NCBI RefSeq assembly: GCF_011398355.1
Contig: NZ_AP021889.1
Coordinates: 1,054,001-1,118,000 of the forward strand
Length of the DNA stretch: 64,000 bases
Direction: 5' to 3'
From: Thiosulfatimonas sediminis
Lineage (GTDB): Bacteria > Pseudomonadota > Gammaproteobacteria > Thiomicrospirales > Thiomicrospiraceae
Shown in pieces: positions 1-64,000 of this stretch (position 1 is its first letter; each line of letters opens with the position of its first letter). The position numbers and the translations under genes are program-made. Below the pieces are notes generated by a model. That model ran no database searches. It had not been told where the DNA came from and saw only the letters and a list, made by a program, of their open reading frames with translations.

Positions 1-385
1 TCAGTTAGTTTTTCCGGAAAAAATTCTTTTAGTATAAAAATATCCCTTAATTGCTGGCTATTTTGCGCTATGGGTTCCTTGTTTTCTTAAATATGCGCTT
101 CTTGTCCATCAGGCTTTCGCTTGATTGTGCTTTTGGTATTGCAATGGCGATTTTACCGAATACATTCGATTAGATTAAATCGAGGTTTTGTGTAAGGATT
201 GATGCTGGATATGAGCTTGATGTTAGGAGTGCACCGAACAACTCCTAGTGGGCGAGATTTGCAAAGATTGTCTTGGCCATGTGTTGCAATCGCGGCCTAG
301 AATTTCTTATTTTCACTTCTTCGCAATAACTCGTGAGGGCTTATCTGGTGATTTCTTAGCTTGCGTTTTAAGGGTTAATGAATAA
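1..385. other. Gene-free leader region at window start
   Basis: No open frame with a convincing start and ribosome binding site is visible here on either strand. A 7-bp inverted repeat (taggagt at 224-230, actccta at 241-247, 10-base loop) has no U tract and is probably not a terminator. An aaggg at about 369-373 is the only Shine-Dalgarno-like stretch before the first gene. The segment probably holds the promoter of the phosphatase gene and possibly the end of a gene left of the window. Confidence 0.4.
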
Positions 386-973
386 ATGAATATCGTAACG
401 AATTGTTTTATCCGGCCTTTAGTTTCGCAAGAGACCTGTGGTGATTTTATGAAAATGTTGCCCGGTAAGCGGCGTATTCATTTTATTGTGGGTGATGTTT
501 CAGGGCATGGCTCACCGCTTGTCTATGCGATTGCGCGTGAAGTTGAACAGTGTTTTGAGCAGTGTTATCGGCAGCCGTTAGCGCAACAATACGCGCAGAT
601 TGCGGAATTGGGTTCAGTGGCTAAGTATGGGATGACGTTGTGTTTGGGTTTTTTCGATCTTGAGCGCCAAGCGCTATTTTATCTGGCGGTCGGTAATTTG
701 AGGTTATGTCGATTAAACGAGCAGCAAAAAATAGATTTACCTGTTACAGAAGGGGTGGTTGGTATTTTTGTACCGAGTGAGATCCAAGAGCAGATTTTGC
801 CTTTGCAAGCGGGGGATCGAGTTTTGGTGACTTCCGATGGTGTATCGCAACAGGCGTTGTCGCTGTTCACGGCAGAGCAGTCTGTCGAAACATTGAAAAC
901 ACAATTTTTAGACGATTCAATCACTAAACAGGATGACGCGATTTGCGTCTGTTTTGATATTGTTTTTGAGTAA
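386..973 (+). CDS. Stand-alone PP2C/SpoIIE-type serine phosphatase
   Basis: A 195-residue protein with the metal-binding pattern of SpoIIE/RsbU/RsbX phosphatases: CGDF with Asp20, GDVSGHG at 36-42, TSDGV with Asp151, and a C-terminal DDA at 183-185. These enzymes are Mn/Mg-dependent and dephosphorylate a STAS anti-anti-sigma protein. It is a bare catalytic domain with no sensor, receiver or membrane segment, in size closest to RsbX. A kinase of the RsbW type and a STAS protein lie 2-3 kb downstream, which suggests that the STAS protein at 4021 is the substrate. The start ATG was chosen because the ATG twelve bases upstream hits a stop after three codons. The family is clear; the substrate is inferred from neighbourhood. 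Confidence 0.8.
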   Translation: MNIVTNCFIRPLVSQETCGDFMKMLPGKRRIHFIVGDVSGHGSPLVYAIAREVEQCFEQCYRQPLAQQYAQIAELGSVAKYGMTLCLGFFDLERQALFYLAVGNLRLCRLNEQQKIDLPVTEGVVGIFVPSEIQEQILPLQAGDRVLVTSDGVSQQALSLFTAEQSVETLKTQFLDDSITKQDDAICVCFDIVFE

Positions 974-990
974 GGTTGTAAACCAATCAT

Positions 991-1017
991 AAAAATCCGC
1001 ATAGAGCGCGGATTTTT
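991..1017. terminator. Bidirectional rho-independent terminator
   Basis: A perfect 10-bp stem (aaaaatccgc at 991-1000, gcggattttt at 1008-1017) with a 7-base loop. A runs on the left arm and T runs on the right arm let it work on both strands. It sits between two convergent genes, the phosphatase and the chemoreceptor-like gene. Confidence 0.85.
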
Positions 1018-1051
1018 ACATCTGTTTCGAATAGTAAAGCGTTAGTCGAAA

Positions 1052-2770
1052 TTAATTTTTTGAAAAGGTAAAGTAGTTTACGTCTTCAGCTAAATCTCGC
1101 GCTTGATAGGAAATCTCGTTCGCCGATTGGGTGTTTTCTGCAACTAAACTAAGGTTTTGTTGCATGACGTTCTGAACATCACTGACCCCTTGGTAGGCTT
1201 TTTCGGTTTCAATCGCTTGCGAGTTGGCGGATTCAGAGATGCTTTCGATTTTTTCGCCGACCGAGTCAATCAGTTTACTGATTTCGTTGAGCATCTCACC
1301 AGACGCATGGGCTAATTTACTGCCTTGGTCAACACGCTGCGTAGTTTCATCAATGAGCGTGCGAATCTCTTTGGCTGCATCCGCAGATTTTTGCGCTAGG
1401 GCGCGCACTTCGCCGGCAACGACAGCAAAACCGCGACCATGTTCTCCAGCACGTGCTGCTTCAACCGCGGCGTTTAACGCCAAAAGGTTGGTTTGGAAAG
1501 CGATGCTGTCTATCAAGGTGACAATCTCGGTGATTTTATTACTGGATTCTTGGATGCTGGCCATGGCGGCAACCGTTTCGCTCATTACTTGCACCCCTTG
1601 ACTGGTGCGCGATTGCACTTCTTTAGTCGTGGTGGCGGTGTTTCTGGCTTCATGAGAGCCTGAACGGATCATGGTTGTCGCTGTCTTGAGGGTTGAAAAG
1701 GCATTTTCTAATTGACTTGAGCTGAATTGAACTTGTTGATCAAGGCTTTCAGAGCCACTCGCAATAATGTTGGATTGTTGTAAAAAGTTTTGTGCACTGG
1801 TGCTCACTTTCGAAATAACATGGCTCAATTTTTGTCCCATGCTTTGCAAGCTTTTGCTGAGCATTTCGATATTATTGTCATAAAGCGACGGTGTGTCGGA
1901 TTTATGCGAGCGCATTTGCGCGGACAGATCGCCGGAGGCCATGCGGTCAATGACTTCGGTGGCATCGTGAATAACTTGGTCGAGCATTTTTGTATTTGGA
2001 TTATTACCGATGTCTGAGGCGTACTTGATGATGCGCACGACATTACCGTCGATGTCAAAAATTGGGTTGTAGCTTGCCTCAAGCCAAACTTCATTGCCTT
2101 GTTTGTCGATTCTACGGAAGGTTCCTGCCACGGGGGTTCCTTTGCCTAATTTTTCCCAAAAGACGCGGTATTCTGAAGATTGCACATAATCTGCACGAAC
2201 AAATTTTTTGTGGTGCGCGCCGACAATTTCGTCAAGCGTATAGTGCATGGTTTTTAAAAAGTTTTGGTTGGCGTTGAGAATTTTGCCGGTCACATCAAAC
2301 TCAATCACCGCCATAACTTTATTGATAGCCGTTAACTGCGCGCGGACATCTAATTCGCCCTGTACTTTCTCCGTAATGTCGGTAGCAAACTTGACGATTT
2401 TTTCAACTTTGCCTTCGGCATTAAAAATCGGATTGTAACTGGCTTCCAGCCAAATGGTTTTTCCTGATTTAGATTTTCGTTTGAAGCGATCGGAGTTGTT
2501 ATTCCCTGCTTTCAACATCCGCCAAAAATTTTGGTAGTTTGCGCTGGCCGCATCAATTTCATGTAAAAACATCCGATGGTGCTTGCCAACAATTTCATTC
2601 AAACCGTAACCAACGACGTTCAAAAAATTTTCATTTGCAGTAAGAATATGGCCGTCAGTGTCAAACTCGATTACCCCCATGACTTTGTTCAAAGCGTCAA
2701 CGGTACGCTCTAAGATCACTTTTTCTTGCTGTAGCGAATTCAGTTCGCTCTTTAGGTGCGAGTTAAACAT
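1052..2770 (-). CDS. Soluble PAS-PAS methyl-accepting chemotaxis protein (BdlA-like)
   Basis: A 572-residue protein without a transmembrane segment. Two PAS domains follow one another (about residues 20-140 and 145-262), each with the same [10 protein letters not shown] segment, so they are recent duplicates of each other. A short HAMP-like linker with ASGDLSAQM (about 270-300) leads into a methyl-accepting signalling domain containing the hairpin-tip core [19 protein letters not shown]. The two PAS plus MCP layout is that of P. aeruginosa BdlA, which triggers biofilm dispersal, and also of Aer-like energy sensors. It could bind haem or flavin through PAS and signal to CheA or to c-di-GMP enzymes. 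The gene is convergent with the phosphatase gene. Family certain; the dispersal role is inferred from architecture and from the biofilm genes in the window. Confidence 0.88.
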
Positions 2771-2971
2771 GGCAACATCCTTAACGGTAATTGATCGGTT
2801 GGAAGTGTGGCAGTCAAAATTCTTGACTTGGAATGATATTACCTGAATTTTGCTATTGCTTTTTAGAAAAACAGGTAAAGTATGTCAAGAAAAAGGTAAT
2901 TACTTGATTAGGATTTGCTGCACATTCAACGAGCCGAAATTCTTTAGTGTTGCGTAAAAGTACTTAAGTAT

Positions 2972-3922
2972 ATGCCCCGCTATTCATGCTCAACTGACAT
3001 AAGTAAATTGACTCATATGCAAGCTGTAAAAAAACATCAACATAAAATTTTAATTGTTGAAGATGAACCGATTTTCGTGAATATCATCAGCGAATTTATT
3101 GGTTCTTGTGGTTATGATTTTGACACCGCGGCTAACGGTAAACAAGCATTAGAGATGCTTTTAGCGCAACCGGTTGAGACCTATAGTGCGATTCTTTCCG
3201 ATATTGAAATGCCGACGATGTCAGGTTTAGAGCTGCTCAAAGAGGTTAAATCCTTAGCCAGTTTTGCGCATATTCCTTTTGTTTTACAGACATCGCATAC
3301 CGATTCTGACATGATTAGACGTGGTATTGAAGGCGGCGCTTATTATTACCTAACTAAACCACTGCAGCCCAAAGTGGTTTGTCAGATCATTAATGCAGCG
3401 ATATTGGATTTTGGCAAGCATCAGGCTTTGGTCTCAAAAATTGAAAATTATAAGAGTGGTCTCGATTTGTTACAGAGCGCTCGTTTTACACTTAAAACGC
3501 CTGAGCAGGCAAAACACTTGGCTGTGAGCTTATGTCACCTGTCTGCGCAGCCGGTAAAAACTTCTATGGGGGTTTATGAGTTAGTGCAAAACGCCATCGA
3601 ACACGGCAATCTTGGAATTAGCTACCAAGAGAAGGGTGAATTAATTAAAGAGCGTACTTTTCTAGCAGAAATCCATCGCCGCTTAGAGCATGAGGATTAC
3701 CAGAATCGGTATGTAACTATTGATTATCAGATTGATGAAACGCAAAAATGGTTAACCATTAGTGATATGGGAGCAGGGTTTGACTTTGAGCAATACCTAG
3801 AGTTTATTCCTGAGCGACTGCTTGATGAACATGGTCGCGGCATTATGATGGCTCGAGTGAATGGTTTTCAAAGTATTGAATATTCAAATCAAGGGCGTAC
3901 AGTGCGCTGTTTGCTCTATTAG
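2972..3922 (+). CDS. Response regulator fused to RsbW-like anti-sigma kinase
   Basis: A 316-residue protein. The N-terminal receiver domain carries the acidic VEDEP pocket and a phosphoacceptor Asp77 in ILSDIEMP, with a TKP lysine loop. The C-terminal half is a GHKL ATPase of the RsbW/SpoIIAB type: ELVQNAIEHGN (N-box), DMGAGFD (G1) and HGRGIMM (G2). In such proteins phosphorylation of the receiver sets whether the kinase phosphorylates its STAS partner. The STAS gene follows directly and a matching phosphatase lies upstream, so the three form a probable partner-switching unit. Related HsbR-type proteins keep phosphatase and kinase in one chain; here they are split. An ATG at 3017 is an alternative start; neither start has a strong ribosome binding site. 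Confidence 0.85.
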   Translation: MPRYSCSTDISKLTHMQAVKKHQHKILIVEDEPIFVNIISEFIGSCGYDFDTAANGKQALEMLLAQPVETYSAILSDIEMPTMSGLELLKEVKSLASFAHIPFVLQTSHTDSDMIRRGIEGGAYYYLTKPLQPKVVCQIINAAILDFGKHQALVSKIENYKSGLDLLQSARFTLKTPEQAKHLAVSLCHLSAQPVKTSMGVYELVQNAIEHGNLGISYQEKGELIKERTFLAEIHRRLEHEDYQNRYVTIDYQIDETQKWLTISDMGAGFDFEQYLEFIPERLLDEHGRGIMMARVNGFQSIEYSNQGRTVRCLLY

Positions 3923-4020
3923 AATGAGTCAGAATAATTTCCATTTTGGTTTACCTTACGTTTCTTAGGATTTATTAACCCCTTATTTTTTATAGATTAT
4001 TTGGATATTTGGAGCAGAAT

Positions 4021-4323
4021 ATGAATACGATTACCAGTCATCAGGATGGGAAAAATTTAATGATTCAAATCACAGGAACCTTTGACCTGAGCGCATTTGA
4101 TAATTTTCATCAGGCTTACCCTAGTGACATGTCAAACATATCGACCATCACGGTCGATTTAGCACGTGTGGTTGAGGTTGATAGTAGTGCCATTGGGATG
4201 TTGTTGTCTTTATGGAAAGTCGCCGGTCAAGAAAAAGGAAAGGTAATAATTATTAATGCGAATGCCTCGGTTAAAGAATTGTTGCAGATTGGCCTAGTAA
4301 CGCAATACATTGACATAAAATAG
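4021..4323 (+). CDS. STAS-domain anti-sigma factor antagonist
   Basis: A 100-residue single STAS domain of the SpoIIAA/RsbV/HsbA class. The diagnostic VDSSAIGML holds the phosphorylatable Ser55/Ser56, and the first strand pattern is MIQITGTFDLSAF. It would be phosphorylated by the kinase at 2972 and dephosphorylated by the phosphatase at 386; the unphosphorylated form would then bind another partner (an anti-sigma factor or, as in the Hsb pathway, a diguanylate cyclase). The start is placed at ATG 4021 because ggag at 4011-4014 lies 6 bases upstream; a TTG in frame at 4009 would fall on top of that site. A diguanylate cyclase encoded about 5.4 kb downstream is one candidate output. Confidence 0.88.
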   Translation: MNTITSHQDGKNLMIQITGTFDLSAFDNFHQAYPSDMSNISTITVDLARVVEVDSSAIGMLLSLWKVAGQEKGKVIIINANASVKELLQIGLVTQYIDIK

Positions 4324-4461
4324 TAAACCGTAGAAGATACGTATAACTTTTAAGATAATCAGATTTTATCAGTAATAAGTGAGAAAAGTATCATGTAACG
4401 GCAGAGTCTGTACTTTTCTATGCGTATCTTTTATTTTCGCTAATCGTGCAAAGGCGTTATT

Positions 4462-7400
4462 TTGAATAAGTTTTTCCTCTTCATTTTTTTTATTATCAAC
4501 GCATTGTATCTCCCTGTGAGTTCTGCTGAAAATGAACTGCAATTTACGCCAGAAGAGCAAGCTTATTTAGCTAACACGCCGCAGATTAATGTCGGTTTTA
4601 CATCGGTTTTCGAGCCTTTGCTGATCCGTCAAAAGAATGGCAGTTTAGATGGCGCTTTACCTGAAATCTACAACCTCATCGCAGAAATTATGCCGGTTGA
4701 GTTTGTTTTTCAGGATGGTGACTGGCTTGAATTGCTGGCTGATGTTCAAAATTCACAACTTGATGCGATAGCGGTCATGAATCAAAAAACTGCGCAACAA
4801 CGCGGCTTGCTAACCGTTGAATTGCCATTTGAGTTCCCGCCGACGGTTTTTGCGCTTAAGAATCGTAATTTTCAGGTACAAAATTCGGGCGATCTTAAAG
4901 TTTTGAAAATCAGTTATGCCGCGAATATTCTCTATCTTGCGGATTACTTAGAAAAGCAGTTTATCGGTAGTCAGTTAATTCCGGTGGCCAATTCGCGCGA
5001 CGCGATTGATAAAGTGATGGATCAGTCTGCCGATGTGGCTATCTTGCACAGCTACGATACTTATTTACTAAAAAAAACCAACAATACTCAAATCGAACCC
5101 ATTGCTATTTTGAGTGATGTTATCAACGTTAACGTCATCGGTGTTGACCCAGATAATCCGCTGTTACAAAGTATTTTGCAAAAAGCGGTTAATCATTTAA
5201 GTCGTTATCAGCTTTTAGATGTTATCGAACACTGGTCTTACATCAGTACACCAGATATTGCTTCCAAATCAATTCAGCAAATCCCCATTGTCAGCACTTA
5301 TGTTTGGATTTTTGTGGGTACAGCTACGTTATTGTTGTTACTCGCTCTGTATATCCTGATTAAAAAACAGCGCCTGGCTTTTATGCAAGATAGCCCGGTG
5401 TCGTCCGTTAGTTTAAAGCCCGAATATTTTATCGCCTTGATTACCGTCTCTTTGTTCACGGTGTTGATTTATACCTTGAATATGGCGATTAAAGAGAAAA
5501 AGGTGTATGCAGAAATTATCAACATCAGCGGTAAGCAGCGGATGTGGTCGCAAAATACGGTGCTATTGGCCAAAGAGTATTTTAAAACCCTCAAGGTGGC
5601 TGATTTAGTGAGATACAAGTCTGCGGTGGGCGAGATGTCGTCAGGATTCCAAAAATTAACCAATCTGCAGAATACTTACGATAGCCAGAAAATCTATTTC
5701 AATAATTTGCAAATTGGCAACCAAGTCGAAGATTTTCTTGATCTGCATAAAGCGTTTATTCAAACGAACAACCCTGATTATTTGAATGAACTTTTTGTTA
5801 CTAGCCAAACATTGCTGGTGACGCTTGATGGGGTTGTCAATTACCACGAAAAGTTTGTTAATTCCGAAGTAGATAAACAACTGTATTACGCCTGGCTTGT
5901 TTTAGGGCTGTTGATTTTTACGATTTTGATTGAGTTCTTTTTTGTGTATGTTCCGTCATTGCGCGGCGCGAGAAACCTTGCGGCAAGGCTTTCAAGTGAA
6001 AAAACTCGCCTTGATGAACTCAATCAACAGCTAATGGAACAAGAAGGTTTATTGCAAATCGCTTTAGACAAAAACGGTTGGGCGTATTGGGATTTTGATC
6101 TGATTCATAATAAACGACACTTTTCTTCTTTGGGATATCAAATCCTCGGTTATGACTCATCCAAGGAAGTTCCGTTAAACGGCTGGGAGATGATGATTCA
6201 TCCAGATGACAGAGCGGCTGTCATGGTTGCGTTTTCTAAATTACTGAACGCAGAAGTGGATAGTTATGAAAATACCTATCGAATCCTCAATGCCGAGAAG
6301 CGCTATATCTGGAACCGAGTCTTTGCCACTGTCCCCAAACGCGATCCAATCTCCAATGAACCGCAATTAGTGGTTGGCATTTTTGCTGACGTAACTGAAG
6401 AAATTGCATCGAAAAATGCATTATTAAACAGTGAGAAACAGTTAAAACAGGCCCATAAAATTTCGCATTTAGCCAGTTGGACGCTGAACCACGAGTCGGG
6501 TCAATTTATTTGGGCAGATGAGATTTATCCGTTACTTGGAACCGAATCTTCAAAGCTGGGCGCTTCTTTTGAGAACTTTTTGCAAATGATTCACCCAATG
6601 GATCGCACTAAGGTGCAAGAAGCATTTTCGCGTTCGATTCAGCAGCAAAAAGAACTTTTTATTGAGCATCGCTTGTTAATCGACAATAAAGCCATCAAGT
6701 ATGTGGTTGAACGTGCTGTGCACACTTACGATTCAGACGGTAATCTATTGCTGACCAACGGTTCGATTCAGGACATTACCGATCAAAAAAATACGGAAAT
6801 GTCGTTAATTGAGGCCAATAAAAACTTGTCGTCGCTTGCCCAAAACGTTCCTGGAATGGTGTACAGCTTCCACTTGCTCCCAGATGGTCGTAGCTTTTTA
6901 CCCTATGCGTCGGAAGCCATTTATCAGATTTATGGCGTGCATCCAGAAGAAGTTGTTAATGATGCATCGCTTATTTTCGAAAGAATTCACAAGTATGACA
7001 TTAATCGGGTCAGCGCAAAAATAACCGAATCTGAAACCAATTTATCTAACTGGGTAGATGAGTATCGAGTGAATCATCCCACCAAAGGCACGATTTGGGT
7101 TAAAGGTTTTGCTAAGCCGGAAAGACAACCTGATGGCAGTACCATTTGGTACGGCTATCTGTATGAAACGACGAATGAAAAATTGGCTGAGCAGGCACGA
7201 GAGCAGTTTGCGTTGCAGTTAGACATTGCGACTAAATCATCCAATCAGGGTATCTGGGTTTGGGATTTGCGCTCTAATGAGTTGCATTGGGATGAAAATA
7301 TGCATCGTTTATATGGCATTAAGTCATCTGATAAAGTTGAGTATTATTCGCTTTGGAAAGATGCCTTGTTAGAGGAAGATGCGGAGCAGGCTGAAAGCTC

Positions 7401-9732
7401 GTTGCAGGCGGCCTTAAATAATAATAGGAATTTTGATGCCATTTTCCGGATTCGTCGACCAGATGGCGAAATCAGACACGTAAAAGCTTCAGCCGCCTTA
7501 CAGTTCGATGAACAGGGCAATAAAATTGCTATGGTCGGTACCAATCTTGATATTACGCCGCTGCAATTGGCGATTGAGTCCGCGCAAAAGGCCAACCAGT
7601 CTAAGTCGGCGTTTTTAGCCAACATGAGCCATGAAATTCGTACCCCTTTAAACGGTATTATTGGGTTGACCAATTTGGTGTTGGAGAGCGAACTCGAACC
7701 GGTTCAGCGTGATTATTTAACCAAAGTACAAAAAACCTCCAACGCTTTAACCCATATTATTAACGATATATTGGATTATTCAAAAATTGAAGCCGGTAAG
7801 TTGGACATAGTGCCGACGGCTTTCCATTTAGACGATTTGTTGTCAAAAGTCTCTGACCTGTTTGCCTATCCTGTGCATCAAAAAGGGGTTTCTTTAATTT
7901 TCACTATTGCACCGAATATGCCACAAATTTTGGTTGGTGACGTGATGCGCTTAACGCAAGTGCTGAACAACTTAGTTGGCAACGCCGTCAAATTTACCAA
8001 ACAGGGGCATATTCGCATTAACGCTGAGGTGGTCAAGCAACAAGCACTTGATATTACCCTTAAGTTTGACGTTGAAGACACCGGAATTGGGATGAATCAA
8101 GCTAAACAACAAAAACTGTTTCAGGCTTTTGAACAAGGCGATTCAACGACCACCAAAGAGTATGGTGGTACGGGGTTGGGGTTAATGATTTCTAAGAAAC
8201 TAGTGCAGATGATGGGCGGCGATATCAGCGTGAACTCTCAAGAGAACAAAGGCTCCACCTTCAGCTTTATCACCCAATTGAAGGTTGATCAGAGTGCGCG
8301 ACCAATCGATTTAAGTCGTATTCAAGGGCGCTCTGTTCTCGTGGTTGATGATAATGAGATTGATCGTGAGTTTATCAGCCGTACGCTGGATGCCGCACAC
8401 GTTAAAGTGAGTACGGCAGCAAGTGCGAAAGAAGCGCTTGCAATAATGCAAAAAGATCATTTTGATTGTGTCTTGACCGACTGGAAAATGCCGGATATGG
8501 ACGGCTTGGAGTTGGTGTCGCGGATTGTTCATGGTAGCCAAAAGGTTGACAAAGTGATTATGGTGACCGCCTTTGACCGCGAACATTTAATGCAAGCAGC
8601 TAAGAAAAAGAATGTGCAGTTGCAGTCCGTATTGAGTAAGCCATTTACGCCTTCTAGTCTGTTTAACGTTTTATTTGATTTGGATTCCAGCAGTGATCAA
8701 TCGCGTTTTACCGCTCCACAGAAGTTTCAATTGAATCATTCAATTTCTGCATTGGTTGCAGAAGATAATGAAGTAAATCAAATTGTTAGTGAGAATTTAT
8801 TAAATAAATTAGGGTGTCAAGTCGCGTTGGCTAATGATGGTTTGGAAGCGGTACAGATGGCCAAAACGGGTGATTATGATGTTATCTTTATGGATTTGCA
8901 TATGCCTAAAATGGATGGTTACGAAGCAGCACGCCAAATTCGTTTGTTTAACGCCGACATCCCGATTTTTGCGTTGAGCGCGGCGGTAATGCAAGAAGAT
9001 AAAACCTTAGCATATCAGTCTGGAATGAATGCGCATTTAGCAAAACCGATTGATGAGTCTGAGTTGACGCAGTTGTTAGATACTTATTTTCAGCAGGCCG
9101 ATAGCACAGAAGGGGCAACCCAAAGTGAGTCGGTAGTGAAGGCGGATGAGGGGATTCCTGAACAGATTTGCAGTTTTGATATGCAGGCGCTGTATGATAA
9201 GTGGCAGTTTAACGATTTTGACAAGCTCTATTCGCTGTATGTGACTTATCTCAATAGTTTTTCTGATGTCTTGAACGAGTTAGATGCCTTCTCGAATGAT
9301 AAAGCGCAGCTTTTGAGTTTGATTCACAAAATCAAAGGCGCGAGCGCTAATATGTTATTTGAGGCGGTCACCGAACTATGTACTGCGATTGAACAACAAG
9401 GGGTTACGGTAGAAAGACTCGCTTTATTAAAAGAGGCGTTATCGGTCATTTTGAATGATATTAAACGTTTTGTGGTTCCCTTAGTGTCTGGACAGAAGCG
9501 CCAAGGCGATAAAACGCCAGCGCAACTTGAGGCGCTATTGCTCGCTTTAATTGATGATTTGGAAATGCAACGTTTTATTACTTATGATCGTTTGCAAGAA
9601 GTGTTGGATGAGGTTTTAGAACGGACAACTGAAGCGCATATCCAAGCACTGTTTGAATTTTATGAGCAACAAGATGATGACGCCTTGCTTGAGGGACTCA
9701 AGCGTTTACTGGTAGAGGTTGCAGGTGAATAA
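4462..9732 (+). CDS. Giant hybrid histidine kinase (SBP3, PilJ-type, four PAS, HisKA, two receivers, HPt)
   Basis: A 1756-residue sensor. The order is: signal peptide (1-22); a periplasmic SBP_bac_3 domain (about 30-260); membrane helix (about 275-300); a second helix (about 322-345); an extracytoplasmic PilJ/NarX-like four-helix domain with INISGKQRMWSQ; a third helix (about 475-500); four PAS domains with PAC tails (about 530-647, 665-776, 788-907, 917-1033); HisKA with phospho-acceptor His1057 in MSHEIRTPL; HATPase; receiver 1 (Asp1340); receiver 2 (Asp1478); and HPt with His1622 in LIHKIKGASANM. All phosphorelay residues are intact. The start is TTG with aagg 7 bases upstream, supported by the signal peptide that begins exactly there. 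The last bases overlap the following diguanylate cyclase gene, so that response regulator is the likely target. The ligands (amino-acid-like solute, and oxyanion by analogy with NarX) are guesses. Confidence 0.92.
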   Translation: MNKFFLFIFFIINALYLPVSSAENELQFTPEEQAYLANTPQINVGFTSVFEPLLIRQKNGSLDGALPEIYNLIAEIMPVEFVFQDGDWLELLADVQNSQLDAIAVMNQKTAQQRGLLTVELPFEFPPTVFALKNRNFQVQNSGDLKVLKISYAANILYLADYLEKQFIGSQLIPVANSRDAIDKVMDQSADVAILHSYDTYLLKKTNNTQIEPIAILSDVINVNVIGVDPDNPLLQSILQKAVNHLSRYQLLDVIEHWSYISTPDIASKSIQQIPIVSTYVWIFVGTATLLLLLALYILIKKQRLAFMQDSPVSSVSLKPEYFIALITVSLFTVLIYTLNMAIKEKKVYAEIINISGKQRMWSQNTVLLAKEYFKTLKVADLVRYKSAVGEMSSGFQKLTNLQNTYDSQKIYFNNLQIGNQVEDFLDLHKAFIQTNNPDYLNELFVTSQTLLVTLDGVVNYHEKFVNSEVDKQLYYAWLVLGLLIFTILIEFFFVYVPSLRGARNLAARLSSEKTRLDELNQQLMEQEGLLQIALDKNGWAYWDFDLIHNKRHFSSLGYQILGYDSSKEVPLNGWEMMIHPDDRAAVMVAFSKLLNAEVDSYENTYRILNAEKRYIWNRVFATVPKRDPISNEPQLVVGIFADVTEEIASKNALLNSEKQLKQAHKISHLASWTLNHESGQFIWADEIYPLLGTESSKLGASFENFLQMIHPMDRTKVQEAFSRSIQQQKELFIEHRLLIDNKAIKYVVERAVHTYDSDGNLLLTNGSIQDITDQKNTEMSLIEANKNLSSLAQNVPGMVYSFHLLPDGRSFLPYASEAIYQIYGVHPEEVVNDASLIFERIHKYDINRVSAKITESETNLSNWVDEYRVNHPTKGTIWVKGFAKPERQPDGSTIWYGYLYETTNEKLAEQAREQFALQLDIATKSSNQGIWVWDLRSNELHWDENMHRLYGIKSSDKVEYYSLWKDALLEEDAEQAESSLQAALNNNRNFDAIFRIRRPDGEIRHVKASAALQFDEQGNKIAMVGTNLDITPLQLAIESAQKANQSKSAFLANMSHEIRTPLNGIIGLTNLVLESELEPVQRDYLTKVQKTSNALTHIINDILDYSKIEAGKLDIVPTAFHLDDLLSKVSDLFAYPVHQKGVSLIFTIAPNMPQILVGDVMRLTQVLNNLVGNAVKFTKQGHIRINAEVVKQQALDITLKFDVEDTGIGMNQAKQQKLFQAFEQGDSTTTKEYGGTGLGLMISKKLVQMMGGDISVNSQENKGSTFSFITQLKVDQSARPIDLSRIQGRSVLVVDDNEIDREFISRTLDAAHVKVSTAASAKEALAIMQKDHFDCVLTDWKMPDMDGLELVSRIVHGSQKVDKVIMVTAFDREHLMQAAKKKNVQLQSVLSKPFTPSSLFNVLFDLDSSSDQSRFTAPQKFQLNHSISALVAEDNEVNQIVSENLLNKLGCQVALANDGLEAVQMAKTGDYDVIFMDLHMPKMDGYEAARQIRLFNADIPIFALSAAVMQEDKTLAYQSGMNAHLAKPIDESELTQLLDTYFQQADSTEGATQSESVVKADEGIPEQICSFDMQALYDKWQFNDFDKLYSLYVTYLNSFSDVLNELDAFSNDKAQLLSLIHKIKGASANMLFEAVTELCTAIEQQGVTVERLALLKEALSVILNDIKRFVVPLVSGQKRQGDKTPAQLEALLLALIDDLEMQRFITYDRLQEVLDEVLERTTEAHIQALFEFYEQQDDDALLEGLKRLLVEVAGE

Positions 9733-10966
9733 TAAAGTTATTTTAGCGGTTGATGATGAGCGCAGTAATATCGAAGTATTAGCCAATATTTTGGGTGATA
9801 CTTACGATTTACGCGTTGCCAGCCGTGGTGATAAGGCCTTAGAAAGCATTAAGAAATTCCAAGTAGATTTGATTTTATTGGATATTCAAATGCCTGGGAT
9901 GGATGGTTTTGAAGTCGCGGAAATTATTTTGCAAGACCCGCTTTATAAAGATATCCCGATTATTTTCTTGACCTCTTCACGCGATGAAGGTTCGATTGTG
10001 CGCGGTTTTAAAATGGGGGCGGTGGATTACATCACCAAACCGTTTAACCGAGAAGAGCTGCGCGTTCGGGTCGAAAATCACCTGCAGTTAAGTGAATTAA
10101 AGCTGTTTTTTCAATCCTTACTCGATTCGCTCTCGTCGATTGTCGTCTTAACTAATGGTCAAGATGTTTTTTATGGCAATCAGTCTTTATTGAATTTTTT
10201 CCAATTTGATTCTCTCGCCGAGTTTAAAAGCAAATACAGCCGCTTGGATAAGTTGTTTCTCAAAGACGAAAACCAGTTTTTTTGTGACCCTAATAACCCC
10301 GAATCTTGGATTGCGCAATTATTACGCTTAGAAAGTCATCAACGTACTGTCGCGATGAGTTCTAAGCACAATCAAGCCAAACACATTTTTCGAGTAAATT
10401 TAAAGCAGATGCCGCTCAGCCACCTGTATCTTGCTGAGTTTATTGACATTAGTCATGACTTTCATGCGCAGAGAATTTTGCTCGATAAAACTTTGCACGA
10501 CCCTTTAACAGGGGCTTTTAATCGCGAGTTTTTTGATAAAAACATCGATTCAATTTTGGCGCATAATCAGACGAATAAGTTGCAAAGCGCAGTGGGTTTT
10601 ATGGACATTGATTTGTTTAAAAACGTCAACGATAAGTATGGTCACGATGTCGGTGATGCCACATTGAAAAAGATTGTGATGACGATTAAAAAAGAGATGC
10701 GTAATTCGGATGTTCTGTTGCGTTGGGGGGGAGAGGAGTTTTTATTGATCATCTCTTTGGCCTCCGAGGCCGATTTAGCTCGGATTTTAGAAAAGTTTAG
10801 AAGCTTAATTGATCTACAAATTTTTGCGGATGTGGGACATGTTACCTGCAGTTTTGGCGCCTCTATCCATTGTCCCAATGAATCGATTCATGACACCATT
10901 AAACGCAGTGACCAAGCGTTATATCAATCCAAACACCGTGGCAGAAATTGCGTTACGATCGTCTAA
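9725..10966 (+). CDS. Receiver-GGDEF diguanylate cyclase
   Basis: A 413-residue response regulator. The receiver domain has the acidic VDDE pocket and Asp53 in LLDIQMPGMDG. A middle segment (about 130-255) resembles a weak PAS fold. The GGDEF domain carries an intact GGEEF active site (335-339) and a canonical inhibitory I-site RNSD (326-329) five residues before it, so it should make c-di-GMP from GTP and be product-inhibited. GTG 9725 was chosen over TTG 9719 because agagg at 9714-9718 is well placed for it; it overlaps the upstream kinase stop by 8 bases, which indicates translational coupling. The hybrid kinase with its terminal HPt is the obvious phosphodonor. Confidence 0.92.
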   Translation: MNNKVILAVDDERSNIEVLANILGDTYDLRVASRGDKALESIKKFQVDLILLDIQMPGMDGFEVAEIILQDPLYKDIPIIFLTSSRDEGSIVRGFKMGAVDYITKPFNREELRVRVENHLQLSELKLFFQSLLDSLSSIVVLTNGQDVFYGNQSLLNFFQFDSLAEFKSKYSRLDKLFLKDENQFFCDPNNPESWIAQLLRLESHQRTVAMSSKHNQAKHIFRVNLKQMPLSHLYLAEFIDISHDFHAQRILLDKTLHDPLTGAFNREFFDKNIDSILAHNQTNKLQSAVGFMDIDLFKNVNDKYGHDVGDATLKKIVMTIKKEMRNSDVLLRWGGEEFLLIISLASEADLARILEKFRSLIDLQIFADVGHVTCSFGASIHCPNESIHDTIKRSDQALYQSKHRGRNCVTIV

Positions 10967-10999
10967 TGACACCCGAGTAGCGCAGTAAATGAATGGTCT

Positions 11000-12373
11000 A
11001 TGAAACGCCTTTTTAAACGTATTGAGCACACATTTGAACAAACCCTGAATGCCGGTGTTGAGGCATTGAACTCGGTTTTTTCCCGAGATGTTCATCATGT
11101 GATTATTACTGGTTTAAGTCGCAGCGGTAAATCCATGTTTTTTACCAGTCTGATGACGCTTTTAAGTCAGCGTGCGCAGTCCGATTTTGATAATTTACCA
11201 TTGTTGGATACGTTGCCTAAAAGCTTGTTTGACTCGGTGGCGTTGCGGCCGATTGCCGGCGAGGAGCTGTTTCCGTTAGAGCGCAATCTCGCTCAGTTAC
11301 AGCAGCGTAAATGGCCGGATTCCACCGAAAAAATCTATGGTTTCGAATTGGTCATTACTCGCAAACCAGACTCTATTTTGGATAAGTTGTTTAATCGGCA
11401 TACAGAAGTGGTGTTGCGTTTTTATGATTATCCAGGGGAGTGGTTGACCGATTTGCCGATGTTGCACAAAGATTTTGTCAGCTGGTCGGATTCGGCGTGG
11501 GCGCAACAGTTAAATCCACCGCAGAAATATTTTGCAACTTCGTGGCATGATTTTGTCGCCGCATTTGACTTTGAGCAGCCGCCGAATGAGATGAATCGAC
11601 AGGTTTACTTACAGCAATACCGCGAATTTTTAACCGATGCCAAAGCGCAAGGAATTACTTTATTGCAGCCAGGAAGTATGTTGATTCCCAGCGGCTTTGA
11701 TTGGCAAAAATCGGGTTTTGCTCCCTTGCCGAGTCGTATCGCTTCGGACCCGCATCATCCATGGAGTCGCCTGTTCAAAGTGCATTTTAACCAGTTCCAG
11801 CAGCATTGGTTAAAGCCGTTACAAGAGGCGTATTTTTGCAAGGCGGATAAGCAGATTGTCATGTTGGATTTACATGAAGGATTGAGCCATAGCCGTGACC
11901 ATCTTAAGCAACTTAAAGAGACCTTGAGCAATTTATCGAATAGCTTTGCTTATGGCGCCAGCAAATGGTACAAACCTAAGGTGTTATTTCGTGAAGAAAT
12001 TAGCAAAGTCGCGTTTGTCGCCACCAAAGCCGATTTATTGCCGCTGTCACAGCATGCCAATTTTATGCAATTACTCCAAGATATTACTGCCGGTGTGCGT
12101 GGTCATTTAGCCGAGCAGCAAGTGGAGTTCCAGCATTTTCTTATTTCAGCGATTCAGAGCACCGATTCCGGTTCCTGTGCAGATTGTTTACGCTTTACCA
12201 ACCTGGACGGTGATTATGAGGAATGGGAGTTCGCCCCTTTGCCAAGCAGTCTTAAGGCTTTTGAGGCGAATCAGACTTATCCGCGTATGGAAACAAAAGT
12301 GCCCAGTGATGTCTTAGCGCGGATTAATCACGCCCAAGGGATTGATCGTCTTATCGATTATTTGATTCATTAA
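11000..12373 (+). CDS. ycjX: YcjX-family P-loop GTPase
   Basis: A 457-residue protein close to the usual length for YcjX (DUF463). The Walker A motif GLSRSGKS is at 38-45, and FYDYPGEW and VATKADLL look like the switch and base-recognition segments. E. coli YcjX belongs to the phage-shock regulon and is encoded next to ycjF, as here. Its molecular function is still uncertain, with a suggested role in envelope stress. The gene lies 33 bases after the diguanylate cyclase gene and 11 bases before ycjF, so the three may share a transcript. The upstream ATG at 10988 stops after four codons. Confidence 0.92.
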   Translation: MKRLFKRIEHTFEQTLNAGVEALNSVFSRDVHHVIITGLSRSGKSMFFTSLMTLLSQRAQSDFDNLPLLDTLPKSLFDSVALRPIAGEELFPLERNLAQLQQRKWPDSTEKIYGFELVITRKPDSILDKLFNRHTEVVLRFYDYPGEWLTDLPMLHKDFVSWSDSAWAQQLNPPQKYFATSWHDFVAAFDFEQPPNEMNRQVYLQQYREFLTDAKAQGITLLQPGSMLIPSGFDWQKSGFAPLPSRIASDPHHPWSRLFKVHFNQFQQHWLKPLQEAYFCKADKQIVMLDLHEGLSHSRDHLKQLKETLSNLSNSFAYGASKWYKPKVLFREEISKVAFVATKADLLPLSQHANFMQLLQDITAGVRGHLAEQQVEFQHFLISAIQSTDSGSCADCLRFTNLDGDYEEWEFAPLPSSLKAFEANQTYPRMETKVPSDVLARINHAQGIDRLIDYLIH

Positions 12374-12384
12374 GGCAGGATTCA

Positions 12385-13290
12385 ATGCAGCAACCAAATT
12401 ATCAAGAGCGAGTTAAGAAACGTAAACTGCAGCAGTCGCAACCGCAAATTGCGGTGCCGAGCGAGGCGTTTACGGAAGTTAATGCCCCCTTAGTCGAAGA
12501 GCGCGCTGCGAGCGGTTGGTTATTGTTAACATTGATGATGGCGCTGCTGACCTTTATCAGTTTTTCTTTGGTGCAGAGTTATCTCTATATCCTGTCTTTA
12601 TGGCTAGAGCATCCTTTTTTTGCTGGATTTTTAGCGATTTTGTTGCTGCTATTGGTCGTGGCGCTTGTGGGTTTAATTTCGCGTGAATGGCGAGGGTTAC
12701 GTTCTATTGATTCTCTGACGGCCACGCGTTTATCGGTTGAAGCATTGAGCACTAAAGGCGATAAACAAAGTACCTTAAACGTATTGCAGCAGCGTAAGCG
12801 TCAGCAATCTGCGAGCGCTTTTGCGCGCACTTGTTATCACGCATTTGAGCAAAGCTTGCGCGCACATCATAGCAATCAAGAGGTGCTTAAAATTTATCAT
12901 GACCAGGTTTCCGCAAGGATGCTAGAGCAGGCTAAAATTGCATTAAAAAGTGAATCGATAACTGCCGGAGGCATTAGTTTATTGAGTCCAAATTCGTTGC
13001 TACAAACGTTGGGATTATTATGGGTTAGTTTAAGAACTCTGCGTAAAATCGCATTAGTTTATGGTGTCCGCCCCGGTTTGCTGGGTAATTTTAAATTGCT
13101 GCGCATCGCTTTGGAAAACTTGGCAGCCAGTTCGTTAGTGGATTTACTCACGGATGAATTTGCGAATCAATTGGGGGGCTCGCTTGCCGATAAGGTGCTC
13201 GCTAATTCGGTGGATGCGATTACTGCTGCCAGTCTAAATCAGCGTCTAGGCAAAGCTTTAATCGCTGAACTTAGCAAATCACACGCCTAA
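12385..13290 (+). CDS. ycjF: YcjF-like inner membrane protein (DUF697)
   Basis: A 301-residue protein with a hydrophilic N-terminus (about 50 residues), two adjacent membrane helices (about 48-75 and 79-102), and a C-terminal region with two further hydrophobic stretches (SLLQTLGLLWVSL and VYGVRPGLLGNFKLL), the layout of the YcjF/TIGR01620 family. E. coli YcjF is the inner-membrane partner of YcjX. An agga lies a few bases before the ATG. Identification rests on topology, length and position directly after ycjX. Confidence 0.85.
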   Translation: MQQPNYQERVKKRKLQQSQPQIAVPSEAFTEVNAPLVEERAASGWLLLTLMMALLTFISFSLVQSYLYILSLWLEHPFFAGFLAILLLLLVVALVGLISREWRGLRSIDSLTATRLSVEALSTKGDKQSTLNVLQQRKRQQSASAFARTCYHAFEQSLRAHHSNQEVLKIYHDQVSARMLEQAKIALKSESITAGGISLLSPNSLLQTLGLLWVSLRTLRKIALVYGVRPGLLGNFKLLRIALENLAASSLVDLLTDEFANQLGGSLADKVLANSVDAITAASLNQRLGKALIAELSKSHA

Positions 13291-13608
13291 GTAATTCATT
13301 TTTAAATTGCTGTCTTTGGTAACACCCTTATTCAAGTCATTATCTCTTGGTCAAAATCCGATAGGTGTTTTCGTAAATAATGATTGACTTATATTGCATT
13401 TAGTCATTAAATTAGCGCTCATTATCGATATGTATAAAAAGATATTTCGATTTTGGTCGCTATCAGCAGTCGTTCCTTGCTCAAGCCTAAATGGATTTAT
13501 TCTGTGTCTTAGGTTACATAGCCACTCGCGTTTGCGAGTTATTTTTTACTTATCGTTATTTACTTGAATACATAATGTTGATTGAGTAGTGATTTAAAGA
13601 GGTTTTTT
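13291..13608 (+). promoter_or_regulatory. Leader of the metal-chelate uptake operon with possible promoter
   Basis: No gene is visible in these 318 bases. A sigma-70-like pair ttgact (13384-13389) and ttaaat (13407-13412) with 17-base spacing points toward the operon. The stretch aataatgat around 13376-13384 and cattatc at 13420-13426 resemble halves of a Fur box, but there is no full 19-base match. A terminator-like hairpin lies further down. No cobalamin riboswitch B12 box was found. Iron control through Fur is therefore only a suggestion. Confidence 0.3.
13524..13547 (+). terminator. Terminator-like hairpin in the operon leader
   Basis: The stem actcgc/gcgagt (13524-13529 and 13534-13539) with loop gttt is followed by a T-rich tail to 13547. 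It is downstream of ycjF by about 230 bases and upstream of the TonB receptor start by about 60. It may end the ycjF transcript, or act as an attenuator if the promoter near 13384 is the one used by the uptake operon. Confidence 0.55.
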
Positions 13609-15660
13609 ATGCTCCTTCCGCCATTTACTAAAAAACGGGTTGTGATTGATTTACACAAGTTAATTTGGCTCAGTGCCTTTTGCGTCGCCGCAGTGAATGC
13701 GCATGCAGCCGAGGATTCCCCAGTCTTTACCTTGGGTAAAATTCAGGTTCAAGCCGTTGCGCAAACTTTGGACGCCGACTCGATTGATGTTGGGCAAAGT
13801 GCCGAGCAGGGCGCATCGAATGTCGGTGAAGTGATTGCAGAAGTCCCCGGCGTGATTGTGCAGGTCGGCGGACGCCGTGCCGAAACGCGGGCGAATATCC
13901 GTGGATTTGATTCGCGCCAAGTGATGCTCTTTTTGGATGGTATTCCGATTCATGTCCCTTATGACGGCAATATTGATTTAAGTCGTTTTCAATTGGCCGA
14001 TTTAACTCAGGTTGAGGTAACCAAAGGTTTGGGGTCATTGTTGGAAGGCCCGAATGCTTTAGGCGGCGCGATTAACTTAGTTACCCGTAAACCGACTAAG
14101 CCCTTGGAAGGCACTTTGGATGTTGCGCTCGAAGGCGGTGACAAGGGGCTGTTTAAGCATTCGCAAAACGTACAGGTCGGGGCGATTCTTAACCAACATT
14201 TTTATCTGCAAGCCGGAATCAGCGCCTTTGATGCAGATAATTTTCCGCTGTCCAGCGATTATCAACCGCAGGTAAATAATGGCACGGTCTATCAACCGGA
14301 AGGCGAGCGTTTGCGTTCCGGTTCGCAAAACCTAAGTGCCAATCTAAAACTTGGCTATACGCCAAATTCGACAGACGAATATTCGTTAAGTTTTTATCGT
14401 ACCGAAGGCTCCAAAGAGTCTAGCCCTTATGCCGGCACGGCGGATATGGTGCGCTATTGGGATTGGCCGCAGTGGGATAAACAGAGTCTGTACTATGTCG
14501 GTTACACGCAATTCGGTTCCGGTGAGCAGGCCGCTTATCTGAAATCCCGTCTTTTTTACGACCAGTTTGATAACGCTTTGAACTCTTATGACGATGAAAC
14601 TTATGCCACGGTAACCAAGGGTTACGCTTTTCGTTCGCAATATAACGATCAGAGCATCGGCGGTTCTTTAGAGGGCGGATTACCACTGGCCAACCATCTG
14701 TTGAAGGCGGCGCTGTTTGGTAAACAGGACGAGCATAAAGAGCGCGACAATGATAAAGATAATGCCGATTTGGATAATCGTTGGAAAACATTCCAAGCGC
14801 AAACCTATGCCTTGGCGCTGGAAGATCAGATTCAGCTCAGTGAGACGAGCCGACTGACCTTCGGTTATCGCTACGATCACTATGAGTTTACCAAAACCGA
14901 TGACGGCGATTCGGATACCGATCCAAAAGGCGCGCAGCATAAAGATAACTGGCAAGCCAAGTTGCATCATCAAATCGGCGCGCACGAACTGTTGGCCGGT
15001 CTGTCTTTGAAATCGCGTTTTCCGGGGATGAAAGATCAGGTGTCTTATCGTCTCGGGCAGGCGATTCCTAACTTAGATTTGCAAGCCGAGCAGGCGCTGC
15101 ATTATGAAGTAGGAATGGCGGGGACGATTGCTAATACCCGTTATCAAGCGAATCTTTTCTACGCCGATATTCGCGATGCGATTGAGACCGTCGAGGTCGC
15201 GGACACGAATGACGTTTGCGACGGCGAGACTTGTGATCAGAATCAGAATGTCGGTTCGGCAACCTCGAAAGGGTTTGAATTGCAAACGCGAACGGCGCTG
15301 ACCGATTCACTGGATTTGTCACTGAGCTACAGCTATTTGCTTCGAGACCTAGCCGATCCAAGTATTGTCGCGACTTATTCACCGAAAAATACGCTCAACT
15401 TGAAATTGAATTGGTATCCCAATTCGACATGGCATTTTGGTCTGGACGGACACTATCAGTCGCAGAGCGAAACGCGTTTTGACGGCACGCGTCCGACCGA
15501 TGGTTTTAGCCTGTGGAATCTGCGCGCACACTATCAAATAAACAAGGCGTGGAAAAGCAATCTTGTCTTGAAAAATGTGTTTGATCAAAACTATGAAATT
15601 GCCGAGGGTGATCCGATGCCGGGGCGCACGCTTTACGCCAATCTTCAGTATCGTTTTTAG
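13609..15660 (+). CDS. TonB-dependent outer membrane receptor 1
   Basis: A 683-residue outer membrane receptor. It has a signal peptide ending AHA|AE (about residue 34), a plug domain with the typical ANIRGFDSRQVMLFLDGIP and GLGSLLEGPNALGGAIN segments, a long beta-barrel, and a C-terminal phenylalanine. Such receptors import metal chelates, cobalamin and some sugars using TonB energy. The start is ATG 13609 with aaagagg six bases upstream; the frame stays open a little further back but without a better start. It is the first gene of an operon with a second receptor nine bases downstream and an ABC importer. The transported compound cannot be told from sequence; the FecCD-type importer points to a siderophore, cobalamin, or a molybdate/nickel chelate. 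Confidence 0.9.
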   Translation: MLLPPFTKKRVVIDLHKLIWLSAFCVAAVNAHAAEDSPVFTLGKIQVQAVAQTLDADSIDVGQSAEQGASNVGEVIAEVPGVIVQVGGRRAETRANIRGFDSRQVMLFLDGIPIHVPYDGNIDLSRFQLADLTQVEVTKGLGSLLEGPNALGGAINLVTRKPTKPLEGTLDVALEGGDKGLFKHSQNVQVGAILNQHFYLQAGISAFDADNFPLSSDYQPQVNNGTVYQPEGERLRSGSQNLSANLKLGYTPNSTDEYSLSFYRTEGSKESSPYAGTADMVRYWDWPQWDKQSLYYVGYTQFGSGEQAAYLKSRLFYDQFDNALNSYDDETYATVTKGYAFRSQYNDQSIGGSLEGGLPLANHLLKAALFGKQDEHKERDNDKDNADLDNRWKTFQAQTYALALEDQIQLSETSRLTFGYRYDHYEFTKTDDGDSDTDPKGAQHKDNWQAKLHHQIGAHELLAGLSLKSRFPGMKDQVSYRLGQAIPNLDLQAEQALHYEVGMAGTIANTRYQANLFYADIRDAIETVEVADTNDVCDGETCDQNQNVGSATSKGFELQTRTALTDSLDLSLSYSYLLRDLADPSIVATYSPKNTLNLKLNWYPNSTWHFGLDGHYQSQSETRFDGTRPTDGFSLWNLRAHYQINKAWKSNLVLKNVFDQNYEIAEGDPMPGRTLYANLQYRF

Positions 15661-15669
15661 GAGATAGCG

Positions 15670-17637
15670 ATGAAATTCCATTCACCGAAATTAAAACAAT
15701 CGGTTTTATCCGCGGCTTTATTGGCCGTCATGCTTGAAATTCAGGCGGGCGAACAATTGGAGGTGGTCGAAGTCAATCCGGCCAAGGGGATACAGACTGA
15801 TGATGTTTATTCCGAACCGAAAAGCTTTAGTCACAATACGCAGACGTTTACCCAAGAGTCGATGCGCGATCTGCCGATTGCCAATGCCTATGAAATGCTG
15901 GATTACGCAACCGGTGCCTTTATTCAAACCCAAGGTCGTAAGTCAGCGTATTTTGCCAGTATTCGTGCCGGCTCCAATCTTGGGATGATTATCGACGGTG
16001 CCTATCTGCCGCCGCCGGCAGCCTCAAAAGTGTTAATGCAACTTCCGGTTAGCGCGATTGAGTCGATTAGTGTTGTGCGTGATGCCAGTGCTTTGAATCT
16101 GGGGCCTTTGACTTCGATTGTCGGCCCTATGACCAGTTCGCGTACCGAAGGGTTTATTGTGATTAAGACCTTGAGTGCTTTTAAACAGCCGCAGCGCGAA
16201 CTGCACGCAAAGGTCGGAAGTTACCGGCAGTTTGAGGTAGATACCAGCTTATCCGCGCACTTCTCCGAAGAGGTTGCCGGGCGCGTGGTATTGGCGCATC
16301 AGCAGAAACAAGGGCCGAGCGATTACTACAACGACTATCGGCGCGATGTCGGCCTATGGAAGTTAGATGGGTTAGGCGAACACTTCGACTGGCAACTTAA
16401 CTTTTTTCATGCCGATGGCGAGCAAGGTCTGCAACGCGGTCTGGACAGCTCCGGTGTCAGTGATGACAAATGGCGTTATGAACCGTTAAAAATGCGAATG
16501 ATCAATGCGCAAGCCGGTTATTACTGGAATGCGCACAGCACCACAGCGGTGCGTTTATCGCATACGCAAAGCGATGCCAGTTTGCAAAAGTACAGCCATG
16601 TCAATCCGAACGCTTATGCCGAGGAAAAGACCGAGGAAGAATTTATTAACCTTGATTTAAGTCACGCCCTCAATCACGAGTTGGCCGGCGGGCAAAATTT
16701 GCTGCGTTTTGGTTATAACTCTATGTGGTACCACAATCCGACCGGCATGCTGTATTACCCGGGATTTGAGCGTAAAGAGCAGATTCAGGCACTTTATTTA
16801 CAGAATGAATTCCGCAAACAGGCGTGGTCAGTGGATATGGGATTGCGCGCCGATAAACGTACGATTGACGTGGGGTATGAGCAGGTCGCAAATCAGCGCA
16901 GAATCATTGAAGATGTTGAGTTAGACGCCTTGCTGACCGCGGCCATTGGCGCCAGTTATCAGGCCAGCGAGCAAGATTTGTTGACCTTGCGCACACTCTA
17001 TACCGAGCAGCAACCGCTCAGCGTTTATACCGCGAATAACGATCAATTGGCGCAAGAGAACCGTTTGCGCACTGAGTTGGGCTGGAGTCGTCAGTGGATA
17101 GCTTTGGCCCAAGCGCGTTTTAGCACGACTTTAACCGGATTCCATGAGCGTTTGCAAGACGGTGCTTATGTTGCCAGTCAGATTGAGGACCCAGAAGACC
17201 CCAACAGTAAGATTAATGTTTATGACAATGCCAGTTGGCGCAATCAAGGCTATGAAATTGAGATCAAAGGCGCTTGGCACAGGCTGAATTATGAAATCGC
17301 CTACAGCCGAGTCTCGCCGGGTGACACGCCAAGCGGCGTGGTGAATGTGCCGGAGTCTTTAGTGCGCGCTCGCATCGGTTATCAAACCCCGGCGTGGCAG
17401 TTGCATTTAGGCGCTCGCAATATGGAGGAGTTTATTTCTGCCAACAAAGCCGGAATCGGCACGGCCGGTGGCTTTACCACCTACGACGCTTCCGCCGGTT
17501 ACCGTTTTAAAACCGATGGTTTAGCGCATCGTTTGGTGTTTTCGGCCAAAAACTTGACTGACGAGAAATACGAAACGGTCTACGGCTTTCCAAGCGAAGG
17601 GCTGAATTTAGGGGTGGATTATTATGTTCGTTTCTAA
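15670..17637 (+). CDS. TonB-dependent outer membrane receptor 2
   Basis: A 655-residue receptor with signal peptide (about 1-27), a plug domain (about 50-180) and a beta-barrel ending in VDYYVRF, whose last residue is the usual aromatic. It is not a close copy of the preceding receptor: the plug motifs differ (IRAGSNLGMIIDGAYLPPP). A ggag lies eight bases before the ATG. The end overlaps the binding-protein gene by 14 bases. Two different receptors feeding one periplasmic system suggests either two related ligands or two redox or metal forms of one ligand. Confidence 0.88.
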   Translation: MKFHSPKLKQSVLSAALLAVMLEIQAGEQLEVVEVNPAKGIQTDDVYSEPKSFSHNTQTFTQESMRDLPIANAYEMLDYATGAFIQTQGRKSAYFASIRAGSNLGMIIDGAYLPPPAASKVLMQLPVSAIESISVVRDASALNLGPLTSIVGPMTSSRTEGFIVIKTLSAFKQPQRELHAKVGSYRQFEVDTSLSAHFSEEVAGRVVLAHQQKQGPSDYYNDYRRDVGLWKLDGLGEHFDWQLNFFHADGEQGLQRGLDSSGVSDDKWRYEPLKMRMINAQAGYYWNAHSTTAVRLSHTQSDASLQKYSHVNPNAYAEEKTEEEFINLDLSHALNHELAGGQNLLRFGYNSMWYHNPTGMLYYPGFERKEQIQALYLQNEFRKQAWSVDMGLRADKRTIDVGYEQVANQRRIIEDVELDALLTAAIGASYQASEQDLLTLRTLYTEQQPLSVYTANNDQLAQENRLRTELGWSRQWIALAQARFSTTLTGFHERLQDGAYVASQIEDPEDPNSKINVYDNASWRNQGYEIEIKGAWHRLNYEIAYSRVSPGDTPSGVVNVPESLVRARIGYQTPAWQLHLGARNMEEFISANKAGIGTAGGFTTYDASAGYRFKTDGLAHRLVFSAKNLTDEKYETVYGFPSEGLNLGVDYYVRF

Positions 17638-18736
17638 AATCATTAAACCGCGCAAACAACCCCTGTTTGCCGCGAAAAAACGGGTGCAATCTTGGTGGTT
17701 GATGGCCACTTTAAGCGGCACGGTTTTCGGCGGCGCACTGCTTGCCCAGTCGGCACAAGCGCAAGATGCGCCTATGCCGTCTTGCCAAATCAACAGCGAG
17801 GCGCAGCGCGTTTACGGCGCTAACCCGATTGTCACCTATATGCTGGTGGCGATGGCACCACAAAAGCTGATGGGATGGAATTTTCCGGTGTCGCCGCAGG
17901 CGAAAGGGATTTTTCCCGATGCGCTGTTTGCTAAGCCGATTATCGGCGGCTGGTTCGGTCAGGGCAGAACGCCGAATATGGAAGTGCTGCTTGCCGGTCG
18001 TCCGCAACTGATTGTGATGTCGGACGCGATGGTGGATTCCAAACGGCAACAGCTCTTGCAGCAAATGGACGTGCCGGTTTGTTATCTGACTTTGAATCGT
18101 TTGGACGATTTCCCTGATAGTTTTCGTCGTTTAGGGGAGTGGTTGCACAATCCGCAAAGAGGCGAGCAGTTGGCGCAAGCGATGGAGCAGCTTTTGGCGC
18201 AACAAAGTCGTTTAAAAGCCTTGTTACAAGAGCGAAATATTGCCTTGAAAAGCGTGTATTACGCGCAAGATCCGAATGGGTTGGCATCGGAATGCCGCGG
18301 TTCGATTCATGCCGAAGTGATACCTTGGGCGGGGGCGGTCAATCCGCATCTCTGTCCGGCCGAACAATCACGTTTCGGCAAGGTCGCCATCAATATTGAG
18401 CAACTGCTGAAATACGACCCCGATGCGATCGTGACCCAAGAGCGCGCCTTTTACGACAAGGTTTATCAGATGCCGAATTGGCAAGGCCTAAAAGCCGTGC
18501 AGAACAAACAGGTGTTTTTTGCCCCGCAAACCCCGTTTCGCTGGTTGGACCGCCCGCCGTCGTTTATGCGCATTTTAGCGGCGCAGTGGCTAATGCAAAA
18601 ACTCTATCCGCACGTGGCGCAGATTGCCGCGCTGGACACCGTGCAAACGACACAAGACTTTTTCAAATTATTTTTCCAAGTCGAGTTAAGCCGCGAACAA
18701 GCGCAAACTTTGCTGGAAGGAGGACAGCTATCATGA
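17624..18736 (+). CDS. Periplasmic metal-chelate binding protein (FepB/BtuF-like)
   Basis: A 370-residue protein with an extended signal peptide ending SAQAQ|D (about residue 46) and two lobes typical of PF01497 binding proteins. It contains RVYGANPIVTYMLVAMAP near the mature N-terminus and IEQLLKYDPDAIVTQE in the second lobe. It should hand the chelate to the FecCD permease. The start overlaps the receptor gene by 14 bases and the stop overlaps the monooxygenase start (atga), so the operon is tightly coupled. Four cysteines are visible in the mature part, which is unusual and could form two disulfides. Ligand unknown. Confidence 0.85.
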   Translation: MFVSKIIKPRKQPLFAAKKRVQSWWLMATLSGTVFGGALLAQSAQAQDAPMPSCQINSEAQRVYGANPIVTYMLVAMAPQKLMGWNFPVSPQAKGIFPDALFAKPIIGGWFGQGRTPNMEVLLAGRPQLIVMSDAMVDSKRQQLLQQMDVPVCYLTLNRLDDFPDSFRRLGEWLHNPQRGEQLAQAMEQLLAQQSRLKALLQERNIALKSVYYAQDPNGLASECRGSIHAEVIPWAGAVNPHLCPAEQSRFGKVAINIEQLLKYDPDAIVTQERAFYDKVYQMPNWQGLKAVQNKQVFFAPQTPFRWLDRPPSFMRILAAQWLMQKLYPHVAQIAALDTVQTTQDFFKLFFQVELSREQAQTLLEGGQLS

Positions 18737-19767
18737 GAAGCAAACCGATTCAATTGGGTGCAATGCTGCATATTACGCCGCAGCTTGGACAGTCTGCGGC
18801 GCAGACCTATCAGAGCTTTACCGATTTAGTGCAAGATCTCGACCACTTAGGATTTGACCATGCTTGGGTCACCGAACACCATTTTAACGACATGAGTCTG
18901 ACCCCAGCACCCACGCAGATTATGGGGCATTTATTGGCCAAAACCGAACGCATTCAAGTGGGGGCGGCGGCTTTGTTGGTCGGGTTTCATAATCCGATTG
19001 CGGTCGCCGAACAGCTGGCCGTGTTGGACAGGCTCTATCCTCGGCGAGTGTTATGCGGTTTTGCCAAAGGCGGCCCGTTTGAATCGCAAAACAGTGCCTT
19101 TAAGGCAGATAAGGATTTAAGCCGTTCACGCATGTTGGAGGCGCTTCCGGCGATGTTAGAACTGTGGCAAGAGCAGGGTGCTTGTACTCATCACGGCGAG
19201 CATTTTCAATGGCAGCAGCTTAATTTACAGCCTAATGCCGAAATTACTGCGCAACAGCTGTTTGTAGCCAGCGGCGATGCGCAGACCATTGCCATGGCGG
19301 TGCAGAACGGTTTGGGGTTAATGGCGGCGCAATTTTGGGATTTTGACAAAATTCAGCAACAGATTACGCTTTATAAACGCCATGCCGAAACCTATTTTTC
19401 TAAACCAAAACCGCCGCGGATGATGGCGGCACGCGGCTTGTTTATGGATAGAAATGCGGCGGTCGCTAAACAGCAAGCACTGGAGCATATTCGCAGTTTC
19501 CGCGAGCAGAAAGCCAAGCATTGGGGCAAAGCACCGGGGCCTATGGCCAAGTTGCAGCCAGAGGAGATGTTGGAGCGCATGCTGTGCGGCACGCCGGAGG
19601 AAGTCATGGATAAGGTGATTCATCTTTTGCACAACGGGGTGACTGATCTGGTGCTTAATCCATTGACGCAAAATCATTGTTTGCGTACCGAGCAGTTACA
19701 TTGGTTCTATAACGAAATTTGGCAAAATTTACCCAATCATACCTTTGCCAAATCCATGGCAAGTTAG
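18733..19767 (+). CDS. Luciferase-like (LLM class) flavin-dependent monooxygenase
   Basis: A 344-residue cytoplasmic protein of the bacterial luciferase-like TIM-barrel family: DHAWVTEHHFNDMSLTPAP near residue 45, then AAALLVGFHNPIAVAEQLA, and the C-terminal GTPEEVMDKVIHLLHNGV seen in this family. These enzymes use reduced FMN and oxygen; relatives cleave alkanesulfonates, or chelators such as nitrilotriacetate and EDTA. The start ATG 18733 overlaps the upstream stop by four bases and has ggagga eight bases ahead, so the long frame that continues back to 18478 is not used. Its position between a binding protein and its permease suggests it acts on the imported compound after entry. No such reaction is shown by the sequence itself. 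Confidence 0.85.
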   Translation: MRSKPIQLGAMLHITPQLGQSAAQTYQSFTDLVQDLDHLGFDHAWVTEHHFNDMSLTPAPTQIMGHLLAKTERIQVGAAALLVGFHNPIAVAEQLAVLDRLYPRRVLCGFAKGGPFESQNSAFKADKDLSRSRMLEALPAMLELWQEQGACTHHGEHFQWQQLNLQPNAEITAQQLFVASGDAQTIAMAVQNGLGLMAAQFWDFDKIQQQITLYKRHAETYFSKPKPPRMMAARGLFMDRNAAVAKQQALEHIRSFREQKAKHWGKAPGPMAKLQPEEMLERMLCGTPEEVMDKVIHLLHNGVTDLVLNPLTQNHCLRTEQLHWFYNEIWQNLPNHTFAKSMAS

Positions 19768-19776
19768 CTACCACCT

Positions 19777-20811
19777 ATGAATGAACGGTTAAATGGTACA
19801 AGATTTTCTTCGCGGACGATCTTAGTTTTGCTGGCGCTTTTACTGCTCGCCAGCGGATTGCTTTCGTTAAGCATGGGGCGTTACGATTTTGCCCCGCTGG
19901 GCAGTTTGGCGGAGTTATTAAAGCATTTCGGTTGGCTTTCCGGCCAAGCGGATCCGATCATGGTCAGTATTCTGATGGATGTGCGTCTGCCGCGTGTTTT
20001 GGCGGCAATGACCATTGGTGCGGCCTTGGCAATCAGCGGTGCCGCGTTTCAGGCCTTGTTTATGAATCCGCTGGTGTCTCCGGGCATTCTTGGCGTTCTC
20101 TCCGGCGCGGCTTTCGGTGCTTCCTTAGGGATTTTGCTTTCCGAAGAGATTTGGGTGATGCAATTACTCACTTTTATTTTCGGCCTCTTAGCCGTGGGCA
20201 TTGCTTTGCTGTTGGCTAAGGGCGAGCTTAAGCAGAATATGATTATTTTGGTACTCGGCGGCATGATTACCGGCGCGCTGTTTAGCGCCTTTTTGTCGAT
20301 TATCAAATACGTTGCCGACCCTTACAGCAAATTGCCGGCAATTACCTATTGGCTGATGGGCTCGCTTGCGAATGTGAACGGCGATCTGTTGTATTGGTTA
20401 ATTCCGTTCGTCTTGCTCGGCATGCTGATGCTGGTACTCAATGCTCATGTGCTAAATGTGCTGAGTTTAGGCGATGATGAAGCCAGAACACTTGGCGTTG
20501 CTGTCGAGAGAAAACGCATTCTAATTATCGTGGTTGCGACTTTTCTCAGTGCTTTAACGGTAACGCTGGGCGGCATGATCGGCTGGGTCGGTTTGGTGAT
20601 TCCGCACATCGTGCGCCTGCTGCTGGGCGCGGATAATCGTCTATTGCTACCGGCGTCGGCTCTACTGGGCGCTATCTATCTTGTCTGGGTTGATAATTTG
20701 GCGAGGATGGCCATTAGTATCGAAATCCCGCTAGGGATTCTAACCGCTTTAATAGGCTTGCCGGTGTTTGCTTGGGCGCTCAAAAACGCCAAAAAAGGCT
20801 GGCAAAACTAA
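19777..20811 (+). CDS. FecCD-family ABC transporter permease
   Basis: A 344-residue inner membrane protein with about ten hydrophobic helices, including the FecCD/BtuC hallmark regions DVRLPRVLAAMTIGAALAIS and GWVGLVIPHIVRLLLGADNR, and the coupling-helix stretch LGVAVERKR. The length fits the family. Ten bases separate it from the monooxygenase gene; the ribosome binding site is weak, consistent with coupling. It should pair as a homodimer with the downstream ATPase. Confidence 0.93.
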   Translation: MNERLNGTRFSSRTILVLLALLLLASGLLSLSMGRYDFAPLGSLAELLKHFGWLSGQADPIMVSILMDVRLPRVLAAMTIGAALAISGAAFQALFMNPLVSPGILGVLSGAAFGASLGILLSEEIWVMQLLTFIFGLLAVGIALLLAKGELKQNMIILVLGGMITGALFSAFLSIIKYVADPYSKLPAITYWLMGSLANVNGDLLYWLIPFVLLGMLMLVLNAHVLNVLSLGDDEARTLGVAVERKRILIIVVATFLSALTVTLGGMIGWVGLVIPHIVRLLLGADNRLLLPASALLGAIYLVWVDNLARMAISIEIPLGILTALIGLPVFAWALKNAKKGWQN

Positions 20812-20843
20812 GGTACAAAGTTATTGTAAAAGAAGTGAGTAAT

Positions 20844-21617
20844 ATGAAATTAAACACTGTTAAAGAGTGCCTTCTTGAAGCTAAAAAATTGGCGGGGGCA
20901 CATGGGAAAAATAGGGTTTTTAGCGATATTGATTTGCAATTAAAACAGGGCGAGGTGGTGGCTTTGCTTGGTCCGAACGGTTGCGGTAAAACGACTTTAT
21001 TACGTACTTTGCTTGGGTTACATCCTAAAACGGCCGGCGAGGTGTTTGTTCGAGGCGAGTCTTTCGAGCGCATCAAGCCGCAGCAAAGGGCGCGATTACT
21101 AAGCTATGTTCCGCAATATCATAAAATGGCGTTTGCTTATCCGGTTTTGGAGATGGTTTTAATGGCCGCCTACGGTGAGAAAGCGCCTTGGTTGCAGGCG
21201 TCTGCCGAGCAAGTCGATGGCGCGAAACGGGCCTTAGCATGGATGGGGATTGAACACTTGGCCACCAAACCTTATACCCAACTCTCCGGTGGTCAGCGGC
21301 AGATGGTGTTAATTGCCCGCGCCTATGCGCAAAATACGCCGATGATTATGATGGACGAGCCGACTAACGGCTTAGATTACGGTAATCAAATCAAACTCTT
21401 GCAAAGGGTCGAAGCACTGGCGGATGCCGGCAAAACCGTGTTGATGACCACGCATCATCCTGAGCATGCACTGCAGTGCGCTTCGCGCGCTATGACCATG
21501 AAAAATGGTCGTTTAATTGCCAATGGTTGTCCGCATAAGGTTTTAAATCCGGCGAGCATTCGCGAACTTTACGAGCTTTGCGAAACTGAAATGCCCTCCT
21601 GTTTAAGAACCGCTTAA
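20844..21617 (+). CDS. Metal-chelate ABC transporter ATP-binding protein
   Basis: A 257-residue ABC ATPase with Walker A GPNGCGKTT, Q-loop YVPQYHK, signature LSGGQRQ, Walker B MIMMDEPT, and a switch histidine in TTHHPEH. It is of the FepC/BtuD type. ATG 20844 is preceded by aagaagtgag; the frame extends back to 20772 inside the permease gene but without a ribosome binding site. It is the last gene of the uptake operon; the terminator stem begins within its final codons. Confidence 0.93.
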   Translation: MKLNTVKECLLEAKKLAGAHGKNRVFSDIDLQLKQGEVVALLGPNGCGKTTLLRTLLGLHPKTAGEVFVRGESFERIKPQQRARLLSYVPQYHKMAFAYPVLEMVLMAAYGEKAPWLQASAEQVDGAKRALAWMGIEHLATKPYTQLSGGQRQMVLIARAYAQNTPMIMMDEPTNGLDYGNQIKLLQRVEALADAGKTVLMTTHHPEHALQCASRAMTMKNGRLIANGCPHKVLNPASIRELYELCETEMPSCLRTA

Positions 21618-21640
21618 GCGGTTTTCTTAAGCGGTTTTTT
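21608..21640. terminator. Strong rho-independent terminator of the uptake operon
   Basis: An 11-bp perfect stem (aaccgcttaag at 21608-21618; cttaagcggtt at 21626-21636) with a 7-base loop and six T from 21635. It overlaps the ATPase stop codon and the end of the convergent tlpA-like gene, and probably serves both. Confidence 0.9.
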
Positions 21641-22916
21641 ATGGGTTTTGCTGAATCAATGCTTGTATCTGCTGCTTGATTTGTTCGTCATCCCATTCAA
21701 TCGCGGCATTAACCGAGTAGCGGATTTGACCGTTGGCGTCGATAAGGAAGGAGCTCGGGAAGGAGAAGATTTCATATTCGGCCGAGGTTTTGCCGTCTTG
21801 GTCGATCAATACCGGAAAATCGACTTGTACTTGTTTGAGAAAGTCGCGAATGCTTTGCGGCGATTCTTTAAAGTTAACCGAGACGATTTCAAATTTTTCA
21901 GCGTCAAAAGACTCTGCCAAGCGATTCATCGACGGAATCTCTTTGACGCACGGCGGGCACCAACTTGCCCAGAAATTCAACAAAATCACTTTGCCGCGCT
22001 TTTCGGAAAACATCAGTGTTTCGCCGTTAATGTCCTTTAGCGAGAAGTCGCTGGCAGGGCGCGCTTCTATGGCGATCAGGCCTTTTTTCCGTTCAGTCAC
22101 TTGCGCTAAGGCCAGCTGTTTTTCGGGTGCAAAACGGCGGTTGGCGTTCGGTTGCGAGATGCTGAGCCATTGTCCCAGATCGGTAACCAGTTTTTCGCTG
22201 GCGCGTTTTTCGATTTCGGTCGCATCTCGGCTTAAGAAGTACCAGTCGCGCACTTTCGGCACCGATACGAGCGTGACTTGGCTGTTATGGACATTTAAGG
22301 CGTTGACCAGTTCTGGCAGTTTCCATTGGAAGGTGCCTTCGCTGGGTTGCACGACGGTAATCGGTAAGCTGCTGGCGCTGACAATCGGGAAGAATTTCGG
22401 CGCGTCGCCGGCTTTTTCCGGTGCATTGTAGAGGTTGGGGAAGAACAGCACGGTTTGTTGCATCTGACCATAGCCGTCCGAAGGCGTGTCCGCCAGCTGC
22501 CATAGGCGAATACCGCGCAATAGGACGAGACTCATGCGTCCGCTGCTAATCGGCACGAAGGGTCTCTTTTGCTGTTGCGCATGACTTAAAACCGCGGCAA
22601 CGCCATCGCCTTTTAATTGGCGGATGTTCGTCGGAGTGCGTTCAATAAAATAAGATTCGAGCAGGTCGATTTGCCAGATGTCGTAGCCTTCGTCATTTAA
22701 TCGCTGAATAAGGTGTTTGAACGTGTTGCGCTCGGCATAGCCTTCGGTGAACCAGATTAGCAGCGGTTTGTGTGTATCGGGCTGGGATGCGTTAAATGTG
22801 TTGACGGTGATTTCTTCTGTGCCGCTGTTTAATGAGAAATTTGCGGCGTGCACGGGAAACCATAATCCCCAGAAAACCATGAGGTAGTTGAAAAGTAACT
22901 TTCCATTACGCATCAT
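21639..22916 (-). CDS. TlpA-like thioredoxin fused to an unrecognised N-terminal domain
   Basis: A 425-residue secreted protein. It has a signal peptide (about 1-24), then about 230 residues of an alpha/beta-like domain (PLLIWFTEGYAERNTFKHLI; a possible degenerate hydrolase fold with SSGRMSLVLL in the place of a nucleophile elbow), then a C-terminal TlpA/ResA-type redoxin (about 285-425) with active site WASWCPPC and the cis-proline region FSFPSSFLID. The redoxin half should reduce or form disulfides in the periplasm. The N-terminal half is not recognised with confidence. It is convergent with the uptake operon and sits downstream of the HPt and MBL genes on the same strand. Confidence 0.8.
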   Translation of the reverse strand: MMRNGKLLFNYLMVFWGLWFPVHAANFSLNSGTEEITVNTFNASQPDTHKPLLIWFTEGYAERNTFKHLIQRLNDEGYDIWQIDLLESYFIERTPTNIRQLKGDGVAAVLSHAQQQKRPFVPISSGRMSLVLLRGIRLWQLADTPSDGYGQMQQTVLFFPNLYNAPEKAGDAPKFFPIVSASSLPITVVQPSEGTFQWKLPELVNALNVHNSQVTLVSVPKVRDWYFLSRDATEIEKRASEKLVTDLGQWLSISQPNANRRFAPEKQLALAQVTERKKGLIAIEARPASDFSLKDINGETLMFSEKRGKVILLNFWASWCPPCVKEIPSMNRLAESFDAEKFEIVSVNFKESPQSIRDFLKQVQVDFPVLIDQDGKTSAEYEIFSFPSSFLIDANGQIRYSVNAAIEWDDEQIKQQIQALIQQNP

Positions 22917-22973
22917 TCATTTCCAAATATTAGAGCGGTGTATTCAAGTGGACTTGGTTCTGTCCAATCCCCT

Positions 22974-23291
22974 TTAATAACGCGCTATCAGTTGTTTAAT
23001 ATTGTCTTGTTCGAGTTCAATTTCTTTGATTAACAGACTAAAGTGTTCGCGAGCGGTTGATTCTGCGCCGTGATCGAGTATGTCTTCCACACTTTCAATG
23101 TGTTTGCCGATAAGGTCTAAGCCAACCGAGTAGCAGTTGCCTTTTAATTTATGCAGTGCCAGTTTGCGCTCGTTTGTGTGTTGTAGCTTTTTGATTTCAA
23201 CGGGCCAAGTGGCATTGAATAACGTATACAGTTCAATAAAGTTGGTAATACCTATGGCGTCAATAATTTCTTGCGTTCGATTGCCTATCAT
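22974..23291 (-). CDS. Stand-alone HPt phosphotransfer protein
   Basis: A 105-residue all-helical protein with the HPt signature LHKLKGNCYSVGL, phospho-acceptor His47. Such proteins shuttle phosphate from a hybrid kinase to a response regulator. The large hybrid kinase in this window has its own HPt, so this one probably serves a different kinase or offers a side branch. It lies 26 bases after the MBL-fold gene on the same strand. Confidence 0.82.
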   Translation of the reverse strand: MIGNRTQEIIDAIGITNFIELYTLFNATWPVEIKKLQHTNERKLALHKLKGNCYSVGLDLIGKHIESVEDILDHGAESTAREHFSLLIKEIELEQDNIKQLIARY

Positions 23292-23317
23292 CGTGCGATA
23301 TGTTCCGTTGTCAAAGA

Positions 23318-24397
23318 TTAGTGTGCGGTTTGCTGAATGAGTTCTTGATAGATAAATTCGGCATTGGGTTCGGCGAGTTGCGAAAATACGGGTCGGTCTT
23401 TATGGGCGCTCTGGTCGATCGTTTTGGCGGCGTTTAAATCGCCGCCTTCGGCGATGACTTTTTGTATCTTGCCCGCCATGTCTTCAAAATAGCCGACGGT
23501 TTGACGACGAATAGTGGCCATATCGGCCGCAGTGCCGTGGCCGGGTATCACGATTGCTTCTGTCAGCGGGAAATAGCCGGCTACGGTCTGCTCCATTTTG
23601 TCGAAAGAGCGAATCCATTCTCGGTAGGAACCGCCTTTAAACAGCCCTGGCACACGTTGATTAAAGCCTAAGTCGCCGGTGAAGACGAGTTTTTTGGACG
23701 GCACGATCGCGCCGGTCATGGTCGGCGTATGGCCGCCGCCGTAGTTGATTAACTCTACCGTTTCGCCATTGCCGACATCAATGCTTAAACGCTCAGCAAA
23801 GGTCGTGTAAGCCGCCGTGACGTCTTGTGAATGTTGGTTGATGACATTTCCAGACGCCGCCATATAGCGCTTTTTTTGCGCTGGGAAATTTTCATGGAAC
23901 TCTGCGGTCGCTTGCTGCTGAGAATAGATGTTTTTTACGCCTATGTCATGCCAGTAGCTTGCGCCCATGTTGGCATGGCCTTGGTGGTTCTCAATCGCGA
24001 CCCATTTCACCGGCTTATCGGTAATGGCTTTAAGTTGCATATGAAATGCGTAGGCGACCGGCTCGTTCGGCCCTGCGTTATAGACAAACACACCGTCCTG
24101 AAAAACCACCGCCGTCATATTGTTGTTAAAACCGAAATTGTTTCGCGTTCCCCAAATTTGGCTACCTACCGCCATGTAAACATCCGGTGCGATCGGTTGC
24201 AGTGCTGGAATCGGTAAACGCGGACCTATGTAGCCTAACCGTTTTTCAAGGGCGTGTAGTTCAGCTTGATAAGCCTTTAGACCTCTATCATAAGCGTCCT
24301 CAGCACTGTATACGGTGTGACTACCAAAAATACCGATGGTTAAGATAAGCAGGCTTGTGCGGCTGGTGAATGTAAATGGAAAGTTATGCGTAAACAT
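23318..24397 (-). CDS. Exported metallo-beta-lactamase-fold protein with atypical metal motif
   Basis: A 360-residue protein with a signal peptide (cleavage near VYSAED, about residue 32). The MBL fold is visible: AVVFQDGVFVYNAG, GGGHTPTM, VFTGDLGF and VIPGHG. The usual HxHxDH motif is replaced by ENHQGHANMG, so several standard zinc ligands are missing or shifted. The nearest relatives by feel are the SoxH/quinoprotein-relay hydrolases. ATG 24397 is chosen because aagga lies 7 bases upstream and the signal peptide begins there; the frame extends to 24445 without support. Substrate unknown. Confidence 0.78.
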   Translation of the reverse strand: MFTHNFPFTFTSRTSLLILTIGIFGSHTVYSAEDAYDRGLKAYQAELHALEKRLGYIGPRLPIPALQPIAPDVYMAVGSQIWGTRNNFGFNNNMTAVVFQDGVFVYNAGPNEPVAYAFHMQLKAITDKPVKWVAIENHQGHANMGASYWHDIGVKNIYSQQQATAEFHENFPAQKKRYMAASGNVINQHSQDVTAAYTTFAERLSIDVGNGETVELINYGGGHTPTMTGAIVPSKKLVFTGDLGFNQRVPGLFKGGSYREWIRSFDKMEQTVAGYFPLTEAIVIPGHGTAADMATIRRQTVGYFEDMAGKIQKVIAEGGDLNAAKTIDQSAHKDRPVFSQLAEPNAEFIYQELIQQTAH

Positions 24398-24644
24398 ATC
24401 GGCATCCTTAGTCGGTGTTTCGGTCTTTGTGAGAACACTATACATTTTGCTTTTTGCAGTGCAAATCGGATTTCACTGAATTGCATTAATTTCATGATTT
24501 AGACCTTTAATTGATGTAAAAAATTTACATATTAAAAATAATGTGATAATTTACCATAAATGTCGAATTGGTAGTTTTATTTGAAAAAGTACTGCTATCT
24601 ACTTATTTAGTAAATGGTTTAAATGAAGATTTTAGGGGTATCTG

Positions 24645-26477
24645 GTGGTAGAGAAAGTTGGACAAGTTGAGTCGATTATTGGAATGGTGATTGCCTCAGA
24701 TTCTTTAACTGGCACGACTCGAGTATTAACTCTTGGCAGTCCTGTGTATCAAGATGAGACCATCCAGACCTTTGACGGTGCGGTGGTGTTCATTCAGTTG
24801 GAGCAAAGTAATGCCATTACCCTAGGTCGAATGACCACGTTAAAGCTGAGTGAGGATGTGGTTGCAGCAGCGCCAATAGAAGCCAACGAAGCTCGGACGG
24901 ATTTGAAGACCTTAGAGGTTATTTTAGCTGCGGATAATAGCGATATTGCCGAGTTGGATTTGAATAATCTAGAAGATACGCAAGTCGGTGAGCAACAGGA
25001 TAGTGCCAACGGCGGCGGGGTGGTGATTGCGCGTTATGGACTTTCTGGCAAGGTGAGTTCTGGATTTTTGACCGATAATCTACAGCAAGGTGTGACGAAC
25101 GGGAGTGAGGAACGCTTTATTTCTATCGAGTCTGAAGAGCGTGTACCGCCAACGTTAATACCGGTGCTCAATAGTGCACCACAAGCGATTATACTCGAAT
25201 CGGGTTCAGCACTCTTGGGCTTAATCGGTGCGAATAAATCTGTACTGCAGGGGACGCAATTAATCAGTAATGTTGTAAATTCTCCGGTTGAATTAGGGGT
25301 GTTGGATTTGGTTAATTTTCAACCCAATCAAGCATTTTTGGTGTTTGACAGAGAAAATAATATTAAGACCATTGAGTTGACCATCGACAATGGCGTTGGC
25401 CAAGATTTATTAGGGTTAAGTCATCTTTTAGGGCATCAAGAATTTGCTTTGATTAATCCTCTTGCTGGTTTTCATTATGATTTAAACCCTAACGGGCAGC
25501 ATTTAACGATTAGCCGAGAGGATGGGCAAGAAATCAGTAATCTGCAAGCCAATATGGCTCTGTCGGGCGTTACTACGGTGGACACTAGCACACTTGGTGC
25601 TTTACTTAATTCCAGCGTGATTATTGGCGCAATCTACGGTTTGAAGGTCACCGATACGCAGAATGAAATTGCTACCGCCAGCATCAAGCAATTTTTAGAC
25701 ATTAATTTGCTGCACAACAACACTCTGCAAGGGTTATCGGATTTATTGGATGTGCCTGTTTTAGGTATCTTATCGCCGATTACCGGATTGCTGGATCAGT
25801 TGCTCGGCGGTGTCGACGAAGCACTATTCGGGACGGTATTGGAGGTTGTCAATGTGGTTGACGGTATTACGGATCCGCTTGATTCGCTGCTGCAACCCAT
25901 CGGTGCGTTGCTCAATGACGTGGGGGATATTGTGAGCGATTTAAGTGGGAATTTGGGGCAGACATTTCTCGGCGATTCTTTAATTGGACAAGCAGGAGAT
26001 AATCTTACGACCGATTTACTGGTCTCTTTATTAAGTGTGCCCGATATGGATACCACTGATTCGGCTGGCTTATTACAGAGCCTTTTGGGGGGCTTGCCAC
26101 AATTGGGTACGGCCGGTTCAGTTGATCAGTTAGTTGATGGCGTGACGAATTTACTTGATGGTGTGTTAGGGGTAGAGAGTCGTTTACTGGATGATTCGCT
26201 TAATTTGGTCACCACGGATATACAGCAACTGCTGACCAGTGACGACAGTTTTCAGCAAACCGTGATAGATCTGTTAGCCAATGGCGCTGAACAGCAAGGC
26301 GGTTCGGTCGATCAGGTGATTGATTCAGTAACGAATTTACTGGATGATTTATTGGGCACGCATACCGATGCGCTGGATGGCAGTTTGAATGAAATTACAA
26401 CTGTTTTGAGTAATCTATTGGATGGTGTTCGTGTTACTGCTGAACTGGAAAACAATCTTAATTTAGCATTACTTTAA
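24645..26477 (+). CDS. Short LapA-like retention-module protein lacking the di-alanine site
   Basis: A 610-residue protein. The first 120 residues match the N-terminal retention module of LapA-type adhesins (GQVESIIGMVIASD, a GSPVYQDETI turn, ITLGRMTTL), as in the two large adhesins of this window. Where those have LE-x-TAAG it has LEDTQVG (Thr112-Gln-Val-Gly115), so the LapG-type cleavage site is absent. The rest is leucine- and glycine-rich with repeated NLLDGVLG/NLLDDLLG units; two of about 62 residues begin GSVDQ (near 26116 and 26302). There are no Ig-like repeats, vWA domain or RTX nonapeptides. GTG start with aggggt ahead. It could be secreted by the type I system at 34-39 kb and stay anchored. 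Function unknown. Confidence 0.7.
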   Translation: MVEKVGQVESIIGMVIASDSLTGTTRVLTLGSPVYQDETIQTFDGAVVFIQLEQSNAITLGRMTTLKLSEDVVAAAPIEANEARTDLKTLEVILAADNSDIAELDLNNLEDTQVGEQQDSANGGGVVIARYGLSGKVSSGFLTDNLQQGVTNGSEERFISIESEERVPPTLIPVLNSAPQAIILESGSALLGLIGANKSVLQGTQLISNVVNSPVELGVLDLVNFQPNQAFLVFDRENNIKTIELTIDNGVGQDLLGLSHLLGHQEFALINPLAGFHYDLNPNGQHLTISREDGQEISNLQANMALSGVTTVDTSTLGALLNSSVIIGAIYGLKVTDTQNEIATASIKQFLDINLLHNNTLQGLSDLLDVPVLGILSPITGLLDQLLGGVDEALFGTVLEVVNVVDGITDPLDSLLQPIGALLNDVGDIVSDLSGNLGQTFLGDSLIGQAGDNLTTDLLVSLLSVPDMDTTDSAGLLQSLLGGLPQLGTAGSVDQLVDGVTNLLDGVLGVESRLLDDSLNLVTTDIQQLLTSDDSFQQTVIDLLANGAEQQGGSVDQVIDSVTNLLDDLLGTHTDALDGSLNEITTVLSNLLDGVRVTAELENNLNLALL

Positions 26478-26492
26478 GACCACTCCAAAAAG

Positions 26493-26528
26493 TCCATTGG
26501 TCCATTGTTAATCAGTTCGACCAATGGA
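26493..26528. terminator. Inverted repeat between convergent genes
   Basis: tccattggtc (26493-26502) and gaccaatgga (26519-26528) form a perfect 10-bp stem with a 16-base loop, 16 bases past the stop of the retention-module gene. No U run follows, so it is a weak or factor-dependent terminator at best. Confidence 0.4.
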
Positions 26529-26536
26529 TTGACGGA

Positions 26537-26935
26537 TTAAATTTCGGCCGCGGCAAAATGGCTAAAAGCTTGCCGAAAGTGAGATTGCCTTTTGCTACTA
26601 AACAGACGCTGAAAAAAACGTAGGTATTCTTGAGGAATTTCTTTCAAGTGAGCACCAAAGCGCGCAGCAAAGGAGTCATGCGATTGATTTTTTATCTCAA
26701 TTCTCAATCTTAGTAAGTGCTCTTGGTTTGGGATATGAGCGTTATCAACGAGCAGTTCAATCTTACGCCAAGTGTGTAACAACGGCATGGCCGTGACAAA
26801 TCCAACTCCTTCCTCACTGATATCGACCAGCGTTGCTTTGACTTGCACTCCGTCACAGATAATTTGACAGGGAACACGAATTGAACGCCGTTTAGAGATA
26901 CGTCGTTCTTGATTGCTGATAGATAAATTTTCCAT
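26537..26935 (-). CDS. PilZ-domain c-di-GMP-binding protein
   Basis: A 132-residue single PilZ domain. The basic N-terminal stretch ERRISKRRSIR supplies the RxxxR motif, and DISEEGVGF supplies the (D/N)xSxxG motif, so both c-di-GMP contact sites are intact. The protein should bind c-di-GMP made by cyclases such as that at 9725 and change partner binding. It is convergent with the retention-module gene. An FNR-like site lies about 260 bases upstream of its start. The target of this protein is unknown. Confidence 0.88.
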   Translation of the reverse strand: MENLSISNQERRISKRRSIRVPCQIICDGVQVKATLVDISEEGVGFVTAMPLLHTWRKIELLVDNAHIPNQEHLLRLRIEIKNQSHDSFAARFGAHLKEIPQEYLRFFQRLFSSKRQSHFRQAFSHFAAAEI

Positions 26936-27197
26936 AACGATGACTTCCTAATATAGGAGCATGCTCCATTTTCGACAAATCTATTATGTTTTCTTTGCTA
27001 TTTTAGTGCAATGCCATAGATAGCGGTTTGCTGATGAAATTTTTAAAAAACAAAGGGTTATTTAACTTTACCCTAGCGCAAAAAGACCATTAAATCGTTA
27101 TGGTATTTGAATTTTTTAGCGGGTAGTCTTAGCTTAATTACGGTGACTTTGTAAGCAGTGCGTATTGAAAAAGGTCGGAATCAAATCGAATCATAAG

Positions 27198-27211
27198 TTG
27201 ATTAAAATCAA
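27198..27211 (+). promoter_or_regulatory. FNR/Anr-type binding site
   Basis: ttgattaaaatcaa is a perfect match to the TTGAT-N4-ATCAA consensus. A ttataa hexamer at 27234-27239 is spaced so that the site would be centred near -41.5 of a start at about 27246, the class II FNR arrangement reading rightward. The target would be folD, the possible small frame at 27255, or an RNA in between. Confidence 0.55.
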
Positions 27212-27254
27212 TAATTTTTTCTATGATGGTAAGTTATAAGGGCGCAGAGGAACC

Positions 27255-27362
27255 TTGAATCAAAAAGGGTCAAGCTATTGGATTCATTGGCAAGTTTGTA
27301 TGAGCCGCGTTTATTTGGAGAGAAACTATCGTTTGGACGATGTTTGTGAAGATCTGTTTTAG
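27255..27362 (+). CDS. Possible 35-codon small ORF under the FNR-like site
   Basis: A TTG start preceded by agagg four bases upstream opens a 35-residue frame with several aromatic residues (SYWIHWQVC) and an acidic end. It lies just downstream of the predicted class II FNR promoter. There is no recognisable domain and the Shine-Dalgarno spacing is short. It may be chance; it is listed because its position fits the promoter. Confidence 0.18.
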   Translation: MNQKGSSYWIHWQVCMSRVYLERNYRLDDVCEDLF

Positions 27363-27513
27363 TGTGTATATTTTGCTACCATCCGTAGCAAAGAAGCGAG
27401 ACGTTTTATGAGTTTCTCTTTCGGGGCTTCTCCAAGATTTTACGCACCCTTTTAGCCTTTGCGTTATCATACTCAACACTATTTAATTCAACTGTTTTAG
27501 GGAGAGTTCGTCC

Positions 27514-28377
27514 ATGTCAGCAAAAATTTTGGATGGAAAAGCGATTGCTTTAGAATTGCGTGAGTCGATTCGCGCAGAAGTTGATCGTCAGGTTGCGGCA
27601 GGTAAGCCGCGTCCTGGTCTTGCGGTGATTATGGTCGGTGACGATCCGGCTTCGGCGGTCTATGTGCGCAATAAAAAGATTGCGTGCGAAAAGGCCGGGT
27701 TTAATGATGTTTCAGAAGTGTTACCGGCGCAAACAACACAACAAGAAGTACTTGCCCTGATTGATAAGTTGAATGCTGATGAGAGTGTACACGGAATCAT
27801 TGTGCAACTTCCTGTTCCGGCGCATATTGATCCGGAAGAAATTATTGAGCGCATTAGTCCTTGCAAAGATGTGGATGGTTTTCATCCATATAATGTTGGG
27901 CGTTTAGCCACACGTATGCCGATTATGGCACCATGTACCCCGCACGGAGTTATGACGATGTTGGCTAAAACGGGCATTCAACTGCGTGGATTGGATGCAG
28001 TAGTGGTTGGGGCGTCGAACATTGTTGGGGTGCCGCAATTGTTGGAGTTGCTTAACGAGCGTGCTACGGTCACCGTTTGTCACAGTGCCACCAAAAATTT
28101 GGCGCACAAAGTTGCTCAAGCGGATTTGGTTGTGGTCGGTGTGGGGATTCCAGAGATGGTCAAGGGCGATTGGATAAAACCGGGCGCCATCGTTATTGAT
28201 GTTGGGATTAATCGTATGGACGATGGCCGCTTAGTCGGAGATGTTGAATTTGAGGTGGCTAAAGAGCACGCCAGTTGGATTACACCGGTTCCGGGTGGTG
28301 TTGGCCCTATGACAATTGCCACGCTTTTGGAAAACACCATGAAAGTGGCTTACCATTTGGATTGCAAAGCGAAATAA
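27514..28377 (+). CDS. folD: FolD bifunctional methylenetetrahydrofolate dehydrogenase/cyclohydrolase
   Basis: A 287-residue cytosolic enzyme that interconverts 5,10-methylene-, methenyl- and 10-formyl-tetrahydrofolate with NADP. Typical motifs are all present: [19 protein letters not shown] with the catalytic Lys, [28 protein letters not shown] in the Rossmann fold, and [10 protein letters not shown]. After SNIVG it has VPQ in place of the more common RPM, a mild deviation at the cofactor site. The length is normal. It is monocistronic, with a terminator 20 bases after the stop. Confidence 0.97.
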
Positions 28378-28397
28378 TTTGCTTGTTGCATGGCAAT

Positions 28398-28427
28398 AAA
28401 AAAACCTCGGCTTTCCGAGGTTTTTTT
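28398..28427. terminator. Bidirectional rho-independent terminator
   Basis: aaaaaaacctcgg (28398-28410) pairs with ccgaggttttttt (28415-28427) around a cttt loop. It serves folD and the convergent ABC exporter gene. Confidence 0.93.
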
Positions 28428-28445
28428 GTTTAGGGATAGGGATTG

Positions 28446-30263
28446 CTAACGATAGAGAGTATGGTAAGTCCCTTGATTTTGCATTAATTCATCATGACTA
28501 CCGCTTTCGATAATCTGCCCATCTTCAAATACTAAAATGCGATCTGCTTGACGAATTGAACTTAAGCGGTGCGCCACAATAAGGGTGGTACGTCCGGCTA
28601 AAAATGGCGCTAAATCTTGATATAGTTGGCGTTCTGTTTGCATATCTAACGCCGATGTCGCTTCATCCATAATCACCACTTTCGGGTCTTGTAGAATCAT
28701 TCTTGCGATGGCTAGGCGTTGACGTTGCCCACCGGAAAGTTTAATTCCGTTACGCCCGACAATGGTTTCTAGACCTTGCTCCAATTCGTTAATTTTGTCT
28801 GCCAATTGTGCTTGCTGTAAAGCTTGCCAAAGTTGCTCGTCCGGCAAATCTCGTCCTAAAGTTAAGTTAAAACGAATACTTTGATTAAAGAGTGCCGGTT
28901 GCTGCAATACGGTTGCGACGTGATTACGCACGGTTTCTTGACCGATTTGCGCGAGAGGCACATTGCCATAACGGATTTCGCCTTGATCGGGTTGATAAAA
29001 ACCAAGTAGTAGCTGTACCAATGTTGTTTTGCCACCACCACTTGCGCCAACTAAAGCGAGTTTTTCGCCCGGATGAATGGTAAAGCTAAGATGATTGAGT
29101 ACCGGCTGTTCTTTACCTTGGTAGTGAAAGCTGAGCCCAGATACGTCAAGAGCGATGGGTTGTGGGTTCTTAAAAGGGTTGTGTTGGTTATTAAAGCGCG
29201 GTTCTTGCTGTAAATCGAGGACGTCATTGATACGGCTTAAAGCACCGCTGGCGGCACTGTAGCTGTATTGAATCGCAAGAATTTCTTGTACCGGCCCCAT
29301 CATAAACCATAGGTAACCGAATACAGCCATCATCTGCCCGATAGACAAATCGGAGAAGACAACCATTAACATACTCACGCCACGGAAAATATCAAAACCA
29401 ATCAGAAAGACCATAAATGAAAAACGGCTGGCGGCATCACTTTTCCAAGTATAGGCTTCGGAATGCTGGCGGATATTTTGTGCTTGCCCACGAATACGGT
29501 CAAAAAATGCACGATCTTGATTGGCGGCACGTATTTGTTGTAATGCGTCTAGCGTTTCGGTTAAAGACTGTTGGAAAATATCCAGCGCATTGTTCTCATT
29601 GCGTTTTAGGTGTTTGACTTTCTGACCCAATCGCATCGTTAGGTAGATAACCACAGGATTCATTAATAGAATAAAAAGTGCTAACTGCCAATGTAGCCAC
29701 AGCAATACTGCAGTGGTGCCAACTAAAGTAAAAACCGCAATAATGATTTTGCCGACAGTGCTGCCCAAAAAACTATCGATGGTGTTGACATCATTGACCA
29801 TGGTTGCCGAAACGGAGCCGCTGCCCATGCTTTCATACTGCGACATGGAGACATTTTGTACTCGCGCTAATAAATCACGGCGGATTTGATAGGTGACTTC
29901 TTTGGAGATAAGGGTGAATTGCATCATTTGCCAAACCCCAAACACCAGCCCCAAAATCCGCAGCAAGATAGTAATGAGGGTGATGGCCACAATATAGTAA
30001 ATAGCCCCATGCCATTCCGGCGCAACCCAAGTGTTTAGCGTATTGACAATAAATCCCGGCTTATCAAGCAGCACTTCATCGACCAGTATTGGCAATAAAA
30101 GTGGCAAAGGCACTGTGGCTAACATCGCAAACAGGGCAATAAAATGCGCTTTTACTAAAGCTGGTTTATGTTGTAGAACAAGGTCATAGATGCGTTGCCA
30201 ACTGTAAGTGCGGTTGGCCAAATCGACTTTGGCTGATTTTTCTGCCTGTGCATAGATGCGCAT
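28446..30263 (-). CDS. MsbA/MdlB-like ABC exporter (fused permease-ATPase)
   Basis: A 605-residue half-transporter with six membrane helices (about 40-320) followed by an ABC ATPase with Walker A GASGGGKTT, Q-loop VLQQPALF, signature LSGGQRQRLA, Walker B VVIMDEAT and a His switch IVAHRLSS. It resembles lipid A/multidrug exporters of the MsbA family. It acts as a homodimer in the inner membrane. The start is supported by aagga seven bases upstream. There is no linked partner, so the substrate is open. Confidence 0.9.
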   Translation of the reverse strand: MRIYAQAEKSAKVDLANRTYSWQRIYDLVLQHKPALVKAHFIALFAMLATVPLPLLLPILVDEVLLDKPGFIVNTLNTWVAPEWHGAIYYIVAITLITILLRILGLVFGVWQMMQFTLISKEVTYQIRRDLLARVQNVSMSQYESMGSGSVSATMVNDVNTIDSFLGSTVGKIIIAVFTLVGTTAVLLWLHWQLALFILLMNPVVIYLTMRLGQKVKHLKRNENNALDIFQQSLTETLDALQQIRAANQDRAFFDRIRGQAQNIRQHSEAYTWKSDAASRFSFMVFLIGFDIFRGVSMLMVVFSDLSIGQMMAVFGYLWFMMGPVQEILAIQYSYSAASGALSRINDVLDLQQEPRFNNQHNPFKNPQPIALDVSGLSFHYQGKEQPVLNHLSFTIHPGEKLALVGASGGGKTTLVQLLLGFYQPDQGEIRYGNVPLAQIGQETVRNHVATVLQQPALFNQSIRFNLTLGRDLPDEQLWQALQQAQLADKINELEQGLETIVGRNGIKLSGGQRQRLAIARMILQDPKVVIMDEATSALDMQTERQLYQDLAPFLAGRTTLIVAHRLSSIRQADRILVFEDGQIIESGSHDELMQNQGTYHTLYR

Positions 30264-30565
30264 TCAGTTTCCTTTATGTACTATTTGGGGTTTGGACTTG
30301 GCGGGAAAATATAGACCGGAAGATGTTTAGATAATCGCCGGTAAAATAGAATTCAAGCTTTTCAGATTAACCTTTTGTGTAGCTAATGAAAAGGTTAAAA
30401 CCGAAAAAAAATCGATTTTTATGCAAAACTGCTTAAAAATTAAGCATGGTCGGAAAAATTGAAGTCTTAAGAATAACTTAGCGTGTATTCGTAGAGGGAA
30501 TTATTCGAGTTATCCACAGATTCTGTGGAAAACCATCGCGTGAATAAGTCTGAGTCTCTCTGGGG
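30264..30565. other. Intergenic region with DnaA-box-containing palindrome
   Basis: About 300 bases without a gene, between two minus-strand genes. ttatccaca (30510-30518) is a perfect DnaA box, and tccacaga-t-tctgtgga (30513-30529) is a perfect 17-base palindrome overlapping it. The palindrome follows the end of the GGDEF-EAL gene and may be a hairpin terminator without U tract. The remainder is AT-rich and presumably holds the exporter promoter. Confidence 0.4.
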
Positions 30566-33514
30566 TTAAACAGGTTTGGCTTGGTCCGGAAATTGGCGTA
30601 AAAATATTTCAATGTCATCGGCATTTAGCGGTTTACTGTAGAGGTATCCTTGAATTTGTTCACAACCGTTCGCTTGCAGAAACGCTTGCTGTTCCATCGT
30701 TTCCACTCCTTCTGCAATCACTTTAAGACCTAAGTTGTCGGCCATAGAAATAATGGTTTTGGTAATCACAGCGTCGTCTTCATCTTGGGGCAAATCGCGG
30801 ATAAATGATTGATCAATTTTAAGCTTGCTGACCGGTAGTTTTTTTAAATACGCCAGGGAAGAATAACCTGTACCAAAGTCATCAATGGCAATTTTGATTC
30901 CGAGTTGGCGTAGCTGGCTCATTTTACGAGTCATTTCGTCCAACTTGGTCATAATGTCGCTTTCGGTGATTTCAAATTCCAACCATTCTGGGTTGCAATC
31001 AACTTCGCATAGCAGTGTATTGACGAATTCAAAAAAATCGTCCTGTTCGAGCTGTTTGACGGCTAAATTCAACGACAGCTTACCATCGATTAAGCCTTGT
31101 TTTCGCCAGCGTAAAAAATGGTGGATGGCTTTCAACATCACCTGTCTGTCCAAAGGGATGATTAGGCCAGTTTTTTCAGCGATTTGAATAAACTCAATCG
31201 GTGCAATAATCTTGCCGTCTTTGGTTTGCCAGCGCGCCAGCACTTCTAGGCCGATAATTTTTTGTTGAATGCTGTCTATTTGCGGTTGGAAGTAGGGAAT
31301 AAATTCATTGTTATCAATTGCTTGACGGATTTGCGTTTGCATTGATAAATGCGCAAAAGCTTGATCGGTTAAATTACTGGTGTAGAACTGGAAATTATTG
31401 CGGCCTTGATCTTTGGCTAAATACATCGCAGCGTCTGCAGTGCGTAGTAAAGATTCGGCGCTGATTGCATCTTTAGGATAGATGCTGATGCCGATACTAT
31501 TAGAAAGATAAAATGTATGGTTGGCAATACAAATGGGTTCACTGGTTGCATCAATCAATTTTTTGGCTAAAGTAGCAGCGTCTTCCTCTTGTTTGAGTGG
31601 TGTTTGAATGACGGTAAATTCATCACCGCCAAGTCGAGCTAAAGTATCGCCTGTACGCAGGTTGGCCTTGAGTCGCTTGGCCATCGCTTGCAGAACTTGA
31701 TCGCCAATATCATGCCCAAGCGAGTCGTTAATTTGTTTGAAATGGTCTAGGTCGATAAATAACAGGGCAAACTGGCTTTGGTTGCGTTCGGCGATTAAAA
31801 TTTCTTGTTCGATTTGTTGATTTAAATAGACGCGGTTTGGCAGTTTGGTTAAAGCGTCGTGGAACGCTTGGTGTTGCAGGGTTTGCGCTTGTTCTTTTAG
31901 TTGAATTTCCAGTTGTCGATTGGTGCTGATGTCTTGATAGGTGCCGAGCATACCGATAATTTTGCCGTTATTGTCGCGGAGGGGGAGTTTTGAGAGTAGC
32001 CATATTTGAATGTTGCCATCATCATCAATAAAGGCATCTTCCATTTGTAATAAGGTATGGCCCTCTTTGAGAACTTGCATATCTTGGCGGTAATAGGTGT
32101 GTCCTTGACCAGAAGGCCAGGGTAGGTCTAAGTCGGTTTTGCCAAGCAAAGCTTCTAGATTGGGGAGTTTTAAATCGTCCAGAAAGTTTTGGTTGGCGCC
32201 AATATAGTTACCTTCAATGTCCTGCCAGAAAATTCGCACAGGGACATTTTGTAAAATGTTGTCAAATAATTGATTTTGCCGTCGCAGTGCTTGTTCGATG
32301 GATTTGAGTTGACTGACGTCGCTGTTAAATAGCGCAATGGCATTTTGATTTTTAAAATGCACTTTTTGAATAGTTGATTTGACTGGATAGATGCTGCCAT
32401 CCTTTCGGGTCTGGCTGAGGATAAGATATTTTGTTGCCAGTTTTTCACTTTTTTCTGAGGCTAATTTTTGTAGTTGCGGGTAGGTGAGATCGGCATTAAT
32501 TTGTTCGATGACCAAAGATTCAACTTCTTCAGCACAGTAGCCGAGGTTTTGTAAAGCTCGGTTATTGGCATACAAACAGCGATTCTGTTCGGCGCTAAAG
32601 ATGATGATTTCTTGATGAGACAACTCTACGATTTGTGCTAGCTCTGAGTTTTGTTTTTGCAACAGAGCAAGATGAGTAATATCGGTTGATGAGCCAACTG
32701 CTTTTAAGGGGCGGTGATTTTTATCAAATTCGATGTAGCCAACTAAATCGACAATTGCCTCGTCCCCATCGGCACGGATTACTCTGTGGTTTAAATGCTG
32801 TTTTTCGCCCGTTCGAATCGCTTTTTCAAGGGTTTGTTTCAGGGTGAGTTCTTCACCAGGGGCGGATTTTTGCAAAAAATAGGCTAGGTTGGGTTCAATC
32901 GCACCGGGTTCAATGCCGTGAATCCGAAAAATCTCATCTGACCAGTGCATTTTTCCAGTGCTTAAATCCAACTCCCAACTGCCGACTTTCGCCAGCTCTT
33001 GCGTCTGTTTTAATAGCCGTTTTTGTTTTTTAAGTTCCAGATTACTGGCCATTAAGGCTTGGGTGGTGGCTTGCAGGTCTTGGATGATTTTTTCCGGTTT
33101 CGTGGTTTCAACCAGCAGCACTAAACGCAAGTCTTTGGAGATTGGATAGTGGTGGTGGGCATTTAGATGAAACCAGCGAGTGAGACCGTTTTTGCAGCAA
33201 ATTTGACAAGGTAAAGAGAGGGGGGCAATCAGATTGTGCTTTGCTTTATTTAACTGCAGTAGCCATTCATTAACAATAAAATCGCGGTAGGCTTCACTGG
33301 GACAGATTTTGTTAAACCATTGTTGGATGTTATGAGTGTCTTCTGGCGCGTAGCCAATGGTGTCGAGATAGGCTTGATTAACAAAGATGATTTGGTCTTG
33401 AAATGGGTCTGTTTCGCTATGGCGTTTTAACAAGGCAACGGGGCTGGGGAGAAGGTTAAGTAGCCGTTGCCATGCATTAAACGTCATGGTTGGGGTATCC
33501 GTATAAGTAAACAT
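30566..33514 (-). CDS. Multi-PAS GGDEF-EAL c-di-GMP enzyme
   Basis: A 982-residue cytoplasmic protein without membrane helices. Four PAS-like domains cover about residues 1-540 (one with the PAC stretch LVGYIEFDKNHRPL). The GGDEF domain keeps LARLGGDEF (about 625-633), so it could be active. The EAL domain has GLEVLARW (EVL, about 756), ITESDI, AIDDFGTGYSSL and LKIDQSFI, the metal and catalytic residues of an active phosphodiesterase. ATG 33514 is preceded by aggg at eight bases; a GTG five codons upstream is the alternative. It follows the LuxR-type gene by about 70 bases on the same strand as the secretion genes. It lacks the periplasmic and HAMP domains of LapD and so is not the LapG-holding receptor. 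Confidence 0.9.
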   Translation of the reverse strand: MFTYTDTPTMTFNAWQRLLNLLPSPVALLKRHSETDPFQDQIIFVNQAYLDTIGYAPEDTHNIQQWFNKICPSEAYRDFIVNEWLLQLNKAKHNLIAPLSLPCQICCKNGLTRWFHLNAHHHYPISKDLRLVLLVETTKPEKIIQDLQATTQALMASNLELKKQKRLLKQTQELAKVGSWELDLSTGKMHWSDEIFRIHGIEPGAIEPNLAYFLQKSAPGEELTLKQTLEKAIRTGEKQHLNHRVIRADGDEAIVDLVGYIEFDKNHRPLKAVGSSTDITHLALLQKQNSELAQIVELSHQEIIIFSAEQNRCLYANNRALQNLGYCAEEVESLVIEQINADLTYPQLQKLASEKSEKLATKYLILSQTRKDGSIYPVKSTIQKVHFKNQNAIALFNSDVSQLKSIEQALRRQNQLFDNILQNVPVRIFWQDIEGNYIGANQNFLDDLKLPNLEALLGKTDLDLPWPSGQGHTYYRQDMQVLKEGHTLLQMEDAFIDDDGNIQIWLLSKLPLRDNNGKIIGMLGTYQDISTNRQLEIQLKEQAQTLQHQAFHDALTKLPNRVYLNQQIEQEILIAERNQSQFALLFIDLDHFKQINDSLGHDIGDQVLQAMAKRLKANLRTGDTLARLGGDEFTVIQTPLKQEEDAATLAKKLIDATSEPICIANHTFYLSNSIGISIYPKDAISAESLLRTADAAMYLAKDQGRNNFQFYTSNLTDQAFAHLSMQTQIRQAIDNNEFIPYFQPQIDSIQQKIIGLEVLARWQTKDGKIIAPIEFIQIAEKTGLIIPLDRQVMLKAIHHFLRWRKQGLIDGKLSLNLAVKQLEQDDFFEFVNTLLCEVDCNPEWLEFEITESDIMTKLDEMTRKMSQLRQLGIKIAIDDFGTGYSSLAYLKKLPVSKLKIDQSFIRDLPQDEDDAVITKTIISMADNLGLKVIAEGVETMEQQAFLQANGCEQIQGYLYSKPLNADDIEIFLRQFPDQAKPV

Positions 33515-33583
33515 AGCCAGACCCTGCACATTTTATATAATCTATTTAGTATAGCTTAAGGTGTGCGTAAGTTGACTTAAATT

Positions 33584-34189
33584 TTAGGGTTTACCCTTAA
33601 TGTAGAGCATTAAGTGCATACGATCGCGCAAATTCAGTTTATTGAAAACCTGGGTTAGATGTGATTTAACGGTTCTTTCACTGATTTTCATTTTTAAAGC
33701 GACTTCACGATTCGATTCGCCTGTCGCGACGGCTAAGGCAACTTCTTTTTCTTTTGCTGTTAAGGCACTTAAATCCGGCTCTTTTTGTTGTGGAATTAAG
33801 TTTGCTCCAGTGGCAATCAACTGATTGACGATGGGACTGGGTAGCCAAACGCCGCCGCTTTTCACGGTCTGCATGGCCAGTTTTAAAGTTTCGGGTGTGG
33901 CCAATGCTTCTAAGTAGCCACTCGCGCCAGCTGCGAATGCTTGTTTAAATTCTTCTATTTTTGGGTAGCGGGTCAAAGCGATCACTTTACTGTGGTTGGC
34001 GCTCGCTTGTTTGATGAGAGTTTGCCAATTGGGGATGCCGCAAATAATCCAAATAATGGTATCGCGCTCAAAACGAGAGTTAAAAAGTTGGCTTTCAGTA
34101 ATCAGTTCTTCAGCCATGATAACGCTGAGTTCAGGAAAGGTGTTTTGCCAAAGGTCGGTCGTGAAAGCGTGTTCAGTGATTAGTTGCAT
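33584..34189 (-). CDS. LuxR/CsgD-type regulator with degenerate receiver
   Basis: A 201-residue protein. The C-terminal third is a clear LuxR helix-turn-helix (LTAKEKEVALAVATGESN then ISERTVKSHLTQVFNKL). The N-terminal part has receiver-like length and the AAGASGYL segment, but no Asp at the phosphoacceptor position (WIICGIPNW) and no acidic pocket. It therefore resembles CsgD/VpsT biofilm regulators, some of which respond to c-di-GMP in place of phosphorylation. It begins one base after the membrane fusion protein gene ends, so it is co-transcribed with the secretion genes. Confidence 0.85.
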   Translation of the reverse strand: MQLITEHAFTTDLWQNTFPELSVIMAEELITESQLFNSRFERDTIIWIICGIPNWQTLIKQASANHSKVIALTRYPKIEEFKQAFAAGASGYLEALATPETLKLAMQTVKSGGVWLPSPIVNQLIATGANLIPQQKEPDLSALTAKEKEVALAVATGESNREVALKMKISERTVKSHLTQVFNKLNLRDRMHLMLYIKGKP

Positions 34190-34190
34190 A

Positions 34191-35615
34191 TTATCTCTCA
34201 GTCATTGCTTCGGAGGATGCACGAAGGATAGGTTTAAATAAGTATTCTAAAACGGTTTTCTTGCCGGTAATGATGTCGGCTTGCACGGTCATCCCTGGAA
34301 TGATTTCCAAACTATCCGAGAAACTCGCGTTATCGTTTTTGAGTTTAACTAAATAGTAGGTTTCGTCTTTTTCATCGGTAATGGTGTCGGCACTAATTTG
34401 GATTACCTGTGCAGGCATTCCGCCGTAAATCGCAAAATCATAAGCGCTGAATTTGATTGTGGCTTCTTGTCCGGGATGAATAAAAGCAATGTCTTTAGGG
34501 GATATTTTCGCCTCGACAATTAACGTGTCATCGGTTGGTATGATTTCTAGCGCTGATTGTCCTGGGGCAAGTACTCCGCCTACCGTTGTCGCTAATAGAC
34601 GTTGTACTTTGCCTTTGATTGGTGCTCGGATCTCAGTTTGCGTGACGACATCTTGCAAGCCTTTCGCGGCTTGTTGTAAAGCGGACAGTTTGTTTGAAGC
34701 TTCGGCCAATTCTTCGCGCCAGCGTTTTTGGCTACCGGCTTTGAGCTCATCAATTTTGTTTTGTGCTTCGGTAATGGCACCTCGATTACGTGAAATGAAA
34801 GCTTCATTTTTGGCTAATTCACCTTCCAAGCTATTTAATTCACGCTCTAAGCGCAAGAGTTCGACTGGCGAGACCGCGCCCGATTTGAGTAATGGTCGTG
34901 TAGCATCCAACTCTTTGCTTAGTAAAGAAATGCTTTGTGTATGTTGTGCTTTAATGGCAAAAGCTTCGCGTAATGCTTGACGGCGTTGAAAAAGCTGAGA
35001 TTCTAATATTTTTTGCTGCTCATTCAGTTCTGAGATATTGGAATTGTAGAGACGTTTTTCTCGCTCAACGATATCCGGTGCGGCTTCGACTAAACTTTGG
35101 GGGAAGACCATCGGGGCGGAGTCGGTTAAGGCTTTTAAGCGAATAATTTCTGCACGCAGTGCAAGGCTTTGCGCTTCATTTTCGTAGAAATTGGATTGTG
35201 AACGAGTGGCATCAATTCGTAATAAAAGGTCTCCCTTTTCAACGGTTTGTCCTTCGGCAACTAAGATTTCTTGGATAACCCCACCGTCCAGAGATTGCAC
35301 CACCTGTAGTTTTTGTGAGGGAATGATTTTGCCAAAGCCACGGGTAATTTCCTCTAAATTGGCATTCGCTGCCCAGATGATGAGTAATACGATGGTCATC
35401 ATTGTGGTATAAAGCATGCGTTTCGCGCGTAGGGGTTGCTGCTGGATACGAGCCCACTCGGCATCGGTAACCCAGTCCTGTGAGTTGATTTTTCCCGTTT
35501 TGGGCATGGCGAAATCTAATAAAGGTTTACCTTTGTTGCCTACTTGGTCACTGATTTTTCCAACACGGTTAAAGGCGGCCTGCTCAACGGTGGTTTTGTT
35601 TGGCGATTGGCTCAT
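34191..35615 (-). CDS. lapC: Type I secretion membrane fusion protein (HlyD/LapC family)
   Basis: A 474-residue inner-membrane-anchored periplasmic adaptor. One N-terminal helix (about 67-87), a split lipoyl-like domain (SLDGGVIQEILVAEGQTVEK and later IRAPIKGKVQRLL), a long coiled-coil hairpin between them (about 150-325), and a C-terminal beta-barrel (GQEATIKFSAYDFAIYGGMP) are visible. It links the ABC exporter to the TolC-like channel. It overlaps the exporter gene by four bases (atga). The symbol is given by analogy with the Pseudomonas lapEBC system because LapA-like substrates are encoded next door. Confidence 0.9.
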   Translation of the reverse strand: MSQSPNKTTVEQAAFNRVGKISDQVGNKGKPLLDFAMPKTGKINSQDWVTDAEWARIQQQPLRAKRMLYTTMMTIVLLIIWAANANLEEITRGFGKIIPSQKLQVVQSLDGGVIQEILVAEGQTVEKGDLLLRIDATRSQSNFYENEAQSLALRAEIIRLKALTDSAPMVFPQSLVEAAPDIVEREKRLYNSNISELNEQQKILESQLFQRRQALREAFAIKAQHTQSISLLSKELDATRPLLKSGAVSPVELLRLERELNSLEGELAKNEAFISRNRGAITEAQNKIDELKAGSQKRWREELAEASNKLSALQQAAKGLQDVVTQTEIRAPIKGKVQRLLATTVGGVLAPGQSALEIIPTDDTLIVEAKISPKDIAFIHPGQEATIKFSAYDFAIYGGMPAQVIQISADTITDEKDETYYLVKLKNDNASFSDSLEIIPGMTVQADIITGKKTVLEYLFKPILRASSEAMTER

Positions 35616-37753
35616 GCTTGGGTTCTCCCTACCTGTCCTTGGCGAAGTGCTTCGAGAACTTGATCTTTTGGCCCATCGGCAATCACACGGCCTTTATCGA
35701 GTACGATAATCCGCTCGACCAAATTAAGTAAACTGGTGCGGTGGGTAATGGTAATGAGGGTTTTTCCAGTTACAATTGTTTGTAAATTTTTACTAAAAGT
35801 AGCTTCTGCAGAGAAGTCTAATGAACCGGTTGGCTCGTCAAATAGCAAAATCGGTGGGTCGTTGATAATGGCGCGAGCCAGCGCAACAGATTGTTTTTGT
35901 CCGCCGGAAAGCGATTGACCGCGTTCGCCAACCTGCATATTGAAGCCTTCAGGATGCGCATTAATGATGGGCGCTAATCCTGAGATATGACTGGCGTTAA
36001 CAATTTGTTCGTCACTGGCCAAAGGTGCGCTGAACATAAGGTTTTCTTTCAAGGTTCCATTAAATAATACAATGTCTTGAGGGATGTAGCCGATGTTGCG
36101 GCGCAGTTCGGCAGGGTCGATTTGTCGAATGTCGATGCCGTCCAGTAAGATGCTGCCACCGCTCGGTTCAAACAGACTTAGTAACAGTTTTTCTAAGGTG
36201 GTTTTTCCAGAACCGTTACGACCGAGAATCGCAACTCGTTCGCCTTGTCTGATTTTGAAACTGATTTTGCTTAACGCCAAGCGGTCATCGTTTGGGTAAC
36301 TGAAATCAACATTCCGAAATTCGATATCGCCTTTTAGTTGACCTTGGTGAACCCAAGATTTCCCTTGTGGCCGTTCGACATCCCGTTGCATGATTTCTTC
36401 CAAGGCTTGATAAGAGGTCGCTGCATAATGATATTGTGCCAGTAAGCCAGCTGTCTGACTGATCGGGCCCATTGCGCGAGAGGTTAGAAGGTAAGCGGCA
36501 ATTAAGGCTCCTTGAGAAATCTCACCCTCGATAATCAGATAAACCCCCAGAACGATAACACTAACGCTGGCCATTTGTTGTACCCAAGTGGCTCCGTTGC
36601 TAATTGATGCGGAGAGAAAGCGCATTTTTGCCGCATTTCGGGTGATAAATAGAGTCGCTTTTTCCCAGCGTGATTGTGCTCGACTTTCTGCGTTGAAGCC
36701 TTTAAGCGTTTCAATATTCGCGACGGCTTCGTAGAGCGTGTCGTTGCGTTTGGCACTGGCTTCCATCGAGTCGATGGATAGTTCATGCATTTTTTGTTGT
36801 GCGCTTAACGCATAGGTTATAACCACCAAGATGGCAATCACAATAGGAATAACCAAAATGGGGTTGATCAGCGCAATGATAAGCGTGAAGAGCAGTACAA
36901 ACGGTAAATCAACTAGCGCGGTCACGGTTAAAGAACCGATAAAACTGCGAATGGATTCAAAGGATTGTACGTTGGAAATAAATGAGCCAGATGAGCGAGG
37001 CCGATGCACGAGCCGCATATTTAATACGCGCTCCATAATGCTTGAGGAGAGTTTCACATCGGCACGGTTAGCGGCTAAATCGACAAACCAGCTGCGCATC
37101 AATTTTAAAATCATCTCGGTTGTAATCACTAAAAAGATACCCGCCGCCAGAATCCACAAGGTATCCGTTGTATGATTGGGCACGACTCTGTCATAGACAT
37201 TCATTACAAACATCGGCATGGCGATAGCAAAGAGATTAATCAAAATAGAGGCGATTAAAATGTCTTTATATAGACCGCGATTTTCTTGAATCACTCCCCA
37301 AAACCAGTGAAGTGAGGGTTTTGCGATTTTTAATGCTTGAGTTTGGTAGAGAAACTCTGGACGGACATAAATGACTTGTCCTTGATATTGGTGATTAAGC
37401 TCGTCTAAAGCGATTGTTTGTGCGCTTTCTGGAATATCTGAGAAGCCAACAGTGGCGTGTTGTTCGTTCAGTTCATAGAGTATGCAGGCATCATTTTCTT
37501 GCGTCTTTGGATTTTTAATAATGAGCACACAAGGCAATAAATGAGGATTAATTTGTGCTAAACGTCGAGTTTGTATTTTGCTGCTTAAGCCGGCGCGTTT
37601 CGCGGCACGTTCAAAAACAGAGGGAATTAAAATGCCTTCTTCAAGAGGTAAACCATTGAGTAGTGATTCTTGAGAGATATCTCGTTCGTGTATTTGGCAT
37701 AAATGCAAAAGACAGCTGCTTAATGGATCGTGTTTGCTTGATTGATTATTCAT
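35612..37753 (-). CDS. lapB: Type I secretion ABC exporter (LapB family)
   Basis: A 713-residue protein. An N-terminal C39-like domain (about 1-135) lacks the DCG nucleophile motif of true C39 peptidases, as expected for exporters of uncleaved C-terminal-signal substrates. Six membrane helices (about 155-430) follow, then an ATPase with Walker A GRNGSGKTT, signature LSGGQKQ, Walker B PILLFDEPT and a His in ITITHRTS. Length and order match the LssB/LapB exporters of giant adhesins. It is the first gene of a minus-strand operon with lapC, the LuxR-type regulator and probably the GGDEF-EAL gene. Confidence 0.92.
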   Translation of the reverse strand: MNNQSSKHDPLSSCLLHLCQIHERDISQESLLNGLPLEEGILIPSVFERAAKRAGLSSKIQTRRLAQINPHLLPCVLIIKNPKTQENDACILYELNEQHATVGFSDIPESAQTIALDELNHQYQGQVIYVRPEFLYQTQALKIAKPSLHWFWGVIQENRGLYKDILIASILINLFAIAMPMFVMNVYDRVVPNHTTDTLWILAAGIFLVITTEMILKLMRSWFVDLAANRADVKLSSSIMERVLNMRLVHRPRSSGSFISNVQSFESIRSFIGSLTVTALVDLPFVLLFTLIIALINPILVIPIVIAILVVITYALSAQQKMHELSIDSMEASAKRNDTLYEAVANIETLKGFNAESRAQSRWEKATLFITRNAAKMRFLSASISNGATWVQQMASVSVIVLGVYLIIEGEISQGALIAAYLLTSRAMGPISQTAGLLAQYHYAATSYQALEEIMQRDVERPQGKSWVHQGQLKGDIEFRNVDFSYPNDDRLALSKISFKIRQGERVAILGRNGSGKTTLEKLLLSLFEPSGGSILLDGIDIRQIDPAELRRNIGYIPQDIVLFNGTLKENLMFSAPLASDEQIVNASHISGLAPIINAHPEGFNMQVGERGQSLSGGQKQSVALARAIINDPPILLFDEPTGSLDFSAEATFSKNLQTIVTGKTLITITHRTSLLNLVERIIVLDKGRVIADGPKDQVLEALRQGQVGRTQA

Positions 37754-37904
37754 AAGAGATTAAGTTTTTCACTCATTAAGCCTGCGATGACTTTTGGACG
37801 AATTGGTTGGTGCTTAAGTTAATGTAGACTTTTTCTGCGTCGTCTTTCGTTTTTGTGTCGAGAAAATAATACTACCTGAGTAATAATTCTATGCAAATTT
37901 GTTA

Positions 37905-37946
37905 ATAAGAAAAACAAAAGCCACTAAAGCTTTTGCTTTAGCGGCT
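37905..37946 (-). terminator. Terminator of the tolC-ompA fusion gene
   Basis: agccactaaagc (37919-37930) and gctttagcggct (37935-37946) form a 12-bp stem with one mismatch. On the minus strand it is followed by a U-rich stretch (complement of 37905-37918). It separates the outer-membrane gene from the lapB operon, so lapB needs its own promoter in 37754-37904. Confidence 0.75.
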
Positions 37947-37968
37947 TGTTTGGTTGATTAAAAATAAC

Positions 37969-39816
37969 TTACTCTGCAAGGATTAAGGTTATTTTTGATT
38001 CCACTCGACGATTGACGTTATTCGCCTCAGGCGTTGTCGCGTTAACCAATGGTTTTGTTTCTCCAAAGCCAAGACTGGTTACGCGTGAACGGGGAATATT
38101 GAACTTGTTTGTTAACTCATTCGCTACCGCTTGCGCGCGTCTTTCTGACAACCACTGGTTGTAAGCTTCTGGCCCTTCTAAAGAAGCATGGCCTTGAATT
38201 TCAACCTTAGTTTCTGAATTGTTTTGCAAGAACTCAGCCAGTGCTTTGATGTCATTTTCGTATTTATCATCAATAATGGATGAATTGAACTTAAAGTTAA
38301 CTTCTAAGCGATAGGTATTTCCCGCTTCATTTTGCGGTGAAGGGACTTCAAACTTAGATGGAAGGCTGATTGGTTTAGGACGCTCAATTGCGGCTGAAAA
38401 ATCCGGTACTTCAAGAATAGGGCAGGTTGTCGCTGGATCGACTGGAATCGGCTCTGAACCTAAGTCGGCTAAAGATGGGACGCCATCACGAGTAATGGCT
38501 AGGGTATTAAGTAATTCCCCCATTTTAGCAAGTGTTTTTGCAATCGAAATATTACGGTCAAACAACGCATTAGCATAAGAACGGCTGGCTTGGAAAAATT
38601 CGATTTCAGTATCAAGTAAATCCAGTAGTGTTCTTTGGCCAATCGAGAACTGGTCTTTAAATGCCACACGCACCTTGTCAGAGGCATCTAAGTGCTGTTG
38701 TAGAATCGGTAGTTGATCATTGAGTTTGCGGACGTCGTTAAAAGAAATTTGCATCTCTTGACGCATATCTACACAGACTTTTTCTCGTTGGTATTGAGCG
38801 CGGTTGACTTCTTCCATCGCTTTCTGTACTAGGGCGTCTGTGCGATGGCCATTGTATAGATTGTAACGAAACTCCAAGGCTATTTTACCGTCTTGAATAC
38901 CGTTACTCTCACCTTGTAAATCATAGGTTTGGGCGCCGTATTCACCGCGCAAATCTAAGTTTGGTTTAAAGCCGGCACGCTCTTTATTGACATCACTTCG
39001 TTTGGCTTCAATATTACGAATTGCGGCATGAAAGGCAGCATTGTGCTTATAAGCGCTGTCCATAACGCTTTGAAAGTTACTAGGGATAGCGCCTGAATCA
39101 AAATCCATTGCATTGAGATTTTGTGCAGGAATTTGTCCGACAATTCTTAAAAAACGTGAGCTGACATCGTGTAAGTTGGCTTTTTCCGTTAATAAATTGG
39201 ATTCCGCTAACGCCAAACGGCCGCTAATTTGTTCAAGATCGGCACGGCGAGTCGCGCCAGTTTCCACGCCCGCTGCAATTTTTCCATAAACATCGAGGTG
39301 GTTATCGTAATTTTGCTGAGCAATCGCGGTGAGTTTGCGAAAGCGTAAAACATCTTGGTAAGCGGTATAAGTTTGCAGGGCAATGCTTTCAACCGAATCA
39401 AGTAGCTGGAAGTAACTGACTAATTCGGCATTCTTAAAGCCTTCAATGTTCTTTGCCGTGCGCTGGCCATCGTAAAGCATTTGCGTCACCGTTAAACGGC
39501 CACTAGCGCCATGGTAATTTTCATTAGTGGTGTAACTTTTATGTTGTAACGAGTAATCGGCAAATAAATCTACATTAGGGCGTAGTTCAGAATTGGCACT
39601 GTTAGTATCTTGCTGGGAAGATAAAAAATTGTGCCAAGCTGCTTGAACTTCAGGATTGTTTTCAATAGCAAACTTAATTGTTTCATTAAGCGAGTTATCA
39701 GAAATCGTCGCTACAGGAGCTGCGAAAGCTTGCGCAGAAGTCAGTAGTCCTGCTAAGGCAAGTAATTTTACGCCTTTCCTAAATACAAATGAGTTGGTTG
39801 CAGTTGAATAAAACAT
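37969..39816 (-). CDS. TolC-family outer membrane channel fused to OmpA-like domain
   Basis: A 615-residue protein. It has a signal peptide ending AFA|AP (about residue 32), two TolC-type outer membrane efflux repeats (about 40-435) with the usual long helices, a proline-rich linker (about 440-490), then an OmpA C-terminal domain (about 495-610: VNFKFNSSIIDD, YNQWLSERRAQAV, NNVNRRVESKI). It should be the outer-membrane exit of the type I system (LapE/AggA role), with the extra domain held near peptidoglycan. In the OmpA part the conserved Asp of the G-x-T-D motif is replaced (GHASLEG), while the Arg in LSERRAQ is kept. It is a single uninterrupted frame, divergent from the adhesin at 40032. 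Confidence 0.9.
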   Translation of the reverse strand: MFYSTATNSFVFRKGVKLLALAGLLTSAQAFAAPVATISDNSLNETIKFAIENNPEVQAAWHNFLSSQQDTNSANSELRPNVDLFADYSLQHKSYTTNENYHGASGRLTVTQMLYDGQRTAKNIEGFKNAELVSYFQLLDSVESIALQTYTAYQDVLRFRKLTAIAQQNYDNHLDVYGKIAAGVETGATRRADLEQISGRLALAESNLLTEKANLHDVSSRFLRIVGQIPAQNLNAMDFDSGAIPSNFQSVMDSAYKHNAAFHAAIRNIEAKRSDVNKERAGFKPNLDLRGEYGAQTYDLQGESNGIQDGKIALEFRYNLYNGHRTDALVQKAMEEVNRAQYQREKVCVDMRQEMQISFNDVRKLNDQLPILQQHLDASDKVRVAFKDQFSIGQRTLLDLLDTEIEFFQASRSYANALFDRNISIAKTLAKMGELLNTLAITRDGVPSLADLGSEPIPVDPATTCPILEVPDFSAAIERPKPISLPSKFEVPSPQNEAGNTYRLEVNFKFNSSIIDDKYENDIKALAEFLQNNSETKVEIQGHASLEGPEAYNQWLSERRAQAVANELTNKFNIPRSRVTSLGFGETKPLVNATTPEANNVNRRVESKITLILAE

Positions 39817-39833
39817 GGTGATAACCTCGAAGG

Positions 39834-39965
39834 CTTAGGTAATTTAATTTATTGATGGATCGTGTTTTCATAATTTTGAATCAAAAAGTACAATCCTGTT
39901 TTTTTTACGCAATTTTAAGTTTCAAAGCATAGGTTTTTAAAATACTTAACAACATCATACCTAAG
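39834..39965. promoter_or_regulatory. Divergent promoter region with widely spaced inverted repeat
   Basis: In the 215 bases between the tolC-ompA and adhesin genes, cttaggta (39834-39841) and tacctaag (39958-39965) are exact inverted copies about 116 bases apart, one near each gene start. They could be paired operator sites for a looping regulator such as the LuxR-type protein. This is only a pattern; eight-base matches at this spacing can occur by chance. Confidence 0.22.
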
Positions 39966-40031
39966 TACGATTTTGACGTCTATTGAATAGTTTAGCAGGA
40001 GTGACTTTAAAATTTTTATTCATGGAAATCG

Positions 40032-43000
40032 TTGTGTGTCGCAAGCAGTTGCAGAAATTACTTAAATGATGTTTTTTCTGTTTTGGAGGGTGAAAATGTT
40101 GCAATCGGTACACTTCTGAACACTGGCAATATTGTAAGAATTGGAGCTACGAGCAATGTAGAACTTACATTACAGAGCGGACAGGTTGTGAAAATTGCCA
40201 GCAACCAAACAATCGTCATTCCAAATAGTAATTTAGCCGGGCAAGCGCAATCTTTCGATAATGCTGTCCAAGCACAAACCCTTAATGATGTACTGGGGTT
40301 ACTGAATCAAGAAGGGGATATTCTTGAAAACTTGGAAGAGACAGCAGCCGGTGCTGCCGATAATGGCGGTGCGACGACATTGACGCTTTACAGCATCTCT
40401 GAATCTCAAGACGAGCAATATCAAGAAGAAGGTGGAGTACCACAAGTATCGCGTATTGTTGAAACGACCGATCCAGTAACGCTTGATGATGAAACAACGG
40501 TCACTGCTGAGGCTCAGCAAGCTAATGAGGGCGTTGCTACCGAAACATTACCGATTCAAGAAGAGCCAGTACCAGAAGAGCCTGTACCAGAAGAGCCTGT
40601 ACCAGAAGAGCCTGTACCAGAAGAGCCTGTACCAGAAGAGCCAGTACCAGAAGAGCCAGTACCAGAAGAGCCAGTACCAGAAGAGCCTGTACCTGCAGAC
40701 ACCCAAGGTCCAAGCCTAGAGATCACCGAGCAAGACGGCACCGTCACCTTCCAATTCAGCGAAGCTGTCAAAGACTTCACCCAAGACGATGTGCAAATCA
40801 CTGGTGGAAGTCTGAGCGACTTCACCCAAGTGGATGGCGATACGTGGACCGCGACCTTTACACCGGATGCAAGTTTTGAAGGCACCGCACAAATCAGCGT
40901 TGCGGATAACACCTACACGGACCTGAGTGACAACAATGGGACGGGTGCTCAACTGGAACTGGGTGTCGACACCCAAGGTCCAAGCCTAGAGATCACCGAG
41001 CAAGACGGCACCGTCACCTTCCAATTCAGCGAAGCTGTCAAAGACTTCACCCAAGACGATGTGCAAATCACTGGTGGAAGTCTGAGCGACTTCACCCAAG
41101 TGGATGGCGATACGTGGACCGCGACCTTTACACCGGATGCAAGTTTTGAAGGCACCGCACAAATCAGCGTTGCGGATAACACCTACACGGACCTGAGTGA
41201 CAACAATGGGACGGGTGCTCAACTGGAACTGGGTGTCGACACCCAAGGTCCAAGCCTAGAGATCACCGAGCAAGACGGCACCGTCACCTTCCAATTCAGC
41301 GAAGCTGTCAAAGACTTCACCCAAGACGATGTGCAAATCACTGGTGGAAGTCTGAGCGACTTCACCCAAGTGGATGGCGATACGTGGACCGCGACCTTTA
41401 CACCGGATGCAAGTTTTGAAGGCACCGCACAAATCAGTGTTGCGGATAACACCTACACGGACCTGAGTGACAACAATGGGACGGGTGCTCAACTGGAACT
41501 GGGTGTCGACACCCAAGGTCCAAGCCTAGAGATCACCGAGCAAGACGGTACCGTCACCTTCCAATTCAGCGAAGCTGTCAAAGACTTCACCCAAGACGAT
41601 GTGCAAATCACTGGTGGAAGTCTGAGCGACTTCACCCAAGTGGATGGCGATACGTGGACCGCGACCTTTACACCGGATGCAAATTTTGAAGGCACCGCAC
41701 AAATCAGCGTTGCGGATAACACCTACACGGACCTGAGTGACAACAATGGGACGGGTGCTCAACTGGAACTGGGTGTCGACACCCAAGGTCCAAGCCTAGA
41801 GATCACCGAGCAAGACGGCACCGTCACCTTCCAATTCAGCGAAGCTGTCAAAGACTTCACCCAAGACGATGTGCAAATCACTGGTGGAAGTCTGAGCGAC
41901 TTCACCCAAGTGGATGGCGATACGTGGACCGCGACCTTTACACCGGATGCAAGTTTTGAAGGCACCGCACAAATCAGCGTTGCGGATAACACCTACACGG
42001 ACCTGAGTGACAACAACGGGACAGGTGATGAGCTGAATTTGCCGATTTCAGAGAATAAAACACCATACATTAAAGTTGACAATGATAGTTACCCTGATAA
42101 TCAGCCAGGTATCGATGAGGTGTTTGAGTCAGGTCTTGCTTTAGGTTCATTGGTGGGGCAAAAACCTGTGGTCGCGGTAGGCGAAATTCGTTTGTTCGAC
42201 GCCGATGGTTTGGGTGATCTTACCGAGATTCGTTTTGGTGGAGAGGCAGGCACTCTTGTGTCAATGACGCAATTGGAAGCATTGGCGCTTGGAAATATGG
42301 CTTCCATTTCGATTGCAGATGCAGGGCTAACATACGGTAGTTTGTCTATTACGGCTTATGATTCAACTACGGGTGTCATTGCTTATGAATACACTTTAAA
42401 CACAGCAGTTGAAAACTCGCAGGAAAGTGATGATTTTAGCGAATCATTCAGTATTGAAGTTGCTGATCAAAAAGGTTGGTCTGATTCTGTGCAGGCTTCA
42501 ATCAAAATCATAGATGATAAACCAGAGATTGATCCTGAGGCGTTTGATGTCAGTGGTTCTTATGATTTAAATGCTTTATTTGGTGCAGATGGCGCTGGAA
42601 CGATTGTTTTTTCGGCAGACTTGCATGCTCAGGCGGTAACGGATAAAGACGGTCAGCCGGTGTACTTCAATGGTTCGGCTCTAAAGTGGAACCTTGTTGA
42701 TGGTGTACTGACGGCAGTTTCCGAAGCGGGCGATACGGCGATAACCGTGACACTGAATCCAACAGATAACAATTATACGATTGAGATTGCGGATGGTGTC
42801 TTTGGTCTAACACCTGCTAACAATTTGCTTGGTGTGGAGTCATTTACCGGTGGGAACAGCGGGTTTTTCGGCTTGTTTAATAATTTGCTTGGCATTTTGG
42901 CAACCTCACTTGATGGCACTGTAAACACTAATCAAGGTTATGTTGGTGTTGCTGATCAGTGGATTGATCAGGGTGAAACGCTGACGCTGAGTTTCTTTGA

Positions 43001-44729
43001 TGGAATGGTGAAGCCCGCTGATATTAAACCTAACGATCTTGTCTTGGGCGATATTCTTGGCGAATCGAGTTTTGCTGGGGTTTCGGCTTTCTCAGCACTG
43101 ATTGATTTTCAAGGTAATTCAACAGGCAATGAGGTTATCGAGCTACTTCTGACCATGATTGATGGGTCGCAAGTAACTTATATGGCAAATGTAATCGATG
43201 GTGCCATTGAGGTAGTTGCGAGCAAATTACCAGTTGTGGCGGTTAACTTTATTGGCTGTGATGATTTTGATTATCGTGTTGGGGCGTTAAGTGTTGTTGA
43301 AACACAGCCTGAAGAGGTTAACTTGGCGATTCCAGTTACTATTGAAGATGGTGATCAAGATGTGGTTGACGCCCTGATTGAGGGCACAATTCCGTCTCAA
43401 GTGACTCCTGTGATTAGTAATGACCCGCCACAAGTGTTCATTGAAGGCAGTGGCGGCTTATTTGGTCTGCTTGGCATTGAGTTTAATCCGCTGATTGATT
43501 TGGGCTTTGAGCAAAAATTGGCGGTTTACGACTCAGCCGACAATATCACCCAGGTTGAGATCAGTTATTCCAGTTTAGCGAGCTTTAATTTCAATGCTAT
43601 ATTTGGCAACCCAGGCCAGCCTTTTTATTTGGATACTAGCGAGAGTGGCCTAACCGTGACGGTGGAGTCAAGCAGTGGCATGCTTGGAATGATTAATACT
43701 TCTTATAAGGTGACTATCACTAAGCCAGGTGGAGATGGGGTTAATCAGTCGATGACGAATGCGGAACTCAATGAACTGCTTGCAACTTTCCAAGTCAATA
43801 ATAGCAATACGTTCTTTGCGGCAGATTTGATGAGCAATTTGAGCATTCGCGCAGTCGATGCCAATGGTGATGCAGACAGTGAATCCCTAAGCCAGCTTAT
43901 TTCGGTAGAAAGTAATCTGTTGTCCGCCGTGACGAAGAAAAGTGTTTTTGCTGATGATATTGTGGAGGGCTTAGCCTTTGAGACCAATTCAGGTATTAAA
44001 GGGTTGACCGATGAAAATGGCGCTTTTTCTTACCGTGATGGGGATTCTGTTGCCTTTAAGATTGGTGATGTACTGATCGGTGTTGCCAGTGCTGAAGATT
44101 TGGCTGCGGGTTATGTTTTCTTGCAAGATTTAGCGGATGTTTCTCGTTCTGATTTGAATAGCGAATATGTTGAAAATATGGCGGTATTCTTGCAGACGCT
44201 GGATGCTAATGCTAATCCAGCAGACGGGATTTTGATTACCCCAGAAGTTCATCAGCAATTGGCTGGTCAAAGCATTGATCTAGCTACAGCCAGTGAGCAA
44301 GAACTTCAGCAATTCTTGTTGGATAATGGTTTTGAGAATATTGTCACTGAAGTCGATGCAATGGCTCATGTGCAAGCCACTTTGATGAACTTAACGGATA
44401 TGACCGCTGCCGCTTTTGATTTACATATTCCTGATTCAGAGCTGGCGTTAATCAGTCAAGGTTTTGATTATGCGAATATTGATATTGCAACTCCACCGGC
44501 TGATTTTATCGAGTCCATGGCATTGGAGGATATGAGCATATTTGATGTGGTGCAGAATGACTTCACCGAGGTCGTCTTTGATTATTTGGAAAGTGCAGAC
44601 GATCAAGAAGAGCAGAATGAACTGGATTCACTGGATTCGGTTAAGATTTTTTCTAAAACGACTTTTGGTAGAAACGAAACGATGGAAGAAGTGATTCAAA
44701 GTCATTTAGACGATACAACAAATTTGTAA
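40032..44729 (+). CDS. Large LapA-like repeat adhesin (1565 residues), start uncertain
   Basis: A type I-secreted adhesin candidate. The N-terminus is a retention module with ETAAG (Thr104-Ala-Ala-Gly107), the di-alanine site cut by LapG-type proteases. Next come nine EEPVP pentapeptides (about 177-221), five near-identical 90-residue Ig-like repeats (about 223-665), a central domain shared with the giant adhesin at 47807 (VYFNGSALKWNL to VNLAIPVTIEDGD, about 850-1110), and a C-terminal domain also shared (GLTDENGAFSYRDGD). No RTX nonapeptides and no vWA domain are present. The open frame begins at a weak TTG. A different frame just upstream encodes VSQAVAEIT, which looks like the true module start, so a 1-base deletion near 40058 is suspected. 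It is encoded beside its likely exporter. Confidence 0.85.
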   Translation: MCVASSCRNYLNDVFSVLEGENVAIGTLLNTGNIVRIGATSNVELTLQSGQVVKIASNQTIVIPNSNLAGQAQSFDNAVQAQTLNDVLGLLNQEGDILENLEETAAGAADNGGATTLTLYSISESQDEQYQEEGGVPQVSRIVETTDPVTLDDETTVTAEAQQANEGVATETLPIQEEPVPEEPVPEEPVPEEPVPEEPVPEEPVPEEPVPEEPVPEEPVPADTQGPSLEITEQDGTVTFQFSEAVKDFTQDDVQITGGSLSDFTQVDGDTWTATFTPDASFEGTAQISVADNTYTDLSDNNGTGAQLELGVDTQGPSLEITEQDGTVTFQFSEAVKDFTQDDVQITGGSLSDFTQVDGDTWTATFTPDASFEGTAQISVADNTYTDLSDNNGTGAQLELGVDTQGPSLEITEQDGTVTFQFSEAVKDFTQDDVQITGGSLSDFTQVDGDTWTATFTPDASFEGTAQISVADNTYTDLSDNNGTGAQLELGVDTQGPSLEITEQDGTVTFQFSEAVKDFTQDDVQITGGSLSDFTQVDGDTWTATFTPDANFEGTAQISVADNTYTDLSDNNGTGAQLELGVDTQGPSLEITEQDGTVTFQFSEAVKDFTQDDVQITGGSLSDFTQVDGDTWTATFTPDASFEGTAQISVADNTYTDLSDNNGTGDELNLPISENKTPYIKVDNDSYPDNQPGIDEVFESGLALGSLVGQKPVVAVGEIRLFDADGLGDLTEIRFGGEAGTLVSMTQLEALALGNMASISIADAGLTYGSLSITAYDSTTGVIAYEYTLNTAVENSQESDDFSESFSIEVADQKGWSDSVQASIKIIDDKPEIDPEAFDVSGSYDLNALFGADGAGTIVFSADLHAQAVTDKDGQPVYFNGSALKWNLVDGVLTAVSEAGDTAITVTLNPTDNNYTIEIADGVFGLTPANNLLGVESFTGGNSGFFGLFNNLLGILATSLDGTVNTNQGYVGVADQWIDQGETLTLSFFDGMVKPADIKPNDLVLGDILGESSFAGVSAFSALIDFQGNSTGNEVIELLLTMIDGSQVTYMANVIDGAIEVVASKLPVVAVNFIGCDDFDYRVGALSVVETQPEEVNLAIPVTIEDGDQDVVDALIEGTIPSQVTPVISNDPPQVFIEGSGGLFGLLGIEFNPLIDLGFEQKLAVYDSADNITQVEISYSSLASFNFNAIFGNPGQPFYLDTSESGLTVTVESSSGMLGMINTSYKVTITKPGGDGVNQSMTNAELNELLATFQVNNSNTFFAADLMSNLSIRAVDANGDADSESLSQLISVESNLLSAVTKKSVFADDIVEGLAFETNSGIKGLTDENGAFSYRDGDSVAFKIGDVLIGVASAEDLAAGYVFLQDLADVSRSDLNSEYVENMAVFLQTLDANANPADGILITPEVHQQLAGQSIDLATASEQELQQFLLDNGFENIVTEVDAMAHVQATLMNLTDMTAAAFDLHIPDSELALISQGFDYANIDIATPPADFIESMALEDMSIFDVVQNDFTEVVFDYLESADDQEEQNELDSLDSVKIFSKTTFGRNETMEEVIQSHLDDTTNL
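40560..40694 (+). repeat. Nine tandem 15-bp repeats encoding EEPVP
   Basis: Nine in-frame copies of a 15-base unit (gaagagcc then t or a, gtacca) encode a stiff, negatively charged proline-rich spacer between the retention module and the Ig-like repeats. Copies differ only at the third base of the proline codon. The 15-base period keeps frame, so copy-number change would alter spacer length only. Confidence 0.95.
40698..42027 (+). repeat. Five tandem 270-bp repeats (Ig-like domains)
   Basis: Units start at 40698, 40968, 41238, 41508 and 41778 with a gac-acc-caa-ggt start. They encode 90-residue domains beginning DTQGPSLEITEQ with a FTPDASFEGTAQISV core. Copies differ by single bases (for example aat for agt at 41681-41683, a silent change near 41437). 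Identity breaks in the last copy after 42015. Confidence 0.95.
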
Positions 44730-45089
44730 AATTAATTATACGATTGCCAAAAAAACCGACGTGTGAGTATCGCGTTCGGTCCTCTACTCAGTCGGCAGAG
44801 AAAAATTTCTGCCGACTGACTCTTCACCTAAATTCGGCCAAGGCCAATGTTATCTTAAGTCTGTTTTGGCTTAATACACTTCAATGAATTTTCAAACGAT
44901 CAAAACCTTAAGCGGTTAAACGAATCCTTTTATTGATACCGGTGCACAATCTTGAAAGTTAATGTGACAAAGAATAAGTCCTGATTGACTTCAGCGAGGT
45001 CTTGCAAATAGTAAATTCTAGGCTTGCTTCGAAATGCATCGCTATCGCTATAGATGATTGGGATAACAACGAAGTTGCCTCTGCTAGCC
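44730..45089. other. Intergenic region between adhesin and IS66 element
   Basis: No gene is seen. agtcggcaga (44790-44799) and tctgccgact (44808-44817) form a perfect 10-bp stem with an 8-base loop about 60 bases past the adhesin stop, but without a U tract. It is a candidate terminator. This sequence once continued at 47444, before the IS66 insertion. Confidence 0.45.
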
Positions 45090-45104
45090 GTAACCGTCCG
45101 GCAA

Positions 45105-46658
45105 TCACCGATTGCTAGGTTGCCAATTGTGCGGTAGGAGTTGGTCGATTTGACTGGCTTTATGGGTGGGTAAGCGTTCAAGCACCTCTTTGAGATAGGC
45201 GTAAGGATCCAGACCATTGTTTTTAGCTGATTGAATCAAGCTCATAATATTCGCCGCACGTTGACCACTGCGTAGACTGCCGGCAAACAGCCAGTTCTTG
45301 CGACCTAACGCCCAAGGTCGGATTTGATTTTCCACCCAGTTATTATCGATGGGCAGGCGGCCATCTCCGAGGTATCGGCTTAAGGCATCCCAACGTTTCA
45401 GGCTATAGTGAATCGCTTTTTCCGTTGCCCCACCTTTGGGCACTTTTTCTCGATGGACCTGCAGCCATTTGAGCAGCAGGTCCATAATCGGTTTGGATTT
45501 TTGCTGTCGAATGGTCTGTCGTTCCTCTGGGGCTAAGGGTTGAATCTCTTTTTCAATGGCGTAAAGTTGCCCCATTAGTTCAATGGCTTGAATGGCAATC
45601 GTGCTTTTGCCGCTTTCATGCAGTTCCACGAACTTACGACGGGCATGCGCCATACAGCCCACTTCGCTCACGCCTTGTTTAAAACTGGCTTTGTACCCAG
45701 GATAGTCATCACACACCAACAATCCTTTCCAATCCTGCAGCACTTCTCGTGCAAACTTGCCGTTTCGTCCTTCACTAAAGTGGTAATACACCGCCTTATG
45801 TTGTGCATTGGCTGGATTGGTGTAGGCCCACAGATAGGCTTTATGGGTTTTCTTATTCCCCGGCTTGAGCATGGGCACTGGGGTTTCATCGGCGTGCAAG
45901 ACCGGTTGCGTCAGCAAAAAGTCTTTGAGTGCTTGAGCCACCGGTTCAAGTTGAACACCACAGACGCCGACCCATTCGGCTAAAGTGGAACTGGGTAATT
46001 TAACACCGGCCCGTTCAAAGATCTGAGCTTGACGATACAGCGGTAAGTGATCAGCGTATTTGGCGATGAGCAGATGTGCGAGTAACCCAGAGGTGGGCAG
46101 ACCTTTGTCAATGATTTGTGGGGGCATCGGTTTTTGAATCAGAGTTTCACAGGCATCGCACGCCCATTTGGAGCGAATATGACGTTCCACTTGAAACGTC
46201 CCGGGCAGATAATCCAGCTTCTCACTGACGTCTTCACCAATATGGCGTAATTGACAGCCACATGAACAAGTGGTGGATTCGGGATCATGACGGATGTCAA
46301 GACGAGGTAGGTTTTCGGGTAGCGGCTGACGCTTAGGTTTTTTCTTTGGTTGCGCTGTGTCGGTTTTGTCTTTGAGAGATTCCAGTTCCGATTCAATCGC
46401 CGCAATGTCGGCATCGGTCACTTCATCCAACAGTGTCATCTGTAAGGCGCTGATCTGTTCACTTTTGTGTGAGAATTTTAAACGTCTCAGATACGCCAAC
46501 TCATAGGTGAGTTGATCGATTTTAAGCTCTTTTTGTTGCAGCGCTTTGGTATTGGCCGCAATGCGTTGGTCTTTTTCTTCAACCTGAACCAACAACTGCG
46601 CTGCCAGTGTCCGTAACTGGTGTGCAGAGAGTTGATTGAGGTTTAGCAGCGTTTTCAT
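45105..46658 (-). CDS. tnpC: IS66 transposase TnpC (copy A1)
   Basis: A 517-residue DDE transposase. An N-terminal leucine-zipper-like coiled coil (about 15-60), a zinc-binding segment (CSCGCQLRHIG and WACDACE), and the catalytic core with LHADETPVPML, LVCDDYPGYK and NWVENQIRPWALGRKNWLF supply the D, D and E. The start ATG 46658 is 17 bases after the tnpB stop, so translation is probably coupled; the frame is open further upstream inside tnpB but without a start signal. Confidence 0.95.
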   Translation of the reverse strand: MKTLLNLNQLSAHQLRTLAAQLLVQVEEKDQRIAANTKALQQKELKIDQLTYELAYLRRLKFSHKSEQISALQMTLLDEVTDADIAAIESELESLKDKTDTAQPKKKPKRQPLPENLPRLDIRHDPESTTCSCGCQLRHIGEDVSEKLDYLPGTFQVERHIRSKWACDACETLIQKPMPPQIIDKGLPTSGLLAHLLIAKYADHLPLYRQAQIFERAGVKLPSSTLAEWVGVCGVQLEPVAQALKDFLLTQPVLHADETPVPMLKPGNKKTHKAYLWAYTNPANAQHKAVYYHFSEGRNGKFAREVLQDWKGLLVCDDYPGYKASFKQGVSEVGCMAHARRKFVELHESGKSTIAIQAIELMGQLYAIEKEIQPLAPEERQTIRQQKSKPIMDLLLKWLQVHREKVPKGGATEKAIHYSLKRWDALSRYLGDGRLPIDNNWVENQIRPWALGRKNWLFAGSLRSGQRAANIMSLIQSAKNNGLDPYAYLKEVLERLPTHKASQIDQLLPHNWQPSNR

Positions 46659-46675
46659 GCCGCGGATTATAAAGA

Positions 46676-47005
46676 CTAACTCAGAGCAAGGGAAGTCTCG
46701 AGTCGTTGCCAAGGCAAGCCTTGCACCAGTGCCAGACATTGTTCAGGGGAGAGTGTCACGGATTCGCCCCGCCACCGTTCAGCCCAATGGAATTTTCCTT
46801 GATTCAAACGCCGAGCACACAGCCAGATACCAAGGCCATCATGAACCAAGACTTTCATTCGATTGCCTCGCTTATTAGCAAACAGATACGCATGATGAGG
46901 CTTGGCTTCACCAAACACGGCAATCACTCGAGCTAATGCGGTATCGGGTCCGGCACGCATATCCAAAGGTTCAGTCGCCAGCCAATAATGATCAATGCGA
47001 ATCAT
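46676..47005 (-). CDS. tnpB: IS66 accessory protein TnpB (copy A1)
   Basis: A 109-residue protein of the IS66 Orf2 family, with DMRAGPDTALARVIAVFG, PHHAYLFANKRGNRMKVL and the WLCARRLNQGKF segment. It is required with TnpA for IS66 transposition, but its biochemical role is not settled. It overlaps tnpA by four bases (atga). Confidence 0.95.
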   Translation of the reverse strand: MIRIDHYWLATEPLDMRAGPDTALARVIAVFGEAKPHHAYLFANKRGNRMKVLVHDGLGIWLCARRLNQGKFHWAERWRGESVTLSPEQCLALVQGLPWQRLETSLALS

Positions 47006-47352
47006 GACTGCACCGACTTGACAAAGGCGCTTAATTTGGCCAATTCTGTGACGGGCCAGTGCACAGCAATCTTGCCTTGAGGTGCAGGCAGTTCGACCAA
47101 GAGCACATGAGGAGGTGATGGCGGCAGATCGTTCAAGACAAGCGGAATAAATGCCGCTTGAGAGGAAGCTGTCTTTTTAAGCTGACGCTTCCAGTTTTGT
47201 ATTTGATTGGCGTTGATGCCGTAGTCCCGAGCGACTTGTGCAATCGAGGTGTTAGGGTCCTCGCAAGCGGACAAAACTTGCTGTTTGAATTCCCGTGAGT
47301 AGCGACGGCGAATCTTTTTGACTGTGGGAAGCGTTGATAGAGAGTCTGTCAT
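47002..47352 (-). CDS. tnpA: IS66 accessory protein TnpA (copy A1)
   Basis: A 116-residue protein with an N-terminal helix-turn-helix of the transposase-8 type (YSREFKQQVLSACEDP then IAQVARDYGINANQIQNW), probably binding the element ends. ATG 47352 is chosen; the frame can be read back to a GTG at 47382, but that lies in the hairpin before the gene. Confidence 0.92.
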   Translation of the reverse strand: MTDSLSTLPTVKKIRRRYSREFKQQVLSACEDPNTSIAQVARDYGINANQIQNWKRQLKKTASSQAAFIPLVLNDLPPSPPHVLLVELPAPQGKIAVHWPVTELAKLSAFVKSVQS

Positions 47353-47358
47353 AATAAG

Positions 47359-47382
47359 TGCCCATTTAGAATACGTGGGCAC
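47359..47382 (-). promoter_or_regulatory. Hairpin before tnpA of IS66 copy A1
   Basis: gtgccca (47359-47365) and tgggcac (47376-47382) form a 7-bp stem directly before the tnpA start, and the same structure is present in copy A2 (63483-63506). It may lower tnpA translation or read-through transcription entering the element. Confidence 0.4.
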
Positions 47383-47435
47383 CTAATTATTCACAGATAA
47401 GTGTGGAGGGTAAGAGGTGTTTACCGGATAGTTAC

Positions 47436-47806
47436 TGCTAGCCTCACTCGTAGCGGCTTTGAATCATTCGAGGGCGCTGTGCTGCTTGTTTTGTCAGGCA
47501 TAGACATGACGGCAAACGATCGCAATGCACAGTCAAACTGTTCTGTGCCTGAAGCCATTCGAACTTACTCTGTGTCTGCTTAAGGTTGATGGTGTTTTGA
47601 CGATTACTTAATTTGTAAGTATTTGGTTCGAAAATTTGTTAATAGGGTAAATTTTCCCCTCTCTTTAATAGTGGAATTCTATTGATTGTGTTGGTGTGAT
47701 AGAAACAAAAAAAATATGCTAGTACTAAAGTCTGTGTTTTTTTTAAAGTAAAAAGCGTCTAATGTAGTTAAGCATAACTACTTATTATATTTAGAGGGTT
47801 TTTACC
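47436..47806 (+). promoter_or_regulatory. Upstream region of the giant adhesin
   Basis: 371 bases between the IS66 right end and the adhesin ATG. No gene is supported. An inverted repeat gtagtta-agca-taactac (47764-47781) lies 25 bases before the start codon and could be an operator. The leader ends with agagggttttt, an evident ribosome binding site. The IS insertion leaves this proximal region intact. Confidence 0.4.
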
Positions 47807-50800
47807 ATGTCTAATTCAATCGCCACCATCTTAAATGTTCAAAATTCTGTTTTGGTATACGACCAAGCAGGTAACCCAAAAATCGTCGAAGTCGCAGATT
47901 TATTAGCGACAGGTGATACCATTCAGACTGGCGCTGATGGTTCAATCAGACTGCGATTAGAGGGTGGTCAAGAGGTAACGATTGGAGCAAACCAGACGCT
48001 TGTACTGACTTCTAATATGTTGGAAGATGGCGCTAAGACTGAGCAAGATAGCGCAGTAAGACCGCAATCGCTAGAAGATGTTCTTGCTGAAATTGAAAAT
48101 CCAGAGGGTGGTGATTTACTGGATAATTTAGAAGCAACAGCTGCGGGTGGTGCAGCTGATGCAGGTGGGGCTATGTCCTTGACGATTTACAGCATTTCAG
48201 AATCTCAAGACGCCCAATATCAGGAAGAAGGTGGGGTTCCGCAAGTTGCTCGTATTGTCGAAACAACAGATCCGGTAACCTTCGAAGGCGATGCATTTGC
48301 GGCTCAAGATGCTCTTGTGACTGAAGAAGGTCTTTTACTCGCCAATACCCCACCTGTTGCTAACAATGATTTACTTGTCACAGAGGAAGATCAACCTCTT
48401 ACTTTTACAGATGAGCAATTGTTAGCTAACGATATTGATGCCGACGGCGACGACTTAACGGTTATCGGCATCACCCAGCCTGTAAATGGTCAATTAGTTG
48501 ATAATGGTGATGGCACTTATACCTATACCCCTGACGAAAATTATAACGGTGATGACTCATTCTCATATACCGTGACTGATGGCAACGGAAATACTTCAGA
48601 AGCAACGGTTGGAATTACCGTTAACCCAGTGAATGACGCCACCGCCATCAATCCAGACACTGCGGTGACCAATGAAGACACACCAGTCGTGATTGATGTA
48701 TTGGCCAACGACACCGACATTGACGGCCCGGTCTCACCGGTTGCCAGTGTGACTAATGGCGCCAACGGTACGGTTGCGATCAACGCTGATGGTACCTTGA
48801 CCTATACGCCCAATGCCGACTTCAACGGCAGTGACCAATTCACCTACACCAACGAAGAAGGCAATACGGCAAGCGTTACCGTGACGGTCAACCCAATCAA
48901 TGACGCCACAGTCATCAATCCAGACACTGCGGTCACCAATGAAGACACACCAGTTGTGATTGATGTATTGGCCAACGACACCGACATTGACGGCCCGGTC
49001 TCACCGGTTGCCAGTGTCACCAACGGTGCCAACGGTACGGTTGCGATCAACGCTGATGGTACCGTGACTTATACGCCTAATGCCGACTTCAACGGCAGTG
49101 ACCAATTCACCTACACCAACGAAGAAGGCAATAGCGCCACGGTCTCGGTGACCGTCAACCCAATCAATGACGCCACAGCCATCAATCCAGACACTGCGGT
49201 CACCAATGAAGACACACCAGTCGTGATTGATGTATTGGCCAACGACACCGACATTGACGGCCCGGTCTCACCGGTTGCCAGTGTGACTAATGGCGCCAAC
49301 GGTACGGTTGCGATCAACGCTGATGGTACCTTGACCTATACGCCCAATGCCGACTTCAACGGCAGTGACCAATTCACCTACACCAACGAAGAAGGCAATA
49401 GCGCCACGGTCTCGGTGACCGTCAACCCAATCAATGACGCCACAGCCATCAATCCAGACACTGCGGTCACCAATGAAGACACACCAGTCGTGATTGATGT
49501 ATTGGCCAACGACACCGACATTGACGGTCCGGTCTCACCGGTTGCCAGTGTCACCAACGGTGCCAACGGTACGGTTGCGATCAACGCTGATGGTACCGTG
49601 ACCTATACGCCCAATGCCGACTTCAACGGCAGTGACCAATTCACCTACACCAACGAAGAAGGCAATAGCGCCACGGTCTCGGTGACCGTCAACCCAATCA
49701 ATGACGCCACCGCCATCAATCCAGACACTGTGGTCACCAATGAAGACACCCCAGTCGTGATTGATGTGCTTGCAAACGATACAGACATTGACGGTCCGGT
49801 CTCACCGGTTGCCAGTGTGACTAATGGCGCCAACGGTACGGTTGCGATCAACGCTGATGGTACCGTGACTTATACGCCCAATGCGGACTTTAACGGCAGT
49901 GATCAATTCACCTACACCAATGAAGAAGGCAATAGCGCCACGGTCTCGGTGACCGTCAACCCAATCAATGACGCCACAGCCATCAATCCAGACACTGCGG
50001 TGACCAATGAAGACACCTCAGTCGTGATTGATGTATTGGCTAACGACACCGACATTGACGGTCCGGTCTCACCGGTTGCCAGTGTGACTAATGGCGCCAA
50101 CGGTACGGTTGCGATCAACGCTGATGGTACCGTGACTTATACGCCCAATGCGGACTTTAACGGCAGTGATCAATTCACCTACACCAACGAAGAAGGCAAT
50201 AGCGCCACGGTCTCGGTGACCGTCAACCCAATCAATGACGCCACCGCCATCAATCCAGACACTGCGGTCACCAATGAAGACACCCCAGTCGTGATTGATG
50301 TATTGGCCAACGACACCGACATTGACGGTCCGGTCTCACCGGTTGCCAGTGTGACTAATGGCGCCAACGGTACGGTTGCGATCAACGCTGATGGTACCGT
50401 GACTTATACACCCAATGTCGACTTTAACGGCAGTGACCAATTCACCTACACCAATGAAGAAGGCAATAGCGCCACGGTCTCGGTGACCGTCAACCCAATC
50501 AATGACGCCACAGTCATCAATCCAGACACTGCGGTCACCAATGAAGACACCCCAGTCGTGATTGATGTGCTTGCAAACGATACAGACATTGACGGTCCGG
50601 TCTCACCGGTTGCCAGTGTCACCAACGGTGCCAACGGTACGGTTGCGATCAACGCTGATGGTACCGTGACTTATACGCCTAATGCCGACTTCAACGGCAG
50701 TGACCAATTCACCTACACCAACGAAGAAGGCAATAGCGCCACGGTCTCGGTGACCGTCAACCCAATCAATGACGCCACAGCCATCAATCCAGACACTGCG

Positions 50801-53800
50801 GTCACCAATGAAGACACACCAGTCGTGATTGATGTATTGGCCAACGACACCGACATTGACGGCCCGGTCTCACCGGTTGCCAGTGTGACTAATGGCGCCA
50901 ACGGTACGGTTGCGATCAACGCTGATGGTACCGTGACTTATACGCCCAATGCGGACTTCAATGGCAGTGATCAATTCACTTACACCAACGAAGAAGGTAA
51001 TACGACGACAGTCGATGTCAGAGTTAATCCTGTTAATGATTCTCCAGAAAGCACCGAAATTAGTGATCAAACCAACCTCGACTCAGAAAGCGTCAATCTA
51101 GACGTATCCGGCAACTTCAGTGACGCCGATGGCGACACCTTGACGTACAGTGCCAGTGGGCTACCGGAAGGGTTAAGCATCAACAGCAGTACCGGTGTGA
51201 TCAGTGGCACGATTGCCAGTGACGCCTCGGATGCAACGGATGACAACAACAACACCCAAGCCTACAGCGTGACTGTCACGGCCAGTGATGGCAGTGCTCC
51301 GGTTGCCAGTGAAACTTTCACTTGGACGGTGAATAACACCATTCCTGAATTTATATCAGGCAGTGATACGGCTGAAACTGCATCGAATGTAGATGTTTAC
51401 GAGTTCAGTGCCGATGAAGGTACGACCTCCGGTACAGTGGTTGGAACGGTCACAGCCAGTGATGCCGACAGTGATGCCAATAAAGTCTATAGCATAGAAG
51501 GTGGTAACGAAGCAGGTCTGTTCAGCATTAATGCCAGCACTGGTCAAATCAGTGTGACGCAAGACATTGACGATGCCGAATTGGGTGAGTACAGCTTAAC
51601 GGTTAAAGTCGACGACCTCGAAGGCGGGACTGACACTGCGACGGTCAATATCCGTCTGGATAATGTTGACGACAATCCAGAAAGCACCGAAATTAGTGAT
51701 CAAACCAACCTCGACTCAGAAAGCGTCAATCTAGACGTATCCGGCAACTTCAGTGACGCCGATGGCGACACCTTGACGTACAGTGCCAGTGGGCTACCGG
51801 AAGGGTTAAGCATCAACAGCAGTACCGGTGTGATCAGTGGCACGATTGCCAGTGACGCCTCGGATGCAACGGATGACAACAACAACACCCAAGCCTACAG
51901 CGTGACTGTCACGGCCAGTGATGGCAGTGCTCCGGTTGCCAGTGAAACTTTCACTTGGACGGTGAATAACACCATTCCTGAATTTATATCAGGCAGTGAT
52001 ACGGCTGAAACTGCATCGAATGTAGATGTTTACGAGTTCAGTGCCGATGAAGGTACGACCTCCGGTACAGTGGTTGGAACGGTCACAGCCAGTGATGCCG
52101 ACAGTGATGCCAATAAAGTCTATAGCATAGAAGGTGGTAACGAAGCCGGTCTGTTCAGCATTAATGCCAGCACTGGTCAAATCAGTGTGACGCAAGACAT
52201 TGACGATGCCGAATTGGGTGAGTACAGCTTAACGGTTAAAGTCGACGACCTCGAAGGCGGGACTGACACTGCGACGGTCAATATCCGTCTGGATAATGTT
52301 GACGACAATCCAGAAAGCACCGAAATTAGTGATCAAACCAACCTCGACTCAGAAAGCGTCAATCTAGACGTATCCGGCAACTTCAGTGACGCCGATGGCG
52401 ACACCTTGACGTACAGTGCCAGTGGGCTACCGAAAGGGTTAAGCATCAACAGCAGTACCGGTGTGATCAGTGGCACGATTGCCAGTGACGCCTCGGATGC
52501 AACGGATGACAACAACAACACCCAAGCCTACAGCGTGACTGTCACGGCCAGTGATGGCAGTGCTCCGGTTGCCAGTGAAACTTTCACTTGGACGGTGAAT
52601 AACACCATTCCTGAATTTATATCAGGCAGTGATACGGCTGAAACTGCATCGAATGTAGATGTTTACGAGTTCAGTGCCGATGAAGGTACGACCTCCGGTA
52701 CAGTGGTTGGAACGGTCACAGCCAGTGATGCCGACAGTGATGCCAATAAAGTCTATAGCATAGAAGGTGGTAACGAAGCAGGTCTGTTCAGCATTAATGC
52801 CAGCACTGGTCAAATCAGTGTGACGCAAGACATTGACGATGCCGAATTGGGTGAGTACAGCTTAACGGTTAAAGTCGACGACCTCGAAGGCGGGACTGAC
52901 ACTGCGACGGTCAATATCCGTCTGGATAATGTTGACGACAATCCAGAAAGCACCGAAATTAGTGATCAAACCAACCTCGACTCAGAAAGCGTCAATCTAG
53001 ACGTATCCGGCAACTTCAGTGACGCCGATGGCGACACCTTGACGTACAGTGCCAGTGGGCTACCGGAAGGGTTAAGCATCAACAGCAGTACCGGTGTGAT
53101 CAGTGGCACGATTGCCAGTGACGCCTCGGATGCAACGGATGACAACAACAACACCCAAGCCTACAGCGTGACTGTCACGGCCAGTGATGGCAGTGCTCCG
53201 GTTGCCAGTGAAACTTTCACTTGGACGGTGAATAACACCATTCCTGAATTTATATCAGGCAGTGATACGGCTGAAACTGCATCGAATGTAGATGTTTACG
53301 AGTTCAGTGCCGATGAAGGTACGACCTCCGGTACAGTGGTTGGAACGGTCACAGCCAGTGATGCCGACAGTGATGCCAATAAAGTCTATAGCATAGAAGG
53401 TGGTAACGAAGCAGGTCTGTTCAGCATTAATGCCAGCACTGGTCAAATCAGTGTGACGCAAGACATTGACGATGCCGAATTGGGTGAGTACAGCTTAACG
53501 GTTAAAGTCGACGACCTCGAAGGCGGGACTGACACTGCGACGGTCAATATCCGTCTGGATAATGTTGACGACAATCCAGAAAGCACCGAAATTAGTGATC
53601 AAACCAACCTCGACTCAGAAAGCGTCAATCTAGACGTATCCGGCAACTTCAGTGACGCCGATGGCGACACCTTGACGTACAGTGCCAGTGGGCTACCGGA
53701 AGGGTTAAGCATCAACAGCAGTACCGGTGTGATCAGTGGCACGATTGCCAGTGACGCCTCGGATGCAACGGATGACAACAACAACACCCAAGCCTACAGC

Positions 53801-56800
53801 GTGACTGTCACGGCCAGTGATGGCAGTGCTCCGGTTGCCAGTGAAACTTTCACTTGGACGGTGAATAACACCATTCCTGAATTTATATCAGGCAGTGATA
53901 CGGCTGAAACTGCATCGAATGTAGATGTTTACGAGTTCAGTGCCGATGAAGGTACGACCTCCGGTACAGTGGTTGGAACGGTCACAGCCAGTGATGCCGA
54001 CAGTGATGCCAATAAAGTCTATAGCATAGAAGGTGGTAACGAAGCAGGTCTGTTCAGCATTAATGCCAGCACTGGTCAAATCAGTGTGACGCAAGACATT
54101 GACGATGCCGAATTGGGTGAGTACAGCTTAACGGTTAAAGTCGACGACCTCGAAGGCGGGACTGACACTGCGACGGTCAATATCCGTCTGGATAATGTTG
54201 ACGACAATCCAGAAAGCACCGAAATTAGTGATCAAACCAACCTCGACTCAGAAAGCGTCAATCTAGACGTATCCGGCAACTTCAGTGACGCCGATGGCGA
54301 CACCTTGACGTACAGCGCCAGTGGGCTACCGAAAGGGTTAAGCATCAACAGCAGTACCGGTGTGATCAGTGGCACGATTGCCAGTGACGCCTCGGATGCA
54401 ACGGATGACAACAACAACACCCAAGCCTACAGCGTGACTGTCACGGCCAGTGATGGCAGTGCTCCGGTTGCCAGTGAAACTTTCACTTGGACGGTGAATA
54501 ACACCATTCCTGAATTTATATCAGGCAGTGATACGGCTGAAACTGCATCGAATGTAGATGTTTACGAGTTCAGTGCCGATGAAGGTACGACCTCCGGTAC
54601 AGTGGTTGGAACGGTCACAGCCAGTGATGCCGACAGTGATGCCAATAAAGTCTATAGCATAGAAGGTGGTAACGAAGCAGGTCTGTTCAGCATTAATGCC
54701 AGCACTGGTCAAATCAGTGTGACGCAAGACATTGACGATGCCGAATTGGGTGAGTACAGCTTAACGGTTAAAGTCGACGACCTCGAAGGCGGGACTGACA
54801 CTGCGACGGTCAATATCAGTCTAGACAATGTCAATGACAACCCAGTAATAGGTGAAGGTCAATTAGCGACAGTTTCTGAAGCTAATCTCGTCGATGGGTC
54901 AAGCCCTGATTCAAATGCTTTGATTGATAGCATGGGTAATTATATTTCCGTGAGTGATTCAGATGGCGGAGATGATATCTTTGTTAATGGAACAAAAGTG
55001 TACGATGCTGAGACAGGGCTTACAGGTACTTCAGTTGATACCACTAATGGTACTGGTCAACTGTTATTCACAGCTTTCTCTGGAGGAGAGCTTCAATATA
55101 CCTATACCTTGAAAGATAATGTTTTAGAGAATAATGTTGTATCACATACTGATAGTGTCACTGTTTCAACTAGTGAGTCCTCGTTTACTCCAGTTGTGAT
55201 CAATATTGCTACGATTGGAGATGATGCACCTAGTGTAACTCCAGTTAGCTTTGGTACGATTGAAGATGGCAATTCTGTTTCATCTATTTCATTAGCCCAA
55301 GTATTTGGTGCTGATGGTGGTGGTGATGTTGATTTCAACTCATCAATCAATGGAATGCCTGTTTTCAGTAATGGTGATCAGGTGTATTTCAATGGGCAAG
55401 AGTTAACGTGGTCTTTAGATTCTAATGGCGATGTGTTAACTGCTGTTACTGCAGGTAATCAAACTGCGATTACCATTACCCTTAATCAAAGCACTGGTAA
55501 CTATAGTATTGATGTTGCTGATGGTACTTTCTATCTTGCCGGCGATGAGATTACATTTGACATTGGCGGCTTAAGTGGCAGTAGTGCAGATGCTTATGCA
55601 ATCGGTACAGACGGTATTGATATTCTTATCACTTCTGCAAATTCATCGGGCGCGGTATCAACCAACACAAGTGGCGCTGGTGGTGTAGGGTATGTTGGCG
55701 CGGCTTCACAATGGGTTGATGGTTCGTCAGGTGAATCGGTAACCTTCTCATTCTATGATTCATTGGCTAGCAGTGGCCCTTTAACAGGCCAAGCTGCAAT
55801 TGATAACGCTTTAACTGATTCGAATATTGCAGGTGTTAACACTTTCTCAGTTTCTGTTAATACGCAGAGCGGTGTTGCGACAAACTTAACACTCGATTTT
55901 ATTGCTGTTGATGGTACTCAAGGAACCCTAGATGTTGCTGTCGGTTCTAATGGTCCTGGAACGCCTTATACAATCAGTGTTGATACGGCACATATTTCTT
56001 GGGATTCAGGAAGTGATCTAGCAATTGCTTCGGTTACCTTTAATGCGGATGGTGTTGACTTCCGTGTGGGTGGTGACTTCTCTCTAACTGAAATTAGTCC
56101 GTCAGATATTAACTTAAGTGTGCCTGTTGTTATTACTGATGCGGATAATGACAGTTCAGGAGGAAGTATTACCGGTACGATTACGAGTGATGGTGTGGCG
56201 GCCACTGCTATCGCAGCAGATACGGCTCCAATTGCCGTAGATGATGTAATCAGCATTGAAGAAAGTGTTAGTCAGACGGTAACGACCGGCAGTGATTTGG
56301 TGTTAATGATCGATCATTCAGCGAGTGTTAGTTCAAGTCAGATGGCGACACTAAAATCTTCTATTGAAGGCTTATTTAACAGTGGTGCGGTGCATTCGGT
56401 ATTTATTACCTCTTTTGCAAAAGATGGCACTTTCCATGATTCTGGTGAGAACGGAGGTTGGTACACTAACCTGACTGATGCAATGACTGCAATTAATTCG
56501 ATAAACACCACAGGTTCTGATAGTTACGGAACAGATTATGATGCTGCCTTAAAAACGGTTACTGATAATTTCGTCGCTCCACCATCCGGTGGCGGAAAAT
56601 TGGTTTCAATGTTTATTTCAGATGGTTCTCCAAATGAAAATAATGAAACAGGTTCAGACGGTATTATCGAATCTGACACTAACGGAGGATCTGTTGGCGA
56701 AGAGTCAGCTTGGATAAACTTCTTATCCAGCAATGGGTTTGATACCTCATTTGCTGTCGGTTATGGCGGATTATCCAATTCGGACATTGGTCATTTAGAG

Positions 56801-58468
56801 CCGATTGCATGGTCATCTGGTGAAACTGCGAGCACATATGATGCAACTGATACTTCAGCATCAGATGCTGATACTAATGATGCCGCCGATGACAGTAACG
56901 TTATTATCTTGGATGACATTAGTGACCTTGCTTTAACGCTAACATCAGTTATTACTCCGACACCGAATCAAATGAGCGGCAATTTACTCGGTAATGACAG
57001 TGACGGTGGCGATGGCTGGGGAACTCCTGAACTGGTTTCAGTCACTCATGGCGCATCGACTTATACCTTTGTTGACGCTGCTGACTCGCATACCTTTACT
57101 ACCAATGCCGGTAGCTTTACGGTATCGGGTGATGGTAGCTATACCTTTACTGCCTTGAATGATGTTGCTGCTGATATGAGTGATACGTTGAGTTATCTCG
57201 TACAGGATGCCGATGGCAGTCAAGCGACGGCGAATGTGAATTTGACGACAACGGATGTAGCTATTGTTCCACCTGCCGCAACATTAATTAAAACCTTTGA
57301 TGGTAATGCCGTTGAATTAGTTGATAGTAACGATAGCGGTTTGCATTCTATTAGCTATCAACTTAATGGTATCGCTACTGAAGCCAATATAGACATCAGT
57401 AGTTACAATGCATCCAATCATAACGGGAAAATTGAACTCTATAAAGATAGTGCTAAAGTTGGTGATTTTGATTTAGATTCTTACAGTTATTCCTCGGGTT
57501 CAACATCAATCACGGTTACCCAAAGTGGCGGTTTTGATGAGATCCGCGTCATTAATACTGACAACGATAAAGACTTTAGTGTAGATAACGTTTCTGCAGA
57601 AGTTATGGTTGATTCCTCGCCATTGCTAAACGGAACCCTGGTCGACGGTATTGTTGAAGGTATTGCCTATTCAACCTCTTCCGGTTTAACTGGCTTCACT
57701 GATGAAAACGGCGGCTTTAGCTACTATCAAGGGGATCAAATAACCTTCTCTATTGGTAATGTTGTTTTAGGATCTTTTGGTTCTACAGCCTTGTCAGACG
57801 GACATGTGTTCTTACAAGAAATAGCTGGTACCAGTCTGCAAGATGTTAATGACGAATATGTCGAAAACATGGCAGTATTGCTACAAACCATTGATTCGAA
57901 TGCGAACGCTTATGACGGAATTGTGATCAGCCCTGAAATGCATGAGCAATTTAGTGATGACAGTTTTGATTTGAGCACGATTAGTGGGGATCAGCTAGCA
58001 CAAATTCTGGTAGAAAACGGATTCACTCCAATATCAGAAGACAGTGCAATGCAACACGTTCAAGACATGATCGTTGACTACACTGATATGGATGATAGTG
58101 ATTTTGATATGCGTATCGTCGATGCAGAGTCTGACGATGGTATGCTTGACTATGCTGCTTTGGATAGTATTACTGCTTCGAGCACTGCCGGTGAAGCTTT
58201 TGTTGGCACAGAAGTTGACTTGACTGATTTACTAAACGTCGACGATGATGGAGCGGTGAATTTACCTATTAATTCAGAGTCTGTGGAAGATCTACCTGAA
58301 AATGCTCAAGACTTGCTTGTATTGGATGTGAATCAGACAAACGCTAATTTGACCGATTTGAATACAGAAACGGGAGAATTGGTCGTTGATAACACTGGTA
58401 ACGGCGGAATGGATGTCACAACTAAAGAAATTGTTGACGACTTACTAAATCATGGCAAGGACTCATGA
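47807..58468 (+). CDS. lapA: Giant LapA-like repeat adhesin (3553 residues)
   Basis: A type I-secreted surface adhesin candidate. The N-terminal retention module (SIATILNVQNSVLVYD onward) ends with EATAAGG (Thr111-Ala-Ala-Gly114), the LapG-type cleavage site. After a first VCBS-like domain come nine 89-residue VCBS/cadherin-like repeats (about 278-1078), six 211-residue repeats each with two Ig/cadherin-like folds (about 1081-2346), and a domain shared with the adhesin at 40032 (about 2480-2800). Next is a vWA domain with complete MIDAS DHSAS (Asp2836) and ISDGSP, then the shared C-terminal domain (GFTDENGGFSYYQGD). The Asp-rich repeats should bind calcium. No RTX nonapeptides are visible near the C-terminus. 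The start has agaggg upstream. The name lapA reflects architecture, not close identity. Confidence 0.93.
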   Translation: MSNSIATILNVQNSVLVYDQAGNPKIVEVADLLATGDTIQTGADGSIRLRLEGGQEVTIGANQTLVLTSNMLEDGAKTEQDSAVRPQSLEDVLAEIENPEGGDLLDNLEATAAGGAADAGGAMSLTIYSISESQDAQYQEEGGVPQVARIVETTDPVTFEGDAFAAQDALVTEEGLLLANTPPVANNDLLVTEEDQPLTFTDEQLLANDIDADGDDLTVIGITQPVNGQLVDNGDGTYTYTPDENYNGDDSFSYTVTDGNGNTSEATVGITVNPVNDATAINPDTAVTNEDTPVVIDVLANDTDIDGPVSPVASVTNGANGTVAINADGTLTYTPNADFNGSDQFTYTNEEGNTASVTVTVNPINDATVINPDTAVTNEDTPVVIDVLANDTDIDGPVSPVASVTNGANGTVAINADGTVTYTPNADFNGSDQFTYTNEEGNSATVSVTVNPINDATAINPDTAVTNEDTPVVIDVLANDTDIDGPVSPVASVTNGANGTVAINADGTLTYTPNADFNGSDQFTYTNEEGNSATVSVTVNPINDATAINPDTAVTNEDTPVVIDVLANDTDIDGPVSPVASVTNGANGTVAINADGTVTYTPNADFNGSDQFTYTNEEGNSATVSVTVNPINDATAINPDTVVTNEDTPVVIDVLANDTDIDGPVSPVASVTNGANGTVAINADGTVTYTPNADFNGSDQFTYTNEEGNSATVSVTVNPINDATAINPDTAVTNEDTSVVIDVLANDTDIDGPVSPVASVTNGANGTVAINADGTVTYTPNADFNGSDQFTYTNEEGNSATVSVTVNPINDATAINPDTAVTNEDTPVVIDVLANDTDIDGPVSPVASVTNGANGTVAINADGTVTYTPNVDFNGSDQFTYTNEEGNSATVSVTVNPINDATVINPDTAVTNEDTPVVIDVLANDTDIDGPVSPVASVTNGANGTVAINADGTVTYTPNADFNGSDQFTYTNEEGNSATVSVTVNPINDATAINPDTAVTNEDTPVVIDVLANDTDIDGPVSPVASVTNGANGTVAINADGTVTYTPNADFNGSDQFTYTNEEGNTTTVDVRVNPVNDSPESTEISDQTNLDSESVNLDVSGNFSDADGDTLTYSASGLPEGLSINSSTGVISGTIASDASDATDDNNNTQAYSVTVTASDGSAPVASETFTWTVNNTIPEFISGSDTAETASNVDVYEFSADEGTTSGTVVGTVTASDADSDANKVYSIEGGNEAGLFSINASTGQISVTQDIDDAELGEYSLTVKVDDLEGGTDTATVNIRLDNVDDNPESTEISDQTNLDSESVNLDVSGNFSDADGDTLTYSASGLPEGLSINSSTGVISGTIASDASDATDDNNNTQAYSVTVTASDGSAPVASETFTWTVNNTIPEFISGSDTAETASNVDVYEFSADEGTTSGTVVGTVTASDADSDANKVYSIEGGNEAGLFSINASTGQISVTQDIDDAELGEYSLTVKVDDLEGGTDTATVNIRLDNVDDNPESTEISDQTNLDSESVNLDVSGNFSDADGDTLTYSASGLPKGLSINSSTGVISGTIASDASDATDDNNNTQAYSVTVTASDGSAPVASETFTWTVNNTIPEFISGSDTAETASNVDVYEFSADEGTTSGTVVGTVTASDADSDANKVYSIEGGNEAGLFSINASTGQISVTQDIDDAELGEYSLTVKVDDLEGGTDTATVNIRLDNVDDNPESTEISDQTNLDSESVNLDVSGNFSDADGDTLTYSASGLPEGLSINSSTGVISGTIASDASDATDDNNNTQAYSVTVTASDGSAPVASETFTWTVNNTIPEFISGSDTAETASNVDVYEFSADEGTTSGTVVGTVTASDADSDANKVYSIEGGNEAGLFSINASTGQISVTQDIDDAELGEYSLTVKVDDLEGGTDTATVNIRLDNVDDNPESTEISDQTNLDSESVNLDVSGNFSDADGDTLTYSASGLPEGLSINSSTGVISGTIASDASDATDDNNNTQAYSVTVTASDGSAPVASETFTWTVNNTIPEFISGSDTAETASNVDVYEFSADEGTTSGTVVGTVTASDADSDANKVYSIEGGNEAGLFSINASTGQISVTQDIDDAELGEYSLTVKVDDLEGGTDTATVNIRLDNVDDNPESTEISDQTNLDSESVNLDVSGNFSDADGDTLTYSASGLPKGLSINSSTGVISGTIASDASDATDDNNNTQAYSVTVTASDGSAPVASETFTWTVNNTIPEFISGSDTAETASNVDVYEFSADEGTTSGTVVGTVTASDADSDANKVYSIEGGNEAGLFSINASTGQISVTQDIDDAELGEYSLTVKVDDLEGGTDTATVNISLDNVNDNPVIGEGQLATVSEANLVDGSSPDSNALIDSMGNYISVSDSDGGDDIFVNGTKVYDAETGLTGTSVDTTNGTGQLLFTAFSGGELQYTYTLKDNVLENNVVSHTDSVTVSTSESSFTPVVINIATIGDDAPSVTPVSFGTIEDGNSVSSISLAQVFGADGGGDVDFNSSINGMPVFSNGDQVYFNGQELTWSLDSNGDVLTAVTAGNQTAITITLNQSTGNYSIDVADGTFYLAGDEITFDIGGLSGSSADAYAIGTDGIDILITSANSSGAVSTNTSGAGGVGYVGAASQWVDGSSGESVTFSFYDSLASSGPLTGQAAIDNALTDSNIAGVNTFSVSVNTQSGVATNLTLDFIAVDGTQGTLDVAVGSNGPGTPYTISVDTAHISWDSGSDLAIASVTFNADGVDFRVGGDFSLTEISPSDINLSVPVVITDADNDSSGGSITGTITSDGVAATAIAADTAPIAVDDVISIEESVSQTVTTGSDLVLMIDHSASVSSSQMATLKSSIEGLFNSGAVHSVFITSFAKDGTFHDSGENGGWYTNLTDAMTAINSINTTGSDSYGTDYDAALKTVTDNFVAPPSGGGKLVSMFISDGSPNENNETGSDGIIESDTNGGSVGEESAWINFLSSNGFDTSFAVGYGGLSNSDIGHLEPIAWSSGETASTYDATDTSASDADTNDAADDSNVIILDDISDLALTLTSVITPTPNQMSGNLLGNDSDGGDGWGTPELVSVTHGASTYTFVDAADSHTFTTNAGSFTVSGDGSYTFTALNDVAADMSDTLSYLVQDADGSQATANVNLTTTDVAIVPPAATLIKTFDGNAVELVDSNDSGLHSISYQLNGIATEANIDISSYNASNHNGKIELYKDSAKVGDFDLDSYSYSSGSTSITVTQSGGFDEIRVINTDNDKDFSVDNVSAEVMVDSSPLLNGTLVDGIVEGIAYSTSSGLTGFTDENGGFSYYQGDQITFSIGNVVLGSFGSTALSDGHVFLQEIAGTSLQDVNDEYVENMAVLLQTIDSNANAYDGIVISPEMHEQFSDDSFDLSTISGDQLAQILVENGFTPISEDSAMQHVQDMIVDYTDMDDSDFDMRIVDAESDDGMLDYAALDSITASSTAGEAFVGTEVDLTDLLNVDDDGAVNLPINSESVEDLPENAQDLLVLDVNQTNANLTDLNTETGELVVDNTGNGGMDVTTKEIVDDLLNHGKDS
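48638..51040 (+). repeat. Nine tandem 267-bp repeats (VCBS-like domains)
   Basis: Units of exactly 267 bases start at 48638, 48905, 49172, 49439, 49706, 49973, 50240, 50507 and 50774. They encode 89 residues with a NEDTPVVIDVLANDTDIDG core. Copies differ by scattered and sometimes clustered synonymous changes; units five and eight share the block gtgcttgcaaacgatacag, where the others have gtattggccaacgacaccg. This mosaic suggests gene conversion or reshuffling of units. Confidence 0.96.
51047..54844 (+). repeat. Six tandem 633-bp repeats
   Basis: Units start at 51047, 51680, 52313, 52946, 53579 and 54212. They encode 211 residues beginning ESTEISDQTNLDSESVNLD and are almost base-identical. 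The few differences are GAA to AAA (Glu to Lys in SGLPEGLS) in units three and six, one silent change in unit two (gaagcc) and one in unit six (tacagcgcc). The last unit diverges at its end near 54815. Confidence 0.96.
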
Positions 58469-58495
58469 ATTTGCATTAACGTGACATAAAAAACA

Positions 58496-58524
58496 AAAAA
58501 GCCTCAAGAAATTTGGGGCTTTTT
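58496..58524 (+). terminator. Rho-independent terminator of the giant adhesin gene
   Basis: aaaaagcctcaa (58496-58507) pairs with ttggggcttttt (58513-58524), a 12-bp stem with one G-U pair and a 5-base loop, ending in five T. It lies 28 bases past the stop. Confidence 0.92.
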
Positions 58525-58556
58525 AGTATTCAAGCGCAAGCATCCGGTGATCATCG

Positions 58557-58727
58557 GTAACCGTCCGTAAGCGTCAATTTACCCACATCTAAAATTCCTG
58601 AATAAAGTTCGTTATTCTTCTATGTGTTTTCAATCACAGGAGAATTTTGATGAGCAAAGTAAGCGCCAATTTACCCACATCTAAAATTCTTGGATAAAGT
58701 TCGTTATTCTTCTATGTGTTTTCAATC
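58557..58727. mobile_element. Two remnant ends of a type-B IS66 element
   Basis: 58567-58658 and 58659-58727 each begin gtaagcg(t/c)caatttacccac and repeat the tnpA-side end of the type-B element found at 63601-63687 (inverted). The first runs through the tnpA ribosome binding site and first three codons (atgagcaaa) and stops where the second begins. Directly before them, gtaaccgtcc (58557-58566) equals the first ten bases of the type-A left end. These are scars of earlier insertions and deletions. Confidence 0.8.
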
Positions 58728-58756
58728 GTAAGCGTTCATTCCAAGACGTGGTTGAA

Positions 58757-58976
58757 TCAGCTTGCCTCATGAAGTGGGCGTAATAATACCGGTGCAACCT
58801 TGTATTGTTTGGCACCATCTTCATCCAGTACGATCACCGTCTTTCGATTGATTTTTGTGACGATGCCAAACACTTGTCCATAGCGACCCTCAAACGTCAC
58901 TTTCATCCCCAATCGCAATTGCATCAGCGCTTCCATGGTTTCACGCTCCTGCAACTGGTCAATGCGCTGGCAGATA
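58757..58976 (-). pseudogene. 3' part of an unrecognised gene cut by IS66
   Basis: A minus-strand frame encoding LGMKVTFEGRYGQVFGIVTKIN and a C-terminus with KVAPVLLRPLHEAS, a small beta-barrel-like, possibly nucleic-acid-binding fold. ATG 58936 could start a 59-residue protein, but the frame stays open upstream through a leucine-rich helix (CQRIDQLQERETMEALMQ) right up to 58976, where the type-A IS66 sequence begins. It therefore looks like the 3' end of a longer gene whose 5' part lies beyond the third element, outside the window. Family not identified. Confidence 0.5.
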
Positions 58977-59015
58977 GTAAGCGTGTAAGCGACAATTTAC
59001 CCACGCCCTAGTTTT

Positions 59016-60581
59016 CTAGGATGCGGTGTGATTCCACGGCAGAAGTGCTTCGAACTGCTCGAGGGTGTCGCAGTTGGGCAGGTCTCGGAAGAGATCGGTG
59101 AGATAAGCTTGGGGTTCGAGTCCGTTGGCTTTGGCGGTTTCAATCAAGCTGTACAGCATCGCACTGGCTTTGGCGCCTTTAACCGATTGGCTAAAGAGCC
59201 AGTTCTTGCGTCCGATCGCGAAGGGACGAATGGCATTCTCAACTGGGTTGTTGTCGATATTCAATCGCCCATTCGTGGTGAAGATTTGAAGTTTTTCCCA
59301 GTTTTTTGCCAGATAGCTCAAGGCCTCACCGAGTTTGCTTTTGGGCACGGTGCTGTTGAGGCTTTTATCCAACCACGTTTTGAGCTGTTCTAAAACCCGC
59401 AGGCTTTCGGTTTGCCGGACCTTGAGTCGTTTATTTGGTGGTTGGTCTTTGATGTGTTGTTCAATTTGATAGAGCTTTTGAATGAGATTGAGTGCCATGT
59501 CCGCCTTGCCGGTTTTATTCTTAGGCAGTACTTTTTTGGCATCCATAAACTTACGTCGGGCATGGGCCCAACAACCTAGATGGGTAATCTGTTCGGTTAC
59601 ACCGATTTTGTGATAACCCGCATAGTCATCGGTTTGTAGGAAGCCTTTAAACTCAGGTAATAAATTCATCGCGGTTTGTGTGGTGCGATCCGGTGCATAG
59701 TCGAATAACACCACTGGGTGTTTTTGATCGCCCGTCTTGCGTACCCACATGTAACTGTGGCTCTCTGCGGTTTTCCCCACCTCATTCAACACTTGCACAC
59801 GCGTTTCATCCATATGCACATAGCCACTGTCGAGCAGAGAATCTTGCAGTAGGTTGTACAGTGGCTGACAGAGTTGGGCCCCCTTGATCATCCAGTTGGC
59901 CATCGTTTGGCGTGACAGTTCGACCTCTAAACGTTCAAAGGCTTTTTCTTGACGATACAGCGGTACGCCATCTTGGTATTTCGCGGTGGCAATGTAGGCA
60001 AGTAACCCAGGGCCGGCGATGCTTTTGGGAATCGGTTGTTTGGGCATGGACGCTAACTTAAGCGAACCCTCACACCCTGGGCAGGCGTATTTTTTACGCA
60101 CTAACTGACGAACAATGATTTTGGCAGGAATAATTTCTAATTGCTCAGAGACTTCTTCACCGATCTCTTTGAACTCTGAGCCACAGTCACATTTCTCACC
60201 GGCCGGTAAGCAATGTTCAACGCGTTGACGGGGAAGATTCTTTGGTAAGGGTTTACGACCGGCGTTGGATTTTGCTTTGGGTGAGGCACTCGAGGATTCA
60301 TCACTCGACGCTCTCAAAGACGAATTGTCCTCGACTTCAGGCTCATTAAACAGTTCCGCTTGATCGGGGTGTTTTTCACTGCTTTTATAGAATTGACGAA
60401 CCTTAAAGAACATGACTAATTCAGACAGACGACTGACTTCTTTGGCAAGCGTATCTATGTGCTGGTCTTTTTGAGCAAGTTGACTTGCTTGATGAAGGAT
60501 ATCTGATTGAGACTGCACGACCAACGCCTTTAAGGCCTCGATATCATCGGGTAAATCGTGAGCAGTCAGAGGTGTTTTCAT
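59016..60581 (-). CDS. tnpC: IS66 transposase TnpC (type B)
   Basis: A 521-residue DDE transposase, only distantly similar to the type-A TnpC. It has an N-terminal coiled coil, a zinc-binding segment (CDCGSEFKEIG and YACPGCEG), and the catalytic stretches YVHMDETRVQVL, LQTDDYAGYH and NNPVENAIRPFAIGRKNWLF. The reading frame is intact although the element's tnpA is broken. Confidence 0.95.
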   Translation of the reverse strand: MKTPLTAHDLPDDIEALKALVVQSQSDILHQASQLAQKDQHIDTLAKEVSRLSELVMFFKVRQFYKSSEKHPDQAELFNEPEVEDNSSLRASSDESSSASPKAKSNAGRKPLPKNLPRQRVEHCLPAGEKCDCGSEFKEIGEEVSEQLEIIPAKIIVRQLVRKKYACPGCEGSLKLASMPKQPIPKSIAGPGLLAYIATAKYQDGVPLYRQEKAFERLEVELSRQTMANWMIKGAQLCQPLYNLLQDSLLDSGYVHMDETRVQVLNEVGKTAESHSYMWVRKTGDQKHPVVLFDYAPDRTTQTAMNLLPEFKGFLQTDDYAGYHKIGVTEQITHLGCWAHARRKFMDAKKVLPKNKTGKADMALNLIQKLYQIEQHIKDQPPNKRLKVRQTESLRVLEQLKTWLDKSLNSTVPKSKLGEALSYLAKNWEKLQIFTTNGRLNIDNNPVENAIRPFAIGRKNWLFSQSVKGAKASAMLYSLIETAKANGLEPQAYLTDLFRDLPNCDTLEQFEALLPWNHTAS

Positions 60582-60601
60582 GGGCGGGTAAGATACCCGA
60601 A

Positions 60602-60958
60602 TTAGCCCACGTTGTCATAGAAAAGTGATTGATGCGGCTGTTGAAAAATATCCAAGCCATCGAGTAACTGATTAAGCTGTTTGCCTGTGACCGACACCGC
60701 TTCTTGATCGACGACTGGTGCTAACCATTTGAACTTGTGTTTCTCTAATCGCTTGTACCAGAGCACAAAACCATTGCGTTCCCAGTAGAGGAGTTTGACC
60801 TTATCGCGAGAACGGTTGCAAAACACAAACAGTGCGCCACTCATGGGAGAATGTCCCAGCTCAGCTTCCACAATGGCCGCCAGTCCATTAATGGATTTAC
60901 GCATATCCACGGAATCACGATAGACAAAGACGTGTGCATCAAAGCTTGGTCTAAGCAT
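60602..60958 (-). CDS. tnpB: IS66 accessory protein TnpB (type B)
   Basis: A 118-residue Orf2-family protein with DMRKSINGLAAIVEAEL, GALFVFCNRSRDKVKLLYW and GFVLWYKRLEKHKF. It lies 20 bases upstream of tnpC and overlaps the tnpA 3' end by eight bases. Confidence 0.95.
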   Translation of the reverse strand: MLRPSFDAHVFVYRDSVDMRKSINGLAAIVEAELGHSPMSGALFVFCNRSRDKVKLLYWERNGFVLWYKRLEKHKFKWLAPVVDQEAVSVTGKQLNQLLDGLDIFQQPHQSLFYDNVG

Positions 60959-61229
60959 GACGATTCAACTCGGTAATCAATTGCGCTAATTGCACCACGG
61001 AACACTCAAATGCCAATCCTTTTGCCTTGACTGCAATGCTGGTTGAGCACGGTTCAGGCTGATCGTGAATCACCATCGGCAAAAAGGCAGAAGATTCTTT
61101 GATGGGTGCTTGGCTTAAGTTTCGAAGCCTACGTCGCCAAGTATAAAAGGTTGAAATCGCCAAGCCTTGCTGCTGGCAAAATGCCCGTTGTGAAAGGCCA
61201 CTGGCTTGCCAATCGTAAGCGTCCGGCAA

Positions 61230-62783
61230 TCACCGATTGCTAGGTTGCCAATTGTGCGGTAGGAGTTGGTCGATTTGACTGGCTTTATGGGTGGGTAAGC
61301 GTTCAAGCACGTCTTTGAGATAGGCGTAAGGATCCAGACCATTGTTTTTAGCTGATTGAATCAAGCTCATAATATTCGCCGCACGTTGACCACTGCGTAG
61401 ACTGCCGGCAAACAGCCAGTTCTTGCGACCTAACGCCCAAGGTCGGATTTGATTTTCTACCCAGTTATTATCGATGGGCAGGCGGCCATCTCCAAGGTAT
61501 CGGCTTAAGGCATCCCAACGTTTCAAGCTATAGTGAATCGCTTTTTCCGTTGCCCCACCTTTGGGCACTTTTTCTCGATGGACCTTCAGCCATTTGAGCA
61601 GCAAGTCCATGATCGGTTTGGATTTTTGCTGCCGGATTATCTGTCGTTCCTCTGGGGCTAAGGGTTGAATCTCTTTTTCAATGGCGTAAAGTTGTCCCAT
61701 TAGTTCAATGGCTTGAATGGCAATCGTGCTTTTGCCGCTTTCATGCAGTTCCACGAACTTACGACGGGCATGCGCCATACAGCCCACTTCGCTCACGCCT
61801 TGTTTAAAACTGGCTTTGTACCCAGGATAGTCATCACACACCAACAATCCTTTCCAATCCTGTAGCACCTCTCTTGCGAACTTGCCGTTTCGTCCTTCAC
61901 TGAAGTGGTAATACACCGCCTTATGTTGTGCATTGGCTGGATTGGTGTAGGCCCACAGATAGGCTTTATGGGTTTTCTTATTCCCCGGCTTGAGCATGGG
62001 CACTGGGGTTTCATCGGCGTGCAAGACCGGTTGCGTCAGCAAAAAGTCTTTGAGTGCTTGAGCCACCGGTTCAAGTTGAACACCACAGACGCCGACCCAT
62101 TCGGCTAAAGTGGAACTGGGTAATTTAACACCGGCCCGTTCAAAGATCTGAGCTTGACGATACAGCGGTAAGTGATCAGCGTATTTGGCGATGAGCAGAT
62201 GTGCGAGTAACCCAGAGGTGGGCAGACCTTTATCAATGATTTGTGGGGGCATCGGTTTTTGAATCAGAGTTTCACAGGTATCGCACGCCCATTTGGAGCG
62301 AATATGACGTTCAACTTGAAACGTCCCGGGCAGATAATCCAGCTTTTCACTGACGTCTTCACCAATATGGCGTAATTGACAGCCACATGAACAGGTGGTG
62401 GATTCGGGATCATGACGGATGTCAAGACGAGGTAGGTGTTCGGGTAGCGGCTGACGCTTAGGTTTTTTCTTTGGTTGCGCTGTGTCGGTTTTGTCTCTAA
62501 GCGCATCCAGTTCCGATTCAATCGCGGCAATGTCGGCATCGGTCACTTCATCCAACAGTGTCATCTGTAAGGCGCTGATCTGTTCACTTTTGTGTGAGAA
62601 TTTTAAACGTCTGAGATAGGCTAACTCATAGGTGAGTTGATCGATTTTAAGCTCTTTTTGTTGAATGGCTTTGGCATCGGCGGCGATGCGCTGGTCTTTT
62701 TCTTCAACCTGAACCAACAACTGCGCCGCCAGTGTTCGTAACTGGTCAGCAGAGAGTTGATGGAGGTTTGGCATTGTTTTCAT
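61230..62783 (-). CDS. tnpC: IS66 transposase TnpC (copy A2)
   Basis: A 517-residue protein, nearly identical to the copy A1 transposase; differences cluster near the N-terminus (MPNLHQLSADQ against LLNLNQLSAHQ). All catalytic and zinc-binding motifs are intact. It starts at ATG 62783, 17 bases after tnpB. Confidence 0.95.
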   Translation of the reverse strand: MKTMPNLHQLSADQLRTLAAQLLVQVEEKDQRIAADAKAIQQKELKIDQLTYELAYLRRLKFSHKSEQISALQMTLLDEVTDADIAAIESELDALRDKTDTAQPKKKPKRQPLPEHLPRLDIRHDPESTTCSCGCQLRHIGEDVSEKLDYLPGTFQVERHIRSKWACDTCETLIQKPMPPQIIDKGLPTSGLLAHLLIAKYADHLPLYRQAQIFERAGVKLPSSTLAEWVGVCGVQLEPVAQALKDFLLTQPVLHADETPVPMLKPGNKKTHKAYLWAYTNPANAQHKAVYYHFSEGRNGKFAREVLQDWKGLLVCDDYPGYKASFKQGVSEVGCMAHARRKFVELHESGKSTIAIQAIELMGQLYAIEKEIQPLAPEERQIIRQQKSKPIMDLLLKWLKVHREKVPKGGATEKAIHYSLKRWDALSRYLGDGRLPIDNNWVENQIRPWALGRKNWLFAGSLRSGQRAANIMSLIQSAKNNGLDPYAYLKDVLERLPTHKASQIDQLLPHNWQPSNR

Positions 62784-62800
62784 GCCGCGGATTATAAAGA

Positions 62801-63130
62801 CTAACTCAGTGATAAGGAAGTCTCGAGCCGTTGCCAAGGCAAGCCCTGCACCAGTGCCAGACATTGTTCAGGGGAGAGTGTCACGGAATCGCCCCGCCAC
62901 AGCTCAGCCCAATGGAATTTACCTTGATTCAAACGTCGAGCACACAGCCAGATGCCTAAGCCATCGTGGATCAGTATCTTCATTCGATTGCCACGCTTAT
63001 TGGCAAACAGATACGCATGATGGGGTTTGGCCTCACCAAACACGGCAATGACACGAGCTAATGCGGTATCGGGTCCTGCACGCATATCCATGGGTTCAGT
63101 CGCCAGCCAATAATGATCAATGCGAATCAT
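62801..63130 (-). CDS. tnpB: IS66 accessory protein TnpB (copy A2)
   Basis: A 109-residue protein, with only a few substitutions relative to copy A1 (for example MKILIHDGLG against MKVLVHDGLG). It overlaps tnpA by four bases. Confidence 0.95.
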   Translation of the reverse strand: MIRIDHYWLATEPMDMRAGPDTALARVIAVFGEAKPHHAYLFANKRGNRMKILIHDGLGIWLCARRLNQGKFHWAELWRGDSVTLSPEQCLALVQGLPWQRLETSLSLS

Positions 63131-63477
63131 GACTGCACCGACTTGACAAAGGCGCTTAATTTGGCCAATTCTGTGACAGGCCAGTGCACAGCAATCTTGC
63201 CTTGAGGTGCAGGCAGTTCGACCAAGAGCGTTTGAGGCGATGACGGCGGCAGATCGTTCAAGACCAGCGGAATAAATGCCGCTTGGGAAGCATGGCGCTT
63301 TTTAAGCTGACGCTTCCAGTTCTGTATTTGATTGGCATTGATGCCGTAGTCTCGAGCCACTTGTGCAATCGAGGTGTTAGGGTCCTCGCAAGCGGTCAAA
63401 ACCTGCTGTTTGAATTCCCGTGAGTAGCGACGGCGAATCTTTTTGACTGTGGGAAGCGTTGATAGTGTGTCTGTCAT
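63127..63477 (-). CDS. tnpA: IS66 accessory protein TnpA (copy A2)
   Basis: A 116-residue protein matching copy A1 except for a few residues (QLKKRHASQA against QLKKTASSQA). The helix-turn-helix is intact. The start ATG 63477 is preceded by the same hairpin (63483-63506) as in copy A1. Confidence 0.92.
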   Translation of the reverse strand: MTDTLSTLPTVKKIRRRYSREFKQQVLTACEDPNTSIAQVARDYGINANQIQNWKRQLKKRHASQAAFIPLVLNDLPPSSPQTLLVELPAPQGKIAVHWPVTELAKLSAFVKSVQS

Positions 63478-63687
63478 AATAAGTGCCCATTTAAAATACG
63501 TGGGCACCTAATTATTCACAGATAAGTGTGGTTGGTAAGAGGTGTTTACCGGATAGTTACTGCCAATCGGCAATCCGCTGCACCCAAAGTTCGTGTTTGC
63601 TCATCAAAATTCACCTGTGATTGAAAACACATAGAAGAATAACGAACTTTATCCAAGAATTTTAGATGTGGGTAAATTGGCGCTTAC

Positions 63688-64000
63688 GTAAGCGTCCGGC
63701 AATCACCGGTTGCTAGGTTGCCAATTGTGCGGTAGGAGTTGGTCGATTTGACTGGCTTTATGGGTGGGCAAGCGTTCAAGCACGTCTTTGAGATAGGCGT
63801 AAGGATCCAGGCCGTTATTCTTGGCCGATTGAATCAAGCTCATAATATTCGCCGCACGTTGACCACTGCGCAGACTGCCGGCAAACAGCCAATTCTTGCG
63901 ACCTAACGCCCAAGGTCGGATTTGATTTTCCACCCAGTTATTATCGATGGGCAGGCGGCCATCTCCGAGGTATCGGCTTAAGGCATCCCAACGTTTCAGG
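63688..64000 (-). mobile_element. Third type-A IS66 element (A3), left end only
   Basis: It begins gtaagcgtccggcaatcaccgg and continues as in copies A1 and A2 to the window edge. Its first eight bases are the target duplication made by the type-B element, so in the ancestral state A3 started at 58977. Its own target flank is ggcagata (58969-58976), which should reappear at its far end outside the window. Confidence 0.92.
63703..64000 (-). CDS. tnpC: IS66 transposase TnpC (copy A3), partial
   Basis: The C-terminal 98 codons of the type-A transposase, open to the window edge, including the catalytic Glu region NWVENQIRPWALGRKNW and the end LPHNWQPSNR. The visible part has no lesion. The 5' part lies outside the window. 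Confidence 0.93.
   Translation of the reverse strand, partial: LKRWDALSRYLGDGRLPIDNNWVENQIRPWALGRKNWLFAGSLRSGQRAANIMSLIQSAKNNGLDPYAYLKDVLERLPTHKASQIDQLLPHNWQPSNR

Follow-up and report, generated by a model that had tools for sequence, protein, structure and literature searches.

Genes and layout of the locus

The window, which is the whole 64-kb stretch of DNA that was analysed, contains six genes that encode two TonB-dependent receptors (TBDR1 and TBDR2), a periplasmic binding protein (SBP), a flavin monooxygenase (LLM), a permease and an ATPase (Table 1). Together they look like a route by which a sulfur oxidiser would bring scarce molybdenum, not iron, across its outer membrane.

Table 1. 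Genes and putative regulatory sites of the locus (positions in the window)
Feature	Position	Strand	Evidence
ModE-operator-like site 1	13424..13451		17/20 specified positions, best match in the window
ModE-operator-like site 2	13552..13579		16/20 specified positions, second-best match in the window
TBDR1, TonB-dependent receptor, plug and barrel	13609..15660	+	PF07715, PF00593
TBDR2, second, unlike TonB-dependent receptor	15670..17637	+	PF07715 (plug only)
SBP, type-II periplasmic binding protein, MolA/BtuF-like	17624..18736	+	PF01497
LLM, bacterial-luciferase-like flavin monooxygenase	18733..19767	+	PF00296, 185 bits (cut-off 27.9)
Permease, FecCD-type	19777..20811	+	PF01032, 274 bits
ABC ATPase	20844..21617 (alternative start TTG 20772)	+	PF00005

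The initial annotation had listed these six genes as overlapping or abutting, and all were recovered between 13609 and 21617 as overlapping or closely spaced neighbours on the plus strand. Gaps of 9 bp separate TBDR1 from TBDR2 and LLM from the permease, TBDR2 and SBP overlap by 14 bp, and SBP and LLM share a 4-bp ATGA overlap with a GGAGG-type ribosome site. The ATPase could start at TTG 20772, overlapping the permease by 40 bp, or at ATG 20844, leaving a 32-bp gap. The ATG is the more likely start; it corresponds to residue 25 of the longer form, and the best family matches begin at residues 32-35 of that form. The LLM open frame extends upstream to 18478, and ATG 18733 is its likely start; no signal-like start was seen in the LLM by eye.

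The receptors are indeed unlike each other, as had been claimed, since TBDR2 matched the plug model alone in the Pfam search and nothing in the NCBIfam search at 0.001, whereas TBDR1 has both plug and barrel. A receptor with plug and barrel, a PBP-2 binding protein, a FecCD permease and an ABC ATPase occur together here, and the operon is predicted from its genes to be a TonB-dependent, FecCD-type (type-II) uptake system for a metal complex.

Conservation and molybdenum-related context

The LLM is present in 12 of the 62 genomes of the order that were searched, each time within this operon, and all 12 keep the order TBDR1-SBP-LLM-permease-ATPase on one strand, so the arrangement is not a product of chance. 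TBDR1 occurs in all 12 loci and TBDR2 in six (one TBDR2 is split in the assembly). The initial annotation had proposed an uptake operon for a metal or metal complex with an embedded monooxygenase and had suggested a conservation survey; in that survey the monooxygenase proved a fixed member of the operon, not absent from the orthologous operons of the close family. Outside the order, the LLM accompanies transporter genes in Thiomonas, a Halothiobacillaceae MAG, Aliarcobacter and others. No relative was found in the viral contigs searched, and the plasmids searched yielded three weak relatives at 1e-20. On one of these, from Methylovirgula HY1, the gene after the LLM is annotated as xanthine dehydrogenase, and the listed genes include no transporter of the operon's kind. 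The LLMs of L096, L097, L099 and L100 have no molybdenum or transporter context in neighbourhoods inspected by eye, and L102-L106 gave no matches to the other operon queries or to the mod queries.

The window was scanned with the operator consensus of Escherichia coli ModE, ATCGNTATATA-N6-TATATANCGAT (PMC545781), which has 20 specified positions. Both top sites of the window fall within the 318-bp gap that precedes TBDR1, and elsewhere in the window no site exceeds 14/20. Among 300 Markov sequences of 64 kb that served as a chance control, one reaches 17 and eight reach 16. Of 11 orthologous loci, eight have their best ModE-like site upstream of TBDR1; in the other three (L018, L020 and L022) the upstream site does not rank first, and permease and ATPase are separated by a ModE-like DNA-binding stretch. 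The host genome encodes a full-length ModE (L159:6614-7495, minus strand) with an N-domain of 79.3 bits, under the 98.5 cut-off, and two Mop domains over the cut-off. Its modE stands before modA-B-C, and a second set reads porin-modA2-B2-D-C2. The predicted operator upstream of TBDR1 and the full-length ModE are consistent with a place for the operon in a ModE regulon.

The mod queries were run against 25 loci, including the window. Genes of the mod type lie near 13 of the 25 LLM loci with transporter genes (6/12 in the order and 7/13 outside). In T. marina, modA2-B2-D-C2 directly precedes TBDR1; in G055, modE-A-B-C-x-D is convergent with the operon; in G206, modA-B-C precedes it; and in Aliarcobacter (L092), modE-A-B-C is followed by TBDR-LLM-SBP-permease-ATPase. 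No mod gene was found by these queries in the window, in the fetched stretches of G027, G042, G051, G010 and G013, or in L032, L034, L036, L079, L089 and L090 (the contigs of L032, L036 and L079 are short). Additionally, ModD and the LLM operon each occur in 12 of the 62 genomes of the order, with 10 in common (P ~4e-8, kinship ignored); G010 and G013 have the LLM without ModD, and G041 and G049 have ModD without the LLM.

These signals would be coincidental if the operon served ordinary siderophore, haem, cobalamin or nickel uptake, as could be suspected from the NCBIfam results: the models shown as matching TBDR1, SBP and permease are of a generic kind (siderophore, haem and B12), and all these matches lie under the curated cut-offs. 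The ModE-like sites, the mod-gene neighbours and the co-occurrence with ModD speak against such an operon, as does the Rfam scan of the window, which gave no riboswitch and no match at gathering threshold. We consider this explanation very improbable, and on the same grounds, together with the NCBIfam scores under cut-off, it was rejected as the main reading.

The genes, their conservation, the ModE-like sites, the full-length ModE and the molybdenum-gene neighbourhoods in relatives support, at the level of sequence, a different assignment. The operon is probably a ModE-controlled, TonB-dependent system for acquiring molybdenum (possibly tungsten) in which the LLM oxidises an imported ligand. 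Taken by parts, the metal is very probably molybdenum or tungsten, while action of the LLM on the imported ligand is a possibility that we hold with some doubt. The scheme that follows is our inference as regards the molybdenum species, the direction in which regulation works and all that the LLM does. A shortage of molybdate in the cytoplasm would release ModE from its operators upstream of TBDR1, and the operon would be expressed. TBDR1, helped by TBDR2, would carry the molybdenum species, which is probably complexed and not plain molybdate, across the outer membrane, and the MolA-like SBP would pass it to the FecCD permease and the ATPase. The cytoplasmic LLM, with FMNH2 from a general flavin reductase, would then oxidise the ligand, and molybdate would be freed for cofactor synthesis. 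Two genes of the PF01613 flavin-reductase family are present in the host genome. A literature search found no paper joining a luciferase-like monooxygenase and molybdate.

The monooxygenase and its possible role

The LLM is the sole PF00296 match in the host genome, and its AlphaFold2 model (pLDDT 86) has a luciferase-type fold. Bacterial luciferase and RslO1 are predicted to be its nearest kin from sequence and modelled structure. In a profile search of the PDB, luciferase alpha came first (9e-34), ahead of an SsuD chain (2.4e-7), an NTA-type chain (1.2e-6) and MsuD (1.2e-4). The fold comparison agrees with this ranking, with luciferase alpha nearest at Z 34-35 and EmoA at Z 27.5; the Z to 8cbb is 35.5. 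The VIA list comprises the best 1000 Foldseek matches, and because it covers this top 1000, absence from it excludes nothing. An EHHF motif is invariant in A1 and A3. The LLM scores 73.8 of 600 bits with the LuxA model (NF052254) and 121.6 of 166.95 bits with the MsnO8 model (TIGR03558, its best NCBIfam match), falling short of both. It further differs from its luciferase and MsnO8 kin in sitting in a transporter operon.

The initial annotation had pointed to chelator-degrading NtaA and EmoA and to desulfonating SsuD as relatives, and this was not supported. NtaA and EmoA have the superfamily fold in common with the LLM, but the NTA/EDTA model TIGR03860 found no match at 0.001 in the host genome, and they were rejected as kin on this result and the PDB ranking. 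SsuD was rejected on the same ranking and on its place in a tree of 51 rows, in which E. coli SsuD joins RutA, on long branches, outside the 41-row set that holds the LLM. E. coli YhbW falls within the 41 rows on a very long branch, and L079, L089 and L090, which have some transporter genes, carry no uptake-operon label in the tree and lie outside its 19-row set. The tree left out L095 (for which no row was found), L103, L027-L031 (five duplicates) and, including L098 and L101, 39 of the 53 cyanobacterial loci.

Those 53 cyanobacterial loci carry a related LLM without the transporter set, and in 41 the LLM lies within ~10 kb of mod, SUOX-like, nif/vnf/NifO-like or hyp genes (a raw count with no background control). 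Additionally, a phylum sample of 398 genomes gave 10 further loci of the SBP family, from other families, and in none of the 10 does an LLM adjoin the SBP; this kind of import can therefore do without it. Both results would fit an LLM that travels with the operon as a passenger and does something unrelated within the same molybdenum-starvation response, such as sparing or repair for molybdenum or nitrogenase cofactors. This is unlikely, as all 12 order loci have the LLM in the same position, flanked by SBP and permease, which suggests that it takes part in import; in Aliarcobacter the LLM precedes the SBP.

LLMs take part in natural-product pathways, with RslO1, MsnO8 and PuwE among them, and these three, along with luciferase alpha, are among the sequences and folds nearest to the LLM of the operon. 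The LLM (with a SAM methyltransferase and ModD where present) might help to make a secreted molybdenum-binding molecule that the transporter re-imports. A methyltransferase follows the ATPase in Aliarcobacter L084 and L092 and in the LLM-less L177 and L179, the last of which also has ModD. The operon contains no exporter and no further biosynthetic gene, and neither an NRPS condensation domain nor a match to IucA/IucC synthetases was found in the host genome, which makes this origin of the ligand rather improbable. A self-made siderophore produced by an NRPS or NIS route was rejected on the same genome result.

It is also conceivable that the LLM donates electrons and is not an oxygenase, a flavin or F420-like hydride transfer reducing Mo(VI) and loosening the complex. 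The superfamily does hold non-oxygenase reductases of the same fold (Mer and FGD), but these rank below luciferase in sequence and structure scores and the likely hosts live with oxygen; we regard this role as very unlikely.

The hosts of LLM and transporter that can be named (Thiomicrorhabdus, Hydrogenovibrio, Thiomonas, Aliarcobacter and the Halothiobacillaceae MAG) belong mostly to sulfur oxidisers of sulfide-oxygen interfaces, which leads to the boldest reading, oxidative processing of a molybdenum ligand that is possibly thiomolybdate. Other LLM enzymes cleave C-S bonds, and SsuD, SfnG and MsuD have the same fold as the LLM. Sulfide converts molybdate into thiomolybdates, as described in PMC3528336, and thiomolybdate (MoOxS4-x) imported from sulfidic water could be stripped of sulfur oxidatively by the LLM to give molybdate and oxidised sulfur. 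Several points weigh against this: related LLMs occur in heterocystous cyanobacteria, which are not obviously sulfidic, and the hosts include several MAGs of unknown habit (SZAS-76, SZAS-77, Burkholderiaceae and Propionibacteriaceae). Thiomolybdate could, moreover, pass porins by its size, which would leave affinity as the only need for TonB. An inorganic sulfido ligand is not a known substrate of any LLM enzyme, and we give thiomolybdate stripping only a small chance. Similarly slim is the chance of the boldest reading as a whole, in which a molybdenum complex is imported through TonB and its ligand destroyed by a luciferase-type LLM, the ligand in sulfur oxidisers being thiomolybdate and the LLM lineage handling molybdenum more widely. 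If true, the LLM would be the first enzyme to oxidatively desulfurise a metal sulfide anion, and the lineage near cyanobacterial mod and nitrogenase genes would mark a wider, unrecognised molybdenum-handling enzyme.

Comparison with known systems

In the usual account of molybdenum entry into Gram-negative cells, free molybdate crosses by way of porins and ModABC. With a TonB route linked to ModE, some bacteria would actively scavenge bound or thio-molybdenum, which would be relevant to molybdenum limitation at sulfidic interfaces. An LLM enzyme lineage would gain a physiological role through the conserved monooxygenase, and release of molybdenum from complexes would become directly testable in culturable Thiomicrorhabdus or Thiomonas.

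The closest solved relative of the SBP is the periplasmic binding protein 4pag, probably from the same transporter family, which we take to be a Sulfurospirillum deleyianum protein. In the profile search of the PDB, 4pag matched at 2.6e-104 and MolA (HI_1472) at 3.6e-22; 4ovk and 4hn9 also score above MolA. The kinship with MolA adds to the case for molybdenum as the metal. MolA belongs to MolBC-A of Haemophilus influenzae (HI_1470-1472), a type-II molybdate/tungstate importer that likewise combines a FecCD-type permease with a PBP-2-type binding protein. In the available text of PMC4031551, this characterised relative carries plain molybdate at low affinity, so a molybdenum complex is not required. 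MolBC-A differs from the operon in that the available main text of that paper never mentions TonB and describes neither an LLM nor a receptor. The predicted Fe-Mo transport cluster FepA2-FecA4 of Acidithiobacillus ferrooxidans is similar by its description, as available in PMC2631029, since it brings two outer-membrane receptors together with ferric-siderophore and molybdate binding proteins and is read as serving both iron and molybdenum. It differs in having a Fur box and in being interpreted as an importer of ferric siderophore and molybdate for nitrogenase, and the available main text of PMC2631029 mentions no monooxygenase, luciferase or methyltransferase.

The operon and its conservation

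The initial annotation described a metal-chelate uptake operon of six genes at 13609-21617, and all six are found there. Two of the five junctions are overlaps (14 and 4 bp), and the other three are gaps of 9, 9 and 32 bp. The fourth encodes a luciferase-like flavin monooxygenase (LLM) that is the sole PF00296 match in the 2.72-Mb genome and, by eye, has no signal-like start. The same genome carries two flavin-reductase-family (PF01613) genes.

Coordinates of the operon, its operator-like sites and neighbouring features (window positions unless a fetched locus, L, is named)
Feature	Location	Strand	Remarks
TonB-dependent receptor TBDR1	13609-15660	+	plug and barrel models matched
TonB-dependent receptor TBDR2	15670-17637	+	plug model only matched
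Binding protein (SBP), MolA/BtuF-like	17624-18736	+	
LLM	18733-19767	+	PF00296
FecCD permease	19777-20811	+	
ATPase	20844-21617	+	ATG 20844 most likely start
ModE-like site	13424		17/20
ModE-like site	13552		16/20
Short hairpin, then T run	13519-13550		terminator-like by eye; between the two sites
Hybrid histidine kinase, 1756 aa	4462-10966		SBP_bac_3, four PAS, two receivers, Hpt; overlaps a receiver-GGDEF gene
TlpA/ResA-like thioredoxin and metallo-hydrolase	21639-24445	-	thioredoxin with long N-terminal extension; hydrolase resembles SoxH-related quinoprotein-relay proteins, score under family cut-off
ModE-like DNA-binding stretch	L018:2783-2983; L020:8026-8226; L022:8064-8288	-	between permease and ATPase; 41-49% to L092 ModE
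Sigma-54-type regulator, two c-type cytochrome-like ORFs, metallo-beta-lactamase-like ORF, 158-aa ORF	L018:7494-12578; L020:13686-18932		by eye, LLM set to +; between permease and ATPase in L018, after ATPase in L020
Second molybdate-type set, own genome	L149:8185-12475	-	Alginate_exp porin, modA2, modB2, modD, modC2 (Pfam on T. marina porin and modA2)
Small molybdopterin-domain gene (PF00174, SUOX-like)	L024:7839-8435; L022:13735-14307; L092:14476-15009		found repeatedly next to the operon; identified by Pfam in L024 and L092, by blast in L022

LLM was found in 12 of the 62 Thiomicrospirales genomes searched (threshold 1e-20), and in all 12 it lies inside an operon of the order TBDR1-(TBDR2)-SBP-LLM-permease-ATPase, so that the gene order is conserved. 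TBDR2 is present in six of these loci, and extra genes separate the permease from the ATPase in two (L018 from genome G040 and L020 from G015). An evenly drawn sample of 369 class genomes contained LLM at 1e-40 in three, one of them new (G206). A scan of 84,980 species, each represented by a single genome, returned 88 relatives. Among the best 80 of the 88, 17 carry members of the transporter set (receptor, SBP, permease or ATPase) no further than 10 kb away, five of them (L027-L031) being repeats of genomes counted above. Another 53 are cyanobacterial and do without the transporter set, with scattered permease or ATPase matches in five, and 10 are neither transporter-linked nor cyanobacterial. 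L070 has a receptor and mod (molybdate transport and handling) genes without SBP and permease, and on L079, a 3.7-kb contig, the permease alone of the transporter genes is seen.

The SBP family is more widely spread: at a threshold of 1e-30, 11 of 398 phylum genomes have it, one of them the genome of the window. None of the 10 other loci has LLM near SBP; judged from sequence, LLM is thus an accessory fixed in one branch and is not required for this type of import. The permease occurs in nine of the 10 and a receptor (by blast) in four. Molybdenum-linked genes (blast or Pfam) also occur in four: ModE and ModA in L173, MOT1 and a ModE-like gene in L175, ModE in L177, and ModD with a methyltransferase in L179. 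DUF2478 adjoins SBP in L174, and similar ORFs are seen by eye in L176 and L177.

Relatives of the monooxygenase

NtaA, EmoA and SsuD had been put forward for comparison with LLM, and kinship with any of them is not borne out. By sequence profile, luciferase alpha ranks first (9e-34), with an NTA-type chain at 1.2e-6 and alkanesulfonate enzymes at 2e-7 to 1e-4. The TIGR03860 (NTA/EDTA) model has no match anywhere in the genome, and on this absence and the first rank of luciferase alpha NTA/EDTA monooxygenases were dismissed as kin of LLM. The AlphaFold2 model of LLM is confident (pLDDT 86.4, pTM 0.87). Compared by Foldseek and VIA-align, it is most similar to an Enhygromyxa luciferase (E 1.8e-22; Z 35.5), followed closely by V. 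harveyi luciferase and by RslO1; SsuD and MsuD (Z 28-30), EmoA (Z 27.5) and an NTA enzyme (Z 27.1) rank under luciferase. A tree of 51 rows, with several long branches, has 22 rows that are labelled as uptake-operon LLMs; 19 of these cluster in a single set with support of 98/94, and SsuD and RutA lie far outside it. The LLMs of L079, L089 and L090 also fall outside this set, and the three Aliarcobacter rows are placed closer to LLMs of cyanobacteria by a weak branch. EHHF is a motif kept without change in A1 and A3.

Forty-one of the 53 cyanobacterial loci carry in the fetched stretch at least one gene of three classes (mod or SUOX-like, 12 loci; nif/vnf/NifO-like, 25; hyp, 17), a count that has no background control and to which some genomes contribute two loci. 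NifH and two nitrogenase-type proteins were confirmed with Pfam in L043. Because a background control is absent, the link of cyanobacterial LLMs to molybdenum or nitrogenase genes is a lead only. The 53 loci (among L038-L101) also share a conserved 118-aa ORF, in 48 and mostly just before LLM, and a conserved 123-aa ORF, in 41 and mostly just after it; neither has a Pfam match.

The metal handled by the operon

Four lines of evidence point to molybdenum as the metal: operators resembling those of the molybdate-responsive regulator ModE, neighbouring mod genes, co-occurrence with ModD, and the relation of SBP to MolA. The E. coli ModE consensus, ATCGNTATATA-N6-TATATANCGAT (PMC545781), was scored over its 20 specified positions. 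All places in the 64-kb window other than the two best score 14 or less, and of 300 random 64-kb sequences from a first-order Markov model, one reached 17 and eight reached 16. All 12 operons of the order have a 14-17/20 site before TBDR1 (0-5 of 200 shuffles as good), which is the best site of the locus (16-20 kb) in 8 of the 11 fetched orthologous loci; in L018, L020 and L022 the best site lies elsewhere. A Halothiobacillaceae MAG scores 17/20 and four Thiomonas-type loci 13-16/20. Scores at mod genes are 18/20 at both modE starts tested in Aliarcobacter (L070, L092), 16/20 at the modA start of the window's own genome, and 14/20 at the starts of five mod sets (L152, L154, L157, L027, L151) and of its porin-modA2 set (2-9 of 200 shuffles as good). 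By the same consensus scan, the signal is not outstanding at the modE starts of the own genome (10), L022 (12) and L150 (12) or at the left end of L084 (11).

Mod-type genes lie within about 10 kb in 13 of the 25 LLM loci with transporter genes, six of 12 in the order and seven of 13 outside it.

Mod-type genes near LLM loci, by genome (G) or fetched locus (L)
Genome or locus	Genes	Placement
T. marina (G029)	porin-modA2-B2-D-C2	directly before TBDR1
G055	modE-A-B-C-x-D	converging on operon
G015	ModD	between permease and ATPase
G040	ModE-like stretch	
G025	ModD	~6 kb before TBDR1
G050	porin-modA2-B2-D-C2	~6 kb before TBDR1
G206	modA-B-C	before LLM
L033, L035, L037	modA and ModE-like genes; modB and modC in two loci	opposite strand, within ~7 kb
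L070, L084, L092	modE-A-Mop-B-C	followed by TBDR-LLM and, in L084 and L092, SBP-permease-ATPase-methyltransferase

No mod genes were found in the 64-kb window, in the fetched stretches of G027, G042, G051, G010 and G013, or in L032, L034, L036, L079, L089 and L090, three of which are short contigs. The own genome has its modE-A-B-C and porin-modA2-B2-D-C2 sets about 1 Mb or more from the operon. For representatives, NCBIfam models were used to check the gene names: three modA and modD are above cut-off, as is modB in L022 and L092, with modB in the second set of the own genome slightly under. The ModE N-domain is above cut-off in L092 and under it in L022 and the own genome, with two Mop domains in each, and modC of L022 is supported by Pfam only (ABC and TOBE).

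Counting matches that pass the cut-off together with two genes that assemblies have split, ModD occurs in 12 of the 62 genomes of the order; 10 of these are also among the 12 that have LLM (hypergeometric P 3.8e-8, with no correction for kinship). The modD splits are in L157 (G050) and L155 (G042); TBDR1 and TBDR2 are likewise split in L019 (G050). In a profile search of solved structures, SBP is closest to 4pag (2.6e-104); the molybdate-binding MolA comes after two other chains, at 3.6e-22, and is ahead of B12, iron and nickel proteins.

Proposed working and known systems

ModE would be the molybdate sensor that controls the operon, and the receptors, SBP, permease and ATPase would import a molybdenum species. 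LLM would act in the cytoplasm, where it may open or oxidise the ligand, as its placement between SBP and permease and its enzyme class suggest. Since neither an NRPS condensation domain nor an IucA/IucC synthetase match turned up in the genome, a ligand taken from outside, or an inorganic one, is more likely. The genera that can be named among hosts of LLM with transporter genes are mostly sulfur oxidisers; several of the hosts are MAGs whose lifestyle is not known. This host range, together with the conversion of molybdate to thiomolybdates by sulfide (PMC3528336), allows the bold reading that thiomolybdate may be the substrate.

A literature search, with subscription journals mostly outside it, found no work joining a luciferase-like monooxygenase and molybdate, and neither the ModE regulon with TonB nor Sulfurospirillum with molybdate and TonB. 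Molybdenum-binding chelators ("molybdophore") as such are already known. The MolBC-A importer is described in PMC4031551, and PMC5317091 assigns a receptor to thiamine and MOT1 to molybdate. For A. ferrooxidans, an Fe-Mo import cluster with two receptors, located next to nif genes, has already been proposed and read as importing a ferric siderophore and molybdate (PMC2631029).
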